64,000 nt of DNA from Lactiplantibacillus plajomi. Lineage in GTDB: Bacteria > Bacillota > Bacilli > Lactobacillales > Lactobacillaceae. Below are positions 1 through 64,000 of the stretch, one piece after another. The first letter of the stretch is position 1; every line of letters begins with the position of its first letter. The notes beneath the pieces were generated by a model, which ran no database searches, was not told where the DNA came from, and worked only from the letters and a program-made list of their open reading frames with translations. The position numbers were made by a program, and so were the translations under genes. The DNA lies in contig NZ_BJDZ01000002.1 in NCBI RefSeq assembly GCF_005405405.1, positions 1-64,000 on the forward strand, given 5' to 3'.

Positions 1-35
1 CGTTCGTCCTGAGCCAGGATCAAACTCTCAAATTA
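1..35 (-). rRNA. 16S ribosomal RNA, 5' end only (partial)
   Basis: The first bases are the reverse complement of the universal 16S 5' signature AGAGTTTGATCCTGGCTCAG, followed by GACGAACG. Only the first ~35 nt of the gene are inside the window, so the rRNA operon runs off the left edge on the minus strand. The exact mature 5' end (about position 33-36) is inferred by analogy with other 16S genes. Confidence 0.97.
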
Positions 36-100
36 ATGATGAGTTCTAAAAAGCTCATTTAAAGTTGTTCAAAAATTTATTTGCTAGCGAATTGACTTCG

Positions 101-145
101 CAAATGTTTGCTCTTGATTCAAGATCAAGAGACCCTACACATTTG
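101..145 (-). promoter_or_regulatory. rRNA leader hairpin (possible RNase III processing element)
   Basis: An inverted repeat of 8 bp (111-118 with 124-131, loop of 5) is nested in a further match, 101-106 with 140-145. It lies in the rRNA leader between the promoters and 16S, where processing stems are expected. The fold is read by eye; a role in processing is inferred. Confidence 0.45.
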
Positions 146-164
146 ATTCGTCGAAACTTTGTTC

Positions 165-178
165 AGTTTTCAAAGGTC
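165..178 (-). promoter_or_regulatory. boxA-like antitermination site in rRNA leader
   Basis: On the minus strand this reads GACCTTTGAAAACT, close to the Bacillus rrn boxA (TGCTCTTTGAAAACT). It lies about 130 nt upstream of 16S and downstream of all three promoters, the normal place for Nus-factor antitermination. Confidence 0.6.
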
Positions 179-215
179 TAATTCGTTAAGTTGATTAGCT
201 CAACACAACTGTTTT

Positions 216-244
216 ATAATAGCATCTCAATTAAAGCTTGTCAA
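216..244 (-). promoter_or_regulatory. rRNA promoter P1 (16S-proximal)
   Basis: Minus-strand -35 TTGACA (239-244), 17-bp spacer, -10 TATTAT (216-221). The -35 is a perfect consensus, as expected of a strong stable-RNA promoter. Confidence 0.85.
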
Positions 245-351
245 CAACTTTTTTCAAGTTATTGAATATCTATGCAATTGAGAAGCGGCTGATTTAATCA
301 CTTAACAACCGCCGTCGCAAGCCACTAAAGTGGTTCGCAACAACAAGATAT

Positions 352-380
352 ATCTTAGCATGCCATTCAAAGCCTGTCAA
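352..380 (-). promoter_or_regulatory. rRNA promoter P2
   Basis: Minus-strand -35 TTGACA (375-380), 17-bp spacer, -10 TAAGAT (352-357). The -10 and the bases after it (TAAGATATATCTTGT) are repeated almost exactly at P3, so the promoter modules look duplicated. Confidence 0.8.
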
Positions 381-487
381 CAAGTTTTTAACTCAATGAA
401 TATTTATTCATAGCCACTAAAAACTAGAAAAGATACTAACTCGTTGCTGTCAAGCCATTTACCGGCTCTCTCGCAGCGACAAGATAT

Positions 488-516
488 ATCTTATCAAGTA
501 TTACTATACAGGTCAA
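488..516 (-). promoter_or_regulatory. rRNA promoter P3 (most distal)
   Basis: Minus-strand -35 TTGACC (511-516), 17-bp spacer, -10 TAAGAT (488-493). It is the third promoter in tandem for the same 16S gene and starts only 15 bp past the stop of the neighbouring gene. Confidence 0.7.
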
Positions 517-530
517 GCCTAAATTACAAA

Positions 531-914
531 TTATTTATAAAAATCTTCCATTGGTGACGTCTGCCCTACGTTAACGCTACGGAATAACTCGTGTAACGCC
601 CGTGCTGGCACTAAAAACAGATTATGTTGTGCCAACCGTTGTTCAACTGCCGCCGTCATATTAACGTGATTAAACACGAATAGGTCAACCTTTTCATCGC
701 CAATCATCGCAATGCTCGAGTCGTATAACCGCAAACGATCAACTTCAATTCCAACTGAATGGCGTAGCTCATACAACATCGACGCTAATGGACTTTGCCC
801 GTCACGCACCGTTAAATGATAAAAACAGTACGCACCCTGCCGATCCTTAGTCACTAAAAACCGCGTTCCCTGTTCATCATTTTGAATAATTGTCCCGGCA
901 ACTTGCTTACTCAC
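531..914 (-). CDS. Nudix-like protein of unknown function, catalytic box not conserved
   Basis: 127 residues with a GTG start preceded by GAGGAGGG. It overlaps the stop of the S1-domain gene by 4 nt, so the two are probably translationally coupled. The N-terminal strand pattern (GTIIQND near residue 7, then FLVTKDR) and the helix at residues 40-56 (SPLASMLYELRHSVGI) resemble a Nudix fold, but the helix lacks the REUXEE glutamates needed to bind metal. Hydrolase activity is therefore unlikely; a binding or regulatory role is possible. The fold assignment is by eye and tentative. Transcription from 1394 leftwards probably covers both genes, and the gene ends 15 bp before rRNA promoter P3. Confidence 0.75.
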   Translation of the reverse strand: MSKQVAGTIIQNDEQGTRFLVTKDRQGAYCFYHLTVRDGQSPLASMLYELRHSVGIEVDRLRLYDSSIAMIGDEKVDLFVFNHVNMTAAVEQRLAQHNLFLVPARALHELFRSVNVGQTSPMEDFYK

Positions 915-1318
915 TTCACACCCTCCTCAGCATCTAACCGCTTTAACGAATCCGCAATCCAGCCGTCTAGGTGGGTTGCAATCGGTGTAAACCCAGCGTG
1001 GACGTGCCGATTGGTCCAAAAATGTTTATGCCTAAAGGTTTTATAAATCTCCAAATCACTAGTAGTGTGATGCGGTTGCTGTTCAACGCAGCGTAACGAC
1101 AGACTAATCTTGCCGGTGTACTCGTCAATATCTAAAATGATGACGTCAACCGTCTGGCCAACCTTCAAAAAGTCGCCAATGCTCTTAACGTAGCCTTCAT
1201 GACATTCTGAAATGTGAATCAATCCCTGGTGATCAGCATCCAGTGTGACAAATGCCCCGTATGGTTGAATGCCCGTAATCCGTCCGTGGACCCGCATTCC
1301 AATTCGATAGTTACTCAT
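911..1318 (-). CDS. cvfD: S1 domain RNA-binding protein, CvfD/YugI (GSP13) family
   Basis: 135 residues. Residues 1-75 form one S1 RNA-binding domain: YRIGMRVHGRITGIQPYGAFV, DHQGLIHISE, VDVIILDID, GKISLSLR. The remaining ~60 residues are a basic C-terminal tail typical of the YugI/CvfD/general stress protein 13 family, which associates with the small ribosomal subunit and regulates expression after transcription in Firmicutes. ATG start preceded by GGAGTCGTT. It is the first gene of a two-gene operon with the Nudix-like gene. An inverted repeat TCACG-AATAA-CGTGA (1335-1349) lies in the 5' leader. Confidence 0.88.
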   Translation of the reverse strand: MSNYRIGMRVHGRITGIQPYGAFVTLDADHQGLIHISECHEGYVKSIGDFLKVGQTVDVIILDIDEYTGKISLSLRCVEQQPHHTTSDLEIYKTFRHKHFWTNRHVHAGFTPIATHLDGWIADSLKRLDAEEGVK

Positions 1319-1366
1319 AACGACTCCTTTCCACTCACGAATAACGTGAACTTAATAATTGTAAAT

Positions 1367-1394
1367 ATTATACCCTGAATAAGCATTTTTTCAA
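1367..1394 (-). promoter_or_regulatory. promoter of the S1-protein operon
   Basis: Minus-strand -35 TTGAAA (1389-1394), 16-bp spacer, -10 TATAAT (1367-1372), about 50 nt upstream of the ATG at 1318. Confidence 0.65.
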
Positions 1395-1424
1395 AATCCG
1401 CTCATCTCTGCTTCCAAACTAAAA

Positions 1425-1456
1425 GGGACGCTCCCTTAACGGAAAACGTCCCTCCG
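1425..1456 (-). terminator. terminator after the cyclophilin gene
   Basis: GGGACG (1447-1452 read on the minus strand) pairs with CGTCCC (1425-1430), followed on the minus strand by TTTTAG. The stem is short and the U-run modest. Confidence 0.5.
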
Positions 1457-1460
1457 AACA

Positions 1461-2045
1461 CTAATCATCAATAGTAATCGTTTCAATCACAACGTCTTTG
1501 ACCGGCTTATCCTGCATGCCGGTCTTCATCGCCGCGATCTTATCAACAACGTCCATTCCTTGACTAACCGCACCGAAAACGGTGTGGCGGAAATCTAACC
1601 ACGGCGTCCCACCATTACCATAAGCGGCAATGATTTCGTCGGGATAGCCCGCTTGTTTCATCTGATCAGCCATCCCAGCGTCTAACTGTGGCTTTTGAAC
1701 GATGAAGAATTGGCTACCATTAGTGTTCGGACCCGCGTTCGCCATTGATAAAGCACCACGTAAGTTGAACACTTCTTGTGAAAATTCATCTTCAAACGGT
1801 TGGCCCCAAATGCTCTCGCCGCCCATGCCAGTACCGGTCGGATCGCCACCCTGAATCATAAAATCAGGAATGACCCGGTGAAAGATGATGCCATCGTAAT
1901 AGCCCTTCTTTGCTAAACTAACAAAGTTTTCAACACTTTTAGGGGCTTGTTCAGGAAATAACTGAACAAAAATGTCACCCGCGTTGGTTTTAATCGTTGC
2001 TTTCGGTCCCTTGACCTGCGCTAAATCTAATTGTGGATACGCCAC
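1461..2045 (-). CDS. ppiB: peptidyl-prolyl cis-trans isomerase, cyclophilin type
   Basis: 194 residues from the GTG at 2045, chosen because GGGTGA lies 6 nt upstream; an in-frame extension to 2087 has no better site. It is a cyclophilin domain throughout: [57 protein letters not shown] and HTVFGAV carry the catalytic Arg and the substrate-binding Gln/Phe. No signal peptide is seen, so it should act in the cytoplasm as a folding helper. Monocistronic, with its own terminator. Confidence 0.95.
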
Positions 2046-2212
2046 AAAAATCACCCGTTTTCTACATAGATTACCTCGATAATACAAGAGAAGCCGCTTA
2101 AAAGCTAGTAATTTGTTAGGTTTTCGTAGCGATTAGGCGCTTGCCATAGTAATTTCAGCCTTTTTCTGCTATCCTCGGTAACAGCATAAGTCAGACATTT
2201 ATGGAGGTAACC

Positions 2213-2872
2213 ATGAGTTTTCTAATTGATTTCGTGCTTCACATTGATGAACACTTAGTCACCATTGTTAACAGCTTTGGGATTTGGACCTATCTAATCC
2301 TTTTTGCCATTATTTTCATTGAAACCGGCGCGGTAATCTTACCGTTCCTCCCGGGGGACTCGCTGCTCTTCGCCGCCTGTGCCCTGGCGGCTAACCCGAC
2401 TTACGGGCTGCACGTCTGGTCGTTTATCGCGCTCTTCTTAGTGGCCGCCCTGGCTGGAGACTCGCTAAACTTCTGGATTGGCCATTCACTCGGTGAACGC
2501 CTCACCCAGACATCCTGGTTTGGTCGCCTGATCAATCAGAAGCAACTTGCGAAGTCGGAGAAGTTCTTCGAAAAACACGGCGGTATCACCGTCACAATCG
2601 CCCGCTTCATGCCAATCATCCGGACCTTTGTCCCGTTCGTCGCAGCTAGCAGTCGGATGGCTTACACGCAGTTCATCCGCTACAACGTGATTGGCTGCAT
2701 CCTCTGGGTCATACTCTGTTGCGGTGGCGGTTACTTCTTTGGTAACATTCCCTTCGTTAAAGCCCACTTTTCCTTCGTCGTTCTCGGTATTATCCTGGTT
2801 TCACTCATTCCGGCTATCTTATCGGCCCTGCGCGCACGGCTCGGTAAAGTGCCCGCCAATGACGAAGATTAA
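2213..2872 (+). CDS. DedA family membrane protein
   Basis: 219 residues from the ATG at 2213, which has GGAGGTAACC directly upstream. Several hydrophobic segments surround the DedA/SNARE-associated core: ETGAVILPFLPGDSLLF (residues 38-54), GDSLNFWIGHSLG and the signature FEKHGGITVTIARFMPIIRT followed by VPFVAASSRM. The family maintains envelope homeostasis, and some members act as polyprenyl-phosphate or phospholipid flippases; which substrate applies here cannot be said. It stands alone on the plus strand, convergent with the TIGR01906 gene and sharing a two-way terminator with it. Confidence 0.93.
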   Translation: MSFLIDFVLHIDEHLVTIVNSFGIWTYLILFAIIFIETGAVILPFLPGDSLLFAACALAANPTYGLHVWSFIALFLVAALAGDSLNFWIGHSLGERLTQTSWFGRLINQKQLAKSEKFFEKHGGITVTIARFMPIIRTFVPFVAASSRMAYTQFIRYNVIGCILWVILCCGGGYFFGNIPFVKAHFSFVVLGIILVSLIPAILSALRARLGKVPANDED

Positions 2873-2876
2873 TTCA

Positions 2877-2917
2877 AAAATAGCGTTGCTAGCTCATCAC
2901 TAGCAACGCTATTTTTT
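2877..2917. terminator. bidirectional terminator between dedA and the TIGR01906 gene
   Basis: Perfect 12-bp stem (2881-2892 with 2900-2911, 7-nt loop), with a run of A on the left and of T on the right, so it can serve both convergent genes. Confidence 0.9.
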
Positions 2918-3549
2918 TAATCAAGTGCCGTTTTACCAACGGACAATAGGTAGGCAAACGCCCACTCAATAATGATGAACGCCAGCACAAAACACTGTAA
3001 GAAAAACGTGTCTGGTAAGACCAGTATGATTCGGTCGACTAACGGATCAAATAACCAGTCCGAGTTACGAAACAACACCCGGTGGAAGAAAACGAAAAAC
3101 TGGTCAAAATTAACCGCCATCATGGCAACGACGACCGGGGGAACCCACAGCGCCGCCTGCATTGGCAAAATCAACCGCCACAGCTGCCGCGATTTTTTGA
3201 GATCCCGCCAAAAGTAATAGCAGACCACGCTCGTCACGATAAACACCGCGTACGTCAGCATAAACAGCTGCTTAACATCGGCGAAGTGGCCCAACGCCGC
3301 CGCTGAATCCGTAAAATCAGTCATTTTTAACCGGCTGACCCACGGGAAATTTAGGTACGCGAGCAGTTGATAGTAATTTTGCATCAGCCGACCCAACGAT
3401 AAGTTGACGACCGCCCCTAACTTTTGACTGGTGGCGTTTAGCCAATACAGCCAACTAGCATTGATCGTCAAAATAACGGTCCCACTGATCAACCACAAGT
3501 AAAGGCCGAGCCACTGGCCCCACTGTTTAACTTTATTTAACCACACCAT
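2917..3549 (-). CDS. TIGR01906 family integral membrane protein
   Basis: About 210 residues from the ATG at 3549; upstream in-frame starts would reach further into the preceding gene. Four to five hydrophobic segments are visible (near residues 10-30, 95-112, 130-148 and 180-205) with a short soluble stretch between the first two containing FADVKQLF. This matches the TIGR01906 (DUF1461) family, known from position and membrane topology but without an assigned biochemical role. It overlaps the 3' end of the HAD phosphatase gene by 17 nt, the standard arrangement in lactobacilli. Confidence 0.85.
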   Translation of the reverse strand: MVWLNKVKQWGQWLGLYLWLISGTVILTINASWLYWLNATSQKLGAVVNLSLGRLMQNYYQLLAYLNFPWVSRLKMTDFTDSAAALGHFADVKQLFMLTYAVFIVTSVVCYYFWRDLKKSRQLWRLILPMQAALWVPPVVVAMMAVNFDQFFVFFHRVLFRNSDWLFDPLVDRIILVLPDTFFLQCFVLAFIIIEWAFAYLLSVGKTALD

Positions 3550-4324
3550 TTTCCAAATCCCATTCATCGAGTGAGTTAACAACTTGCGTCGGCTGAACCG
3601 CCTGCTTAGCCACTAGTTCCGGGGTCGACACCCCCGTATAAACCAACAGTGAATCCATCTTAAAATTAATGGCTGCCGAAATATCGGTCATGTAGTTATC
3701 ACCGACCATAACACAGTCGCACTTATCCAGCCCAATTCGCTGGACGGCCTTTTCCATAATGATCGTCTCGGGTTTACCGACATAGGTCGCCTTTTGCTGG
3801 GTCGCCCGCTCGACCATCGCAATCACCGAACCAGCTCCCGGCACTAAGCCCCGCTCATTTGGCAAGTTCGTATCGGCGTTGGTACCGATAAACTTCGCTC
3901 CGCGCTTAATCGCTAACGTTGCGAGTTCAAACTTATGGTAAGTGGCATCATAGTCAAGTCCAACAATCACGTAACGCGGTGTCACTTCGTTAAACTTAAA
4001 GCCCTTATCCAACATGGCACCCTTTAAACCAAGCTCGCCGATCACGTACATCGTCTTTTCACCGGCCCCCGCTAACTCGGTCACGTAGTCCGCAGTCGCC
4101 AAAGCCGCCGTGTACACGTGGTCCGGGGTTACGTGGATGTCGTGGTTCGTTGCCAAGTTTTCCGCAACGTCCGCCGGTGACTTGGTCGTATTATTGGTAA
4201 CCAACAAAAAATCCGTGCCACTGGCCTGCAAGCGTTCAATAAAACGCTTGGCCGCGGGAATCCGTTCCCGACCGCGGTAAACCGTTCCGTCTAAATCAAT
4301 TAAATATCCCTTATACTTACCCAA
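3533..4324 (-). CDS. TIGR01457 family HAD-type phosphatase (NagD/YutF-like)
   Basis: 263 residues. The HAD motifs are present: DLDGT near residue 11 (nucleophile), LLVTNNTTKSP near 41-51, the lysine of GKPETII near 180 and GDNYMTD near 200. A C2-type cap of NagD type lies between motifs II and III. It probably dephosphorylates small phosphometabolites such as sugar phosphates or nucleotides; the substrate is not evident. The start is TTG with GAGAGGG 8 nt upstream. Operon order is yunD-like, yutD, this gene, TIGR01906. Confidence 0.92.
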   Translation of the reverse strand: MGKYKGYLIDLDGTVYRGRERIPAAKRFIERLQASGTDFLLVTNNTTKSPADVAENLATNHDIHVTPDHVYTAALATADYVTELAGAGEKTMYVIGELGLKGAMLDKGFKFNEVTPRYVIVGLDYDATYHKFELATLAIKRGAKFIGTNADTNLPNERGLVPGAGSVIAMVERATQQKATYVGKPETIIMEKAVQRIGLDKCDCVMVGDNYMTDISAAINFKMDSLLVYTGVSTPELVAKQAVQPTQVVNSLDEWDLENGVVK

Positions 4325-4338
4325 TCAAAAATCCCTCT

Positions 4339-4968
4339 CTACTTCTGGCGAATTGTAAAGTGCCGCTTTGCACTCGCCTGCTTACTTGTCTTGACCTGCT
4401 TCCCACTACCCGGTTTAACCTTTGCGGGAGTCCGCTTTTTCTCGGTAAACGGTGCGGCCTTCTGCTTAGTCGTAAAGTTACGCCCCTTACGCCGTTGCTG
4501 TTTACTGCGGCTGCTTGCCCGGGTGCTGCGCGAACGGGAATGCCCATTGCCGCCACGTTTATGCCGCCGTTCATCCTTACGCGGGTGCGCCGACCGTTTT
4601 GGTTTGATGACCCGTTCATTTTTCAAAATAAAGTAAGCACAGCCAAAATTACAGTATTCGTACAAATAATCCTGAACGGCACCGATGGTCTGGGCCCGCT
4701 GCACATCCTTCATGTCGTCCCGATAAAAACCTTTCAGTCGTAACTGTTCAAAGCCCCAGTCCCCCACAACGTAATCGTATTTGTTCAGGATTGGGCTAAA
4801 GCGTTCAACAAACTTGTCCAAGACGAACGCCTGGTGATAGTCATAAACAATTTCAAACGGGTGTTTATTGACCTCAACGTGGGTCTTGTCAGTCCGGAGA
4901 CCGTGATATAAATTTTTTCGCCGTTCAGCTTGCTGTTCAGCTAATTCGTCAATATGTTCGCGATTCAC
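4339..4968 (-). CDS. yutD: YutD family protein with long basic C-terminal tail
   Basis: 209 residues. Residues ~20-120 are the conserved YutD core (VVGDWGFEQLRLKGFY, IGAVQDYLYEYCNFGCAYFILKN). From ~125 to the end is a low-complexity Arg/Lys/Ser-rich tail, strongly basic, which could bind nucleic acid. YutD itself has no firmly established function. It sits 15 nt downstream of the metallophosphatase gene and 14 nt upstream of the HAD gene. Confidence 0.88.
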   Translation of the reverse strand: MNREHIDELAEQQAERRKNLYHGLRTDKTHVEVNKHPFEIVYDYHQAFVLDKFVERFSPILNKYDYVVGDWGFEQLRLKGFYRDDMKDVQRAQTIGAVQDYLYEYCNFGCAYFILKNERVIKPKRSAHPRKDERRHKRGGNGHSRSRSTRASSRSKQQRRKGRNFTTKQKAAPFTEKKRTPAKVKPGSGKQVKTSKQASAKRHFTIRQK

Positions 4969-4983
4969 ACGGACACCACCTTT

Positions 4984-6384
4984 CTATGTTAACGGCCACT
5001 TTGCCGACAAATAGTCACCAACGACCGTCCGCAAAAATGCGTCAAATAAAATTTCTGTCCGCCCACTAATGTTAATGGTCGGGAAGAACGGGATAAAGAG
5101 GTGGTGATCCAACAACGCGATTTGATACTCACGTTCGAAGTCTACCGCCGTCCCGTTCACTAATAATCGATGTTGTTCAGGTTGCCACTCCAACCCTTGG
5201 TACTGAATATAGCCAAAAACCTGACCGCGAAAGCCCATTCCTTGAATATGGTACTTATTCAAAAATGGTCGCACTAATTCCATTTCATAAACGAGTCGCC
5301 AGAGGTCGCGGCCCTTTAAGGTGACCCGAATCACGTGCATGGCGTGCGGTAACATCGTGTGTAAATCATTACGATTAACCGTTCCCGCCGGTAAATCACG
5401 CATAAACAGCCCGCCGTTCAGCATGCCCAGTTCGGTACCGGCATAGGCCGTAATCGCTTCAAGGCCGAGCGCCGTCAACTGACTAGCGTGGTGCCAGTGC
5501 GGGCGTAATTGCGCCGGTGAGCGGGCAATCACCCGGTCAGTTAGTAACTGGGCACCGTAACGTTGCCACCGAGTAATTTCGTCCTGATCGGTTGGCATGG
5601 CCGGCAAATCCGTCGTCGTCACCGTGGCCGCGTTGGCTGCCGTCACCCGATGTTGCTCATCTAACGTCAACGTAATTTTACCCACATGCTGCCCGTACTT
5701 ACCGGCCGCCGCGAGTAAAACGCCGTGATCTAATTCACCGTTAACTAATAAGTGGTGAGTATGACTACCAATAATGACGTCAATCGTTGGAAAATGTTTC
5801 GCCAACCAGCGGTCAACGTTGAGTCCGAGGTGCGATAGAACCACTAAGACGTCGAATTGCCCCGCGTAAGCGCGTAACAACTCGGGTAGTCGGTCCGAAA
5901 CGCGTTGCGGCGTCCAACCATTCAACGGGTAGGTCATCGTAAACGGTGCCGTGAACGCCAGCAAGAGGACCCGCGTCCCGGATGCCGTCGTAATAATTTT
6001 TGCCGGCTGGGCCCAATCCGGTTGCTGACCCGTCCGCGCGTCCACCAGGTTATCCAAAACAACGTCAAAATTGGCGTCCTGATATAACCGGTCCAACTCC
6101 GTGTGGGTCAACCCCAGGCCTTCATTATTACCGATCGTCACGGCGTCGTACTTAATTTGGTTTAACAGTTCAACGTTAGCCCGACCACGCGTCGCCTCCG
6201 ACAGCGGGTGGGCCCGGTCGACCGCGTCGCCCAAATCGACCGTGATTACTGCCCGACCGGTTTCACGGCTGATCATTTGCTGATCCAGCAAGTAACGCCG
6301 AATTCGCGGCCAGTTTTCAAAGTGTGAGTGGATATCGTTCGTATGCAAAATCGTGATGGCTTCACTCAAGTCCGTCGCTCCCAT
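4984..6384 (-). CDS. bifunctional metallophosphatase / 5'-nucleotidase (YunD-like)
   Basis: 466 residues with no signal peptide or anchor, so probably cytoplasmic, unlike secreted UshA. The N-terminal metallophosphoesterase domain shows ILHTNDIHSHFENW, DLGDAVDR, TIGNNEG, VVLSHLG and GSHTHH as metal ligands. The C-terminal 5'-nucleotidase substrate domain has GTELGMLNGGLFMRDLPAG and NRNDLHTMLPH. The family cleaves nucleotides or nucleotide sugars; the physiological substrate is not clear. The ATG has GGAG 7 nt upstream. First gene of the four-gene yutD cluster. Confidence 0.92.
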   Translation of the reverse strand: MGATDLSEAITILHTNDIHSHFENWPRIRRYLLDQQMISRETGRAVITVDLGDAVDRAHPLSEATRGRANVELLNQIKYDAVTIGNNEGLGLTHTELDRLYQDANFDVVLDNLVDARTGQQPDWAQPAKIITTASGTRVLLLAFTAPFTMTYPLNGWTPQRVSDRLPELLRAYAGQFDVLVVLSHLGLNVDRWLAKHFPTIDVIIGSHTHHLLVNGELDHGVLLAAAGKYGQHVGKITLTLDEQHRVTAANAATVTTTDLPAMPTDQDEITRWQRYGAQLLTDRVIARSPAQLRPHWHHASQLTALGLEAITAYAGTELGMLNGGLFMRDLPAGTVNRNDLHTMLPHAMHVIRVTLKGRDLWRLVYEMELVRPFLNKYHIQGMGFRGQVFGYIQYQGLEWQPEQHRLLVNGTAVDFEREYQIALLDHHLFIPFFPTINISGRTEILFDAFLRTVVGDYLSAKWPLT

Positions 6385-6433
6385 CCATTATCTCCGTTAA
6401 TCCTAAAGCATTCACCAACCCCGGTCAAGCACC

Positions 6434-7042
6434 CTACCGCCGTTTAGCAAAATCAACCGTTTTACCGGTGACCATCTGCTCAATTTCGGCTAACGAAAAC
6501 GGCGCACCAAACGGGACGGAATGGTCTAAATAGTCAGTTTCGGGCGTGTCAACTCCCACGTTGATGTTCTCCTTCGCGTTGACGGCGTAATGGTGGATGT
6601 GACCGTGCAAGTTGATAATCTGCTTAACGATCCCCAACATCATCGGGTAATGGGTCATGTAATATTGCCGGTGATCATACTTGATCAGTACGCCCACGTC
6701 GTGAAACTCATATTTGGGTTGTCCGTTTACCTGCGGGTCATGCGCCGCTAAGTACTTAAAGAAAGCGCGTGAATCGTGGTTACCCTTAATAAACACGATT
6801 TTACCGTTCAACTGACTTAGAATGGCCGCGACCCGTTGATAGGACAGCTTCGCTGGTCGCGTAAAATACAGGGCAACGTCCCCGAGGTGATAAACCGTGT
6901 CCCGGTCCGTCACGCGGGCGTTCCAATGATCAATAATTGTCTGATTCATCGTCGCAACGTCGGCAAACGGCCGCGGCGCAAAGTCGTTCATCCCCAACAA
7001 GTCAGCGTGATAAAAATGCGTATCAGAAGTAAAATATTGCAT
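6434..7042 (-). CDS. metallophosphoesterase of the calcineurin-like superfamily
   Basis: 202 residues. Metal-binding motifs run in order: SDTHFYHAD (5-13), YHLGDVAL (~51), FIKGNHDS (~88), MTHYPMM (~130) and LHGHIHHYA (~145). It resembles the small bacterial/phage-type metallophosphatases whose substrates are largely unknown. GAGG precedes the ATG. It lies about 50 nt upstream of the YunD-like gene and may be cotranscribed with it. Confidence 0.9.
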   Translation of the reverse strand: MQYFTSDTHFYHADLLGMNDFAPRPFADVATMNQTIIDHWNARVTDRDTVYHLGDVALYFTRPAKLSYQRVAAILSQLNGKIVFIKGNHDSRAFFKYLAAHDPQVNGQPKYEFHDVGVLIKYDHRQYYMTHYPMMLGIVKQIINLHGHIHHYAVNAKENINVGVDTPETDYLDHSVPFGAPFSLAEIEQMVTGKTVDFAKRR

Positions 7043-7147
7043 CGTTCAACCTCGATTCCGAATAAGTTTAGTTAGCTTTAATTGTACCGCTAGTTGCTAA
7101 AAAGCGCACCGCTGACTACGGCGCAAGTTTCGCCAACGGAACGTAAA

Positions 7148-7173
7148 GAAGCTGTGGCTTTAGCCACAGCTTC
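7148..7173 (-). terminator. probable terminator after the amino acid permease
   Basis: 12-bp palindromic arms (7148-7159 and 7162-7173) lie 30 nt past the stop. The U-run on the minus strand is weak (TTTACG), so efficiency is uncertain. Confidence 0.5.
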
Positions 7174-7203
7174 ACTAAACTAAATTTAATTGTTTAAGTT
7201 TAA

Positions 7204-8607
7204 TTAGTCGTCGTTTTCTTTCATTTCCGCGACCCGGCCACGCACCCGGTCACCAACAAACTTGACAACGTACAAACCGCCGATCCAAATCAGGGACGCA
7301 ATTAACGCAATCAGCGTTTCCGACTTCAAGCAAAGTACAACCGCGATAAACGCTAGAAAGGCCAACACAAAGTAGTCGGAAAGCGGGTAAAGCGGCATCT
7401 TGAACTTAACTGCGTGGTGTTTGCCGACCCGCTGACGGTACTTAAGGTGCGCTAACACAATGGCGCCCCAAATGAAAATAAAGCAGGTCGTTGAAACACT
7501 GGCAATTAGTGAAAAGACCTTGCCCGGCATCAACAGGTTCAGAATAACGGACAATCCAATCACTGCGGTCGAGACGAATAACGCGTTGCGCGGTACCTGG
7601 CTCGCGGATAGCTTGCCCATCTTCTTGGAAAATTTCGACTGACCACCGTACGTTAATGAGAACAACATCCGGCCCGTACTGAACAATGCACTGTTACAGC
7701 TAGAAGCCGCGGCGGTTAGAACCACGAAGTTAATGATGGCCGCCGCTGAACGAATTCCTAAGTTCGAAAAAACCTGAACAAACGGGCTGTGCGCAGCGGA
7801 AAAGTATTGCCACGGGTACATACTCATTAAGAAGAATAGTGAGCCAACGTAAAATAAGATAATCCGAACGGGAATATCGTTAATGGCCTTTGGAATGACG
7901 TGCTTAGGATCCGCAGTTTCTGACGCGGTCATCCCAACCATTTCAATCCCGATAAAGCTAAACAGGACCATTTGAAATGATAACACCAAGCCCTTAAAGC
8001 CGTGCGGCATAAAACCGCCGTAATTGACTAAGTTACCGAAACCAGCGTGGCCGACCGGTGTTTTAACACTAAAGACGACCATGCCAATACCGACTAAGAT
8101 CAGGGCCACGATGGCCACAATCTTGACGATGGCAAACCAAAACTCAGTCTCCCCAAAGGCCGAGACGTTAATCGAGTTCAAACCGAGTAAGAGAATCAAG
8201 ATGACCAGTCCTGGTAGCCACTGTGGTAACTTTGGCCACCAAAACTGCATGTACTCACCAGCGGCGGTAATTTCCGCCATGGCAATCGTGATCCAACAAA
8301 CCCAGTAGGTCCAGCCAGCCACGAAGCCGGCCCGTTCACCTAAATACTGTTTAATAAAATCGATATACGAATGCGTGTTCAAATCGGAAAGCAATAACTC
8401 ACCGAGTGCCCGCATTAATAAGAAACACACCAGGCCGGTGACCAAGTAGGCAATCAAAATGGATGGCCCGGCCAAGTGGATTGACTGGCCGGCACCTAAG
8501 AATAAGCCGGTCCCAATCGTACCGCCAATGGCAATTAATTGAACGTGACGGCTTTTCAACCCGCGCGAAAGTTGACCCTTCGCGGGTTGGTTATTTTCTG
8601 TCTTCAT
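7204..8607 (-). CDS. amino acid permease (APC superfamily, AAT family)
   Basis: 467 residues with about twelve hydrophobic segments. The N terminus is typical of the amino acid transporter family: RHVQLIAIGGTIGTGLFLG then the first helix with AGPSILIAYLVTG; TASETADPKHVIPKAI is the conserved loop between TM6 and TM7. It imports an amino acid by proton symport; specificity (for example GABA, Lys, Asn, aromatic) cannot be read from the sequence. The ATG has GGGGAG 7 nt upstream. Single-gene unit with its own promoter. Confidence 0.92.
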   Translation of the reverse strand: MKTENNQPAKGQLSRGLKSRHVQLIAIGGTIGTGLFLGAGQSIHLAGPSILIAYLVTGLVCFLLMRALGELLLSDLNTHSYIDFIKQYLGERAGFVAGWTYWVCWITIAMAEITAAGEYMQFWWPKLPQWLPGLVILILLLGLNSINVSAFGETEFWFAIVKIVAIVALILVGIGMVVFSVKTPVGHAGFGNLVNYGGFMPHGFKGLVLSFQMVLFSFIGIEMVGMTASETADPKHVIPKAINDIPVRIILFYVGSLFFLMSMYPWQYFSAAHSPFVQVFSNLGIRSAAAIINFVVLTAAASSCNSALFSTGRMLFSLTYGGQSKFSKKMGKLSASQVPRNALFVSTAVIGLSVILNLLMPGKVFSLIASVSTTCFIFIWGAIVLAHLKYRQRVGKHHAVKFKMPLYPLSDYFVLAFLAFIAVVLCLKSETLIALIASLIWIGGLYVVKFVGDRVRGRVAEMKENDD

Positions 8608-8629
8608 TTCAGCACTCCCCTTGGCGCAT

Positions 8630-8658
8630 ATTATACCGAGGATTTAAAACACGTTCAA
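8630..8658 (-). promoter_or_regulatory. promoter of the amino acid permease
   Basis: Minus-strand -35 TTGAAC (8653-8658), 17-bp spacer, -10 TATAAT (8630-8635), about 23 nt before the start codon. In the rest of the 8659-8867 gap I see no gene and no clear element. Confidence 0.8.
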
Positions 8659-8867
8659 AAGCCGACCCTCCCAAGTTTTTAATTATTGGTATAGTCCAAA
8701 AGTGTTAAAGAATGCTGACGCTTACGTCCCCAATTGATTGCTAAAACCACTGTTGGCGGGCACCATGCCGGATAGTCCTGCGGGTTGCTTAACAAACTAA
8801 CTTACATGAATCAGGTGAACTTATGACATACATTGATGAATAAATTTCACTTTACCCCTAATTAAGC

Positions 8868-8903
8868 TAAAAAAACTGACCAGGACACGGGGCCCTGATC
8901 AGT
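8868..8903 (-). terminator. terminator after ackA
   Basis: ACTGATCAGG (8894-8903) pairs with CCTGGTCAGT (8875-8884) on the minus strand with one G-U pair, followed by a run of seven T. It lies 29 nt past the ackA stop. Confidence 0.85.
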
Positions 8904-8931
8904 TCAGTCGGTTTTCTTCAAGTTTAGGTGA

Positions 8932-10125
8932 CTAGCGACCGTGGCCGACCCGCTCCACGTCGCGGGCAATCATCAATTCCTCATCGGTCGGAATCAATAA
9001 CGACCGGATCGTTGCGTTTGGACAACTCAAATCGCGCTCGACCCCGCTGACCTGATTCCGATCAGCATCAATTTCAACGCCGAAGTAACTAAGTTGATCA
9101 GCAATGCGTTGCCGCATCCGTGCGTCGCGTTCACCAATCCCGGCCGTAAAGACCAGCGCATCCGCGCCGCCCAACTCTGCGAGGTAGGCCCCGACGTACT
9201 TAACGATTCGGTTGACGAAAATGTCGATGGCCAACCGGGCCCGTTCATCGTGATCATAACGGGCTTCTAGTTCTTGCATATCCGCCGAACCAGCCAGACC
9301 TAACAATCCCGATTGCGTATTCAAAATCGACAACATTTTTTCCGGATCGGTCACGTGCAACTTTTGCATCAAGAATGCGACTAGCGACGGGTCAACGTCA
9401 CCGGAGCGGGTCGCCATCGTAATCCCAGCTAGCGGCGTGAAGCCCATCGACGTATCGTAACTTTGACCATTCTTGATGGCCGTGATCGAGCTCCCCGCAC
9501 CTAAGTGTAACGTGATTAGCTTCAGTTCCGATAACGGCCGGTCTAAAAATTTGGCTGCCCGCACCGCCACGTAGCGGTGACTCGTTCCGTGGGCCCCAAA
9601 GCGCCGGGCACCATATTGTTGATAATACTCATAAGGTAATGAGTACAAATAATTAATCTGCGGCATCGACGCGTGAAAGGCGGTGTCAAAAACGGCCACG
9701 GCCGGAACGTTGGGCAATAAGCGCTTAAACGCTCGGATTCCAACCGCGTTGGCTGGATTATGCAGTGGCGCGTATTCAGCTAGCGCGTCGATTTTAGCGA
9801 GTACAGAATCGGTTATTAAGACCGAGTCGTGAAACAGCTCACCACCGGCTACGACCCGGTGGCCAATGCCAGTAATTTCATCATACCGTTCAATAATGTG
9901 TAACTTGATCAGCTCATCAAGAATAATGTTGACCGCTGTTTGGTGATCAGCAACTTGTTCAGTTTCTTGATAATCATGGTCCAAACCATAGCGGATATGA
10001 ACCGGCGATTGCGCCAAGCCGATGCGTTCAACCGCCCCGCTGGCAATCACCCGCTCAGCCGGCATTTCAAATAATTTAAATTTCAGCGTGGAACTTCCCG
10101 CGTTAATGGCAATCGTTTTGCCCAC
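8932..10125 (-). CDS. ackA: acetate kinase
   Basis: 397 residues from the GTG at 10125 (AGGGGG 8 nt upstream; family N terminus GKTIAINAGSSTLKFKLF). It interconverts acetyl phosphate + ADP and acetate + ATP, the ATP-yielding last step of acetate formation. Family signatures are visible: NAGSSTLKFKL at the N terminus, GHRVVAGGE, FDTAFHASMP, RRFGAHGTSHRYV, LITLHLGAGSS and FTAGIGERDA. It follows the methyltransferase gene at 11 nt, the ytxK-ackA order also known from Bacillus, so it probably shares transcription with comG or the methyltransferase. Confidence 0.96.
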   Translation of the reverse strand: MGKTIAINAGSSTLKFKLFEMPAERVIASGAVERIGLAQSPVHIRYGLDHDYQETEQVADHQTAVNIILDELIKLHIIERYDEITGIGHRVVAGGELFHDSVLITDSVLAKIDALAEYAPLHNPANAVGIRAFKRLLPNVPAVAVFDTAFHASMPQINYLYSLPYEYYQQYGARRFGAHGTSHRYVAVRAAKFLDRPLSELKLITLHLGAGSSITAIKNGQSYDTSMGFTPLAGITMATRSGDVDPSLVAFLMQKLHVTDPEKMLSILNTQSGLLGLAGSADMQELEARYDHDERARLAIDIFVNRIVKYVGAYLAELGGADALVFTAGIGERDARMRQRIADQLSYFGVEIDADRNQVSGVERDLSCPNATIRSLLIPTDEELMIARDVERVGHGR

Positions 10126-10136
10126 AGTCTCGCCCC

Positions 10137-11156
10137 CTACCGATGAATATTCTGACCGACCCACTCGTCGATCTGCGCCGTAAAGGCCTCAAAGGCTTTC
10201 ACGTCTTCAAAGGACGGAAATTCACCCAGCAAGACTTTACCTGCTTGTTGGGCACCCTGACCATGCTTTTGCAAGACCACTAACGACTTTCGCGATTGCT
10301 CATCTAAAAATAGATTTTTCGGTAAGTTCAGTAAGCCTTGCAAGTAAGCGGCGGTTCCCATCCACTTGATCAGGCCCTGAGATTCCTGGGACTTAAAGAT
10401 TGTCGTTGGAACTAGGAAGACCCCCCAGCCGCCTGGCTCTAATTGGCCTAACGCCTGTTCCATCATCAAATGGTGGACGTATGAATGGCCGTTAGTTGCG
10501 CGGGTCTTAAAGTTCTTAACCCGTTCATCAAGTGGGTAGTAGCCGACCGGCAAATCGCCAATCGCCACGGTCGCCTTGGGAATCAGGAGTGGGTCCAGGG
10601 CGTCTTGGTGAAACAGTTCAACCGCCGAGCCCTGTAAATCCATACTCATCGCTGCCACTGCGAGCTGGTTATCATCGTTGTCGACCCCGTAACCTTGAAT
10701 CGTGGTTTTTCGGTTAGCCTGCAGCTGGTTCATCACGGTCGTGAGAAGGTTACCAGTACCGACCGCAATGTCCAGGATACGGAGTTGGTCCGTTTGACCA
10801 ACTAACTTTGCAATCAAGTACGCTGTTAGCAGCCCGATTGAATCCGGCGTCATTTGGTGGTTCGGGTCCACGCGGTCGTTATGAATGGCCTTTAGCAGGG
10901 CCAGCTGAACTGCCCGCCGAATGGTTTCGGCGTCGTACTGCTTTAAATTAACACTTTGATAAAGTTGGCGTAACTGGGCTACGTGCGCCGCGTCCGGTTG
11001 TCCGTCCTCAACGTGCACCGTTTGGCTCACGAGGTTATCACCGGTTTCAATTAGCGCATCCACATAGGAAACGGCTAGTTGTTGCATTAAAATTGTGACT
11101 GACTGATCGAAAACTTTAAATAACGTTTCGGTTTCTGATTGTGCCAGAATGCTCAC
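10137..11156 (-). CDS. class I SAM-dependent methyltransferase (YtxK-like, comG-linked)
   Basis: About 340 residues. A methyltransferase domain with the SAM-binding motif LDIAVGTGNLLT sits in the middle third; the N-terminal helical region has TETLFKVFDQSVTILMQ. Family members resemble N6-adenine DNA methyltransferases, but the NPPY catalytic motif is replaced by DLPVGYYP, so DNA methylation is doubtful. The start is uncertain: GTG at 11156 is given; TTG at 11237 would add 27 residues, and an ATT near 11168 has AAGGA 7 nt upstream. It sits between comGG and ackA. Confidence 0.85.
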   Translation of the reverse strand: MSILAQSETETLFKVFDQSVTILMQQLAVSYVDALIETGDNLVSQTVHVEDGQPDAAHVAQLRQLYQSVNLKQYDAETIRRAVQLALLKAIHNDRVDPNHQMTPDSIGLLTAYLIAKLVGQTDQLRILDIAVGTGNLLTTVMNQLQANRKTTIQGYGVDNDDNQLAVAAMSMDLQGSAVELFHQDALDPLLIPKATVAIGDLPVGYYPLDERVKNFKTRATNGHSYVHHLMMEQALGQLEPGGWGVFLVPTTIFKSQESQGLIKWMGTAAYLQGLLNLPKNLFLDEQSRKSLVVLQKHGQGAQQAGKVLLGEFPSFEDVKAFEAFTAQIDEWVGQNIHR

Positions 11157-11241
11157 CCCATTCGAAATAATTAAATCCTTATCAATACTAACGACTTTAA
11201 AAGGTGAGTTCAAGCACAAGCCCCAGCGGAAAGGCAAAAAC

Positions 11242-11433
11242 TTAGTCGTTTCTCATCGCCCCAGTTGCTTTAACGCTGTCCACGGCCGTTTCGGGGTGAC
11301 GAAACGCTTCGATGACCAACCCGTAAACCCGTTGCCGGTCCAAATAGGTCGCGTAGCGCTGCATTTCAAAGGCGGTCCCAATCAGGAGGAAACTAATGAC
11401 TGAGACGAGTAGAATCCCCGGGCGCTTCTTCAT
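11242..11433 (-). CDS. comGG: ComGG-like competence pseudopilus protein (short)
   Basis: 63 residues. There is an N-terminal hydrophobic helix (residues 6-20, GILLVSVISFLLIG) and a short polar tail, with no canonical GF-xxx-E prepilin cleavage site. Position, last in the comG operon and overlapping comGF by 41 nt, is the main support; sequence alone would not identify it. ComGG helps assemble the transformation pseudopilus. Confidence 0.65.
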   Translation of the reverse strand: MKKRPGILLVSVISFLLIGTAFEMQRYATYLDRQRVYGLVIEAFRHPETAVDSVKATGAMRND

Positions 11434-11890
11434 GACTGACCTCCCCCTTTACATCCGGTAAAAGCAACCGGGCTCGTAACCGCTGCCCACCAGTAATCGT
11501 AATCGTCATCTGGTGATCGCGGGTAAACTTAAAGCTGGTCACGTGGCGCATTAGGTGAATCATCCCGTTGTTCGGCGTCTTTAATACTAACCACTGGGCC
11601 TTGGGGAAGTAGCTTAAAAAATAAATCTTACTTGGCGGTTCGGCTGGCGTCATTGGCCGCCGTACCAGCTTAACGCCTCGTTCCTGATTATCATATTTCA
11701 TTGCCACCCCCAACCGGTGGTCCGGATTTTCTAGCTCGCGCAACATTAAATACCAGTCGATCGTGGCCGGTTGATCCTGAACGTGGCGTTGTAATTCATT
11801 AAACCCCTGAAAGAAAAACGGGCTCGTTAAGGCCAATATAATCAACGCCGTCGCGACCTCGACCAGTGTATACCCGCTAACTTTTTTCAT
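11393..11890 (-). CDS. comGF: competence minor pseudopilin ComGF
   Basis: 165 residues. An N-terminal type IV prepilin helix (KKVSGYTLVEVATALIILAL, residues 2-21) with G before YTLVE is the likely ComC/PilD cleavage site. The body has a ComGF-like beta-rich region including RELENPDHRLGV and the YFLSYFPKAQWLVLKT-like strand segment. Minor pilin of the DNA-uptake pseudopilus. Overlaps comGE by 14 nt. Confidence 0.82.
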   Translation of the reverse strand: MKKVSGYTLVEVATALIILALTSPFFFQGFNELQRHVQDQPATIDWYLMLRELENPDHRLGVAMKYDNQERGVKLVRRPMTPAEPPSKIYFLSYFPKAQWLVLKTPNNGMIHLMRHVTSFKFTRDHQMTITITGGQRLRARLLLPDVKGEVSHEEAPGDSTRLSH

Positions 11891-12077
11891 TGGTCACTGC
11901 CATTTGCTGGACTTCGTAATCGTAACGGGCTCGCTGAACCTGGTGAACCATTCGCTGTTCCCCCCGCCGCATCAAAAGTTCTAAGCTTTCAAAACTGAGA
12001 ATACCGCCTACTAGGAGGCCCAGACTGACAATCGTTTCCAACAGGATAAACCCCGATTGTGTTTTAAATCGGTGCAA
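11877..12077 (-). CDS. comGE: competence minor pseudopilin ComGE
   Basis: 66 residues. Prepilin-type N terminus SGFILLETIVSLGLLVGG (residues 8-25) with the conserved Glu at +5 of the mature protein, then a short charged helix. Short, like ComGE of other lactobacilli. Assigned from the prepilin motif and its place between comGD (14-nt overlap) and comGF. Confidence 0.75.
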   Translation of the reverse strand: MHRFKTQSGFILLETIVSLGLLVGGILSFESLELLMRRGEQRMVHQVQRARYDYEVQQMAVTNEKS

Positions 12078-12522
12078 CTTGATACGCCCCCCATCCCATT
12101 AACGCGTTGAATTTTAGTTGGTGCTGCGGGTCTAACGTTGACGAAAGCAGCACTTTGGCCAATTGCGGGTGGCCGTTGCGATAGATGATGATTTTCTTGT
12201 CAGTTAGCACGTGCAGCGTCGGTGGTAATGTTAAACGGGTCACCGGCACGGATTGCCCCAACTGGACGTGTTGACTAAACTGGACGTCATTATTTATCGC
12301 TGAAAAAACGACGTCGCGGCGTTGGCCACTCGTACTGGCAATTAGCACGTTGCGCTTCCACAGCGTGTCAAAGTGCTGCCAGAAAAGAGTTTCCGCGTTA
12401 CGCTGGTGTTGGCGGGTCGGTAAGCGGTTGACGGTCAACACCAGCAAACTGCTCAATATTCCGAGTGTGATTACGGCTTCCAGTAGCGTAAAGCCCCTAC
12501 TTTTGCGACGCATCATCGTCAT
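12064..12522 (-). CDS. comGD: competence minor pseudopilin ComGD
   Basis: 152 residues. Prepilin signature SRGFTLLEAVITLGILSSL at residues 8-26, cleaved after the Gly, followed by a GspH-like soluble domain (residues ~35-150). Overlaps comGC by 26 nt and comGE by 14 nt, so the operon is translationally coupled. Confidence 0.85.
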   Translation of the reverse strand: MTMMRRKSRGFTLLEAVITLGILSSLLVLTVNRLPTRQHQRNAETLFWQHFDTLWKRNVLIASTSGQRRDVVFSAINNDVQFSQHVQLGQSVPVTRLTLPPTLHVLTDKKIIIYRNGHPQLAKVLLSSTLDPQHQLKFNALMGWGAYQVAPI

Positions 12523-12838
12523 TTACTGGCAGGTACGCCTTGTTTTCCGCGCGTTGCACTTGATCTTCATCCAAATAGTGGGCTTCTTTTAATTCATCCA
12601 GGGTGACACTACTTACCGGTCGATTCTTTTCCGCAGCGTAAGCCTTCGCCTGATTTTTAACCACCCGACTGAGGGCCGCGTCTGAACGCTTCATCGCTAC
12701 TTCACGTTGCCGATTTAAATTCGGGATTAATATCAGCATCATCACCGAAATTATTCCCAATACAATTACCAACTCGATTAGTGTGAACCCTTCTTGCGGA
12801 GCCGCCGCCCGCTTGATTGCCTGCTTAATTTTCATCAT
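12497..12838 (-). CDS. comGC: competence major pseudopilin ComGC
   Basis: 113 residues. Prepilin motif QEGFTLIELVIVLGIISVM at residues 16-34, with Glu at +5 and a long hydrophobic helix, followed by a helix (REVAMKRSDAALSRVVKNQ) and the short polar C-terminal part typical of ComGC. It polymerises into the pseudopilus that brings DNA through the cell wall. Confidence 0.92.
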   Translation of the reverse strand: MMKIKQAIKRAAAPQEGFTLIELVIVLGIISVMMLILIPNLNRQREVAMKRSDAALSRVVKNQAKAYAAEKNRPVSSVTLDELKEAHYLDEDQVQRAENKAYLPVNDDDASQK

Positions 12839-13872
12839 TTCAACATGTCTCCCATCGATTGATAAAGTGGTAGTAACACGGACAAGTAGGTGCCTAAAAT
12901 CACTGAAGCCACAATCAGGAAAAAGATTGGTTGGATCCAGCTAATCCCGCGGTTTAACTTCCGGATCAACTGGTTATACTGTAGGCTGGCAAAATACAAC
13001 AGTTCCCGACTCATCCGTTCGGCCGGGCTGGCTTTACTGACGAGTAAGGCCAGTTCATTCGGCAATAAGCAATCTGCCTTGATGGTAGTCACTAAGGTCT
13101 GACCTGCTAGTAATGCCCGTTCAATTGCCCGTCCCTGTTGTGCGAGAAGTGCCCGCTCATCGAATTGGCGACTGACTTCACAAATCGCCCGGATGCCCAG
13201 ACCACCGGATAGTAGCATTCCGGCATTCAACGTCAGGTAATAGCCGGTATAAGTCGTCACCACCGGACCAACGATTGGCCACCTGGCCAGTCGCTGGTAG
13301 CGTTCACGCGTGGGTAACCGTTTTAGCTGCCAATAAACCAGCCCACCCACAATTCCCAGGCCGACCACGACTACCACTAAGCCGCCAACGAGCCGTGACG
13401 GACCACCACTCCCCGCGCTAAAGTTCGGTAAAATCGCAAACTGGACCATCGCTAGGGTTGCAAACACCATTATTAACAACAACGCCGGGTACTGTAATAG
13501 TCGCCGAACTTGGCGGGCCTGTTCCGCTCGGGTTCGCATTAGCTGGCCCGATTGGCGTAAAGTCGTTGCCAGTTGGCCGTGAATTTCCGCAATCAACAAT
13601 TGGTAGTACAGGTCGACCGCTACGTAGGGACGCAAAGCCGCCGCCAATCCTTGGCCGGCAGCTAACTGTGCAATCGTTGCTTTCAGCGGTCGGTAACGGG
13701 CGCCGTTGATATCCACGATGAAGCGCATCGCGGCTTGTAAAGAAAAACCGTTATTTAGTAAGTCCGCCAACGTTTCAAACAGCGTCGCCTGAACAGATGG
13801 TCGTAGGCGTTTAGGCGCCTTTGAGTTCTGCCGCCAGCGCGGGCGTAAGCCGCTTTGCATCAAGTTGTTCAT
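12835..13872 (-). CDS. comGB: competence type IV pilus assembly membrane protein ComGB
   Basis: 345 residues. Two GspF-type repeats: FETLADLLNNGFSLQAAMRF (~31-50) and LTLNAGMLLSGGLGIRAICE (~213-232), with three hydrophobic segments near 130-150, 163-183 and 313-337. It is the inner-membrane platform of the pseudopilus. The long 62-nt overlap with comGA suggests a later start (for example Met5) is possible. It ends in a 4-nt overlap with comGC. Confidence 0.92.
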   Translation of the reverse strand: MNNLMQSGLRPRWRQNSKAPKRLRPSVQATLFETLADLLNNGFSLQAAMRFIVDINGARYRPLKATIAQLAAGQGLAAALRPYVAVDLYYQLLIAEIHGQLATTLRQSGQLMRTRAEQARQVRRLLQYPALLLIMVFATLAMVQFAILPNFSAGSGGPSRLVGGLVVVVVGLGIVGGLVYWQLKRLPTRERYQRLARWPIVGPVVTTYTGYYLTLNAGMLLSGGLGIRAICEVSRQFDERALLAQQGRAIERALLAGQTLVTTIKADCLLPNELALLVSKASPAERMSRELLYFASLQYNQLIRKLNRGISWIQPIFFLIVASVILGTYLSVLLPLYQSMGDMLK

Positions 13873-14788
13873 CGATCAATTGCCCCCATTTCACCGTCAT
13901 GAGTCGGTCGGTCGTGGTCAGTAAGTCGGTGCTTACCGGCGCGATGTCGAATAAGGTAGCTGGTTGCCCATCCGTTAAGGTAACCAGTCGCTGATACACC
14001 GCCGCACGGAGTGTTTCTCCCAACAGCGCGGGCGCCACCCCCAACTGGGTCAAGCGGGCGGGAATCCCGTAAACACCACGCGCGTGCAACGTACTTAACA
14101 CCAGGTGACCACTCAGCGCCGCCTGAACCGCAATTTGCGCCGTCTTGGCGTCACGGATCTCACCAATAATAAAAACGTCGGGGTGGTGCCGTAACCCCAC
14201 CTTCAATAGCTCGGGATACGCCATCTGGGCCGTCGGGTTGACCTGTAGTTGTAAGAAGGCCGGCTCGTACACTTCCACCGGGTCTTCAATCGTCATCACC
14301 ACCCGTTTACCACGGAGCTCGCGGGCTAAATCGTACATCGTCGAGGTCTTCCCCGACCCCATCGGCCCGCTGAACAAAATCAATCCCGACCCCCGCAACA
14401 ACGTCCGTAACTGCTCGCGCTGCCCCGGAATCAGGTACCGGAACTGCTGGTTATCTAGTGCGTATAACAACCGCACCACCAGCGACTCCCGGTCCAAAAA
14501 ATCACCAACCGTCGAAATCCGCAAATCTAACCGCTGGCCCCCCACCATCACGTTCATCGCTCCCAACTGTGGTCGCCGGTGATCACTAATGGCCATGTTA
14601 CTGCGGTACTTAACGTGGTTGATCAGGCGCTCCGCACTGGCCGTATCCAACGTCATCAGCGGTTGCAGGTGACCAGCCGCTTGAATACTGACTTGGTAGC
14701 CGGATTGGGCTGGTAACCAATAAATATCACTCGCACGTGACCGCATCGCAGCCTTGATAATCGTCATCATCTCAGTTTCAATCGTCAT
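13811..14788 (-). CDS. comGA: competence type IV pilus ATPase ComGA
   Basis: About 325 residues from the ATG at 14788, chosen because GGTGAGG lies 6 nt upstream; an extension to 14836 is possible. Secretion-ATPase motifs: Walker A GPMGSGKTST, Asp-box region MTIEDPVE, Walker B VFIIGEIRDAKTA and the His box LSTLHARGV. It powers pseudopilus assembly during DNA uptake. First gene of the comGA-GG operon, directly after the yebC terminator; I could not identify a convincing ComX/SigH-type promoter by eye. Confidence 0.93.
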   Translation of the reverse strand: MTIETEMMTIIKAAMRSRASDIYWLPAQSGYQVSIQAAGHLQPLMTLDTASAERLINHVKYRSNMAISDHRRPQLGAMNVMVGGQRLDLRISTVGDFLDRESLVVRLLYALDNQQFRYLIPGQREQLRTLLRGSGLILFSGPMGSGKTSTMYDLARELRGKRVVMTIEDPVEVYEPAFLQLQVNPTAQMAYPELLKVGLRHHPDVFIIGEIRDAKTAQIAVQAALSGHLVLSTLHARGVYGIPARLTQLGVAPALLGETLRAAVYQRLVTLTDGQPATLFDIAPVSTDLLTTTDRLMTVKWGQLIDEQLDAKRLTPALAAELKGA

Positions 14789-14844
14789 TAATTGCCTCAC
14801 CATCCTTCTATTATTTAACTGCGTAGCACGCGTCATTTTTCGCG

Positions 14845-14882
14845 AAAAAAAAGACGTGAATTGAAATTAATCAATTCACGTC
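14845..14882 (-). terminator. terminator after yebC
   Basis: Perfect 12-bp stem (14853-14864 with 14871-14882) followed on the minus strand by a run of eight T. It separates yebC from the comG operon. Confidence 0.9.
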
Positions 14883-14893
14883 AAACCGTTGAA

Positions 14894-15622
14894 TTAGTCT
14901 GGGTAGTTAGCGGCTTCGTATACTTCAGAAACGTCGTCGTTATCTTCTAATTCGTCGATCAAGTGTTGTAACTTTTCAACTTTATCAGCTGGAACGTCGG
15001 TCAAGTTTTCAGGAATCATCGTTAATTCCGCCGTTTCCAACTTGTAACCGGCCTTTTCAAGGGCGTCACGAACCGCAGCTAATTGCTTAGGATCCGTGTA
15101 AATTTCAAACGCTTCGTCGCTTGATTGTAAATCATCGCCACCAGCATCTAAAACGTCCATTAACATGGTATCTTCGTCCGTATCAAGGTCTTCACGGCTG
15201 ATCACAATGTAACCTTTGCGGTCGAACATGTAGCTAACGGCACCAGTCGCAGCTAAGGAGCCACCGGAATGGGTGAACGCTGAACGCACCGCAGCGGCCG
15301 TCCGGTTCTTGTTATCGGTTAACGCGTGAACTAGCACGGCAATCCCACCAGGACCGTAACCTTCATAAGTGACTTCTTCGTAATTTTCAGCGCCGGCGCC
15401 ACTACCTTTATCAACCGCCCGTTTAATATTATCCTTAGGCATGTTGGCAGCTTTCGCCTTATCCATTACTAACCGTAATTGCGCGTTAGAATCAGGATCA
15501 GGACCCCCGGCTTTAACAGCCATGTAAAGTTCACGGGAGATTTTTTGGAAAACCTTTCCACGTTTAGCATCTTGGGCGTTTTTACGGCCTTGAATGTTAT
15601 GCCATTTTGAATGTCCTGACAT
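14894..15622 (-). CDS. yebC: YebC/PmpR family transcription or translation regulator
   Basis: 242 residues. Family signature from the first residue: [22 protein letters not shown] is the YebC start; later [38 protein letters not shown] and the domain with [15 protein letters not shown]. The family was described as DNA-binding regulators; related proteins promote translation of difficult sequences. Single gene with own promoter and terminator. Confidence 0.95.
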
Positions 15623-15677
15623 GTGTGACTCCTTCTTTCCGTATTTAATCGAATTTATGTTTAAGCATACGCATAGT

Positions 15678-15706
15678 ATAATAGCAAATCAGACCGCCAA
15701 TTTCAA
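15678..15706 (-). promoter_or_regulatory. promoter of yebC
   Basis: Minus-strand -35 TTGAAA (15701-15706), 17-bp spacer, -10 TATTAT (15678-15683), about 55 nt upstream of the ATG. In the rest of the gap 15707-15954 I see no gene, stem or other element; the stretch 15905-15950 is AT-rich. Confidence 0.75.
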
Positions 15707-15954
15707 GGTCTAGACCCGACATCGTACGCCAAATCAAAAACAAAGCTTCGTCCACCCTAAACCGGCTGGCGAAGCGCCCCCGCACCCCACGCTAGTTGCA
15801 CGGACTAACGCGGCCCCGACCGTTCAGGGGTAAAACTCCTCCTATATTAATTTAGTTTCGTCTTAGCCAATTCGTACTCGCGACCTGTTGCCACGCGCCT
15901 TTATTATTATAAGTTAAATTATTATAATATCAAACGCGAATTATAAAAATCTCG

Positions 15955-16269
15955 TTACGGCTTCAAATAGGCCGCGCCGGACGCCTGCAACGTCACAATC
16001 CGCGCCACACCGGCCGGTACAACGACGACCCCGGTCGGTAGCATGGACGCCGTTAACTGGTGGCTAACCATGGCGTTATGACAAGCATCAATCTCAACCC
16101 CGGTAGCCAATAACGGCTGCCAAGCGGCCGTTGTTAAGCTAGTGATTGCCGGGCCGTTGACCACCACGATGACTTCGGTTGCCGGTAGAGCCACCTGCAA
16201 ATTTCGAACGTTGCCAACCGCCAGCGCAACCCGCTTGGGATCATCCACGTGAACGACGACCTTAGTCAT
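15955..16269 (-). CDS. DsrE family protein
   Basis: 104 residues, alpha/beta DsrE/F-like: TKVVVHVDDPKRVALAVGN (strand and helix 1), TEVIVVVNGPAI (second strand with the family NG motif), then ATGVEIDACHNAM where the Cys at ~62 lies where DsrE-type proteins often carry their active Cys. In sulfur relay systems this fold transfers sulfur; no partner sulfur genes are near, so the role is open. It overlaps the TIM-barrel gene by 8 nt. Confidence 0.85.
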   Translation of the reverse strand: MTKVVVHVDDPKRVALAVGNVRNLQVALPATEVIVVVNGPAITSLTTAAWQPLLATGVEIDACHNAMVSHQLTASMLPTGVVVVPAGVARIVTLQASGAAYLKP

Positions 16270-17128
16270 TAACAGCGCCCCCTTCTAATTGGCGGACTTC
16301 CAGTGACCGTAAATAATGGTAACTACGCAACATGTTGCCGCAAGTCGCATCGCGTTCATCGGGAACCTCATAAATCATCGTCGCCCGCGGGTTCAATACC
16401 GGTAAGACCCGCTGCCAATCGATCAATCCCTGCCCCAACGGTAAACTATCGTGCCGTTGCCCGAGTGAATCCACCAAGTGGTAGTGCTGAATCAACGGGG
16501 CCAAGCGTTTGAGTGCCAGCATTGTTAACGCCATGTCGCCGTGCAAGCCGATAAAGAGGTGGCTCAGGTCACAAACGAGCGGCAGCTGTTGCTGGATGAT
16601 CAACTCATCTAACTGCGGATCACCGTACATAAAACTCGGCGTCACCCCGTTCTCAAACATGACGTGCCCGTTTGCTTGGTGCATTAACTGGGTCAACCGT
16701 TGCAAAACGGTCGCCCGGGCCGCCGCTAGCGATGGCATCTGCTTAATTAACGTCTCGCCGCCGTAGCCCCCGTGCACCAAAATTTTAACGTCCAATTCTT
16801 GGGCTAGATCCAATAACTGATCCGTCGAGGCGTGCAAAAATTCCGCCGCTTGTGGTTGTAATTCCGGGTCTAATAACGGGTCCAGGTGGTAGCCAGCGTA
16901 CTTCATCGGGTGGTGAATAATAATCTTTGCCGTGCTATTTTCCTGCACAAACCGCACCGCGGCCTTTAACGTTTTAAACGCAGCTGGTTGAAAATCAGCC
17001 GCAGCCGTGTAAAACTCAAAGACTTGTGGCCGGTATTGCAGCCGGTCGGCTAATTGTTCCGGATTCGCGGCCGCCTTCAACCCCAACTGGACTTTACCAG
17101 GTCGGGCCGGTAGCTTAAACTTTGCCAT
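16262..17128 (-). CDS. sugar phosphate isomerase/epimerase-like TIM-barrel protein
   Basis: 288 residues from the ATG at 17128 (AAGGA 8 nt upstream). Xylose-isomerase-like TIM-barrel fold: KIIIHHPMKYAGYH, DVKILVHGGYGGET, HVMFENGVTPSF, PLVCDLSHLFIGLHG, HYHLVDSLGQRHDSLPLG and a final MIYEVPDERDA. His/Glu/Asp residues at the strand ends could bind a metal as in the family (endonuclease IV-like isomerases). The substrate is unknown. Translationally coupled to the DsrE gene. Confidence 0.82.
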   Translation of the reverse strand: MAKFKLPARPGKVQLGLKAAANPEQLADRLQYRPQVFEFYTAAADFQPAAFKTLKAAVRFVQENSTAKIIIHHPMKYAGYHLDPLLDPELQPQAAEFLHASTDQLLDLAQELDVKILVHGGYGGETLIKQMPSLAAARATVLQRLTQLMHQANGHVMFENGVTPSFMYGDPQLDELIIQQQLPLVCDLSHLFIGLHGDMALTMLALKRLAPLIQHYHLVDSLGQRHDSLPLGQGLIDWQRVLPVLNPRATMIYEVPDERDATCGNMLRSYHYLRSLEVRQLEGGAVND

Positions 17129-17236
17129 GTCATCCATCCTTCCTCACCGGTTCTAACCAAAAAAGGTTCAGAACCGAAGTTCCAAACCTAGTATAACGCA
17201 GTCATTAATCAACCGCCGTTAATTAATAAAGCGGAC

Positions 17237-18262
17237 TTAGTTGACCGTTTCGCCCTCGTCGGACTTGGTCGAGTCACGCCGCACAATCCCGTAAGGCAAA
17301 ATAACGGCCTTTTCATCTAATTCCTTGTCGTTCATTAACTTCGTCAACATCCGCATGGCCACCGCACCAATATCGTAAAGTGGTTGGGTAATCGACGTGA
17401 TCGCTGGCCGGGTAATTTGGGTCACGATGGTGTTATTACTCGTCACAACTTCCAGGTCATTCGGCACATTAATGCCGGATTCCATGCTGGCATTGATGAT
17501 ACCGGCAGCCATTTCATCGTCACCAACGAACACGGCCGTCGCACCACTATCCGCAATAACTGGTTGCAACTTCTTACCCGCATCGTAAGAGTAGCCGGCT
17601 TCGTAAACCAAGGCGTCGTCATAAGGGAGCTTAGCCTTATTGAGCGCCCGCTTGTAACCCGCCAAGCGGTATTCGGTATTGATGGACTGTGAAAGAGATC
17701 CGAGGGCTAACGCGATCTTCTTGTGCCCGTGATTAATCAAGTTCGTCACCGCTTCTTCAACGGCGGCCGCGTAGTCGCTGTTGACACTCGGCGTATCCCC
17801 AGCCGGATCAACCGTCCCTGCCAGTACAACCGGTGCCTTAGCTCGCTTGAATTCGGCCCGTAACTTATCGTCAACGTGGTTTCCCATGAAGATAATCCCG
17901 TCGACCTGCTTAGCCATCAACGTGTTTAATACGTTAACTTCCTGTTCACTAGCATCGTCGGAGTTCGTCAGGATAATGTTGTACTTGTACATCATCGCGA
18001 TGTCATCGATCCCACGCGCAAGCGAGGCAAAGTAAATGTTGGTCACGTCCGGAATAATCACCCCGACCGTCGTTGAGCGCTTGCTTGCTAACCCCCGCGC
18101 AACCGCGTTTGGCCGGTAATCTAACCGTTCAATGACGGCCAACACCTTTTTACGAGTGGCCGGTTTCACGTTAGGATTCCCATTTACTACCCGTGAAACG
18201 GTTGCCATTGAAACGGCGGCTTCACGCGCGACGTCATAAATCGTAACTGTCTGTTTTTCCAT
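17237..18262 (-). CDS. ccpA: catabolite control protein A
   Basis: 341 residues from the ATG at 18262. LacI/GalR family: HTH TIYDVAREAAVSMATVSRVV (residues 6-25), hinge helix YRPNAVARGLASKRS and a periplasmic-binding-like core. CcpA with HPr-Ser46-P represses or activates catabolic genes at cre sites. It is transcribed divergently from pepQ, the standard order in lactobacilli, which with the strong cre-like site between them supports CcpA rather than another LacI regulator. Confidence 0.94.
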   Translation of the reverse strand: MEKQTVTIYDVAREAAVSMATVSRVVNGNPNVKPATRKKVLAVIERLDYRPNAVARGLASKRSTTVGVIIPDVTNIYFASLARGIDDIAMMYKYNIILTNSDDASEQEVNVLNTLMAKQVDGIIFMGNHVDDKLRAEFKRAKAPVVLAGTVDPAGDTPSVNSDYAAAVEEAVTNLINHGHKKIALALGSLSQSINTEYRLAGYKRALNKAKLPYDDALVYEAGYSYDAGKKLQPVIADSGATAVFVGDDEMAAGIINASMESGINVPNDLEVVTSNNTIVTQITRPAITSITQPLYDIGAVAMRMLTKLMNDKELDEKAVILPYGIVRRDSTKSDEGETVN

Positions 18263-18297
18263 AGAATATAGCCCTTTCTTACTTGGTATCATTTGTT

Positions 18298-18311
18298 TTC
18301 ATGCGTTTTCA
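18298..18311 (-). promoter_or_regulatory. weak cre-like site in the ccpA leader
   Basis: Minus strand TGAAAACGCATGAA fits the left half of the cre consensus (TGNAANCGNNNNCA) and misses the right half by one base. It is part of a perfect tandem 10-mer (GTTTTCATGC twice, 18295-18314) and lies downstream of the ccpA promoter. Confidence 0.4.
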
Positions 18312-18324
18312 TGCAACATCAACC

Positions 18325-18353
18325 AATATAGCAAAATACCCGTGGTGATGCAA
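18325..18353 (-). promoter_or_regulatory. promoter of ccpA
   Basis: Minus-strand -35 TTGCAT (18348-18353), 17-bp spacer, -10 TATATT (18325-18330). Confidence 0.6.
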
Positions 18354-18367
18354 CTTTAGAATGCTAT

Positions 18368-18381
18368 TGAAATCGCTTTCA
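18368..18381. promoter_or_regulatory. cre site (CcpA operator) between ccpA and pepQ
   Basis: TGAAATCGCTTTCA matches the cre consensus at every fixed position and is nearly palindromic. It lies 15 bp upstream of the ccpA -35 and about 145 bp upstream of pepQ, so it is well placed for CcpA autoregulation. Confidence 0.85.
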
Positions 18382-18527
18382 TGAAAATAATAACCTACTT
18401 ATTTTCAAAAAGCAAGATTTTACATCACTTCCGTCCACTTTTTCACTCGGAATTCACAGCTTTTTATTAGAAAGAGCGCTATACTGGAGTTATAGCACGA
18501 TTTAAATTATTTTGAGGAGTGATTGAA

Positions 18528-19637
18528 GTGGCAGATTACAGCAAACTGCAACAAGTCCGTCAGTGGACGGCCGAGAACCACGTTGACGTCACCTACGTCA
18601 GCAACTTCCATACAATTTCATACCTAACCGGGTTTGAGAGCAACCCGTACGAACGGACGCTCGCCCTGTTGATTTTCGCGGACGCCGAACCCTTCATGTT
18701 CGCACCCGCACTGGAAGTCGAAGCCATCAAGGAAATGGGCTGGCCATACAAGGTCTTTGGTTACTTAGACCACGAAGACCCGTACGCTTTGATTGCCGAC
18801 CACGTGCGTGCAACTTTGACCGACCCCAAGACGTGGGCCGTTGAAGGCGACAACTTAACGATCGACCGGTTCAAAGGGATTCAAAAGCAGTTCCCAGCCG
18901 CTAATTTTGACCACAACTTGTCCCCTTACATTCAAAAATTACGCTTGGTCAAAACGGCCGACGAACTCGAAAAATTAAACGTTGCCGGTGAATGGGCCGA
19001 CTTCGCCTTTGAACACGGGTTTGCCGCCGTTAAGGCCGGCCGGACCGAACAGCAAATTGCCGCCGAACTGCAATACGCCCTGATGCAAAAGGGCATCATG
19101 GAAATGAGTTTCGGTACCCTGGTTCAAGCTGGTGAACACGCAGCTAACCCGCACGGTGCCACCAACGAAACCCAGGTCAAACCAAACGAATTAGTGCTCT
19201 TCGACCTCGGTGTCATGTACAAGGGCTACGCTTCCGACGCGTCGCGGACGATTGCTTACGGCCAACCAACCGCTAAACAAAAAGAAATTTACGACGTTTG
19301 TCTTGAAGCCCAGTTAACGGCACAAGCCGCCGTTAAGCCAGGTATGGCCGCTGAAGACGTCGACAAGCTTGCGCGCGACGTTATCACCAAGGCTGGTTAC
19401 GGCGAATACTTCATTCACCGCCTCGGGCACGGGATCGGTCAGACCGACCACGAATTTCCATCAATCATGGCGGGCAACCACATGCCGTTAGTTGAAGGGA
19501 TGTGCTTCTCCATTGAACCTGGGATTTACATTCCGGGCGTTGCCGGTGTCCGGATTGAAGACTGTGGGGTCGTTACTAAGGAAGGTTTCAAGCCATTCAC
19601 CCACCTTTCAAAAGACTTAAAGATTTTAGACTTATAA
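18528..19637 (+). CDS. pepQ: Xaa-Pro dipeptidase
   Basis: 369 residues from the GTG at 18528, with GAGGAG 8 nt upstream; the GTG at 18519 overlaps that ribosome binding site. M24 metallopeptidase with all five metal ligands: the Asp residues of LVLFDLGVMYKGYASDASRT, the His of HRLGHGIG, the Glu of SIEPGIY and the Glu of VRIEDCGVV. It cleaves X-Pro dipeptides in the cytoplasm in casein or peptide use. Divergent from ccpA, with a terminator after it. An inverted repeat GCTATA...TATAGC (18478-18496) overlaps the probable -10 (TATACT, 18480-18485). Confidence 0.95.
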   Translation: MADYSKLQQVRQWTAENHVDVTYVSNFHTISYLTGFESNPYERTLALLIFADAEPFMFAPALEVEAIKEMGWPYKVFGYLDHEDPYALIADHVRATLTDPKTWAVEGDNLTIDRFKGIQKQFPAANFDHNLSPYIQKLRLVKTADELEKLNVAGEWADFAFEHGFAAVKAGRTEQQIAAELQYALMQKGIMEMSFGTLVQAGEHAANPHGATNETQVKPNELVLFDLGVMYKGYASDASRTIAYGQPTAKQKEIYDVCLEAQLTAQAAVKPGMAAEDVDKLARDVITKAGYGEYFIHRLGHGIGQTDHEFPSIMAGNHMPLVEGMCFSIEPGIYIPGVAGVRIEDCGVVTKEGFKPFTHLSKDLKILDL

Positions 19638-19644
19638 ACCAATT

Positions 19645-19686
19645 AAAAACGAGCGACCAGACAAATTAAGCTGGTCGCTCGTTTTT
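19645..19686. terminator. bidirectional terminator between pepQ and the YtxH gene
   Basis: Perfect 16-bp stem (19645-19660 with 19671-19686) including A- and T-runs, 10-nt loop. Confidence 0.95.
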
Positions 19687-19695
19687 TAATCGTCG

Positions 19696-20202
19696 TTATT
19701 TTTGATCATCGGTGGCTGAATCTGAATCGGCCGCTGCATCACTATCGGCATCATTAGTGGCTGCCACTGAATCAGCTGGCGCGCTTTCACTGCTTACCGC
19801 GTCATCAAATGCCGCTGACCCGTCAATCACGATGTCATCACCGTTATCGTCATCCGCATCGGCTTCGACCTTTTCAAGTTCGGAGCGTAAACTATCAGTG
19901 GCTTGATCGAGGCTAGCACCGAAGTTGTCGCCGTCGCTGTCCTTGTCCGCACGGTACTGATCCGCAAAGTCAGCAACTTTTTCCTTTGCATCTTCGAACT
20001 GCTGACTGGCTTCGACTTTAAAATCTTCCGCCGCGTCATTGGCGTAAAAAGCGTAATCAATCGCGCGGTCCTTGAAGTTTGCTAACCCGCGTTGGGCCCG
20101 CTCCTTCAGTTCCGCTTTCTTTTGATCATCCATCTTCACGAAGGCGGTTGCGATGGCCGCGCTACCCACGGCTAAACCAAATAAGAATCCCTTTTTTGAC
20201 AT
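19696..20202 (-). CDS. YtxH domain-containing protein with acidic tail
   Basis: 168 residues. An N-terminal hydrophobic segment with the YtxH pattern (KKGFLFGLAVGSAAIATAF) is followed by a charged helical stretch (residues ~25-90) and a low-complexity tail rich in Asp, Ala and Ser. Probably membrane-attached with the body on one face of the membrane. YtxH proteins are linked to stress but have no defined activity. It lies 2 nt downstream of the DUF948 gene, with GAGGAG before the ATG. Confidence 0.87.
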   Translation of the reverse strand: MSKKGFLFGLAVGSAAIATAFVKMDDQKKAELKERAQRGLANFKDRAIDYAFYANDAAEDFKVEASQQFEDAKEKVADFADQYRADKDSDGDNFGASLDQATDSLRSELEKVEADADDDNGDDIVIDGSAAFDDAVSSESAPADSVAATNDADSDAAADSDSATDDQK

Positions 20203-20204
20203 AA

Positions 20205-20621
20205 TTAAGACTCCTCACTATTATTTTTTGAACGCCGGTTCCGGTAGACATCGAAGGCGGCTTTACCGACCTTGCTGGCGCTGGAGAACTTGTGCCGTTT
20301 TTCGTTGGACTTACCAATTTTCTCCGTCAGGTCACGGGTCGCCGCGTTAAGGTCCGAAACGCTCTGACCCAAGTCACCCATTGCCTGAAAGGCTGGATCA
20401 ATCGTGGCCACCTTACCATTGACGTCCTTCAACAATTCGTTGGCGTTCGCCATAATTTTTTCGGTCTGGTGCGACAGGGCGTCCACGTCATCCGTGATGG
20501 TACCTAGGCTCCGATTGACTTCCCCCATGGTCTTGGTAATCCGAATCAGGAATATCCCAATAAAGATTACTAACAATAAAAACGCAATGGCGGCAATAAT
20601 GCCCGCAATGTGTGTAATCAT
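20205..20621 (-). CDS. DUF948 domain-containing protein
   Basis: 138 residues from the ATG at 20621 (AGGAGG 9 nt upstream). One N-terminal membrane segment (IAGIIAAIAFLLLVIFIGIF), then a coiled-coil-like heptad region (residues ~30-110) and a basic C terminus. DUF948 resembles a short methyl-accepting-like coiled coil; the function is unknown. In Firmicutes it is regularly next to a YtxH gene, as here, suggesting a shared envelope role. Confidence 0.88.
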   Translation of the reverse strand: MITHIAGIIAAIAFLLLVIFIGIFLIRITKTMGEVNRSLGTITDDVDALSHQTEKIMANANELLKDVNGKVATIDPAFQAMGDLGQSVSDLNAATRDLTEKIGKSNEKRHKFSSASKVGKAAFDVYRNRRSKNNSEES

Positions 20622-20659
20622 GTGCAAATTCCTCCTTCAACTGCCCTTACATTAGAACT

Positions 20660-20688
20660 AGCATAGCATTGTCTTAAATATTCTTCAA
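20660..20688 (-). promoter_or_regulatory. promoter of the DUF948-YtxH operon
   Basis: Minus-strand -35 TTGAAG (20683-20688), 17-bp spacer, -10 TATGCT (20660-20665). Confidence 0.65.
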
Positions 20689-20747
20689 TCAAAAAAGTGC
20701 TTACAACCTCGTGCGGGTAGTCTTTTGCAGAAAACTCAGCCCGGTGC

Positions 20748-20776
20748 TTGGTTGAACCCAAAAAGTCTGCTAAACT
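20748..20776 (+). promoter_or_regulatory. promoter of the MscS-family channel gene
   Basis: -35 TTGGTT (20748-20753), 17-bp spacer, -10 TAAACT (20771-20776), 34 nt before the ATG. Confidence 0.5.
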
Positions 20777-20809
20777 AGTGAACAGACATTTTAATTTGAA
20801 GGTGAAGTC

Positions 20810-21697
20810 ATGTTTGCGCCCTATTTACTCGCCGTGGACACCCCGACCAAGCAAGTTTCGGTCTGGGTTAAGCTGGCCAAAAAAATCGATTGGCAACAAA
20901 TTATCATCAACATTGGTGGTAAGGTCATCGAAATTGTACTCTTTATTTTACTGTTTTGGATCATCGACCGTCTCGGCAAACGCCTGATCCATCACATTTT
21001 CATCTCTAACGCGAAAACGAGCGATACGGCTAATAACCGGATCTCCACGATTTACACGTTAACGCTGAACATTTACCACTACATCATCATGTTCTTCGGG
21101 ATCTACGCCGTTTTATCCGTCCTCGGTGTGCCGGTCGGAACCCTGATCGCCTCCGCCGGGATTTTCAGTGTGGCGTTAGGACTAGGTGCCCAGGGCTTCG
21201 TTAGTGACATCGTCACCGGCTTCTTTATTCTACTAGAAGACCAGATCGACGTTGGCGACTACGTTAAAATCGAAGCGGTCGAGGGAACCGTTTCCGCCAT
21301 CGGGCTCCGGACGACCCAGGTAACCAGTCCGGACGGGACCTTGAACTTCATTCCCAACCGCCGAATCCTAATTATTAGCAACCAGTCGCGTAACGACATG
21401 CGGGTGCTGATCGACTTACCAATTCTGACGGCCACCCCGGTCAGTCAGCTTACCTCGGTTATCGACACGACCAACGTCAAGCTGGTCAAACAGTACCCGG
21501 ATATTATCGGTGAGCCCGATATTCAGGGCGTCACCACCCAGGCTGACGGCACGTTAGTCTTTCGCGTCCAATTCTACGTTAAAAACGGGATGCAGTTTGC
21601 GATCCAACGCGACTTTTTAGCCGCCTACCTTGACGCAGCGAAGGCCGCCGGAATCACGTTGCCCTCACCAAGGGTGCCGTTAAGTCCAGTGAAATAG
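20810..21697 (+). CDS. small-conductance mechanosensitive channel (MscS family)
   Basis: 295 residues. Three hydrophobic segments: ~41-60, ~85-110 and the pore helix ~112-140 with the Gly/Ala-rich pattern GTLIASAGIFSVALGLGAQG. The MscS beta domain follows, with DIVTGFFILLEDQIDVGDYV, GTVSAIGLRTTQV and FIPNRRILIISNQS. It releases solutes on hypo-osmotic shock. GAAGGTGAAGTC precedes the ATG. Single gene with terminator. Confidence 0.93.
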   Translation: MFAPYLLAVDTPTKQVSVWVKLAKKIDWQQIIINIGGKVIEIVLFILLFWIIDRLGKRLIHHIFISNAKTSDTANNRISTIYTLTLNIYHYIIMFFGIYAVLSVLGVPVGTLIASAGIFSVALGLGAQGFVSDIVTGFFILLEDQIDVGDYVKIEAVEGTVSAIGLRTTQVTSPDGTLNFIPNRRILIISNQSRNDMRVLIDLPILTATPVSQLTSVIDTTNVKLVKQYPDIIGEPDIQGVTTQADGTLVFRVQFYVKNGMQFAIQRDFLAAYLDAAKAAGITLPSPRVPLSPVK

Positions 21698-21699
21698 TC

Positions 21700-21735
21700 A
21701 AAGGGAGCCGTGACATGGTCACCGCTCCCTTTTTC
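21700..21735 (+). terminator. terminator after the MscS-family gene
   Basis: GGGAGC...GCTCCC stem extended inwards by GTGAC/GTCAC with one mismatch, followed by five T. Confidence 0.85.
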
Positions 21736-21742
21736 GCAAAAT

Positions 21743-21806
21743 AATAATTAAAACGGATCCCAAAAGTCAGCTCACTCAGCGACTCGTGGGATCCGTTTTA
21801 ATTATT
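21743..21806 (-). terminator. long-stem terminator overlapping the dapL stop codon
   Basis: Perfect 20-bp arms (21743-21762 and 21787-21806) with a 24-nt loop that can itself fold (AGTC/GACT). The distal part on the minus strand is U-rich. The arm starts inside the last codons of dapL. Confidence 0.75.
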
Positions 21807-22956
21807 GTTGTAAGTCATTTCGGTGGGTCAAGTAGCCGGTCATCGCATCAACGGCGCGCATAATGGCAGCCGTGTGCGGGACCATGTGCTCCGAGTGCAG
21901 TGAATACGGGCTATCCACACCTAACCAGAACATCGTGCCCGGAATTTGGTGGATCAGGTAACCAAAGTCTTCACCGGTCATGGCCGGTTCGGTTTCAATA
22001 AAGTTGACCTGCTGATTGGCCTGCATGTACTGCATGAAGTCGGCCGTAATCGCATCGTTATTTTCAACCGGGTAGTAACCGCCCTGGTTGAGTTTCAAAT
22101 CAACGTGGCAATCGTAAGCCAGCGCTACCCCTTCGGTGATCGTCCGCACCCGTTGTTGGATGTGTTCGTTCATCTCCTGAGTCAGCGCCCGGATCGTGCC
22201 GTCGATTTGGGCTTCACCAGCAATCACGTTGCCGATCGTGCCGGCGGTAAAGTGACCTAGCGTCACGACCCCACTTTGAATCGGGTCCACGTTACGCGCA
22301 ACGATGGTTTGTAACTGTTGAACCAGTGCCGACCCGGCCACGACCATGTCGTTGGCCTGGTGCGGATAAGCGGCGTGTCCGCTCTTCCCGCTCAGGTGGG
22401 CGTGAATTTCACAAGTCCCCGCAAACAGGGTGCCCATCCGACAGCCAATTGCACCGGTCGGTAGGTTCGGGTTATCGTGAAACGCAAAGATTTCGTCCGG
22501 CATCCAGTCGGCCGTTAACGCGCCGCTTTCGTATAACCGTTTGCCACCCGACGCATTTTCCTCGGCCGGTTGGAACATAAAAATCATATCGGTTACCGGT
22601 TGGTGCTCAGCAAAGTAGCTTAAAATTCCGAGCGCTACCGACATGTGAATATCATGACCACAGGCGTGCATTCGCCCCGGGTGTTTTGACGCAAACGGCA
22701 AGCCAGTCTGTTCAGTCACCGGTAAGCCGTCGATGTCGGTCCGATAACCGATCCGGTAACCGTGCTTTTGACCACTAACTTTGACTAAGATTGCGGTATC
22801 CAACGTCGGCACCGTTTTAATCGTCAAGTAATCCTGCGGCATGGCCCGGATAATTGACAACAAGTAAGCCTGCGTTTCGTGTTCTTCTAATCCTAGTTCG
22901 GGAATCTGGTGGAGATGTCGATAAATCGGAATTAAATCGGTTTCCCGTAATGCCAT
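21802..22956 (-). CDS. dapL: N-acetyldiaminopimelate deacetylase
   Basis: 384 residues. M20D amidohydrolase: LHQIPELGLEEHETQ at the N terminus, YRTDIDGLPVTE, HACGHDIHMS (metal and catalytic region), FQPAEENASGGK and MTGEDFGYL. It removes acetyl from N-acetyl-LL-diaminopimelate in the acetylase branch of lysine and meso-DAP synthesis. The partner acetyltransferase dapH lies 18 nt upstream, which separates it from generic M20 amidohydrolases. GGGGGG precedes the ATG. Confidence 0.92.
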   Translation of the reverse strand: MALRETDLIPIYRHLHQIPELGLEEHETQAYLLSIIRAMPQDYLTIKTVPTLDTAILVKVSGQKHGYRIGYRTDIDGLPVTEQTGLPFASKHPGRMHACGHDIHMSVALGILSYFAEHQPVTDMIFMFQPAEENASGGKRLYESGALTADWMPDEIFAFHDNPNLPTGAIGCRMGTLFAGTCEIHAHLSGKSGHAAYPHQANDMVVAGSALVQQLQTIVARNVDPIQSGVVTLGHFTAGTIGNVIAGEAQIDGTIRALTQEMNEHIQQRVRTITEGVALAYDCHVDLKLNQGGYYPVENNDAITADFMQYMQANQQVNFIETEPAMTGEDFGYLIHQIPGTMFWLGVDSPYSLHSEHMVPHTAAIMRAVDAMTGYLTHRNDLQQ

Positions 22957-22974
22957 TATTTATCCCCCCAACTT

Positions 22975-23685
22975 TTAAAGGTGCCGCAATTCGCTCATTA
23001 ATTCGGTCTTGCTCTTGGTCTTATCGTCAATATCCTTGAGCTTGCGTGCCGGAACGCCACCAACAACGGTGTTAGGGGCTACGTCACTGATAACCACGGC
23101 GCCAGCAGCAATTACCGCGCCCTTACCAACGTGAACGCCTTCCAAAACGGAGCAGTTCGCACCAATCAGCACGTCATCGTCAATTTGTACCGGCTTAGCC
23201 GAAGGTGGTTCTACCACACCGGCTAACACGGTGCCGGCACCAATGTGACAATTTTTACCAACAATCGCACGACCACCAAGGATGGCGCCCATATCGATCA
23301 TTGAGCCTTCACCAATTTCGGCCCCGATATTAATCACGGCCCCCATCATGACAACGGCGTTATCCCCGATTAAGACTTGGTCGCGAATAATCGCACCGGG
23401 TTCGATCCGGGCGTTATACTGCTTTAAATCGGCCATTGGAACCGCTGAATTGCGCGCTTGGTTTTCTAATTGGTAATCTTCAATCAAGCTGGCGTTCGCC
23501 TTTAAGAAAGGTTCAACGTCGGCCCAGTCGCCGAAAAGGACCCCAGCGTTACCGCTGAAAAAGGTCTTGATACCAGCTGGAACGTCCAGTTGGTCTAACT
23601 GCCCCTTGACGTAAACTTTAACGGGCGTTGTTTTCTTCGCACTGCCAATGTAATTAATAATTGCTTGTGCATCTAATTTTGCCAT
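22975..23685 (-). CDS. dapH: tetrahydrodipicolinate N-acetyltransferase
   Basis: 236 residues from the ATG at 23685 (GGAGGG upstream). Left-handed beta-helix of hexapeptide repeats from residue ~90: [56 protein letters not shown], then [20 protein letters not shown]. It transfers acetyl from acetyl-CoA to tetrahydrodipicolinate, feeding meso-DAP for the cell wall and lysine. Operon order cbpB, dapH, dapL. Confidence 0.94.
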
Positions 23686-23704
23686 TGGAGACCCTCCATT
23701 ATTG

Positions 23705-24196
23705 TCATTTTGGTTTTTCGTTAGTTGAAAAATCCTTTTCAATCATATCATACTGTTTCCCAATTTCATGGGTCAAAAAGTTAAAACTCTTCATGTATTC
23801 CCGGCGCGTCACGATTCCCAGAAACATCCCGTCATCACTAACGACCGGGACGAACGGGTCGTTGATCATCATGTGCAACGTCGCCTCGACGTCGTCCACG
23901 TTCGGCACCGTCTTCACTGCCGTTTCCATCACGTCACTGACGCGCTTTTCCATCAAGACATCCACGTTCAACTGGTCAAACCCCAGCATTTGCTCGGTGA
24001 TCATTGGTAATGAGATCAAGCCCTTAAAATGACCGGCATTATCGAGGACCGGAATTCTTGAGTACTTGATCTTGGTCAGGACGAGAAACGCGTGGTACAG
24101 GTTATTATCCGCTTGCACGTTCGCAACAATGTCGGCCGGAATTAAGTAATGGTTGGCATTGCGCATCAGCATGTCCTTGACTGGTTGAATTAACAT
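23705..24196 (-). CDS. cbpB: c-di-AMP-binding CBS domain protein CbpB
   Basis: 163 residues. Two CBS domains: residues ~18-75 ([41 protein letters not shown]) and ~83-145 ([41 protein letters not shown]). In Listeria and Bacillus this family (CbpB, YkuL/DarB) senses c-di-AMP and, when free, stimulates the (p)ppGpp synthetase Rel. It lies 20 nt upstream of dapH, as Bacillus ykuL lies near its dap genes. ATG with GAGGGG. Confidence 0.88.
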
Positions 24197-24283
24197 CCAG
24201 ACACCCCTCTTTCAGGTTCATACCCTTATTTTACCTGAAAACGCTATTAAGTTAAGCTGTCTGAACGAATTTTTAACAATCTT

Positions 24284-24802
24284 TTATCCGGGAAAGTTAA
24301 AGGCTAGCTCCGGAACTGCGCGGCGCTGGCGGTCGTAATACTGAACGCTAACCCCCTTGGAATCAGTGGTGACGATGGCGTAAGTTCCGCCCAAACGGGT
24401 AAATTCACCGCGGGGTAAACTAATGCTGCCCGGATTTAACACGAGCATCCCGTCGTGACGTTCAACGCCTAACTGGTGGGTATGGCCAAAAAATACTAGC
24501 TGCGCGTTGGCCGCCTTAGCATCCGCTAATAAATACGAGAGGCCCATGTTGACCCCGACTAAGTGGCCGTGCGTCATGTAAACGGGGACCCCGGCAACCG
24601 TTTGGGTCACAACCGCTGGGAACTGATCGTCAAAGTCCATGTTACCGCGAACGACCGCCATCTCGTCAAAAACGGCGTCGTCAGCCGCTAACTCCGAATC
24701 GCCACAGTGAAAGAAGGCGTCGACTTTGCCACGGTAAGCGGCCAATAGCTGAACTAAAATATCCCGGTCCCCGTGACTATCACTGACAACTAAACATTTC
24801 AT
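24284..24802 (-). CDS. YfcE/YsnB-like metallophosphodiesterase
   Basis: 172 residues from the ATG at 24802, which overlaps the rdgB stop (ATGA). Motifs: VVSDSHGD (5-12), FHCGDSEL, VVRGNMDF, VYMTHGHLVG and FFGHTHQLGV are the metallophosphoesterase ligands, with the small-domain arrangement of YfcE/MJ0936. It hydrolyses phosphodiesters; the substrate is unknown. Coupled to rdgB and murI in one operon, as in Bacillus and other lactobacilli. Confidence 0.92.
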   Translation of the reverse strand: MKCLVVSDSHGDRDILVQLLAAYRGKVDAFFHCGDSELAADDAVFDEMAVVRGNMDFDDQFPAVVTQTVAGVPVYMTHGHLVGVNMGLSYLLADAKAANAQLVFFGHTHQLGVERHDGMLVLNPGSISLPRGEFTRLGGTYAIVTTDSKGVSVQYYDRQRRAVPELAFNFPG

Positions 24803-25407
24803 GCTTGCACCCACCATTCTTCAAATTTTTCCATTAAGCGTCGCAACGCCACACCGCGGTGACTAATGGCGTTCTTTTCCGCCGCCGTTAACTCCGCCAA
24901 CGACTTCTGGTAACGGGACGACCAAAACAACGGGTCGTAACCGAAACCGTTAGCTCCGCGCGGCGTTGCCAGGATGCGACCCGGTAACTCACCGTTAACG
25001 ACCAACTTCGCACCGTTAGGCTTCAAAGCAACCAGCGTGGTGTGGAAGGTCGCCGTCCGTTTCTCAGTCGGCACGCCGCCCAAGTTTGCCAGTAACTTGG
25101 CATTATTGGCCGCATCGTTATGGTCACCGGCGTAGCGGGCGGAGTAGACGCCCGGATCACCGTGTAACGCGTCGACCATTAAACCAGAATCGTCCGCAAT
25201 CGCTGGGAGTCCGGTCGCCGTCACCACCGTCTGGACCTTCTTGGTGGCGTTTTCTTCAAAGGTAATGCCGTTTTCCTTGATTTCAGGAATGGCGGGAAAG
25301 TCCGCCAACGTTTTAATCTCAATCTCGTAATCTTTAAGCATCGCCGCAAACTCGCGCGCTTTATTGGGATTATTCGTGGCGATAATCAGGGTATGTGGTT
25401 GCGTCAC
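24799..25407 (-). CDS. rdgB: XTP/dITP diphosphatase (non-canonical purine NTP pyrophosphatase)
   Basis: 202 residues from the GTG at 25407 (AGGAG 9 nt upstream); the ATG at 25416 has its ribosome binding site too close. Signatures: IIATNNPNKAREF, GITFEENATKKV, AIADDSGLMVDAL, GVYSARYAGDH, GANGFGYDPLF and ISHRGVALRRL. It removes ITP/XTP/dITP from the nucleotide pool. Overlaps murI by 38 nt and the phosphodiesterase by 4 nt. Confidence 0.95.
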   Translation of the reverse strand: MTQPHTLIIATNNPNKAREFAAMLKDYEIEIKTLADFPAIPEIKENGITFEENATKKVQTVVTATGLPAIADDSGLMVDALHGDPGVYSARYAGDHNDAANNAKLLANLGGVPTEKRTATFHTTLVALKPNGAKLVVNGELPGRILATPRGANGFGYDPLFWSSRYQKSLAELTAAEKNAISHRGVALRRLMEKFEEWWVQA

Positions 25408-26221
25408 TTGGTTCATCTCCTATCTCAACGTGGGTCACTTTGAAGTCCGGTCGTTCAAGCCAATCCTCGGCAATTGCCGCAAACTGGTCCGGTGAACCGG
25501 TAGTAAAATATTCATCTGGATAACGTTTCGTTGCGCTGGTATTTGCAATTCCCAAGTACGATAAAACCGACGAAACGTCGTTGACCGTCTCGGCCCCCGA
25601 ATCGATCAGCGTTACGTCTGGTCCCATGACGTTCTGGATCAACGGCCGCAACAGCGGGTAATGGGTACAGCCCATCACGAGCGTGTCAACCTGGTGGGTC
25701 TTAAACGGCTGTAACGATTCCGCAACGACCCGCTTCGCCACCGGTGAGTGGTACTCGTTGGACTCGACCAACGGAACGAATTTCGGACAGGCTTCGGAAA
25801 CGACCGTCACCCCCGGTTGTTGGTTGGTGATGGCCTGGTAGTAGGCCCCACTCTTAATGGTGCCAGCCGTCGCAATCACCCCAATCCGGTGACTCGTGGA
25901 CGCTTTAATCGCCGCCCGCGATCCCGGTGCAATCACCCCGATGACCGGAATCGGTAACTTCGCCTTTAAATCGGCTAACGCCGCGGCGGTCGCCGTGTTG
26001 CACGCAATCACCAGCATCTTGATCTTTTTACGCATCAAGAAGTTCGCCATCTGCCACGAAAAGGCGCGTACCTGCTCACCGGGACGCGGGCCGTACGGTA
26101 AGCGGGCCTGGTCGCCAATAAAGTAGACCGTTTCACGTGGCAGCTGCTTTAACGCCTGCTTAACGACCGTTAATCCGCCAACGCCGGAATCCATGAAACC
26201 AATTGCATGTTCATCTGACAT
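25370..26221 (-). CDS. murI: glutamate racemase
   Basis: 283 residues from the ATG at 26221 (GGAG 9 nt upstream). Both catalytic cysteines are present: VIACNTATAA (~75) and VMGCTHYPLL (~186), with the N-terminal FMDSGVGGLTV, YFIGDQARLPYGP and late VTLIDSGAETV. It makes D-glutamate for peptidoglycan. First gene of the murI-rdgB-phosphodiesterase operon. Confidence 0.96.
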   Translation of the reverse strand: MSDEHAIGFMDSGVGGLTVVKQALKQLPRETVYFIGDQARLPYGPRPGEQVRAFSWQMANFLMRKKIKMLVIACNTATAAALADLKAKLPIPVIGVIAPGSRAAIKASTSHRIGVIATAGTIKSGAYYQAITNQQPGVTVVSEACPKFVPLVESNEYHSPVAKRVVAESLQPFKTHQVDTLVMGCTHYPLLRPLIQNVMGPDVTLIDSGAETVNDVSSVLSYLGIANTSATKRYPDEYFTTGSPDQFAAIAEDWLERPDFKVTHVEIGDEPSDATTYPDYRHE

Positions 26222-26421
26222 TTTCAAAATCTCCGTTCACTGAATTCTGAAACTACATTATGTTCTTTTTTGAAAATGATTTCAAGCCAGACCAATTGTC
26301 ACAAATTTGTAAAGTTTCGGTTCATACTTTCAAAAAAGCCCGTTTTTTTTCGCAAACAAGGTATAATATCTATTATACTGTGGTTACAGCGCCACGATTT
26401 TACGCACGGAAAGGACCTATT

Positions 26422-26934
26422 ATGTCAAACGACTTTTATTCTCAATTTGCGGGCAACGCCATTCGAACCTCCGTGTTAAGCGTGGAAGTTCTACGCGACG
26501 CCCTAATTCCCAACCTACTCGGAGATGAAAGTAGTGGAATCCTTTACTGGGCGGGCAAGGACCTCGCCCGTCAATTTCCACTGGGCTCAACGGACGACCT
26601 AGTGACCTTTTTTGAGCAGACCGGCTGGGGCCACCTGGTATTGATTAAGGCCACCGACACCGTTATCACTTACGAACTGACCGGTGAACCGGTCGCCCGC
26701 CGTAGCGCCGCCGTTAAAAAACCGGACTTCATGTTGGAAACCGGCTTTCTCGCTGAACAAGCGGTCCAACGCTTTGGGTGTGTTAGTGAGGCCGAGATTA
26801 CCTTTCAAAACCGGATGCGGCTGCGCATTTCCGTCACGGTCGACCATCAACAACCACTAACCAACGCCGACCCACAGACCCCGATTGAGATTATGCACCC
26901 TGAAAGCGACCCGAACGAGCAACCCGAGGACTAA
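26422..26934 (+). CDS. yslB: YslB family protein (DUF2507)
   Basis: 170 residues from the ATG at 26422 (GGAAAGGA upstream). Matches the YslB/DUF2507 core: NAIRTSVLSVEVLRDALIPNLLG, GILYWAGKDLARQFPL, FFEQTGWGHL, and FLAEQAVQRFGCVSEAEI. V4R/NO-binding-like fold is suspected in this family; no activity is known. In many Firmicutes it lies near murI and sdh genes; here it is divergent from murI. A -10 box TATAAT at 26362-26367 is seen without a good -35. Confidence 0.9.
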   Translation: MSNDFYSQFAGNAIRTSVLSVEVLRDALIPNLLGDESSGILYWAGKDLARQFPLGSTDDLVTFFEQTGWGHLVLIKATDTVITYELTGEPVARRSAAVKKPDFMLETGFLAEQAVQRFGCVSEAEITFQNRMRLRISVTVDHQQPLTNADPQTPIEIMHPESDPNEQPED

Positions 26935-26964
26935 AAAAAGACGACCAATTTGGCCGTCTTTTTT
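26935..26964. terminator. bidirectional terminator between yslB and trxA
   Basis: AAAAAAGACGACC (26935-26947) pairs with GGCCGTCTTTTTT (26952-26964) with one mismatch. A- and T-runs allow use by both convergent genes. Confidence 0.85.
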
Positions 26965-26983
26965 GTAACCCGCAAAGTTTAGT

Positions 26984-27295
26984 TTACAGATATTGATCTA
27001 ATTTTTGTTTGATTTGTTCCTTAGAGTGGTAACCCACGAGCGTGTCAACAACTTCGCCATCCTTTTTAACTAGCAAGGTTGGAATGCTCATGATACCAAA
27101 GTTACTTGCCGTGTCGGGATTAGCATCCACGTCCATTTTGTTAAATGTGACTTGGTCACCCATTTCATCCGCTAGTTGTTCCACAACTGGTGATTGCATC
27201 CGACAAGGACCACACCAAGTTGCCCAAAAGTCCGTTAACGTGACTCCCGTAGCAGTGTCTTTTTCAAAAGTTTTATCCGTAGTTGCTGCGACCAT
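26984..27295 (-). CDS. trxA: thioredoxin
   Basis: 103 residues. Active site WATWCGPCRM (~27-36), cis-Pro region SIPTLLVKKDGE and the C-terminal helix HSKEQIKQKLDQYL. Cytoplasmic disulfide reductase. Preceded by GGGAGG and its own promoter; in lactobacilli it regularly follows mutS2. Confidence 0.96.
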   Translation of the reverse strand: MVAATTDKTFEKDTATGVTLTDFWATWCGPCRMQSPVVEQLADEMGDQVTFNKMDVDANPDTASNFGIMSIPTLLVKKDGEVVDTLVGYHSKEQIKQKLDQYL

Positions 27296-27336
27296 TTAAA
27301 TCGGCCTCCCTAAATAGATATTTGTTACTATTAGTA

Positions 27337-27365
27337 AGTATACGCAGTTACGCTTAATAACACAA
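27337..27365 (-). promoter_or_regulatory. promoter of trxA
   Basis: Minus-strand -35 TTGTGT (27360-27365), 17-bp spacer, -10 TATACT (27337-27342), 42 nt upstream of the ATG. Confidence 0.65.
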
Positions 27366-27392
27366 ATAATTCGTTCACAATTTAATTCCCGA

Positions 27393-29759
27393 TTACTTAA
27401 ATTCAACTTCGGTTGCACCGTTCCCGCCGTGGTTCGGCGCGGCAAAGTGGAACGACTTGACCTGCCGGTTGGTCTTCAAATAGTCGGTGATGCCTTGGCG
27501 TAACGCCCCGGTCCCCTTACCATGCACGATGGTCACGGACGGGTACCCGGCTAATAACGCCGCGTCAATGTAGCGGTCGACCCGGGTCATCGCGTCTTCA
27601 TAGCGCACGCCCCGTAAGTCAAGGTTAGGCGAAACGTGACTCGCATGGGCGCTTTGAACCGTTGCCCGGGCCCGTTTAGGTTCCCCTTCCGGCTTGACTT
27701 TTTCCATGTCGCCCTCGGCAATTTTCATCTTAAGGATGCCAAGTTGTACTTCCCACTGATGGTCCCCCATCTTTTGTACCAGCACGCCGCGTTGGCCGTA
27801 CGACTTCACCAGTACGTCGTCACCTTCGTGGAACGATTGTTGGGCCTTGGCGCGTCGCAGCACCCGGTTCTTCTTGAGCTTCGGCTGCTGTTCGAGCGCG
27901 TTTAGGGCGCCCTTGGCATCGATCAATTCATTTTCCTTAACGCTACTGCGACCGCCAGCTAACTGCTTTTGGCGTAAATCGGCAATGATGGCGTCCGCCT
28001 TAGTCTTGCTCGTTGCAACGATGGCGTTAGCCTCAACCTTGGCGTCTTCCACCAGCTGATCCTTACGTTGCTGGTAAGCGTTAAATTCACTCTTCAACTG
28101 CCGGTGCAGCTTTTCTGAATCCGCTAATTGGTCGTTTAACTGCTGTTGCTCGTCCTCGACCCGCTTACGTTTTGCCACCAAATCGGCAATCATCGCGTTT
28201 AAGTCCTGACTATCACTGTCGGTCAGCGAACGGGCCTGATCCACGATGCTCCGCGGAATTCCTAGCCGTTGGGCAATGTCGAGCGCGTTACTGCGACCAG
28301 GAATACCGACTAGCAACCGGTAAGTCGGCTTCAGGGTTTGTTCATCGAACTCCATGCTAGCGTTGATCGTGTCCGGCCGGTTAAACCCGTAGGCCTTTAA
28401 TTCCGGGTAGTGGGTCGTGGCGACGACCTGGCTTCCCGACGCCCCGATGGCATCCAAGATGGCAATTGCCAGCGCGGCCCCTTCTTGCGGGTCGGTCCCG
28501 GCACCCAGTTCATCGACCAACACGAGGCTACGGTCATCGATGACATTTAAGAAATGCTCGATGTTTTCCATGTGCGAAGAAAAGGTACTTAGGTTTTGTT
28601 CAATCGACTGCTCGTCACCAATATCGGCAAAAATTTCGTCGTAAATCCCAATGCGACTGCCCTCGTCAACCGGAATAAATAACCCCGACTGGCCCATCAG
28701 TTGCAGTAATCCCAAGGTCTTTAAGGTAATCGTCTTCCCACCAGTGTTCGGACCGGTGATGACAATGGCCTGATAGTCGGTGCCCAAACTAATATCGTTG
28801 GCGACCACCTTCTTGGCGTCAATCAACGGGTGGCGTGCCTGCCGCAAATAAACGGCATTGGTCGCCGATAGGCTCGGTTCAGTCGCACGGGTATCGTGGG
28901 CGTAACGGGCCTTGGCGTTAATAAAGTCAAAGTGCCCCAGCAAAGCCGCATTTTGTTTAATTTCTTCCTGGTACGGCGCAATCAAGTTGGACAGTTCAGC
29001 TAAAATCCGCTGTTCTTCCTGTTTTTCAGCAACCTGATTTTGTCGTAAGCGGTCGTTTAACGCCATGACCGCCTGCGGTTCAATGAACAGCGTCTGGCCA
29101 CTGGCACTTTGGTCGTGGACGATACCGCCAAAGCGCGAGCGGTTCTCCGCCTTGACCGGGATCACGTAACGGTCGTTTCGAATCGTAATGATTGGATCAC
29201 TCAAATACTTGGCGTCGCGCCCGCGGGTGTAGTGTTCCATTTTGCCACGGATTTCGGCTTCCGTTCGGGTAATGTTGCCGCGAATGGTGCTCAACTGTGG
29301 TGACGCGTCGTCGGTGATGTGACCGTCGCCTTCAATAGCGGTCGCCAAGCGCTTTGTCACTTCTGGTAACGTCACCAACTGCTGAACTTCGTCAAATAAA
29401 TGGCGAATGTCATTTTCTGGAGCGTCCTCCAATAAGTCGTCAAAGAAACGGGTGATTGCCCGGGTCGTTTTGAGAACCCGACCAACCTGGCCCAGTTCAC
29501 TCCCGTTTAAGGTGGCGCCGATTGCTAAGCGCTTCATGTGCGGCGTAATGTCGGCGAGGCGAGCAATCGGAATACCACCCTTCAGCCGGTAAACTTCCGC
29601 CCCGTCGTTGGTTTCATCTAACGCTAGTTGAATCGCTGCTTGGTCGTTCAACGGCGTCAAAGCGTTTAATTCTTTTTGACCAGCCGCCGACACTAGGTAC
29701 GGTGCCAACTGCTGCTTAATTTGTTGATATTCTAAGGTGTTTAATACTTTAGGATTCAC
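27393..29759 (-). CDS. mutS2: MutS2 family endonuclease / ribosome collision ATPase
   Basis: 788 residues from the GTG at 29759 (GGAGG 8 nt upstream). MutS-type core and ATPase: Walker A ITGPNTGGKT (~330), Walker B LVLVDELGAGTDPQEGAAL, then a coiled coil, a KOW-like part and the C-terminal Smr nuclease domain with NLDLRGVRYEDA and IVHGKGTGALRQG. MutS2 lacks the mismatch-binding domain; it resolves recombination intermediates and, in Bacillus, splits collided ribosomes. Confidence 0.95.
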   Translation of the reverse strand: MNPKVLNTLEYQQIKQQLAPYLVSAAGQKELNALTPLNDQAAIQLALDETNDGAEVYRLKGGIPIARLADITPHMKRLAIGATLNGSELGQVGRVLKTTRAITRFFDDLLEDAPENDIRHLFDEVQQLVTLPEVTKRLATAIEGDGHITDDASPQLSTIRGNITRTEAEIRGKMEHYTRGRDAKYLSDPIITIRNDRYVIPVKAENRSRFGGIVHDQSASGQTLFIEPQAVMALNDRLRQNQVAEKQEEQRILAELSNLIAPYQEEIKQNAALLGHFDFINAKARYAHDTRATEPSLSATNAVYLRQARHPLIDAKKVVANDISLGTDYQAIVITGPNTGGKTITLKTLGLLQLMGQSGLFIPVDEGSRIGIYDEIFADIGDEQSIEQNLSTFSSHMENIEHFLNVIDDRSLVLVDELGAGTDPQEGAALAIAILDAIGASGSQVVATTHYPELKAYGFNRPDTINASMEFDEQTLKPTYRLLVGIPGRSNALDIAQRLGIPRSIVDQARSLTDSDSQDLNAMIADLVAKRKRVEDEQQQLNDQLADSEKLHRQLKSEFNAYQQRKDQLVEDAKVEANAIVATSKTKADAIIADLRQKQLAGGRSSVKENELIDAKGALNALEQQPKLKKNRVLRRAKAQQSFHEGDDVLVKSYGQRGVLVQKMGDHQWEVQLGILKMKIAEGDMEKVKPEGEPKRARATVQSAHASHVSPNLDLRGVRYEDAMTRVDRYIDAALLAGYPSVTIVHGKGTGALRQGITDYLKTNRQVKSFHFAAPNHGGNGATEVEFK

Positions 29760-29820
29760 TAACTTAACCTCCGAAGCTTGAACCTGAATCACGAAGGTTG
29801 CAAAAAAAAAGAGGCTGCAG

Positions 29821-30072
29821 TTACTTGTCAGCATCCTCCGTTTGCATCTTCAATAGTTCTGCTTGTTTATCCACCTGGTCTGAGATCGCGTTGAAGGCGA
29901 GCAACGTCGCCACCTGCTGATCCGAAAGGTTCGGTGCTAATTTTTTTAATTCGTCAATCTGTTCATTCATCATCCGGGTCACCGTTTGCATGTGACGATC
30001 GGATGCCGTACCAATGATGGTGTACGTTTTACCATCGATTTCCGCCTTAAAACGGCGCTTCGTTTCAGTCAT
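29821..30072 (-). CDS. zapA: cell division protein ZapA
   Basis: About 83 residues from the ATG at 30072; AGGAGG lies 10 nt upstream. TTG at 30075 or ATG at 30078 are alternatives. ZapA pattern: RRFKAEIDGKTYTIIGTASDRHMQTVTRMMNEQI followed by a C-terminal coiled coil. It cross-links FtsZ filaments. It is followed by mutS2 after a 61-nt gap with no cvpA gene, which usually lies between them. Confidence 0.9.
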   Translation of the reverse strand: MTETKRRFKAEIDGKTYTIIGTASDRHMQTVTRMMNEQIDELKKLAPNLSDQQVATLLAFNAISDQVDKQAELLKMQTEDADK

Positions 30073-30264
30073 CAACATCCAACCTCCTTTCAGTAACATT
30101 ACATATTTTAGCATGATACGGGCGTTTATGCGAACCTTAGAATTGACCGTTCCGCTAGTCACCGATTGGCGGCGGGAAGGTCGCGCCTACCGTTTGATCA
30201 TTAGCCGTACCAATTCGGTTTGTGAAAACATTATTAATTGTATTGAATCGCGTTGTTTCAGCAA

Positions 30265-30278
30265 AGAAAGCGTTTACA
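30265..30278 (+). promoter_or_regulatory. cre-like CcpA operator over the glpF -35 box
   Basis: AGAAAGCGTTTACA differs from the cre consensus TGNAANCGNNNNCA only at the first base. Its right half is the -35 box itself, a placement expected to give CcpA repression. Confidence 0.75.
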
Positions 30279-30301
30279 TAAGGTAAGTTTTCTGTTATAG
30301 T
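30273..30301 (+). promoter_or_regulatory. promoter of glpF
   Basis: -35 TTTACA (30273-30278), 17-bp spacer, -10 TATAGT (30296-30301), about 46 nt before the ATG. Confidence 0.7.
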
Positions 30302-30346
30302 TCAATTTACCAAGGCTGATTAATACCACGTAAAGGAGGATTTTTC

Positions 30347-31099
30347 ATGACAGGTTCATGGGATGCACGCTACGCAGCGGAATTTTTTGGAACGTTGATC
30401 CTAGTCGTTCTGGGTAACGGGGCTGTCGCCAATGCGTTTCTGAAAAACACGACCGGGAACGATGACCCGGGACTGGCTAACGGGGGCTGGCTACTCGTCG
30501 CTTCCGGTTACGGTTTAGGGGTCATGCTCCCCGCAATGATGTTCGGTTCCATCTCTGGGAACCACTTGAACCCAGCCGTTACGTTGGCGCAGGCCGTTGC
30601 CGGGATTTTCCCCTGGTCACACGTCACCGCTTATTTGATTTGGCAATTTTTAGGGGCAATGGCCGGTCAAATTTTAATCTTAATCGTTTACTGGCCCCAC
30701 TATAAAGAAACGACCGACGCCAACTGCGTTTTAGGGACGTTTGCAACTAGCGACGAAGCTAACAGTCCGTTAAACGGTTTTATTACCGAAACGGTCGGCA
30801 CCGCCGTACTCTTATTCGGTGCCATGGGGCTGTACCGCGGGATGTTTTTCCACCAAAACGTCGATATCGCCAACATCGGGGTCGGTCTACTGATTGCTGC
30901 CATGGTGATCTCCTTAGGGGGACCGACCGGACCAGCACTGAACCCCGCCCGTGATCTCGGCCCGCGGTTAGTTCACGCGCTCCTCCCCGTACCAAATAAG
31001 GGGTCCTCACACTGGGAATACGGCTGGGTACCGGTCGTAGCCCCAATCGTTGGCGGTATTATCGGAATCCTGGTTTACCGCCAGTTCTTCGGCTTATAA
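30347..31099 (+). CDS. glpF: glycerol uptake facilitator (aquaglyceroporin)
   Basis: 250 residues, six membrane segments. Two NPA boxes: GNHLNPAVTLAQ (~68) and GPALNPARDLGPR (~205); the Asp after the second box (NPARD) marks glycerol facilitators rather than strict water channels. It lets glycerol and other small polyols enter. AAAGGAGG precedes the ATG. A cre site on its promoter suggests repression by glucose. No glycerol kinase gene is nearby. Confidence 0.94.
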   Translation: MTGSWDARYAAEFFGTLILVVLGNGAVANAFLKNTTGNDDPGLANGGWLLVASGYGLGVMLPAMMFGSISGNHLNPAVTLAQAVAGIFPWSHVTAYLIWQFLGAMAGQILILIVYWPHYKETTDANCVLGTFATSDEANSPLNGFITETVGTAVLLFGAMGLYRGMFFHQNVDIANIGVGLLIAAMVISLGGPTGPALNPARDLGPRLVHALLPVPNKGSSHWEYGWVPVVAPIVGGIIGILVYRQFFGL

Positions 31100-31208
31100 A
31101 CCATTACCGCGCTTAACGACTCAATTGACGGCAAGAAAATGGCAATTATTATTCGTGGCAGCCTCGGGGGACGTTTACTTAGGTCACCGGCGCGGAAAAG
31201 TGCATAGT

Positions 31209-31256
31209 AAAACGGCGCGTCACATCAACGTTCGTTGGTGTGGCGCGCCGTTCTTT
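31209..31256. terminator. bidirectional terminator between glpF and the DUF1292 gene
   Basis: 20-nt arms (31211-31230 and 31233-31252) pair with two mismatches, with A- and T-rich flanks. The stretch 31100-31208 after glpF holds nothing recognisable. Confidence 0.8.
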
Positions 31257-31266
31257 CGGCAATTAA

Positions 31267-31560
31267 TTACTGCATCCCGCCGTCTTCGGCTAAGAACGTG
31301 TTTAACACTTGTTCGACCATGTCCCACTCTTCGTCGGATTCGATCAGTTGTAATTCCCCGTTATCGCCATCGGCCGGGTCGAAGATGTAGGCTTGAATAT
31401 CAACCTCATCGTCCGCCGCAGCGTCAGCCGGGTACAGTAAGATGTACGAATGTCCAAAATCTTTGGAATCAAACGTAAATAAAATATTAAATAAAGTTTC
31501 GTTACCATCGTCGTCAACTAAGGTAATGACGTCGTTTTCGTTACTTTGGTTTTGGCTCAT
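31267..31560 (-). CDS. DUF1292 domain-containing protein (YrzB-like)
   Basis: 97 residues, strongly acidic. DUF1292 pattern: VITLVDDDGNETLFNILFTF, YILLYPADA, DEVDIQAYIFDP and EWDMVEQVLNTF. No known activity. Last gene of the conserved ireB-ruvX-yrzB operon. Confidence 0.93.
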   Translation of the reverse strand: MSQNQSNENDVITLVDDDGNETLFNILFTFDSKDFGHSYILLYPADAAADDEVDIQAYIFDPADGDNGELQLIESDEEWDMVEQVLNTFLAEDGGMQ

Positions 31561-31572
31561 GTTAGTTCCTCG

Positions 31573-32007
31573 CTATTCTTTTGTGAGTTTGCCGTGACGG
31601 TCAAGGTAGTTTTGTAAGATCAGGCTAGCGGCAAGCTTGTCGATCACCTTTTTACGCTTCTTACGCGACGTATTAGCTTCTTCAACCAGCATCCGTTCGG
31701 CTTCAACAGTCGTCAGACGCTCGTCTTCAAAGTCGACAGGCATCCCGAAACGGGCCGTGAGTAAGTCACCGTAATGCTGAGACGCCTCGGCCCGTGGTCC
31801 CAAGCTATTATTCATGTTCTTGGGTAAGCCGAGCACGAACCCCTGGGTGTCGTGTTCCTTGACTAATTCCGCAATTCGGTCAATTCCAAATTCTTCCTCA
31901 TCTTCGTTGATCCGCACAATTTCAACACTCTGCGCGGTCCAGCCGAAAATATCACTTACGGCAACGCCGACAGTTCTGGAACCGACATCTAACCCCATTA
32001 ACTTCAT
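31573..32007 (-). CDS. ruvX: Holliday junction resolvase RuvX (YqgF family)
   Basis: 144 residues. RNase H-like fold with the catalytic acids at [38 protein letters not shown] and [10 protein letters not shown]. Members act as resolvases or in 16S rRNA 5'-end maturation. The ATG overlaps the ireB stop (ATGA). Confidence 0.94.
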
Positions 32008-32273
32008 GCATTTACATCCTTGTCTGCCTTCAAATATGACTTGACCAGTTCTTCAATAATTTCGTCACGCTGATGCTTACGAATTAAATTCCGAGCGTCG
32101 TTCAAGCGCGGGATATACGCTGGATCACCAGATAGCAAATAACCCACAATCTGGTTAATCGGGTTATAGCCCTTTTCCTGTAACGCTTCATAAACCGTCG
32201 TTAGCGTGTCGTGGACATCCTTAACGCTGTCATTGTCGAAGTCAAAATACATTGTTTTGTCTAATGAACTCAT
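32004..32273 (-). CDS. ireB: IreB family regulatory phosphoprotein
   Basis: 89 residues from the ATG at 32273 (GGAGG 8 nt upstream). Conserved UPF0297 sequence: [41 protein letters not shown] and [10 protein letters not shown]-like ending. In Enterococcus IreB is phosphorylated by the PASTA kinase IreK and lowers cephalosporin resistance. First gene of the ireB-ruvX-DUF1292 operon. Confidence 0.94.
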
Positions 32274-32308
32274 ATAAAGCACCTCCCGCTAGTTTCCGCT
32301 TCTAATCT

Positions 32309-32337
32309 ATTCTACTAAATGCCCATATGAAGTACAA
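32309..32337 (-). promoter_or_regulatory. promoter of the ireB operon
   Basis: Minus-strand -35 TTGTAC (32332-32337), 17-bp spacer, -10 TAGAAT (32309-32314). Confidence 0.65.
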
Positions 32338-32365
32338 TCAATCCATTCTGATGTAACACATTCGT

Positions 32366-32492
32366 AACAAAAAAAGCGTGTGCCAAAAGTCGGTGAGTTG
32401 GTGAGCATTAACGGCAGAGGGCGAATAATTCTGGGCTTGGATTGGTGGACCTACGGGGTTAAGCGGAGCCAACTGACTTTGGGCGCACGTTT
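32366..32492 (-). repeat. isolated long hairpin element with U-run (possible dispersed repeat or ncRNA)
   Basis: Imperfect arms 32373-32401 and 32469-32492 pair over about 20 bases (GTGCGCCCAAAGTCAGTTGG with CCAACTCACCGACTTTTGGC on the minus strand). About 67 nt lie between. The minus strand ends in GCTTTTTTT. It lies after the alaS terminator and before the ireB promoter, so it belongs to neither gene. Confidence 0.5.
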
Positions 32493-32516
32493 CGGCTATC
32501 AATATTCGGAGACACA

Positions 32517-32548
32517 CAAAAGGCTGTGACTAACGTCACAGCCTTTCC
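32517..32548 (-). terminator. terminator after alaS
   Basis: 12-bp perfect stem (32519-32530 with 32535-32546), 4-nt loop, followed on the minus strand by TTTTGTGTG; 33 nt past the stop. Confidence 0.85.
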
Positions 32549-32578
32549 AACACGACTTTACATTAACTGGTTACTAAA

Positions 32579-35221
32579 TTACTTGGCTGCCAACCAATCG
32601 TGAGCCGCTTGCATGGCATCTGGTAAACCGGCCGGGTTCTTACCACCCGCCTGGGCAAGAGTTGGCCGACCGCCACCACCGCCACCAACTTTTGGTGCGA
32701 TGGCTTTGATCAGGTCGCCCGCTTTGATGCCGGCCTTGACCTTGTCGTCACTGACCGCAACTAACAAGTTGACCTTTTCACCGATGACCGTCCCTAAGAC
32801 CAGCACGTCGGAATACTGCTTGGCTTTCCAAGTATCGCCGAGTTGCCGGAGTTGATCCATACCGGAAACGTCGATGGCTTGGGCAATCAAGGTCGTACCG
32901 TTCACGTCTTCGACTTGTTCGAAGACCGCACCAGCCTGTTGCTTGGCTAAGCGACTTTCCAACTTGGCACTCTTTTGTTGTTCGGCCTTCAAGTCCGCTT
33001 GTAACTGGCTGATCCGGTCCGGCACGTCGGTCAACTGCGGTGCCTTGACTTGGGCCGCAACCCGTTTCAAGGTCGTTTCCTCGTTAGCTAACAATTCAAA
33101 GGCTTCCTTCGAAGTAACGGCTTCGATCCGGCGAACTCCGGCACCGACGCCCCCTTCGGAAACAATCTTGAAGAGCCCGAGTTCACTACTATTTTTAACG
33201 TGGGTCCCACCGTCAAACTCGATTGAGTAATCACCAATTGAGACGACCCGCACGATCTTACCGTATTTCTGAGTAAAGACGGCAATGGCACCCATCTTAT
33301 GGCCGGTTTCCTGGTCGGTCTGGATGGCTTTGACCGGGAGTGCCGCCCAAATCTTATCGTTGACGATTTGTTCAACCTTCGCCAATTCTTCGTCGGTCAC
33401 CTGACCAAAGTGGGTAAAGTCAAACCGCAAGTAGTCAGGTTCGACCAGCGAACCGGCTTGTTGGGTATGTTCACCCAGTACGTCACGCAAAGCTTGGTCC
33501 AGCAAGTGGGTCGCCGTATGGTTCTTTTCGACCTTCGCGTGGAAGGCCAAATCGACGTTCAAGCGGTACGTTTGGTCCTTATGCATTGGTTTTAAGACCT
33601 TAACGGTGTGCAGGTGTTGCTTGTTCGGTGCGTTTTGCACGTCGGTCACCTTCGCCACCGTCTGACCATCAGCATTCAAAATCACCCCGCGGTCGGCAAC
33701 TTGGCCCCCCATTTCGGCGTAGAATGGCGTTTTACTGAAAAACATTTCGGCGGTGCCACTTTCAACCGTATCAACCAGCTGTTCATCAACAATAATGTCA
33801 GTCAACACACCGTCAACGTCGGTTAATTCGTCGTAACCCACGTACTCACTCGGTGTCTTGATATCGATTAAGAGGCTCCGTTGAACCCCCATCGACTTGG
33901 CACCGCTACGGGCTTTTCTGGCACGGTCGCGTTGTGCCTTCATTTCGGTTTCAAAGCCGGCTTCATCGACTTGCATGTCTTCGTCGCCCGCGTATTCCTT
34001 GGTTAATTCGAACGGAAAGCCGTACGTATCGTATAACTTAAAGGCGTCCTTACCAGGCAAGGTATCCTGACCAGCCTGCTTGGTTTCGGCAATCAAGTTA
34101 TTCAGTAAACTGAGGCCGTCGTTCAACGTTTCGTTGAACCGACTTTCTTCAGAAGCAACGATTTTTTCAATGTAGGCCGCGTTCTTCAAGACGTCCGGAT
34201 AGTGCGATTGCATGATTTCGCCAACGATTGGCACCAGTTTATCTAAGAAGGCTTCTTTCAAGCCTAACTTTTGACCGTGCAAAATGGCCCGCCGAATCAA
34301 ACGGCGAATGACGTAGCCGCGACCTTCGTTTGAAGGTAAGGCCCCGTCGGAAATTGCAAAGGTAATCGCACGCGCGTGGTCGGCGATTACTTTAAAGGAA
34401 ACGTCGTCCTGGTCATTGTCCCCGTAATGCTTGTCAGCGCTCAGTTCCTCAGTCTTGCGGATAATTGGCAAGAATAAGTCGGTTTCAAAGTTAGTCGGCG
34501 CGTTTTGGAAAATCGAAACGACCCGTTCAAGCCCCATCCCCGTATCAATGTTTTTCCGTGGTAACGGTTCGTAGGTGCCTTCCGGGGTGTGATTGAATTG
34601 TGAGAACACGATGTTCCAAACTTCCAAGTAGCGTTCGTTTTCGCCACCCGGGTAGTTTTCCGGATCATCGGCCGCTAAGTTATTAAAGGCCTCACCGCGA
34701 TCGTAGAAGATTTCTGAATCCGGACCGGACGGGCCTTGACCGATGTCCCAGAAGTTATCTTCGACCTTGATGATGTGGTCAGGGCTAACGCCGGTCGCTT
34801 CCCAGTACTTAACCGCGTCGGTATCCTTAGGGTAAACCGTCATGTAAAGCTTGTCCGGATCCCAACCAAACCACTTCGGTGAGGTCAATAATTCCCACGC
34901 CCACGCGATGGCTTCCTTCTTAAAGTAATCACCGACCGAGAAGTTCCCCAGCATTTCAAATAACGTATGGTGACGGGCAGTCCGACCAACGTTTTCAATA
35001 TCGTTGGTCCGGATACTCTTTTGCGAACTGGTCATCCGCGGGTTATCCGGGACGACCGACCCGTCAAAGTACTTCTTCATTGTGGCGACCCCGGAGTTGA
35101 TCCAAAGTAAGGTCGGATCATCGACCGGAACCAGTGAGGCACTCGGTACGATGGTGTGGCCCTTTTCGTGGAAAAAGTCCAGGTACATTTGCCGAATTTC
35201 ACTACTACTCAATTGTTTCAT
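32579..35221 (-). CDS. alaS: alanine--tRNA ligase
   Basis: 880 residues from the ATG at 35221 (family N terminus MKQLSSSEIRQMYLDFFHEKGHT). Class II synthetase domain with SLVPVDDPTLLWINSGVATMKKYF, MLGNFSVGDYFKKEA and the motif-3 GRGYVIRRLIRRA; editing domain with NHTATHLLDQAL; C-terminal coiled coil and glycine-rich KVGGGGGGRPTLAQAGG. The usual zinc-ligand CGGTH reads DGGTH here, so the Cys is replaced by Asp. Expression is probably set by the T-box leader upstream. Confidence 0.96.
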   Translation of the reverse strand: MKQLSSSEIRQMYLDFFHEKGHTIVPSASLVPVDDPTLLWINSGVATMKKYFDGSVVPDNPRMTSSQKSIRTNDIENVGRTARHHTLFEMLGNFSVGDYFKKEAIAWAWELLTSPKWFGWDPDKLYMTVYPKDTDAVKYWEATGVSPDHIIKVEDNFWDIGQGPSGPDSEIFYDRGEAFNNLAADDPENYPGGENERYLEVWNIVFSQFNHTPEGTYEPLPRKNIDTGMGLERVVSIFQNAPTNFETDLFLPIIRKTEELSADKHYGDNDQDDVSFKVIADHARAITFAISDGALPSNEGRGYVIRRLIRRAILHGQKLGLKEAFLDKLVPIVGEIMQSHYPDVLKNAAYIEKIVASEESRFNETLNDGLSLLNNLIAETKQAGQDTLPGKDAFKLYDTYGFPFELTKEYAGDEDMQVDEAGFETEMKAQRDRARKARSGAKSMGVQRSLLIDIKTPSEYVGYDELTDVDGVLTDIIVDEQLVDTVESGTAEMFFSKTPFYAEMGGQVADRGVILNADGQTVAKVTDVQNAPNKQHLHTVKVLKPMHKDQTYRLNVDLAFHAKVEKNHTATHLLDQALRDVLGEHTQQAGSLVEPDYLRFDFTHFGQVTDEELAKVEQIVNDKIWAALPVKAIQTDQETGHKMGAIAVFTQKYGKIVRVVSIGDYSIEFDGGTHVKNSSELGLFKIVSEGGVGAGVRRIEAVTSKEAFELLANEETTLKRVAAQVKAPQLTDVPDRISQLQADLKAEQQKSAKLESRLAKQQAGAVFEQVEDVNGTTLIAQAIDVSGMDQLRQLGDTWKAKQYSDVLVLGTVIGEKVNLLVAVSDDKVKAGIKAGDLIKAIAPKVGGGGGGRPTLAQAGGKNPAGLPDAMQAAHDWLAAK

Positions 35222-35254
35222 TAAATTTGGCACCCTTTCTGATTTATGCATTTA

Positions 35255-35465
35255 GGCAAAAAAACACCGTTGCGAGCAAAGACGCTGTTAACGCGGTACC
35301 ACTTTGCTTGCAACGATGTGTTCGTTTACCCCTTAAGCTCATTAACGCTGAGAAACGGACTAGTTTGCTAGTCAGCACTTCCAGGTAGCATCCAAACCGC
35401 ACCGCACTTTTTCCAGCAACCAAAGTGTTTCTTGACTGTCATGCGCTTTGAACATGTCCTTACTT
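35255..35465 (-). promoter_or_regulatory. T-box riboswitch (tRNA-Ala sensing) in the alaS leader
   Basis: The T-box core GTGGTACCGCG is at 35292-35302 on the minus strand, upstream of alaS. It is bracketed by a terminator: arm 35302-35319 pairs with 35265-35281, followed by a run of seven T. Uncharged tRNA-Ala should bind Stem I and the T-box and favour the antiterminator. A GCT codon at about 35388-35390 on the minus strand (reading GGATGCTACC) is a candidate specifier, but I could not fold Stem I with certainty. Confidence 0.9.
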
Positions 35466-35470
35466 TGAAA

Positions 35471-35499
35471 AGTATATGAGTCTTGGGCGGGCTTGTCAA
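35471..35499 (-). promoter_or_regulatory. promoter of the alaS T-box leader
   Basis: Minus-strand -35 TTGACA (35494-35499, perfect), 17-bp spacer, -10 TATACT (35471-35476). Confidence 0.85.
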
Positions 35500-35512
35500 T
35501 CACCTTAGCCCA

Positions 35513-36856
35513 TTAAGACTTCCGATCCTTACGGGCTTTACGAGCCGCGGCCCGTTGCTCGATTCGGCGATCCATGCGGGCCTTGTCACTGATCTTTTTA
35601 CGAATGCGGCGTTTATAGCCCGGTTTGATTTTCTTCTTCGACTTCTTGACGTAGCCAATCAAGGTTGGGTCCAACTTTTCCTGCTTTGGTCCGCGCTTAG
35701 TCCGGCGGTTCCGATCGTAAGAGTCGACGATTTCGCCGTCACGGATGGCTTTGGGTTCGAACTTAATCCCCATCGCTTCGACCGCGCTGACCTTATCCTC
35801 TTCACCGGGGCTGTAAAGCGTAATTGCCGTCCCGGGCATACCGTTACGACCGGTCCGGCCGACCCGGTGAATAAAGAATTCCAAGTCGGTTGGAATGTCG
35901 TCATTAATGACGTGCGACACCCCTTGAATATCAATCCCACGGGCGGCCAGGTCGGTAGCGACCACGAATTGATACTTCAGGTTTTGGACGTCCCGCATCA
36001 CCCGCTTACGTTCCCGCGGTTGAATATCCCCGTGAATCATCGCAACCGTTAAGCCCTGTTGCCGTAAATAGCGGGTCAGTTCCTGAACCCGTTCCTTCGT
36101 GTTGGCAAAAATCAAGACTAGGTACGGTTCACCGATTGTTAACAAGCGGTAAATAATACTATTTTTATCGTGACTCTTAGTCGAAATCAACCAGTTATCA
36201 ATGGTTGGACTGATCACCGATTCAACCGGAATTTCTTCCATGACCGGGTTATTCATGTACTTCTTCAAAAACGGTGTGAGTTTTTGCGGCATGGTGGCCG
36301 AAAAGACCAACATTTGCAGGTCGGCCGGCATCCGCCCGGCAATTTGGTCAACGACGTCCAGGAAGCCGAGGTCGAGCGTCATATCGGCTTCATCAACCAC
36401 TAACTGAGTGGCGGTGTGCACGTCTAACGCTTGTGAGCGCATTAGGTCTAAAATCCGGCCCGGCGTCCCGATAATTAATTGGGGTTGGTGGCGGTGTAAC
36501 TTGTCAATTTGGTCCTGCTTATCGGTTCCACCAACGTACAAGCCGATGTGAATCGCCTTGGGACTATGCTTGATCAACTGCTTAGCAGCCGCCTGAATTT
36601 GGTACGCTAGTTCCCGACTCGGGGTCGTAATGACGGCTTGGACCCGCCGTTCGTCGGCGTTAAGCTGGTTAATCATCGGTAGTAAGAAGGTGTGGGTCTT
36701 CCCACTCCCCGTCGCCGATTGCCCGATAACGCTGCGCCCGGCCGCGATGACTGGAATTAACTTTTCTTGCACCTTGGTCGGTTTACGAAAATTAATTTCG
36801 GTTAACGCCTGCATCAAAAACGGCTGTAATTTAAATTCTTCAAAACTTGCGGTCAT
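35513..36856 (-). CDS. cshB: DEAD-box RNA helicase, CshB-like
   Basis: 447 residues. Motifs: Q motif region FRKPTKVQEKLIP, motif I ATGSGKT, Ia TTPSRELA, II VVDEADM, III FSATMP, V ATDLAARGID and VI HRVGRTGRNG. The last ~60 residues are very basic (KKSKKKIKPGYKRRIRKKI) and probably hold RNA. It remodels RNA or ribosome precursors, often in the cold. Followed by the alaS T-box promoter; preceded by nrnA. Confidence 0.9.
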   Translation of the reverse strand: MTASFEEFKLQPFLMQALTEINFRKPTKVQEKLIPVIAAGRSVIGQSATGSGKTHTFLLPMINQLNADERRVQAVITTPSRELAYQIQAAAKQLIKHSPKAIHIGLYVGGTDKQDQIDKLHRHQPQLIIGTPGRILDLMRSQALDVHTATQLVVDEADMTLDLGFLDVVDQIAGRMPADLQMLVFSATMPQKLTPFLKKYMNNPVMEEIPVESVISPTIDNWLISTKSHDKNSIIYRLLTIGEPYLVLIFANTKERVQELTRYLRQQGLTVAMIHGDIQPRERKRVMRDVQNLKYQFVVATDLAARGIDIQGVSHVINDDIPTDLEFFIHRVGRTGRNGMPGTAITLYSPGEEDKVSAVEAMGIKFEPKAIRDGEIVDSYDRNRRTKRGPKQEKLDPTLIGYVKKSKKKIKPGYKRRIRKKISDKARMDRRIEQRAAARKARKDRKS

Positions 36857-36858
36857 AC

Positions 36859-37815
36859 TTAAACCTCTTTCTCATAGTGGCTGGCTACTTGGTCCAGCTC
36901 GCGAACAACGGCTTCGATTTCCGCTTGGTCAGCCGCCTTAGCGCCACTGGCCATGGCGTGGCCGCCACCGCCGTGGTTTTTAGCCAGGTCGTTAATGGCC
37001 GGGCCCTTCGACCGTAGCCGAATCCGGAAGTCGCCTTCCTTTTGTTGGACGAAAATCGCCCAACACTTAACCGTGTCGATACGACCGGGTAACGGTACGA
37101 CCCCCGCGGTGCTGGCGTCGCCAATTTCGAACGAATCCATTAATTCGTTGGTCAAAATAACGTACGCGGCTCCCGAATCAAGTTGCGTTAGGTGTTCGTA
37201 AACGTAGGCCGACAACCGAGCAACCGGCAAGGTGATCGTATCCTCGATGCGGTTAACGGCGGTAGCATCCGCCCCCGCTTCCATCAAAGCCGCGGCGGCC
37301 CGCATCGTACTTGGCTTAGTTGCCGAGTACAAGAAGCGGCCGGTATCGCCGACAATGCCGGCGTAGAGTAGTCGCGCCGCGTTGGCACTAAGCGTTAGCT
37401 CGTTGCCAACTTGCGCGTACCAATTATAAATCATCTCACTGGTGCTCGAGGCGTCCACGTCGACCCACTGTGGATCACCGAACGCGTCATCGTTAGGATG
37501 GTGGTCGATTTTGACCACTGTCTTTCCCTTTTGCCAAAACTCGCCGTCGATTCGCGGTTGGTTGGCCGTGTCAAGGATCAATACCAACGCGTCTTGGTAG
37601 TCGTCCTCGGTCACGTCGTCCATCTGGCCTAACCAGTCGAAACCGTGGTACTGTTTGCCGGGGGCTAACACCTTTTTATCCGGAAAACTTGTTTTGAGCA
37701 CGTCCGCCAAACCGAGTTGACTCCCGATGGCATCCGGATCGGGACGCTGGTGGCGGTGAATAATAATGGTTTTTGCTTGTTTAATTAACGTTAAAATTTC
37801 TGTTTGGACGGTCAT
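36859..37815 (-). CDS. nrnA: DHH-family oligoribonuclease / pAp phosphatase NrnA
   Basis: 318 residues from the ATG at 37815 (GGAAGGATC upstream). DHH-DHHA1 phosphoesterase: IIIHRHQRPDPDAIGSQLGLA (DHH region as RPDPD), VLILDTANQPR, VVKIDHHPNDD, YAGIVGDTGRFLYS, and DHHA1 with KNHGGGGHAMASGA. It degrades nano-RNA and pAp. 2 nt upstream of cshB, so they form an operon. Confidence 0.93.
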   Translation of the reverse strand: MTVQTEILTLIKQAKTIIIHRHQRPDPDAIGSQLGLADVLKTSFPDKKVLAPGKQYHGFDWLGQMDDVTEDDYQDALVLILDTANQPRIDGEFWQKGKTVVKIDHHPNDDAFGDPQWVDVDASSTSEMIYNWYAQVGNELTLSANAARLLYAGIVGDTGRFLYSATKPSTMRAAAALMEAGADATAVNRIEDTITLPVARLSAYVYEHLTQLDSGAAYVILTNELMDSFEIGDASTAGVVPLPGRIDTVKCWAIFVQQKEGDFRIRLRSKGPAINDLAKNHGGGGHAMASGAKAADQAEIEAVVRELDQVASHYEKEV

Positions 37816-37870
37816 AATGATCCTTCCCATTTCTTAATTTACTGGCGGCTTGAAGCTGTCACAGTACTCC

Positions 37871-37899
37871 AGTATACCGAACAATCGCCACTTCGCCAA
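37871..37899 (-). promoter_or_regulatory. promoter of nrnA-cshB
   Basis: Minus-strand -35 TTGGCG (37894-37899), 17-bp spacer, -10 TATACT (37871-37876). Confidence 0.6.
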
Positions 37900-37904
37900 A
37901 CAAA

Positions 37905-39038
37905 TTAATTTTCATTCGGGTAAAGTGGCAGCGTCAAGTTCTCAAAAGTCAACGGTGCTAAACCGGTCAGGGTAATGCCTAATAACCGCACACCGCTATC
38001 TAAATGGTCGTCGACGACCGCGTCAAATATTTCACTGGCATAACGATAGTAGACCAGCGCGTCGTTCGGTAAAAATTCGCCGAAGGTCCGGCGCTTCGTA
38101 ATGGTGACAAAATCGCCGTACCGCAATTTTAACACCAGCGTCTTACCGTGCCGCTGGTGACTAGTCATCGATGCCGCGACGAGCCGGGCAATTTCCCGTA
38201 AGTGATCGTTAACTTCCTCGGTCGAAGTCAAAAACGGCCCGAACGTCCGCTCCTTACCAATCGATTTACGCTGCCGCAAATATTCGACTGGCCGGTCGTC
38301 ACTCCCACGCACCCGCCGGTACAAAATATAACCCAGCTTGCCAAAATTTTGAATTAATTTAAGTTCGGACTGCTGGTATAAGTCCCAGCCGGTCTTGATC
38401 CCCAACTCGTGCATTTTTGGAACGGTCTTCTTGCCGACGCCGCGGAACTTTTCGATCGGTTCCCGCCATAAAAACGGTTCGGCGTCCTGCGGCAACACAA
38501 TCGTCACCCCAGCCGGCTTACGGTAATCCGACGCTAACTTGGCAATAAACTTGTTATAGGAAATACCGGTCGAGCACGTCAGGTGGGTCTGTTCCCAAAT
38601 CTCACGTTGGAGTTGGTGGGCGAGTTGGACGGCACTGTGAATCTGCTTCTTGTTGGTGGTCACGTCCAAGTAGGCTTCGTCAAAGGCAATCGGCTCGATT
38701 TTATCGGTGTACTCGTGAAAAATACGGTGAATTTGCGCCGAAACTTCCCTGTATAACGGAAAATTGGGGGTCTTAAACACCGCCTTGGGACACAACTCAA
38801 GCGCCTTAGCCGCTGGCATGGCCGAGTGAACGCCGTATTGGCGGGCGACGTAATTAGCAGTCGTCACAACGCCGCGGCCACCGGTCGTCCGCGGATCGTG
38901 AGCGACGACCAGTGGCTGAGTCTTGTACGCCGGTTGTTCGCGTTCTTCAATCGACGCGTAAAAGGCGTCCATGTCAACGTGAATGATTTTACGACTCGCA
39001 TCCACTTTGATTGGCGCTTCAATAATTGACTGGGCCAC
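37905..39038 (-). CDS. dinB: DNA polymerase IV (Y family)
   Basis: 377 residues from the GTG at 39038 (AGGAGG upstream). Palm with [17 protein letters not shown] (first Asp), second acidic motif as [24 protein letters not shown] helix-hairpin-helix and a little-finger domain. Error-prone translesion polymerase. A LexA-type operator lies between the -35 and -10 positions upstream, so it should be SOS-induced. Confidence 0.95.
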
Positions 39039-39062
39039 GGCCCCCACCTCCTTCTGAATTTC

Positions 39063-39091
39063 ATTATACACGAACGTACGTTTCACTTGGC
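39063..39091 (-). promoter_or_regulatory. dinB promoter with LexA (SOS) operator at 39071-39084
   Basis: CGAACGTACGTTTC (39071-39084) fits the Gram-positive LexA/DinR box CGAACRNRYGTTYC at every position. It covers the spacer of the dinB promoter: -10 TATAAT (39063-39068), weak -35 at 39086-39091. Confidence 0.85.
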
Positions 39092-39102
39092 CAAAAATGC
39101 AT

Positions 39103-39132
39103 TAAAAAAGGCGTCCGGATTTCTCCAGACGC
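39103..39132 (-). terminator. terminator after yajC
   Basis: GCGTCTGGA (39124-39132) pairs with TCCGGACGC (39111-39119), 4-nt loop, one G-U pair, followed on the minus strand by CTTTTTT. Confidence 0.88.
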
Positions 39133-39148
39133 ACCCTTAAAGTTAACC

Positions 39149-39562
39149 TTATTTTGCTTCCGAATCAGCCGCACTACTGTCAGCTTCACTGGCCGCACTA
39201 TCAGCAGCACTGTCCGCTTCCGTTGCATCGGCACTGGCAGCTTCATCACTACCCGCTTCCGTTGACGCTGCAGCGGAGGTAGCAGGCTTTTCAGCCGTTT
39301 CGGCCGGCGTGATTTTGGCAATCGCGTTCAAATCAAAAACCAAGTAGATGCCGTCACAGTCTAACGTGATGGTCTTGTCAGCTTCATTGACTTCATCAAC
39401 AACCCCGTGTAAGCGGCCAATCGTGGTGACCTTATCGCCACGCTTGATCTTACTTAACATACTTTGGTGTTGTTGTTGCTGCTTACGTTGCGGACGAATC
39501 ATGAAGAAGTACAAGAACGCAAACATCGCGACAATGAAAATAATTGATGCCATATTGGTCAT
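39149..39562 (-). CDS. yajC: Sec translocon accessory subunit YajC with acidic low-complexity tail
   Basis: 137 residues. One membrane helix (ASIIFIVAMFAFLYFFMI, 5-22), then the family RPQRKQQQQHQSMLSKIKRGD and VTTIGRLHGVVDEVNE, and EKPATSA onwards an Ala/Ser/Asp/Glu-rich tail of ~50 residues not found in short YajC proteins. It supports SecYEG-SecDF. Follows tgt after 84 nt; the conserved tgt-yajC neighbourhood supports the call. Confidence 0.93.
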   Translation of the reverse strand: MTNMASIIFIVAMFAFLYFFMIRPQRKQQQQHQSMLSKIKRGDKVTTIGRLHGVVDEVNEADKTITLDCDGIYLVFDLNAIAKITPAETAEKPATSAAASTEAGSDEAASADATEADSAADSAASEADSSAADSEAK

Positions 39563-39646
39563 TTTTATAAATCGCTCCTAATCTAAATTGTATAAAGTTT
39601 GACTAACTTTAACTTTAACAAATAACACTATAAAATACTAGTCTGA

Positions 39647-40825
<1,179 letters not shown>

Positions 40826-40874
40826 CTATCATAGCACGAAAGCCCTTTACTCACCAGTCGCGCAACCGTCAGAA

Positions 40875-40900
40875 AAGCGAGCCCACTAGCGGACTCGCTT
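40875..40900 (-). terminator. terminator between queA and tgt
   Basis: AAGCGAG/CTCGCTT stem with an additional CC/GG pair and a 10-nt interior, followed on the minus strand by TTCTG. The U-run is short, so readthrough into tgt is likely. Confidence 0.55.
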
Positions 40901-40917
40901 ACAAGACTCAGTTGTGC

Positions 40918-41952
40918 TTAATGAATAAACATGGCATCGCCAAAGCTAAAGAAGCGGTAGCGTTCCTCGATGGCGTGCTGATAAGCGTTCAAAATCATGT
41001 CGCGACCAGTAAAGGCGGCCACCAGCATCACTAACGTCGATTTTGGCAAGTGGAAATTCGTAATGAACGCGTCAACCACTTTCCACTGGTAACCCGGTTT
41101 AATAAAGATGTCGGTCCAGCCGGAATCCGGCTTGATTTCACCGTTGAACTTCGTGCCAATCGTTTCCAGCGTCCGGATTGAAGTCGTCCCGGTGGCGATG
41201 ATCCGACCACCGTTGTTGCGCACGTCGTTTAAGGTTTTGGCAGCGTCTTCGTCCAGTCGGTAAAATTCACTGTGCATCTTATGGTCTTCAATGTTGTCCT
41301 CTTCGACCGGCCGGAACGTCCCCAGACCCACGTGTAAGGTCAAGTAAACTAATTTGACCCCCTTATCCTGAACTTTTTGTAATAAGTCCTTGGTCCAGTG
41401 CAAGCCCGCGGTTGGCGCAGCGGCCGAACCGTTTTCCTTCGCGTAAACCGTCTGGTAACGGTCGGGAGCGTCGAGCTTTTCCTTGATGTACGGTGGTAAC
41501 GGGGTTTCACCCAACCGTTCCAAGATTTCCATAAAAATCCCATCGTAATGGAATTCGATCATCCGAATCCCGTCTTCCTTTTCACCGGTCACGGTCGCCG
41601 TTAACTGGCCGTCACCAAAGGAAATCACCGTGCCGACCTTGGCGCGTTTGGCCGGTTTCATCAGCGTTTCCCACTCGTCGCCCTCGGTGTTATGCAATAA
41701 CAACACTTCGGCGTGACCACCGGTTTCGGGCTTAACGCCGTATAAGCGCGCGGGCAGGACCCGTGAATTATTCATGACGACCGCGTCCCCCGGGTTCAGC
41801 TGGTCGATGATGTCGTAAAAGTGCTTGTCCTGCATTTCGCCAGTTTTACGGTCCAGTTCGAGGAGCCGCGACGCGTCGCGTTTCTTAATCGGGGTCTGGG
41901 CAATTAATTCGTGTGGTAAATCGTAGTCAAAATCTTCAAGTGTTAAGCTCAT
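40918..41952 (-). CDS. queA: S-adenosylmethionine:tRNA ribosyltransferase-isomerase
   Basis: 344 residues. QueA signatures: [72 protein letters not shown], and [17 protein letters not shown]. It converts preQ1-tRNA to epoxyqueuosine-tRNA using SAM. 10 nt downstream of ruvB, so ruvA-ruvB-queA is one operon. Confidence 0.96.
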
Positions 41953-41962
41953 GGTTTCGCTC

Positions 41963-42979
41963 CTATCTATTTTGTTCCGGCGGGTACGGTAACCCTAAGT
42001 GTTGATAACCCTTCATCGTTACGACCCGGCCACGCTGGGTGCGCTTCAAAAAGCCGATTTGTAACAAGTACGGTTCAACGACTTCCGCAATTGTGTCGGT
42101 TTCTTCACCAATGTTAGCGGCAATCGTGGCTAACCCGACCGGTCCACCGTTGTAATATTCGATCATCGTTCGTAATAATTTATTATCGGTTTCGTCCAGG
42201 CCGTCTTGGTCGACTCGCAAATAGGTCAACGACCGGTTCACGATTTTGGAATCGATCGCATCCTTGTCGGCAACTTCCGCAAAGTCGCGAATCCGCTTAA
42301 ATAACCGGTTCGCGATCCGCGGCGTGCCCCGGGAACGGCGGGCAATTTCGTGGGCGCCAGAGTCCTTGATCGACGTCTGGAAAATATCGGCCGTCCGCTT
42401 CACGATGTCCTCTAAGTCGGCCACTTGGTAATAAGCCATGTGTTCGACGATGCCGAAGCGGTCCCGTAACGGTGCCGAAAGCATTCCGGCGCGGGTCGTC
42501 GCCCCAATTAACGTAAACGGCGGTAACGGGAAGTGGACCGGGTGCGCAGTTGGCCCCTGCCCGACGACAATGTCGACAAAGAAATCTTCCATGGCCGAGT
42601 ACAGCATTTCTTCAACGATTTTCGGTAACCGGTGGATTTCGTCAATAAATAAAATATCACCGGGCTCCAATTCGTTCAAGAGCGCAACTAAGTCACCGGG
42701 CTTTTCGATGGCCGGACCACTGGTCGTTCGAATGTTGACCTGCATCTCGTTAGCAATCACCATGGCAAGCGTCGTTTTCCCTAACCCTGGTGGTCCAAAC
42801 AACAGGACGTGGTCCAGCGATTCGCCCCGCTTACGGGCCGCCTCGATGTAAACCCCCAGTTCGTGTTTAACCTGGTCTTGACCAATGTATTGGGCCAACG
42901 TTTGCGGCCGGAGCGATTTTTCTAACGACGCCTCGGCATCGTCGGTGTTGTCGCCCGATAAAATTTTGTCGTCGTCCAT
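41963..42979 (-). CDS. ruvB: Holliday junction branch migration ATPase RuvB
   Basis: 338 residues. Walker [13 protein letters not shown] (~61-72), Walker [11 protein letters not shown], sensor 1 [10 protein letters not shown] and the C-terminal winged helix [16 protein letters not shown]. Motor for branch migration with RuvA. 14 nt downstream of ruvA. Confidence 0.97.
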
Positions 42980-42993
42980 TGATTGATCACTCC

Positions 42994-43602
42994 TTACTTC
43001 GTCAATAAGCGCAAGCCTTCACTTAACAGGGCGTTGGTATCCGCTGAGTTGGTTTGTTGGTAGGCTTTAAGCGGCTTGGTCACCTTTTTAACTTCGCGCT
43101 GTGAATAGCCTAGCGCGGCCAGGGCAGCTAGGGCATCGGTTAAGGTGCCATCTTCTGCCGCCACCGGCACGTCCAGCTCAGTTTGGCCGGTAACGTTGCC
43201 GTTTAAATCGTTCAGCTTACCCTTAAGGTCCAAGACGATCTGTTGCGCCGTCTTCTTACCGACACCCGGAAAACTCGTCAGGTACGTTGCATTTTCTTGA
43301 TTAATGGCTTGAATCAAGCCGGAATGGTCATTATTCGCTAAAATGGCTAGCGCCGACTTGGGGCCGATACCGGAAACGCTCAGTAATTTTTCGAACAGTG
43401 CCTTTTCGTCGGCGTCGTAAAAGCCGAATAAGCTCATCCCGTTATCACTAACGGCTTGATGAATGTACATTTTAACTGCGGATTGCCCGACCTGATAGCG
43501 GTACGGGTTGGCCGTTAAAACTTTATAACCGATGCCACTGACCTCAATCACGACGTAGGCCGGCGTCACATCGGTAATCTGGCCGAGAAAGTATTCATAC
43601 AC
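42994..43602 (-). CDS. ruvA: Holliday junction DNA-binding protein RuvA
   Basis: 202 residues, GTG start with AGGAG 10 nt upstream. N-terminal OB fold ([20 protein letters not shown]), tandem helix-hairpin-helix motifs ([31 protein letters not shown]) and C-terminal RuvB-binding domain ([17 protein letters not shown]). Binds four-way junctions. First gene of ruvAB-queA; a weak LexA-like site lies upstream. Confidence 0.96.
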
Positions 43603-43622
43603 GACTTCAAAACTCCTTTAAT

Positions 43623-43636
43623 AAAACGTATGTTTG
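43623..43636 (-). promoter_or_regulatory. candidate LexA-like box upstream of ruvA
   Basis: Minus strand CAAACATACGTTTT differs from CGAACRNRYGTTYC at two positions (second base and last base). It is about 20 nt upstream of the ruvA start. ruvAB is SOS-controlled in Bacillus; here the site is weaker than those of recA and dinB. Confidence 0.4.
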
Positions 43637-43702
43637 CTTGCTAAATTGTACCACATTTCCCGGTTAGCTTGACCCTTCAACGAACATTTTCCGCGGGATT
43701 GC

Positions 43703-43731
43703 TTGCCGGGCTCGGTAATCCATGCTATGCT
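43703..43731 (+). promoter_or_regulatory. promoter of the orphan gene 43757
   Basis: -35 TTGCCG (43703-43708), 17-bp spacer, -10 TATGCT (43726-43731), 25 nt before the ATG. Confidence 0.55.
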
Positions 43732-43756
43732 CAAGCCCGATTAGGAGGGATTTACC

Positions 43757-44278
43757 ATGGAAACCAACCCCTTTACGGCCATTCTTCCCAGTGCCAGTGG
43801 GTTACAAAAACTGACGTGCGGTGCCAGCGACTGGACCCCCGCCGACGAAACCGTTCAGGCCGGCGACAGCTACTACTGGTACGAACTCACCCAGGACGGG
43901 GTACACCAGTGGCGACTACTAGCCAGTTGGCCCGAACAACTAAGCGTCACCACGATGCTACCCGGCGGCATCAACACCGTTCTCTACGTCCAAAACCCGG
44001 TGATTGAAATGTTGATCGATGACTGGGTCGGTCACTTTGCGCCGACCCGCGAATTTACCGATCCCGCCGGCGTCCGCCACCGACTTTGGCAAGTGACCGA
44101 AGCGCCGGTCAACGCCGATCTCACCGAGACGCTGGCCAAAATCACCCCGCGTAAAACTTGGCTAACTACGACCAGTACGCCGTTGGTGATGCTAGTTGCG
44201 GACCAAGAATGGGCCAAGTTCAAGCAACAACCAACAATTCCGGAACAACTGATTAAAATTCAAGTTAATACGGACTAA
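43757..44278 (+). CDS. hypothetical protein, unknown family
   Basis: 173 residues, ATG preceded by TTAGGAGGG. I do not recognise the family. The protein is soluble, acidic and Trp-rich (TPADETVQAGDSYYWYEL, HQWRLLASWPEQL, FAPTREFTDPAGVRHRLWQ, MLVADQEWAKFKQQP), with a predominantly beta pattern in the first two thirds and no signal peptide or membrane helix. It has its own promoter and terminator and stands alone on the plus strand between ruvA and the YfhO gene. GC content and codon use look like its neighbours, so recent transfer is not evident. Confidence 0.8.
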   Translation: METNPFTAILPSASGLQKLTCGASDWTPADETVQAGDSYYWYELTQDGVHQWRLLASWPEQLSVTTMLPGGINTVLYVQNPVIEMLIDDWVGHFAPTREFTDPAGVRHRLWQVTEAPVNADLTETLAKITPRKTWLTTTSTPLVMLVADQEWAKFKQQPTIPEQLIKIQVNTD

Positions 44279-44318
44279 AATATCCCGGCGAACCCATCCG
44301 TTCGTCGGGATATTTTTA
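44278..44318. terminator. bidirectional terminator between the orphan gene and the YfhO gene
   Basis: AAATATCCCG-CGAAC pairs with GTTCG-CGGGATATTT around a short loop with one mismatch; A- and T-runs on both sides. Confidence 0.88.
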
Positions 44319-44321
44319 TTC

Positions 44322-47300
44322 TTAATGCTGATAGTACCTAAACAATCGCCAAGCGGCAACGGCCAGTACGCTGAGCGCACTGCCCAACGAGAGCCAGCTC
44401 CCAACTAGCAGCCCGGGCGTTCGGTAGGTCAACGTGATCCGGTGGTGGCCGGCCGGTAACTTAGCCCCGACAAAGGCTAAGTTCACCGGTTGCGTCTTAA
44501 CCCGCTGACCATCCACCCGCAACTGCCACCCGGTAGAATACGGAATCGACGTCGTTAAGATACTAGCCTTAGTCGTTTGCGTCGTCCCGCTAACCCGGTT
44601 AGCCGTTACCTTCAGCCCCCGTAGTCCTTGACGCTGAACTTGCCGAACACGTTGCCGGTATGTTTTTCCGAACGGCACGGCCACGAGTTTTGCTGATTTA
44701 AAATGTAAGCTGCGAATTCGGTCAAACGTTAGCGTAATCGTCTTGCGGGCCGAATGACTGTAACCTAAGTTGATCACCGCCGAATCGCGGTACTCGTAGT
44801 CCGACATGTTCGTCGTCCCCAACTGGTTAAAGGTGGCTAGGTTATCGACCGTTTGTGCCGTCAACTGGTAGCCGCTGGCACTTAAGTTCCCCTTCAAGCC
44901 ATCACGTACCCCGTTGAGTTGGTCCATCTTCGTGTACGGACGGCCAGAAAAGGTGGTCGTATTCAGACTGGTACGTAACTCATTTTGAATCGACGAACGT
45001 CGGTAGCGAATGCCGTCCAACACAAGGTACAGTTCCGTATTCCGGTAACGCTTAGGGTGTTTGATCGTCAGCTCGTACGGCACCTGGTGACCCTGGACGT
45101 CACTGATCATCGCTTTTAAGCCGTTAGCGTTAGTTTGTGCGTTCGTCTGCAACCGCTGCTGGTTCGCCGCAATTAACTTTAATAAGTGCTGACTCGGGTT
45201 CGTTAACCCGGTGGCTGGCGCCAACTGCTGGCGTTGTTCCGACGTCAGCGTCACGGTATCATCCGCTAGCTTAGTCGTTTCGTTGTTCGAAGCACCGGTG
45301 GCGTGCTGATTCCGGTAAATCATGACCTTGTCGGTACTGTCCAGTACCTTGGTCGTATCAGCAGCAGCACTGTACGCCACCGATTGCCCGGTCTTTTTGG
45401 GCGTGACCGTCTGACCGGCGTGCGTTTTAATCAACGTCCCCTGTAAGAGCGCCTGTTCCTTATCAACGGCACTGAGCCGGTTGAAAGCCGTTGGTGTCAG
45501 TCGGTTGGGCTGCGTATAGACCAGTGGTAGCGCGTAATCGGACTTCAATAGCACGGTCCCGGTGTGGTTACTTAATCCATACACGAACCGATCGGCATAC
45601 ACCTTTGGCTGACCGTCCTTAGCTTTAACGACGTGGTAGCCGGCCGGTAACGCTTGGTGCCGCAGCTGGTCTTCGCGGGCAAACAAATACTTTACACCGA
45701 GCAAGTTGTTAAACGTCGTCCGGCCGTTTAAGTCCCCCAGCGGCGCGTTCATCGCGTAAGTCGCGTTGCCCAGCTGGCGGCTCAACTCACCAACGTAGCC
45801 GTTTTGAACCGAAAAGTACGACCCAACCAAGTGGGTCTTTAAGACCATCGGAACGTTGCTTTCAGCCGAACGCAAGGTGTAGTAGTTCGGAACGAGTGCG
45901 GTCCGGTAAAACTGGCTTGTCGATTGCGTCCCCTTTTCGGCACCATCCAGGTACCCCTTGATCCACTTAATCGCCGTTCCGCGCCGCAACTGCTCGCCGG
46001 GGTTCGAGTTCGTGTTCGGGCTGAGCCAGCCCAAGCCACTGTTTGCCAGGTTTAAGGTGACCAATCCTAGTAATAAATAGCGCCACTGCCGGGTCGTAAG
46101 CCCCAAATGGTCCTTGGCAAGTAGTAACCCGATCAACATTAATAAAATCAGGTAGGTGGCGATGTCGTGCTTACGAATATTCAGGTAAAAGCCGTTGACG
46201 GCCCAGATCAATGCCAACCAGCCGCAACCGACCAACGCAATCCATTTCAAGTCCGCGACCGTCAAATGGTCACACTGATCGATAAAGACCATCGTGGCGT
46301 ACGCGACCACCAGGTTGGCCATCAGTAACCACCGGTTAGACGGCGTCGAAAAGACGTTGAAAACCGCCGCAAATCCGGGCAGTAACAGGCCCACCGCCAT
46401 CGCTACCAGCACCCAGTTCAAAACCCAGTAACGTTTAAAATGCCGAAGGGTGTAGGTCAGGCTGACAAAACTAATGGCACTCATCCCGAGGGTAACCCAG
46501 TACTGAACACTGCCACCGTTCGTCAGCAACCGGTTCGGTAAGTTGACGTAGTAGTTAATCGGGTAAGTCCACAGGCCGTTCGCAAAGTCAAAGTCGGTCC
46601 GGGTCGCCGTCAGCATAGCAAGTAAGGTCGGCACCATGATGATGCCGGCCATGCCGACTCCCAATGTAACGGCTACCGCGAGCCGCCACAGGAGTTGCGG
46701 AAACGACCGCATTGCTTGGCCGGCCCGCCGGCGTGTCCAAAAGCTAACTAGTGCGTAAATCAGACTACCTAGCGCTAACAAGTACGCAAAGTAGAAATTG
46801 CTAATAATCACGACTGCCGTAATCAGGCTTAGCGGTAACCAGTGGCGACCACGCAGCACCCGTTCAATCGCCCAGGCAAGCAGCGGGAACCAGATCATCG
46901 GTAATAAAAAGAACGGGTGGTGCATACCAACGTAAAAGGTGTAGGCGGTAAAGGTATAGGTCAACGTGCCGATGAACTGGCTGAACCGGCTAAATTTAAA
47001 CTGGTGCGCAAAACCAAGAAAGGCTAAGCCCACGCAGTAAAGGCGTAACAAAATTAGCGCCTGGTACGCCGCCTCCAAGTGCGCCCGCGGTACCAGTGCC
47101 ACTAAGTAATTAAACGGGTCACCGACTACGTAATAGGCAAAGGTCGTCAGTTGGTCGGCTCCCAACCCGAGGTTCCACGACCAGCTGGCTAGTCCCGCTA
47201 CACCGCCCCGCAATATTTTTTGAAACGTCACTAAAATTGGGAAGTGTTGCGCGATGCCATCAACTTCCCAAATCAGCGTCCGGCCGGCTAAAAATAGTCC

Positions 47301-47378
47301 GCTGTAACTAATGGCTACAATCACCATAAAAAAGAGTGTGTACCACCCGACCAGCGGGAATTTACGTACCTTATTCAA
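44322..47378 (-). CDS. YfhO family polytopic membrane protein
   Basis: About 1018 residues from TTG at 47378, which has GGGG 9 nt upstream; an in-frame TTG at 47489 would add 37 residues without a ribosome binding site. About twelve membrane segments fill the first ~450 residues, including GLGADQLTTFAYYVVGDPFNYL, a YfhO hallmark. A large extracellular beta-rich region follows and one last helix ends the protein (LLVGSWLSLGSALSVLAVAAW). YfhO in Bacillus and Listeria is needed for glycosylation of lipoteichoic acid. No partner glycosyltransferase is adjacent. Confidence 0.9.
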   Translation of the reverse strand: MNKVRKFPLVGWYTLFFMVIVAISYSGLFLAGRTLIWEVDGIAQHFPILVTFQKILRGGVAGLASWSWNLGLGADQLTTFAYYVVGDPFNYLVALVPRAHLEAAYQALILLRLYCVGLAFLGFAHQFKFSRFSQFIGTLTYTFTAYTFYVGMHHPFFLLPMIWFPLLAWAIERVLRGRHWLPLSLITAVVIISNFYFAYLLALGSLIYALVSFWTRRRAGQAMRSFPQLLWRLAVAVTLGVGMAGIIMVPTLLAMLTATRTDFDFANGLWTYPINYYVNLPNRLLTNGGSVQYWVTLGMSAISFVSLTYTLRHFKRYWVLNWVLVAMAVGLLLPGFAAVFNVFSTPSNRWLLMANLVVAYATMVFIDQCDHLTVADLKWIALVGCGWLALIWAVNGFYLNIRKHDIATYLILLMLIGLLLAKDHLGLTTRQWRYLLLGLVTLNLANSGLGWLSPNTNSNPGEQLRRGTAIKWIKGYLDGAEKGTQSTSQFYRTALVPNYYTLRSAESNVPMVLKTHLVGSYFSVQNGYVGELSRQLGNATYAMNAPLGDLNGRTTFNNLLGVKYLFAREDQLRHQALPAGYHVVKAKDGQPKVYADRFVYGLSNHTGTVLLKSDYALPLVYTQPNRLTPTAFNRLSAVDKEQALLQGTLIKTHAGQTVTPKKTGQSVAYSAAADTTKVLDSTDKVMIYRNQHATGASNNETTKLADDTVTLTSEQRQQLAPATGLTNPSQHLLKLIAANQQRLQTNAQTNANGLKAMISDVQGHQVPYELTIKHPKRYRNTELYLVLDGIRYRRSSIQNELRTSLNTTTFSGRPYTKMDQLNGVRDGLKGNLSASGYQLTAQTVDNLATFNQLGTTNMSDYEYRDSAVINLGYSHSARKTITLTFDRIRSLHFKSAKLVAVPFGKTYRQRVRQVQRQGLRGLKVTANRVSGTTQTTKASILTTSIPYSTGWQLRVDGQRVKTQPVNLAFVGAKLPAGHHRITLTYRTPGLLVGSWLSLGSALSVLAVAAWRLFRYYQH

Positions 47379-47576
47379 AGTTTCGGTCCCCTTTGTTCGA
47401 ATTTCCCGGTCAAACCGGCCCCACACCGGTAAACTTTTTTTGACGCGGGTGACTTTCAAGAATGGTCCTATTTTACCATGATTCGGCAACTAAACCGTAT
47501 TAACGGACAAATCTTAATTAATTAGTAATTGTATGTCACAACTAATCAGTTGGCACCGGCTAACAACGGACAAAAA

Positions 47577-47607
47577 GCGGCTATCCAAGCATTTTGCCGG
47601 TAGCCGC
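47577..47607 (-). terminator. terminator after mutL
   Basis: GCGGCTA (47601-47607) pairs with TAGCCGC (47577-47583), 17-nt loop, followed on the minus strand by TTTTTG. The gap 47379-47576 upstream of the YfhO start is AT-rich and holds no gene. Confidence 0.75.
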
Positions 47608-47618
47608 CTACTTTATTT

Positions 47619-49682
47619 TTATTGGTGTAGTGGTGATTCATGACTGTCCTGAATCCGTTTAAACATCCGTTCCATGTCGCGGTTCGTAAAGTGAACCGTC
47701 ACCGGTCGCCCGTGCGGACAGTTGAACGGATTCTCACATTCCGGTAATTTCGCAATCAGCGCGCGGGCCTGCTGGTCGTCCAAGTGGTGGTTCGCCTTGA
47801 TGGCCCGCTTACACGACATCATGATCGCCGATTTCTCCCGGAACTGGGCAACCGTTAAATGGCCATCTTGTAATACCCAATCAACCATTTCCTTAATCGT
47901 GTCAGCTTCCTGCCCAGCTTTAAACCAGGTCGGGTGCGAATGCACGATAAAGCTGTTGCCACCAAACGCTTCCAAGTGTAACCCCAGTTGCGCTAACAAC
48001 GGTAAATTTTCTTGGATTTTCAAGACGTCACTGGTTGGGTAATCTAACACGATCGGTACCAATAAGTTTTGTTGATTAGCACTGACCTCACCGATGGCTT
48101 GGCGGTAGTATTCATAATTAATCCGCTCCTGAGCGGCGTGCTGATCCAAAATGTACATGCCGTCCTCGGCTTCCGCTAATAGGTAGGTGCCGTGCATCTG
48201 CCCCAAGTAGCGCAAGTGTGGAAAACGTTCCGTGGTGGGCGCTGCCGGTTGCGTCGGCTCGGTTTCCGTGGCTTCGGCTGCCGCTACTGTCGGTTGGTCT
48301 GCTTGATTGGCCGCAAACGGCAAGCCAACCCGTTCGTCACGGTAACGAGCGTCAAAGGCCCGCACCGCACCGGTCTGCAACTCTTGACGGTCACTAATCA
48401 TAATCGGTTCGGCAGCCGTGGTTTCCGTGACCGGCGTCGCTGCTAACGAGGTAGCCGGTGCTGAAGACGCCGGTAACGTCATTTCACCACTACCATTTTC
48501 CGTTGCTGCCGCCTCACTTGCCGTGCAATCGTTCCCAGCCGTAAGCGACGCGGCAAAACTTTCCGCAGCCTGCGGACTAGCACTAGCCACTTGATATTGT
48601 GACGACGCGGCGTTTAGGTCGATCGCCAACTGGTCGGTTTGAACCGGCTCCCGCCGGTGACTACCTAGATTGGCCATGGCAGACGGGATCAAGTTCTCGT
48701 CGGCTAAACGTGCCGTAATCGTTGCACTAATTAACTTGGCAAGCACCGGTTCTTTGCTAAGCCGGACCTCCTGTTTTGTCGGGTGTACGTTAACGTCGAC
48801 CATTAGCGGATCCATCGTTAGCGCAATCACGGCAATCGGGTAACGGCCGACCATCAACTTGGAGCCGTACCCTGCAATCACCGCCTTGGTCAACTGCTGG
48901 TTTTTAATCGCCCGGCCGTTGATCAGGATCGAAATATACTGGCGGCTCGCCCGGGTCAGTTCCGGCAAGGCCACGTAACCTGTGAGTTGAAAATCATCGG
49001 TTTGGCCCTTGATTGCCACCATCTTACGGGCATTTTTGACCCCGTAGATGCCGGCAATGACCCGTTGCAAATCACCGCGACCGGCCGTTCGTAGTAGTTC
49101 CTTAGAATTATGCACTAACCGGATCGCAACGTTCGGGTAGCTCAGCGCCAGGCGGTTGACCACGTCGACTATGTTGGCCAGCTCGGTCTGCGGTGATTTC
49201 AAGTACTTTAAGCGTGCCGGGGTGTTATAAAACAGGTCGGTGACCGTAATATCGGTTCCCTGCCGCAGGGGGGCCGGTGCTTGGTGCACGAGCTTCCCAC
49301 CACGGTAATGAATACTGGTCCCACTCGTCCCGGTACTGGTGACTAGGGTCACATCGGCCACCGACGCGATACTCGGCAACGCTTCACCACGAAAACCGAG
49401 CGAATGGACCCGAAACAGGTCCTCACGCGAAGTGATTTTACTAGTGGCGTGGCGTTTAAAGGCCGTCAAAACGTCGTCAGCCGCAATGCCGTCGCCGTCA
49501 TCGATCACCCGGATTGACCGTACGCCGGCTTCCTGCACCAGCACGTCGACACGGGTTGAATGCGCGTCCAACGCGTTTTCCACCAGTTCCTTTACGACCG
49601 AGGCGGGGCGTTCCACAACTTCTCCCGCTGCGATCTGATCCGCCAAGACACTGGATAATTCATGAATTTTAGCCATCACCAT
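47619..49682 (-). CDS. mutL: DNA mismatch repair protein MutL
   Basis: 687 residues. N-terminal GHL ATPase (~1-330): [27 protein letters not shown], and [10 protein letters not shown] long Ala/Thr/Glu-rich linker (~340-480) joins it to a C-terminal endonuclease domain with [14 protein letters not shown] (metal site) and [11 protein letters not shown] (zinc loop). It nicks the new strand after MutS recognises a mismatch. ATG with GAAGG 6 nt upstream. 14 nt downstream of mutS. Confidence 0.96.
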
Positions 49683-49696
49683 CGGTCCCTTCTAAG

Positions 49697-52345
49697 TTAT
49701 TTTTTGCTTAACTTTTGTTGCCACTTATATAACTGGTTCATCACGTCCATCGGGGTCATCGCCATTAAATTCAAGTTCCGTAACTGTTGCAACACGGCCG
49801 TTTCCTTCTTGTCGGCCTGTGCCGGTTCGGCAAACAACGATAACTGTTCGTCCACGTCGCTAGCTGCCGGCTCCGGTTCAGCGGGCGTTGGCTCAGCCAC
49901 CGTTGGCGCAACCGGTTCGGTGTCCGTAACGGGCACTTGCGGCGTAGCGGTCGTCGTAACCGTACTGGTTTGACTTTCCAGGCTCGTCAAAATTTGGTCA
50001 GCCCGTTTCAACAATTCACTAGGCATGCCCGCTAACTTAGCAACGTGCACCCCGTAGGACTTATCAGCCGCCCCCGCCTCAACTTTATGCAGGAACACCA
50101 GCTCACCGTTTTGCTCGGTCGCCCCCACGTGGACGTTGCGCAATCCCGTCAATTCCTGGTCCAAGGCCGTTAGTTCGTGATAGTGGGTCGAAAACAGCGT
50201 CTTAGCGTGAATGTGGTTATGCACAAATTCAATAATGGCTTGGGCCAACGCCATCCCGTCATAGGTGGCGGTGCCACGGCCAATTTCATCGAAGAGCACT
50301 AGGCTGTTAGCCGTTGCGTGCTGCAACGCGTTATTGGCCTCCTGCATTTCGACCATGAAGGTACTTTGGCCGGAAATTAAATCGTCGGTCGCCCCGATTC
50401 GGGTGAAAATCTGGTCAAAAATCGGTAACTTGGCCCGTTTAGCGGGTACAAAGCAGCCCATCTGCGCCATGATCACGGTCAACGCTAATTGCCGCATATA
50501 GGTGCTTTTCCCGGACATGTTCGGCCCGGTAATCAACATGACCGTCTGCTCGGGGGCCATCACAACGTCATTGGGGACGTAGGTCTGATTGCCCATTACC
50601 TTTTCAACGACCGGGTGGCGGCCGGCCTCAATGTTCAAATCATGCGACTTCGTCAAGGTTGGCCGGACAAATTGATAATCTTCACTCACGACCGCAAAAC
50701 TTTGGAGCACATCAATGGCGGCAATTGCCTTAGCTAACGTTTGTAGCCGTTTAATGGCCCCCTTAACACTTTCACGGACCTTTGCGAATAACTGATACTC
50801 CAACTGGGTAGAATGGCTCTCAGCCTCTAATATCAACGCCTCGTGCGATTTGAGTTCTGGGGTGCTAAAACGTTCCGCGTTCGTTAACGTCTGCTTGCGT
50901 TCGTAGCGGTCCGCCGGTAGTTGCGCCAAATTGGCCTTGGTGACTTCGATGTAGTAGCCGAAGACCCGGTTAAACCCAATCTTAAGGTTCTTAATACCGG
51001 TCACTTGCCGTTCCTTGGCTTCCAACTCAGCAATCCACTTTTTCCCGTTATTCATCGCGTCACGGTACTTATCCAGCTGGGCATCGTAGCCGTCCTTAAT
51101 GACCCCGCCATCCGTCACCGATAACGGCGGTTCTTCCATGATGGCTTGGTCGATCAAATCAGCAACGTCGCTGACCGGATCCAATTGGCGCACTTCGGCA
51201 TCAAACACCTTGACGTCCAGTTCTGATAAGATATAACGAATCTTCGGAACTTGGCGCAATGACGTTTTCAGTTGGATCAAGTCGCGGCCGTTGACGCTGC
51301 CAAAGGCAACCCGGCCGGCTAACCGTTCCAAATCGTAAACTTTAACCAATTCTTCTTGGAGGTTGCGGCGTTCAAAGTAGTGGTCAAGCAAGGCCGCCAC
51401 CTTACTTTGCCGGGTTTCGATGTCCTGTTTCACAATCAGCGGCCGGTCCAGCCACTGTTTGAGTAGCCGGCCACCCATCGCCGTTTTAGTTTCATCTAAC
51501 AGCCATAACAAGGTCCCCTGTTTCTTACCAGTGCGAATGGACTTCATCAATTCCAAATTATACTTAGAATTATGGTCCAACTTTAAAAAGTACGACGGTT
51601 CGTAGGCGACCGCCTTTTGCAAGTGCGCCAAGCTACGTTTTTGCGTCACGGTAATGTACATCAACAGGCGCTCGACCGCTTGCTTCTGTAGCTCAACCGT
51701 TAAATCCTGGGTCAAATAGCTTAACTCGGCTTGGGCTTCGACTTGGTTTTGTTCGGATACCAAAATTCCGAGCGCCTTAATTTGTTGCCGCAGCTGATCG
51801 GCGACCGAATCATCGACGACGGTTTCCTTCGTCTGTAGGCTGGTCAACTCGTTAATTAGCGCATCACTAGTCGTCAACACACTGGTCTTGAGTTCCCCCG
51901 TCGATAAGTCGGCGTAGGCGAACCCCAGCTGCTTACCTTGTTGAATTAGCGCCGTCAAATAGTTATTCGACTTAGCCTGCTCCGCACCGTGCTCCAAGGT
52001 CGTCCCGGGCGTCACCAACTGGATAACTTCACGCTTGACCATCCCCTTGGCTAGCTTCGGGTCCTCCATCTGCTCACAAATGGCGACCTTGTAACCCTTA
52101 TCGACCAAAATATCAATGTAGTTCTGTGCGGCCCGGTGCGGGACCCCGCACATCGGAATCGGGTTTTCCGCCGAATGGTTCCGGGTCGTCAGCGTCAGTT
52201 CCAAGAGTTGGGCACCCTTGATGGCATCATCAAAAAACATCTCGTAAAAGTCACCGAGGCGATAAAATAAAAACGCGTCGGGATATTGATTTTTAACGGC
52301 AAAGTACTGGCGCATCATTGGCGTATCTTTGGTTTTTTGTGGCAC
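49697..52345 (-). CDS. mutS: DNA mismatch repair protein MutS
   Basis: 882 residues, GTG start. Mismatch-binding Phe motif [14 protein letters not shown] (~28-41), connector, lever and clamp regions, then ATPase with Walker [16 protein letters not shown] and Walker [18 protein letters not shown] Pro/Thr/Glu-rich linker near residue 805-835 leads to a C-terminal clamp-binding and tetramer part (EQLSLFAE). Operon ymdB-mutS-mutL. Confidence 0.97.
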
Positions 52346-52373
52346 TAGTTGTTCCTACTTTCTATCACAAAAC

Positions 52374-53180
52374 TTAATCTTCAAAATACGGGTGGTCCGG
52401 ATTGATCAAAATCCGTTGAATCTTGGTCGCGTGACCGTTGCGGTGATCCACGTCGATCACGCACCCGGAAACCACTGTCGGACTGTCTTCTTGGACGTTA
52501 AAACGGGTCGGCATCTGTTCTAAAAAGCGCTGAATGACGTTCTCACGGGTCATGCCTAAAATGCCATTATAGGGCCCGGTAAAGCCAACGTCACTTAAAA
52601 AGGCCGTGCCTTCTGGTAGCACCCGTTCATCACTGGTCTGGACGTGGGTGTGGGTGCCGACTACGGCGCTGACTTGCCCGTCTAGGTACCAGGCCATGGC
52701 TTCCTTCTCACTGGTCGTCTCGGCGTGAAAATCAATAAAAATGTTCGGGGTCGTTTCCCGGAGTTCTTGCACCAACGGTTCCACGGTCGTAAACGGGTTG
52801 GCTAGGTTCTGGCCCATAAAGACGTTCCCCTGTAAATTAATAATGGCTAATTTAACCCCGTTGACGTTCACGAGCGTATATCCCTGACCAGGCGTGGTTG
52901 CCGGTGGAAAGTTCAACGGCCGGACCAGTTTCTTCGCGTCGGCAATGAAGTCGAATAACTCGTTGTTGTCCCAAGTATGGTTGCCCATCGTGATGACGTC
53001 CGCCCCAGCACTCAAGAAGTCCTTATAGACGGCTTCGCTGATTCCGCGCCCGCGGGTGGCGTTTTCACCGTTAACGATCGTGACTTGCGGCTTATAACGC
53101 CGCTTTAATTTAGGTAAGTACGTGGCAATCGCGGTTTGACCGACGTTCCCCATGACATCCCCGATAAATAGAATTCGCAT
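52374..53180 (-). CDS. ymdB: YmdB family cyclic-nucleotide phosphodiesterase
   Basis: 268 residues. Metallophosphoesterase of the TIGR00282/YmdB family: ILFIGDVMGNVGQ, TIVNGENATRGRG, ITMGNHTWDN, FIDFHAETTSEKEA, VVGTHTHVQT. In Bacillus YmdB hydrolyses cyclic nucleotides and switches between biofilm and motility. Between rny and mutS, the conserved order. Confidence 0.95.
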   Translation of the reverse strand: MRILFIGDVMGNVGQTAIATYLPKLKRRYKPQVTIVNGENATRGRGISEAVYKDFLSAGADVITMGNHTWDNNELFDFIADAKKLVRPLNFPPATTPGQGYTLVNVNGVKLAIINLQGNVFMGQNLANPFTTVEPLVQELRETTPNIFIDFHAETTSEKEAMAWYLDGQVSAVVGTHTHVQTSDERVLPEGTAFLSDVGFTGPYNGILGMTRENVIQRFLEQMPTRFNVQEDSPTVVSGCVIDVDHRNGHATKIQRILINPDHPYFED

Positions 53181-53272
53181 AAATTGCTCCCTTGTTTTAA
53201 CGTTATACCCATTATTTTAGCATTATTTACCACTAAAAACCGGCTGGGATTTTTGTGACCGGCTCAAAAAAA

Positions 53273-53298
53273 TAAGCCTGAGAATTATTCTCAGACTT
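53273..53298 (-). terminator. terminator after rny
   Basis: AAGTCTGAGAA (53288-53298) pairs with TTCTCAGGCTT (53273-53283), one G-U, 4-nt loop, followed on the minus strand by ATTTTTTT. Confidence 0.9.
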
Positions 53299-53304
53299 AC
53301 TAAT

Positions 53305-54864
53305 TTACTTCGCGTAGTCAACCGCTCGAATTTCCCGAATGACGGTCACCTTAATGTGACCAGGGTATTCGAGTTCATTTTCAATTTGCTTTTTGATGTC
53401 GTGGGCCAAAACGGTTGCTTGTAAATCAGAAATTTCGTTTGGTTTCACGATCACCCGAATTTCACGACCAGCCTGGATAGCGTAACTCTTCTTGACGCCC
53501 GCTTCCTGGTTGGCAATCGCTTCAAGTTTTTCAAGTCGATGAATGTAATTTTCCAGCGACTCGCTTCGAGCCCCCGGCCGCGCCGCGGAAATTGAATCCG
53601 CAGTCGCAACTAGGACGGCAATAATCGATTTCGATTCAACGTCACCGTGGTGCGACGCAATCGTATTGATTACAACTGGACTTTCTTTGTACTTCGTTGT
53701 TAATTCCACGCCAATTTCAACGTGGGAACCTTCGACCTCGTGATCGACGGCCTTACCAATATCGTGTAATAATCCTGCGCGTTTCGCGAGTGTAACATCT
53801 TCACCAAGTTCGGCGGCCAAAACGCCCGTCAACTTCGCAACTTCAATTGAGTGATTTAACACATTTTGACCATAACTGGTCCGGTAGTTCAACCGGCCAA
53901 TCAGCTTGATCAAGTCCGGGTGCATCCCGTGGAGTCCAAGGTCAAAGACGGCTTGTTCACCCGTTTCACGGATCTTCGTATCCATTTCTTTACGGGCTTT
54001 TTCAACCATTTCTTCAATCCGGGCGGGATGAATCCGACCATCCTGAATCAGTTTTTCCAAAGCAATCTTAGCGATTTCACGACGAATCGGGTCAAAACCA
54101 CTTAGAACGACGGCTTCCGGCGTATCATCAATAATTAAATCAATCCCGGTCAACGTTTCTAACGTCCTAATATTTCGACCTTCCCGACCGATAATCCGGC
54201 CCTTCATATCATCGTTCGGTAACGAAACGACCGAAACCGTCGTTTCAGAAACCATATCGGCGGCACTCTGCTGGATTGCTTGGACAATTAAGTTCTTAGC
54301 TTCCTTTTCAGATTGCGCTTTCACTTCGTCCGTATTTTCTTTAATCATTACGGCCCGTTCATGCGTTAATTGTTCTCGCGTTTGGGTTAAAATCTGGTCA
54401 CGGGCTTGTTCTTGCGATAAAGCCGCGACCTTTTCTAACTCAGCTTGACGTTGCGTGATTAGTGAAGCTGCACTTTGTTGCTGTTGTTCAACACGTTTCT
54501 GTTCGTTGGCAATCTTTTCTTCCTTCTTGCCTAACGCGTCTTCGCGTTTTTCAAAAGTATTTTCCTTATGATCTAAAGTTTCTTCGCGTTGAAGTAGCCG
54601 GTCTTCCTGCTTTTGCACTTCGTTACGTCGTTGCTTCAATTCATTTTCCACTTCGGTTCGGTAACGGTGACTCTCATCCTTAGATTCAAGAACTTTTTCT
54701 TTCTTATAAGTCTCCGCTGACCGGTGGGCCTCAGCAATAATACCTTCGGCAGTGTTCTTGGCGACGTCCAACTGTTTTTCGTGGACGTTCTTACGAACAT
54801 AGTAACCAATCCCATAACCGACAACAATTGCGATGACTGCGAGGATTATACCGAAAACATTCAT
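53305..54864 (-). CDS. rny: ribonuclease Y
   Basis: 519 residues. N-terminal membrane anchor ([20 protein letters not shown], 3-22), a long coiled coil (~25-190), KH domain with [20 protein letters not shown] and [15 protein letters not shown], and an HD domain with [20 protein letters not shown]. Main endoribonuclease that starts mRNA decay in Firmicutes. Preceded by GGAGG; own terminator. Confidence 0.97.
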
Positions 54865-55042
54865 GTTTCCACCTCCGCATCACCAAAATCCAGTTAACAT
54901 AAAATCAACTACAAATTTTCAGATGTTAAATTTTTGATTATTTACACACTTGTTATTCTAATGTTTGCAGCCGAGAGTGTCAACTTAAAGTCCCATGTGG
55001 AAACCGCCCGCTTCGCGTTATTTCGCCGGTTATTAACTAAAA

Positions 55043-55076
55043 AACCACCGTTACGACGTTCATCATAACGGTGGTT
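55043..55076 (-). terminator. terminator after recA
   Basis: 11-bp perfect stem AACCACCGTTA (55043-55053) with TAACGGTGGTT (55066-55076), 12-nt loop, followed on the minus strand by TTTTTAG. It is 52 nt past the recA stop. Confidence 0.88.
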
Positions 55077-55127
55077 GAATTTTTATATCAGTTGCACGTA
55101 GCTGGCCGCTAAAGCGGTACGTTCAGC

Positions 55128-56195
55128 CTAATCTTTTTGGTCATCACCCAAGTCCAAAGCCGTTGGGTCGGCCTTTTCAGCGTCGTCTTCAGCTTCCTCG
55201 TCTTTCGGATCCATCCCGTAAGCGTCACGGACCTTTTGGCGAATTTCGGCCATGATGTCCGGATGATCTGCCAGGTATTTCTTAGCGTTTTCACGCCCCT
55301 GACCGATACGATCCTCACCATAGGAATACCAAGAACCGCTCTTCTTAACGATGTCCTTATCCGCAGCCATGTCGACAATTTCACCGGTTTGGGAAATCCC
55401 CTGACCATACATGATATCAACTTCGGCGCGCTTAAATGGCGGCGCAACCTTGTTCTTGACCACTTTAATCCGGACCCGGTTCCCGATAATATCGGTACCG
55501 TCCTTAATTTGTTCCGCCCGCCGAACTTCCAAACGAATGGTTGCGTAGAACTTCAAGGCGCGCCCACCAGGGGTCGTTTCGGGGTTCCCGAACATAACGC
55601 CGACCTTTTCACGAATTTGGTTAATAAATAACGCGATGGTCTTCGTCTTATTCAACGTACCGGAAAGTTTCCGCAACGCTTGTGACATTAACCGGGCTTG
55701 CAGCCCAACGTGGGCGTCACCCATTTCACCTTCAATTTCGGCACGGGGCACCAACGCGGCCACCGAGTCAACAACTAGGATATCAACCGCACCACTTGAA
55801 ACCAGGGCGTCCGCAATTTCCAGTCCCTGTTCACCAGTATCCGGTTGTGATAACAACAAGTCATCGATATTAACGCCTAAATGTTCCGCGTATACCGGAT
55901 CCAGTGCGTTTTCAGCGTCAATGTAAGCGGCCGTCCCGCCCTGCTTTTGAACTTCCGCAACGGCGTGTAGTGCCACGGTCGTTTTCCCAGAACTTTCAGG
56001 ACCATAAATTTCCACGATCCGGCCGCGGGGGTACCCACCGACACCTAACGCATCGTCTAAGGCTAACGACCCACTCGAAACGGTGGAGATTTGGGTATTC
56101 GCCGCATCCCCCATCCGCATAATGGAGCCCTTACCAAAGTTTTTTTCAATCTTTTTTAAGGCAGCGTCGAGCGCTGCTTGCCGTGCATCAGCCAA
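55128..56195 (-). CDS. recA: recombinase RecA
   Basis: 355 residues from TTG at 56195 (AAAGGAGG 7 nt upstream). RecA signature: Walker [16 protein letters not shown] (~65-80), Walker [21 protein letters not shown], loop L2 [34 protein letters not shown]. Acidic tail. It forms the nucleoprotein filament for homologous recombination and activates LexA cleavage. Its promoter has a perfect LexA operator. Confidence 0.97.
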
Positions 56196-56232
56196 ATTAG
56201 TTCCTCCTTTGGTGCTCGTTTTCACTCTTAAT

Positions 56233-56261
56233 ATCATAGCGGTTCACTACTCGAATTGCAA
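56233..56261 (-). promoter_or_regulatory. promoter of recA
   Basis: Minus-strand -35 TTGCAA (56256-56261), 17-bp spacer, -10 TATGAT (56233-56238). Confidence 0.75.
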
Positions 56262-56269
56262 GCAAAAAG

Positions 56270-56283
56270 CGAACAAAAGTTCG
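56270..56283. promoter_or_regulatory. LexA (SOS) operator of recA
   Basis: CGAACAAAAGTTCG is a perfect palindrome and matches the Gram-positive LexA box CGAACRNRYGTTYC except for the last G and one variable base. It lies just upstream of the recA -35 and touches the cinA stop. Confidence 0.85.
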
Positions 56284-56285
56284 TA

Positions 56286-57548
56286 TTATTTTGGTAACCG
56301 ACCGTCAGCCCGCATTGCACGCCGGATCATGTCTAACCCGGCCATCACACTCCGTTGGCGAACCTTCTGGCGGTCACCGGCAAAGTTGAATTGGTGCGCC
56401 TGGGTGGCCTGCCCTGGGTACGCTAGCCCGATCCAAACCGTCCCCGCTGGCTGGCCCTCTAAATCGTCTGGACCGGCAACGCCGGTGAAGCTGACCGCCA
56501 CGTCGGTTGCCAGCTGCTCACGGGCACCGTCCGCCATCGCAATGGCGGTGGCTTCCGAGACCACCCCGTCCTGGTCAATGGTCTGTTGCGGAACGTTCAC
56601 CAATTGGTGCTTAGCCGCGTTGGCGTAAGTTACGAAGCCGCCCGGAAAAATGGCTGAAACGCCCGGAACGCCACCAATCGTACTCTGAAATTCACCCGCC
56701 GTTAAACTTTCAGCGGCGGTTAAACTCAACTTGCCCGCAATCATCGCGTTGATGACCACCTGCGCCAACGAATTATCGTCGCCATAACCGTAGAAGTAGT
56801 CGCCGACCTTGGCCCGAATCTTAGTTTCCACGTCGTCTAACGCCCGGGTAGCGGCTTCTTGCGTATCGGCCTGGGCACTGATTCGCAGTGTGACCTCGTT
56901 GGTCTTCGCGTACGGTGCGATCGTCACGTTACCTTGTTGATCGATCAACGTTTGTAAGTCGGTCACCAGCCGTGACTCACCGATGCCAAAGAACCGTAGG
57001 ACCCGCGAATAAATCTGGGCTTGTTGCCCGTAGGCGGCCTGCAACTTCGGCTTAGCTTCGGTATCGAACATCATCGTCATTTCACGCGGTGGTCCCGGCA
57101 GTAACAAAAAGTCGGCGGAATCCGGTGACTGATAAAAGGCGCCGACTGCCATCCCGTTATGGTTGGTCAGCGGAGTCGCCCCCTTGGGATACAGTGCCTG
57201 AATCCGGTTATTGGCCGTCATCGTCTTACCGGTCCGTTCAAAGTACTGGTCAATGACGGCCATCGCCGCGGCGTCTTCGACCAGCGGCACGTTTAAATAG
57301 TGCGCCAACGTTTGCTTAGTTAAATCATCCTTAGTGGGACCGAGCCCGCCGGATAAAATCACGAGGTCGTTGCGGCGAGCGGCGATTTCAATCGCGTCAG
57401 CTAACCGTTTGGGATTATCCCCCACGACCGTCTGGTAGTAACTATCGATGCCTAATTCTGCTAACCCACGTGCGATGTGGGTCGTATTCGTATTCGTAAT
57501 TTGGCCCAAGAGAATCTCGGTACCAACCGCAATAATCTCTGCTTGCAT
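56286..57548 (-). CDS. cinA: competence/damage-inducible protein CinA
   Basis: 420 residues from the ATG at 57548 (AGGAGG 12 nt upstream). N-terminal MoaB/MogA-like domain (AEIIAVGTEILLGQITNTN, ILSGGLGPTKDDLTKQ, LLPGPPREMTMMF) and C-terminal amidohydrolase domain (LTAAESLTAGEF, GVATVSYTGVAG-like VSFTGVAGPDDLEGQPAGTVWIG). NMN deamidase/ADP-ribose pyrophosphatase activities are known in other species. The cinA-recA order is conserved in Gram-positives. Confidence 0.95.
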   Translation of the reverse strand: MQAEIIAVGTEILLGQITNTNTTHIARGLAELGIDSYYQTVVGDNPKRLADAIEIAARRNDLVILSGGLGPTKDDLTKQTLAHYLNVPLVEDAAAMAVIDQYFERTGKTMTANNRIQALYPKGATPLTNHNGMAVGAFYQSPDSADFLLLPGPPREMTMMFDTEAKPKLQAAYGQQAQIYSRVLRFFGIGESRLVTDLQTLIDQQGNVTIAPYAKTNEVTLRISAQADTQEAATRALDDVETKIRAKVGDYFYGYGDDNSLAQVVINAMIAGKLSLTAAESLTAGEFQSTIGGVPGVSAIFPGGFVTYANAAKHQLVNVPQQTIDQDGVVSEATAIAMADGAREQLATDVAVSFTGVAGPDDLEGQPAGTVWIGLAYPGQATQAHQFNFAGDRQKVRQRSVMAGLDMIRRAMRADGRLPK

Positions 57549-57681
57549 GCTATTAAAGTTCCTCCTCATTGGCTCGCGGCAACGGCCGGTTCACAACCAG
57601 CCGCCCTGACGAGTCCCAACACTTAGTATATACGAAATTATTTTCAGCGCCCATCAAAAAGGTTGCGGTAAAGAACACAAA

Positions 57682-57707
57682 AAGGCCGTGACTTTGGTCA
57701 CAGCCTT
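57682..57707 (-). terminator. terminator after pgsA
   Basis: AAGGCTGTGAC (57697-57707) pairs with GTCACGGCCTT (57682-57692) with one G-U pair, followed on the minus strand by TTTG. The stem sequence nearly repeats that of the alaS terminator. Confidence 0.8.
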
Positions 57708-57753
57708 GGGTCTTCGTCTGATAAAAAATGAAACGTGTCGTTCTTAAACTGAA

Positions 57754-58338
57754 TTATTTAAACCCGTCCGAAAAAACGTCGCGGTTTTGAACGAAGTAGT
57801 CAATCCCGGAGTAAATAACGAAGAACAGGCAGATGTAGAGCATGATCAACGCAAACGGCACGTTGATTGCTGCAAACAAGACGTTGTTCAATAACAAGAA
57901 GATAATGGCGATCATTTGGGTCGTCGTCTTAATCTTCCCGGGCATGGCAGCCGCCATCACCTGTCCGTTATTTTCCACAATTAGCAGCCGTAAGCCGGTC
58001 ACCGCCAGCTCACGGCACATAATAATGGCCACGACCCAGTCCGGCGCGGCGTTCATCCGCACCAAGATAATGAAGGCCGTCATGACCAACATCTTATCCG
58101 CCAACGGGTCAGCAAACTTACCAAAGTTGGTCACCAAGTGTTGTGAACGTGCGATTTTTCCGTCCGCTAAGTCGGTCAAGGAGGCGACCGTAAAAATAAT
58201 GGCCGCAACTAGTTGGGTCACCGGAATCGTCGTCCCCGCCCACACGACCTGGCCCCATGACAGTGGTAAGACCATCACCAGGATAAATACGGGAATCAAA
58301 ATAATCCGAAATACAGTTAATTTATTAGGTAAATTCAA
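57754..58338 (-). CDS. pgsA: CDP-diacylglycerol--glycerol-3-phosphate 3-phosphatidyltransferase
   Basis: 194 residues, TTG start with GGAG 7 nt upstream. CDP-alcohol phosphotransferase motif with the four Asp: DLADGKIAR then GKFADPLADK (~58-90). About four membrane helices. Makes phosphatidylglycerol phosphate. 21 nt downstream of the RodZ-like gene. Confidence 0.95.
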   Translation of the reverse strand: MNLPNKLTVFRIILIPVFILVMVLPLSWGQVVWAGTTIPVTQLVAAIIFTVASLTDLADGKIARSQHLVTNFGKFADPLADKMLVMTAFIILVRMNAAPDWVVAIIMCRELAVTGLRLLIVENNGQVMAAAMPGKIKTTTQMIAIIFLLLNNVLFAAINVPFALIMLYICLFFVIYSGIDYFVQNRDVFSDGFK

Positions 58339-58359
58339 AAGCCTACTCCTCCGAACCGT

Positions 58360-59241
58360 CTATTTAATGGTCAGCGTAATCGTCCGGACCTGCGACGTCG
58401 AATTCTTCGGGTTGAAGTTGAACGTCTTGCCGTTGATCGTAACCGACGTTGCAGTCGCGTTCCCAAACTGGAACTTAACGGTGGCCGCGTTACTTGGTAA
58501 GGTCAACTCGTGGGACCCGTTGGCAGTCAAAGTTCCCTGCCAAGTTTGACTGCCGTCGGTCGTAACCGATGTCCAGGCCGCCTTGGTCGACTTGATCACG
58601 ACTTTATTCTTATCGGTACCGTTCGTCAAAGTATAGGCCGTATCACTATCGCCATCCGCTTTAATCGTTTGCTTCTTGGTACCCTTTTTAGCGCTAGTTG
58701 AAGCCGCTTTTTTAGAACTAGCCTTCGAACGCGCGGAACTGGACGACTGCTTTGAGCTGGATACTTCTACCGAGGTACTCGACGTGGCGGTTGCCGACGA
58801 AGAATTCGTATGCGTCCGGACCGCCATTAGCCAGATGAATAGCAGGATAATCACCACAATCGCGGTGACGATGATTGTTGGTAAATAATTTCGAACCTTA
58901 CCGGCCGCAGTTGTCGGCTGTTCACGACTCGCACTGCGGGTCGGCTGAACGTCATCAACGTTTTGTACGTAAGCCTCCGCGTGCGTTTCCGGTAATTCAT
59001 CGTGATATTCTTCCAGCAAGGCGTTACCATCTAAATCAACGGTATCCGCGTACTGTTTAACGAACGCGCGGACGTAGAAATCGCCCGGCAACTCGTCGAA
59101 TTTTTCGTCTTCAATCGCAATTAAATAACGTTTTTGGATTTTGGTGATTTGTTGTAAATCATCAATGGTTAACCCTTTGGCGATCCGGGCGGCTTTTAAG
59201 CGTGCCCCGATTGCACCTTTTTCTTCACTATTCTCACTCAT
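58360..59241 (-). CDS. rodZ: RodZ-like helix-turn-helix membrane protein
   Basis: 293 residues from the ATG at 59241. N-terminal HTH_25 domain (IGARLKAARIAKGLTIDDLQQITKIQKRYL), one membrane helix (~110-130, TIIVTAIVVIILLFIWLMAV), a Ser/Ala/Lys-rich linker (~140-200) and a C-terminal DUF4115 domain outside. RodZ links MreB to cell shape control; the adjacent pgsA is the conserved partner. Also annotated as YmfM in Bacillus. Confidence 0.88.
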   Translation of the reverse strand: MSENSEEKGAIGARLKAARIAKGLTIDDLQQITKIQKRYLIAIEDEKFDELPGDFYVRAFVKQYADTVDLDGNALLEEYHDELPETHAEAYVQNVDDVQPTRSASREQPTTAAGKVRNYLPTIIVTAIVVIILLFIWLMAVRTHTNSSSATATSSTSVEVSSSKQSSSSARSKASSKKAASTSAKKGTKKQTIKADGDSDTAYTLTNGTDKNKVVIKSTKAAWTSVTTDGSQTWQGTLTANGSHELTLPSNAATVKFQFGNATATSVTINGKTFNFNPKNSTSQVRTITLTIK

Positions 59242-59327
59242 TGACCTTTTCTCCACCCTAAGTCTAGTTTCGTAATCTTACGCATCTTAGTATAGCACAG
59301 CCATTTATCGAAACGGGTGCCGTGCAA

Positions 59328-60647
59328 CTAACTTTCAGCTTTCTTTAACTCTTCGTGTTGTGGTCGAATCTGGTACTCACTGATCGCCTGGGACTGCAAA
59401 AGCTGGTCGGCAACGGCGGCAACGTCTGCCAAGGTCAACTGCTGAATAATACCCGGTTCGTCAAATAAAGTGACCGAACCAAATAAGCGTTGGTCGTAGC
59501 GGTTCGCAATGCCTTCAAGTGAATTAGACATAAAGACGACCCGACCGATCATTTCCTTCTTCACTAACTCTAAGAGGGCGTCTTGACCGTCAAGGCTCGC
59601 GTGCCAGTTTTCCAACACGTCAATAATGGCCGCGTCAAACTGTGCCGGATCATCGCTCTCCCCACTAAAGGTCAGAAAGTTAAAGCCGGACTGTAATTCA
59701 AAGTCGTAGCCGAACGTATCATCGATAACGCCCTGGTCGTAAAGCCGTAAGTAGTTCGCCGAGGTGTCGCCAAAAAGCATTTCCAGCAAGACGTTCACGG
59801 TCGCCCGGTACTTCAAGGCTTCCGTACCGGCCTTGATTGGCGTTAACCCCTTTACGCCGACAATCGACTTAGCACGGCTGACCGGCATTTCAATTGAGCG
59901 GTACGGCATAATATCGTGGCCGTCTTCGACCGTCGCTGGGATTTTGCGCTCAATCGGTTGAAAATCTGCGAAGGTCTTTGCCGCCTGGTTTTCGGTGATC
60001 CAGGCTAAAACTTCGTCCGGATCAAGCTTACCAACGACAAATAGCGTCATGTTTTCCGGGTGATAGAACGTCCGGTACGCTGCGTAAAGGTCGTCGGCCG
60101 TAATTTTAGCAATCGAATCGGTCGTGCCGGCAATGTCGTATTGTAACGGGTGGTTCGGGTAAAGGTTACCGATCATTCCAAAATAGAGTCGCCAGCTCGG
60201 ATCATCGTTATACATTTCGATTTCCTGACCGATGATTCCCTTTTCCTTATCGACCGTTTCCGGTGTGAAATACGGGTCCTGGACAAAGTCCAATAACGTC
60301 GTCAGGTTATCCTTCAAGCGCCGAGTCGCTGAGAACAAGTAACTCGTCTTCGTAAAGCTCGTAAAGGCGTTGGCACTAGCCCCGTACTCGCCAAAAGTTT
60401 GAAACGCATCGTGATCCGCTTTTTCAAACATTTTATGTTCCAAAAAGTGGGCGATTCCGTCCGGGTAGCGGTGTAATTCGTCACCGCCAGCCGGAACAAA
60501 GGTGTTGTCAATCGACCCGTAATTGGTCGTAAAGGTCGCGTAAGTTTTATGAAACCCGGCCTTTGGCAACAACGAAACGGTCAGACCGTTCGCCAGCTTG
60601 GCCTGGTAAAGGGTTTCGTTAAATTGATCGTATTTTTTTATTTGCAT
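59328..60647 (-). CDS. yfmH: M16 family metallopeptidase YfmH (EF-P modification-associated)
   Basis: 439 residues. Inverted zinc motif HFLEHKMFEK (HXXEH, ~67) and downstream Glu, so catalytically intact. N and C halves are the two M16 repeats. In Bacillus YfmH acts with YfmF in completing the 5-aminopentanol modification of elongation factor P. It overlaps yfmF by 10 nt. Confidence 0.92.
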   Translation of the reverse strand: MQIKKYDQFNETLYQAKLANGLTVSLLPKAGFHKTYATFTTNYGSIDNTFVPAGGDELHRYPDGIAHFLEHKMFEKADHDAFQTFGEYGASANAFTSFTKTSYLFSATRRLKDNLTTLLDFVQDPYFTPETVDKEKGIIGQEIEMYNDDPSWRLYFGMIGNLYPNHPLQYDIAGTTDSIAKITADDLYAAYRTFYHPENMTLFVVGKLDPDEVLAWITENQAAKTFADFQPIERKIPATVEDGHDIMPYRSIEMPVSRAKSIVGVKGLTPIKAGTEALKYRATVNVLLEMLFGDTSANYLRLYDQGVIDDTFGYDFELQSGFNFLTFSGESDDPAQFDAAIIDVLENWHASLDGQDALLELVKKEMIGRVVFMSNSLEGIANRYDQRLFGSVTLFDEPGIIQQLTLADVAAVADQLLQSQAISEYQIRPQHEELKKAES

Positions 60648-61906
60648 GTTTGCGCCCCACTCAAAAAGAATCCGTTGTTCAGGGTCACCAGCTTAGCCAC
60701 CGCCATGATCTGCTCACGGGTGACCGCCTGCACGTTTGCTAACCACTCGTCATCGCTGACCGGCTGCTGCGTCAAATCATCGATTAAAGCTTGAATGGCA
60801 AACGTCCGTTGACTATCTAAACTGGACTCGAAATCGTTGATCAGCCCCAACTTTAATTGGGCAACGAGGTCGTCACTAAAGTCACCACGTTGAATGGCGG
60901 TTAACTGCTCACCGATAATTTTAACCACCTGATCGTAGTTGGCACTATCGATCCCGGCCGATACCTTAAGGACCCCCCTAAACGTGTCCAGCGCGCTGCT
61001 GGCGTAGTAAGCCAGGCTTGCCTTTTCGCGGACATTCATGAAGAGCTTCGATAATGGTGAACCGCCGAACAATTCGTTAAAAACGAGCGCGGCGTAGTAG
61101 TGCTCCCCGCGGTAAAAGACCGGTAAATCATAGCCTAAGTTCAACTTGGCCTGACTCAGCGTCTGGTATTCGGTCTGTTCAACAAAGTGCTGATTATTAT
61201 GGTGATGGTAAAACGGGCGTGGGCGCGGCGTCAATCGGTCACTGAAGCCGACTGCCCGCCACTGATCCGCCACGGCCTGTTCATCCACGTCGCCGACCAC
61301 GATGATGTCAATCTGATCATCAGCCAACACGGACTGGTAATACGTCCATAAATCGCGGGCGTTGAGGTCGTCTAAATCAGCAGCCGTCCCAAAACTAGGA
61401 ATTTGTTGGGCCGGATCGCCCTGGAACAGGGCCACGTTCAGCTGTTGGGCCGCGTAATACTGCTTATCATCGGCCACCGACTGAATCGCGGCTTTCAAGT
61501 TGAGCACTTGGCGGTCAAAAGTTGCTTGGTCGAACTGGTGGTCACACCCTAACGGCTTAAAAATAATTGATTGTAAAAATTGAATGGCTTGCTGGGTCAA
61601 CGGCTGGTCACTGGCTAAAAAGCGTTCGTTGGCCACCGTTAACGCGAGCCGTAAGTTATGCGTCGGTCCCTTGCGACTAACGCCAGCCCCAAAGGCCGCC
61701 CCGTACATTTTGGCCAGCGCATTGGCCAGCGCGCGTTGATCCGGGTACGCTTCGGAACTTGTTTCTAATAAATTGGACAGTAATGCCCGTTTCGTCACGT
61801 CTTCGCGCCGTAGTGGTGCCCGAAAATTGACGATAATTTGATTGGTTTTAAATTGACGACTCGGAACCGTCGTTAATTGAACCCCATTTGCTAACTGAGT
61901 TTGCAA
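60638..61906 (-). CDS. yfmF: M16-like protein YfmF (EF-P modification-associated, inactive site)
   Basis: 422 residues from TTG at 61906 (AGGAGG upstream). M16 fold (LNLGYDLPVFYRGEHYYAALVFNELFGGSPLSKLFMNVREK), but the HXXEH zinc motif is absent: the equivalent helix reads LLSNLLETSSEAYP. This fits the non-catalytic partner in YfmF/YfmH pairs. Upstream of yfmH in the same operon, divergent from lysC. Confidence 0.92.
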   Translation of the reverse strand: MQTQLANGVQLTTVPSRQFKTNQIIVNFRAPLRREDVTKRALLSNLLETSSEAYPDQRALANALAKMYGAAFGAGVSRKGPTHNLRLALTVANERFLASDQPLTQQAIQFLQSIIFKPLGCDHQFDQATFDRQVLNLKAAIQSVADDKQYYAAQQLNVALFQGDPAQQIPSFGTAADLDDLNARDLWTYYQSVLADDQIDIIVVGDVDEQAVADQWRAVGFSDRLTPRPRPFYHHHNNQHFVEQTEYQTLSQAKLNLGYDLPVFYRGEHYYAALVFNELFGGSPLSKLFMNVREKASLAYYASSALDTFRGVLKVSAGIDSANYDQVVKIIGEQLTAIQRGDFSDDLVAQLKLGLINDFESSLDSQRTFAIQALIDDLTQQPVSDDEWLANVQAVTREQIMAVAKLVTLNNGFFLSGAQTCK

Positions 61907-62108
61907 CCTGTTTCCTCCTTGCATATGTAATAAATAATAAGCGAAAGCCTAGTTTGGCGCAACTTTCCGTCTTAGCAATTTAAAATTTTAATAATAAATT
62001 GGTGCTTTAAGTCAAAAATTAAATTCCTATGAGGAGTGGTAGTCATTGCAAACTCGGCGTTTGTCTGCTATTCTTTTCATTATTGATAAAATTGAGGAGC
62101 GAATTAAT

Positions 62109-63485
62109 GTGAAAGTAATTAAATTTGGTGGCAGTTCCTTAGCCAGTAGTAGCCAGTTGCAAAAAGTCTTGGCAATCGTCGAGGCCGATGACCAGCGTAA
62201 GTACGTCATCGTGTCCGCACCAGGGAAACGCTTCGATGGCGATACTAAGGTCACCGATTTGCTGATCCAGTACGCTCGTCAAACGATTCATCATCAGGAT
62301 ACGACCGCGATCAGCACGGCGATTTGCGACCGCTACGCTGAAATCGGCCACGGCTTTAACGTGCCCGCAGCGCAGCTCGAACCGATTTTCGCTACCATTC
62401 GCGACTTACCGAAGCAGGAATATGCGGATAACAGCTACTTAATGGCCGCGTTTAAAGCCCACGGCGAACGCCTGAACGCCCAGTTAGTGGCCGCCGTTTT
62501 CCAACAATCCGGCTTAAACGCCCGCTACCTTGACCCGCACGATGCCGGGATGGTCGTCACCGACGTTCCCGATGACGCCCAAATTATTGACAGTAGTTAC
62601 GACCGGCTCGCTAAGTGGGCCGACAGCGATCAGATTCTCGTGATTCCTGGATTCTTCGCTTATAACCGTAACGGTCAAATTTGCACTTTTTCGCGTGGTG
62701 GTTCGGACATCACTGGGGCCATTGTTGCCCGCGGGGTTCACGCCGAACGCTACGAAAACTTTACCGACGTTGACGCCATTTACGCGGTCAACCCGTCGTT
62801 GGTGCCACAACCGGCGGCCATCACCGAAATGACCTTCCGGGAAATGCGAGAACTTTCCTACGCCGGCTTTTCGGTCTTCCATGACGAGGCCCTAATTCCG
62901 GCAATTCAAGGGAACATCACGGTGAACGTTAAGAACACCAACCACCCTGAGGCTCCCGGGACGTTAATCAAGTCGACCCGCCAACCTAATCCGGACTACC
63001 CGGTCACCGGGATTGCCAGTTCTTCTAGCTTTTGCTCCCTGTACCTGCGTAAATACTTACTAAATAAAGAGGTCGGTTTAGGCCGTAAGATTTTAACGAT
63101 TTTAGAAAATCATCACATCAGTTACGAACACATGCCGTCCGGGATCGACGACTTAACGATCATCTTTGACGAACACCAGCTCAATCCCGACCTGGAACAA
63201 ACACTGATCGATGAAATCTCCGCGGCCATCCACCCGGATGAAATTCACTTTAACCACGACTACTCGATTTTAATGTTAGTCGGTGAAAACATGCGCAACC
63301 GCGTCGGCATCATGTCACGGGCCGCAACCGCGTTAGCTGACCACAACATTAAGTTGATCATGGTCAACCAAGGTGCCAGTGAAATCTCCATCATGTTTGG
63401 GATTCACGACCGCGATGCGGACCAGGCCGTCATCGCCCTGTATAACGAATTTTTTCAAACCGCAAAGTTAATGGCTGAAAACTAA
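62109..63485 (+). CDS. lysC: aspartate kinase
   Basis: 458 residues from GTG at 62109 (GGAG 9 nt upstream); another in-frame start, TTG at 62046, also has GAGGAG 9 nt upstream and would add 21 residues. Kinase: KVIKFGGSSLASS, FTRGGSDITGA-type FSRGGSDITGAIVAR and TDVDAIYAVNPSLV. Two C-terminal ACT domains (GIMSRAATALADHNIKLIM) point to feedback control by lysine or threonine. First step of the aspartate pathway to DAP, lysine, threonine and methionine. No riboswitch was found in front. Confidence 0.94.
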   Translation: MKVIKFGGSSLASSSQLQKVLAIVEADDQRKYVIVSAPGKRFDGDTKVTDLLIQYARQTIHHQDTTAISTAICDRYAEIGHGFNVPAAQLEPIFATIRDLPKQEYADNSYLMAAFKAHGERLNAQLVAAVFQQSGLNARYLDPHDAGMVVTDVPDDAQIIDSSYDRLAKWADSDQILVIPGFFAYNRNGQICTFSRGGSDITGAIVARGVHAERYENFTDVDAIYAVNPSLVPQPAAITEMTFREMRELSYAGFSVFHDEALIPAIQGNITVNVKNTNHPEAPGTLIKSTRQPNPDYPVTGIASSSSFCSLYLRKYLLNKEVGLGRKILTILENHHISYEHMPSGIDDLTIIFDEHQLNPDLEQTLIDEISAAIHPDEIHFNHDYSILMLVGENMRNRVGIMSRAATALADHNIKLIMVNQGASEISIMFGIHDRDADQAVIALYNEFFQTAKLMAEN

Positions 63486-63491
63486 ATCGTC

Positions 63492-63532
63492 AAAAATGGC
63501 TGTCAGAATAACATCTTCTGACAGCCATTTTT
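63492..63532. terminator. bidirectional terminator after lysC
   Basis: Perfect 16-bp stem (63492-63507 with 63517-63532), 9-nt loop, A-run and T-run flanks. It can serve both lysC and the convergent transporter gene. Confidence 0.95.
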
Positions 63533-63546
63533 TATCGGTCAAATTA

Positions 63547-64000
63547 TTAGTTAATGACCTTTTGATCACCAAACCACTTCTTGTTAATCTTATCGAGGGT
63601 CCCGTTAGCCTTTAACGTTTGGATGCCCTTATCGATTTTCCGCTTCATGGTCTTATCACCCTTACGCATCCCGACCGCGAAATCTTCGGACGGGAAGTTA
63701 CCGACCGTTTCGGTATAGTCCGACGAGTTACTTTCGTGCTTAATGTAGTAGTTGGCGTAAACACTGTCGATGAGTAGCCCCTGAATCCGACCGGCATTTA
63801 AGTCGAGGAAGGCGTTGGTAAAAGTATCGTATTGGACCGGCGTCTTCTTGGCAATTTTATTTTTCAAAATCTTGGGGTTATCGATCAGTGACTGGTACCC
63901 CGATGATCCGGATTGGGCCCCCAGCGTTTTACCGGTCATGTCGTCAAATGAATTGATTTTATTCTTCTTTAACGAAACTAAAATTTGTTGATTTTTTAAA
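63547..64000 (-). CDS. amino acid ABC transporter substrate-binding protein, C-terminal part (partial)
   Basis: The reading frame is open to the window edge; only about 150 C-terminal residues are seen. SBP family 3 pattern: INSFDDMTGKTLGAQSGSSGYQ, TFTNAFLDLNAGRIQGLLIDS, VGNFPSEDFAVGMRKGDKTMKR and a final TLKANGTLDKINKKWFG, the usual C-terminal end of polar-amino-acid binding lipoproteins. The N terminus, including any lipobox or a fused permease, lies outside the window. Confidence 0.93.
   Translation of the reverse strand, partial: LKNQQILVSLKKNKINSFDDMTGKTLGAQSGSSGYQSLIDNPKILKNKIAKKTPVQYDTFTNAFLDLNAGRIQGLLIDSVYANYYIKHESNSSDYTETVGNFPSEDFAVGMRKGDKTMKRKIDKGIQTLKANGTLDKINKKWFGDQKVIN

Follow-up and report, generated by a model that had tools for sequence, protein, structure and literature searches.

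A hairpin between alaS and ireB appears to be one copy of a dispersed repeat with a conserved RNA fold

The hairpin located between alaS and ireB at positions 32366-32492 of the window (the whole 64,000-nucleotide stretch of DNA analyzed) is, judging from the alignment of the own-genome copies, the core (about 32375-32492) of a repeat of approximately 172 bp that also includes a second hairpin at 32519-32546. We consider it probable (about 0.65) that this repeat is a dispersed miniature element, of the general type of MITEs, BOX and EFAR, whose RNA fold is under selection. The element looks non-coding; a 49-codon frame crosses the window copy.

The imperfect arm pair is present in the sequence as originally predicted, and the T-run assigned to the minus strand corresponds to seven A residues on the plus strand (32369-32375) immediately 5' of the 5' arm. 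The hairpin had been considered an orphan, which is incorrect, as it is one among about 26 copies in its own genome. A similarity search of that genome with the 127 bases produced 25 matches; 21, counting the window copy, span nearly the whole query and are 83-100% identical. A covariance model of the core (described below) had 26 matches there at E <= 1e-12. A dispersed element had been rightly suspected, but on other grounds, namely that the arm GACTTTTGG is common to the dapL terminator (CCAAAAGTC on the plus strand, 21760-21768). This looks like a short chance match, and the link was dropped: in the 64-kb window the model matched only the copy at 32371-32500, along with a weak reading of the opposite strand, and nothing at the dapL terminator. 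Two of the three outcomes set beforehand as refuting the prediction, a single copy and no covariation, were examined and neither was found. The copy number and the covariation rule out a chance hairpin peculiar to the alaS-ireB junction.

On the plus strand the whole repeat extends over 32375-32546 and consists of the core hairpin, a linker and the 3' hairpin. In the alignment of the 21 own-genome copies, similarity begins at AGAGTG (AGCGTG in the window copy, at 32375) and continues through the 3' hairpin to 32546, with flanks that are unrelated beyond A-richness. Three copies are only partial at the 3' end: L044 has a different 3' hairpin and the matches of L045 and L046 end earlier. Within the core, based on pair counts and the covariance-model alignment, the outer stem P1 has a 5' arm at 32378-32401 that carries a 4-nt bulge (consensus GGUU; GGUG here, 32392-32395); its 3' arm, at 32469-32488, is followed by a conserved tail, GUUUC (32489-32493), and is also supported by an alignment of 61 diverse copies (A1). 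The inner hairpin, P2 (32414-32456), varies in sequence and length among copies, as determined from the alignments and pair counts. Between P1 and P2 lie an internal loop and an inner helix, formed by GAGCAUUAACG/GUUAAGCGGA, and the two segments involved are conserved. The 5' segment, UGAGCAUUAACG (32402-32413), comprises mostly invariant or nearly invariant columns of A1 and its helix covaries across genera, and the segment opposite it, GGUUAAGCGGAG (32457-32468), was placed by A1, cross-genus pairs and the model alignment. The length of the core varies by 1-3 bases among copies, by eye.

The 3' hairpin, AAAGGCTGTGAC TAAC GTCACAGCCTTT (32519-32546), had been assigned as the alaS terminator and considered separate from the core; it is instead the 3' end of the repeat, common to most own-genome copies, among which it has paired changes (judged by eye). 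Its folding energy is -19.7 kcal/mol on the plus strand and -22 on the minus strand. In the window copy it has no full T-tract, and a consensus scan of 32200-32640 found no terminator and gave this hairpin no terminator score. Two intergenic hairpins elsewhere in the window (21700-21732 and 57682-57707) have a GTGAC...GTCAC center like that of the 3' hairpin, without the core. The pattern GTGACN{3,8}GTCAC occurs eight times in the window, compared with 0.3 expected, and five of the eight occurrences are within open frames.

Tandem and/or shortened units were found at three loci (L099, L086 and L088); at L099:2028-2781, about seven shortened units are arrayed with a period of ~94/196 bp. A second subtype, GAGCAUAGCCUA/UAGCUAAGCGGA, is present in L. 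herbarum (L092, L094, L126, L164 and L171), in which UAGC/GCUA replaces the UUAAC/GUUAA helix, and in several of its loci it adjoins main-type copies.

Folded as RNA, the plus strand of 32366-32492 has an energy of -48.2 kcal/mol (z -4.5), lower than any of 200 dinucleotide-shuffled versions (-33.75 +/- 3.2), and the minus strand has an energy of -30.4 kcal/mol (z -2.7, 2/200 shuffles as low). The conservation of this fold was determined from three alignments. For A1, 184 matches were reduced to 169 full-length and 151 unique sequences and then to 71 representatives below 88% identity, of which 61 were aligned and used to build the covariance model; the ten exclusions were due to N runs, a large deletion, the second subtype or outlier status. 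A2 comprises 60 rows from 19 other genera, three of which are opposite-strand matches to copies already present, and A3 comprises 26 matches from a single genome (G212). Paired cells made up 95.5% of A1, and 24 of its 37 pairs had changed on both sides, compared with 15.8 when shuffled; its double-change cells numbered 279 compared with 86.8 when shuffled (relatedness ignored) and no more than 60 with the partner slid. In A3, also fitted to the model, 95.9% of cells were paired, 27 pairs had changed on both sides (14.4 shuffled) and there were 128 double-change cells (30.8 shuffled). The corresponding values for A2, whose rows were picked by model match and fitted to the model, which favors the structure, were 93.4%, 35 pairs (30.4 shuffled) and 634 double-change cells (162.9 shuffled). 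The inner helix is nearly invariant in A1, yet all seven of its pairs have paired changes across genera in A2.

We take the plus strand to be the RNA strand because G.U cells exceed A.C cells and because this strand folds better, although the minus strand also yields a covarying consensus fold that is nearly as good in A3. The ratio of G.U to A.C cells was 45:9 in A3 and 104:25 in A2; in A1 it was 126:40, or 121:18 once the three basal pairs of P2 were left out. The plus strand was the better folder for all 61 copies of A1 and all 26 of A3, with consensus values of -72.7 for the plus and -58.8 for the minus strand in A1 and of -100.9 and -96.3 in A3. These observations bear on whether the repeat is a neutral, parasitic palindrome with no selected RNA, in which template switching or conversion between the arms would maintain their complementarity. 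Arm correction yields paired changes without selection, so such a palindrome would explain the covariation, and the folding of the minus strand would be expected of it as well. However, correction should remove the bulge and the asymmetric internal loop, both of which are kept in most of the printed copies from other genera (L236 and L256 are exceptions), nor should it produce, on a single strand, a G.U excess over A.C of three- to fivefold. We therefore regard a neutral palindrome as improbable and prefer an RNA fold under selection.

The repeat is distributed well beyond its own species. All 21 genomes of the genus had a model match, with 608 matches in all and 1-85 per genome, L. herbarum having 85. 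In the family there were matches in 143 of 301 genomes, spanning 20 of 40 genera, and in the order in 68 of 395 genomes (24 of 80 genera), with 41 of these genomes outside the family. A class-wide draw of 250 genomes produced a single matching genome, the window's own; the 20 other genomes listed for that draw all belong to the same order as the window genome. The large draws had stricter filters and an upper limit on the matches counted in each genome, so that the per-genome numbers from them are "at least" values. Raw match counts overstate the number of copies, as with the 129 in G212, because one copy can match on both strands, and the model E-values are rough. The exact DNA pattern is more restricted: in a collection of 84,980 species it was found in 89 stretches, all titled Lactiplantibacillus, Levilactobacillus or uncultured Lactobacillus sp. 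In most of the 26 loci inspected from 15 further genera, the arms differ considerably but the conserved segments are present, while in L235, L239 and L259 these segments are only partly present. Outside the family, the four loci inspected are all from one genus, and the matches in four more families are mostly at E 1e-5 to 1e-11. Viral contigs contained no stretch with the exact DNA pattern, and a plasmid search with the window copy gave no match; the same search with a locus from another family gave 12 records and, among the matches listed, the annotated ones are at ychF.

Copies of the repeat are situated at the 3' ends of genes. Among 137 distinct copies with both neighbors, 65 are between convergent genes, 68 are between tandem genes (34:34 by orientation) and only four are between divergent genes; identical cores were counted once, and four copies inside open frames >= 90 codons were excluded. 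Neighbors in these counts are the longest open frames rather than gene-finder calls, with small genes and tRNAs outside the call set. One copy, L086, comes after a tRNA-like sequence. A same-strand gene ends within 20 nt upstream of 74 of 145 copies, compared with an opposite-strand gene for two of 145. Following the core, a terminator-like hairpin with a T-tract is present in 102 of 188 copies, versus 15 of 188 shuffled. By group, this hairpin was found in 23 of 41 copies from the own genome, modestisalitolerans and garii, 22 of 49 from Levilactobacillus, 39 of 58 from other Lactiplantibacillus (84 of 148 for these Lactiplantibacillus and Levilactobacillus copies together), 12 of 20 from G168 and 6 of 20 from G212.

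The terminator-like hairpins, the strand-specific fold and the conserved unpaired segments are also features that a small RNA gene family would have if its members were transcribed independently, with their own terminators, action in trans via the conserved loops, and copies that are gene duplicates. Moreover, 38 of the 137 copies, the window copy among them, have no same-strand gene >= 90 codons upstream and would need their own promoter. We consider such a family unlikely, however, since the upstream flanks of the own-genome copies have no sequence in common beyond a few A residues and the 74 copies noted above are within 20 nt of the end of a same-strand gene. In addition, the numbers of matches (up to 85 per genome) and the few places in common among the fetched copies look like spread. 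A strict consensus scan of 32200-32640 likewise lists no promoter around the window copy, although it also missed the ireB promoter of the original prediction. The region upstream of ireB that includes this promoter (TTGTAC/TAGAAT; 32283-32360) is closely similar in all 21 genomes of the genus.

In all 20 other genomes of the genus, the alaS-ireB junction is vacant, with one partial match at chance level in L209. The junction is 101-124 nt long in 11 of these relatives and 323-1378 nt in the other nine, and could be a hot spot for insertions. The longer junctions (L206, L207, L208, L209, L211 and L215-L218) contain sequence with no model match.

Comparison of loci between species identified, among the fetched copies (a part of the full set), eight cross-species pairs in which both flanks are related (one G016 copy is counted twice). 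Only one of these pairs involves an own-genome copy, L043, which is paired with L119 of L. herbarum. Another own-genome copy, L029, has both neighbors in common with L190 but with their order swapped, as if the element were in opposite orientations at one place.

Several copies have direct repeats that resemble target duplications, with lengths of 8-25 bp. An exact direct repeat of 20 bp, or of 25 bp if one mismatch is allowed, flanks the own-genome copy L028, and one of 19 bp flanks the L. zymae copy L129. With the left end anchored, seven of 90 copies (own, modestisalitolerans and garii, plus Levilactobacillus) score >= 8, compared with 0.4 expected, whereas the other three groups are at 0/58, 0/20 and 1/20, compared with 1.0, 0.4 and 1.4 by chance. 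An unanchored search was near chance save for three long repeats, one of which (L140) is away from the ends, and the window copy has no target duplication. Because their length is variable, the duplications suit no single transposase. By eye, the right duplication runs into another hairpin in L028, L129, L154 and L194, so that the A/T-tracts of terminators already in place may serve as the target.

The ends of the element appear to be inverted, if imperfectly. In L278, by eye, the 5' end and the reverse-complemented 3' end have 21 identical bases in common. Inverted-end scores had group means of 8.07, 8.18, 6.28, 8.75 and 7.30, compared with 5.75, 5.72, 5.59, 5.82 and 6.10 for letter-shuffled ends, although the 3' hairpin itself contains both halves of such a sequence and may confound these scores. 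The excess over letter-shuffled ends is clear for the own-genome group, Levilactobacillus and G168, less so for G212, and barely apparent for the other Lactiplantibacillus. When individual copies are compared with partners shuffled inside their group, an excess is clear only for Levilactobacillus, G168 and G212, whereas in the own, modestisalitolerans and garii group the ends match no better than shuffled partners do (8.07 vs 8.14).

A 16-base end pattern (one mismatch) was used to search the own genome, G151 and G168 for a transposase with the element's ends, and none was found, frames being listed for L316 only. The matches in the own genome (15) and G151 (10) are all within element copies, and of the 27 in G168, 18 are in copies, two are around an interrupted copy, three are at clear and four at weak matches. 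An inverted pair 1.2 kb apart in G168 (L316:1086-2267) was considered as an autonomous partner and rejected, as it is instead a copy whose P2 is interrupted by another insertion sequence, which we take to be IS3-like based on its two overlapping frames. Overall, the imperfect inverted ends and the few target duplications of 8-25 bp suggest that the element is mobile. Together with the many copies and the covarying RNA fold, they also support the original proposal of a MITE-like repeat or structural element.

For the mobile element with a selected fold that we favor, we envisage that some enzyme would move it in trans and that it would land near existing terminators, where it would do little harm. 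Its RNA would usually arise via read-through from the preceding gene and then take the conserved structure, which would stabilize, end or process the 3' end of the transcript and/or serve the element's own spread. For the window copy, which has no same-strand gene upstream, the plus-strand RNA may not be made, and any effect would come from the two hairpins and the seven-T run that follow alaS on the minus strand. A stronger version, which we consider possible but less likely than not, is that the core represents an undescribed structured RNA, present in much of the family and in other families of the order, with conserved loops that either interact with a protein or work in trans; the RNA and the mobile element would then be kept together as the RNA aids spread or has a job at 3' ends.

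Small interspersed repeats are usually regarded as species-specific debris, and here one fold has been traced through 20 of the 40 genera sampled. In food bacteria, the repeat provides hundreds of natural variants of a single RNA located at the 3' ends of genes, with which the presence of selected RNA in repeats of this kind can be tested. It could be proposed as a new Rfam entry and could be used in re-annotating 3' ends in lactobacilli. No Rfam 15 family reached its gathering threshold, with none in the window; the best sub-threshold scores for the window copy and 16 other loci were those of a microRNA model (E 2e-5) and the T-box (0.002), and the T-box score in L264, 29.5 bits, is below the gathering threshold of 93. 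Among the papers listed by a literature search, none deals with the repeat in lactobacilli, and we make no wider claim.

Several known families of small repeats have features in common with the element. REP/BIME sequences with their RAYT proteins, and the palindromes of IS200/IS605-type elements, are extragenic hairpins found at gene 3' ends; the lactobacillar repeat is longer, and some of its copies have target duplications. By its behavior the repeat is like MITEs, BOX and EFAR, and it may be regarded as a candidate member of the MITE class. MITEs such as QMITE2 are described as short, intergenic sequences with inverted ends, direct repeats and stem-loop transcripts (PMC10969869). Our repeat is similarly short (~172 bp) and has many copies per genome. 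Unlike MITEs, its inverted ends are imperfect, its duplications are few and variable in length, no parent insertion sequence was found for it in the three genomes searched, and compensatory changes preserve its fold from genus to genus.

BOX, RUP and SPRITE of S. pneumoniae are small dispersed repeats with stem-loop RNA, a modular boxB in the case of BOX, and overrepresentation between convergent genes (PMC3049150); SPRITE was named after its likeness to terminators (PMC10969869). Their preference for convergent regions resembles the placement of our repeat, and the tandem units at L099, L086 and L088 bear some likeness to BOX modules. The model had no match in the listed genomes of the family that we take for the streptococci (f4).

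The nearest counterpart in size and shape is found in Enterococcus faecalis. We assume that EFAR is the same family as Efa-1, whose mark I we take to stand for intergenic; EFAR is reported to target stem-loop sequences (Venditti et al. 2007). Efa-1 is listed at 163 bp, with 65 (18) members, the mark I and a pair of adjacent stem-loops (PMC2267715). Compared by description only, our repeat, at ~172 bp, is alike in its length, its two adjacent stem-loops and its intergenic position. It is possible, if rather doubtful, that the two are the same family in new hosts, which would be compatible with the mobile element that we favor; the length and stem-loop pair of Efa-1 (PMC2267715) and the model matches beyond the family, elsewhere in the order, are consistent with this. 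What sets the lactobacillar repeat apart in this comparison is that its fold has been traced through many genera by a covariance model.
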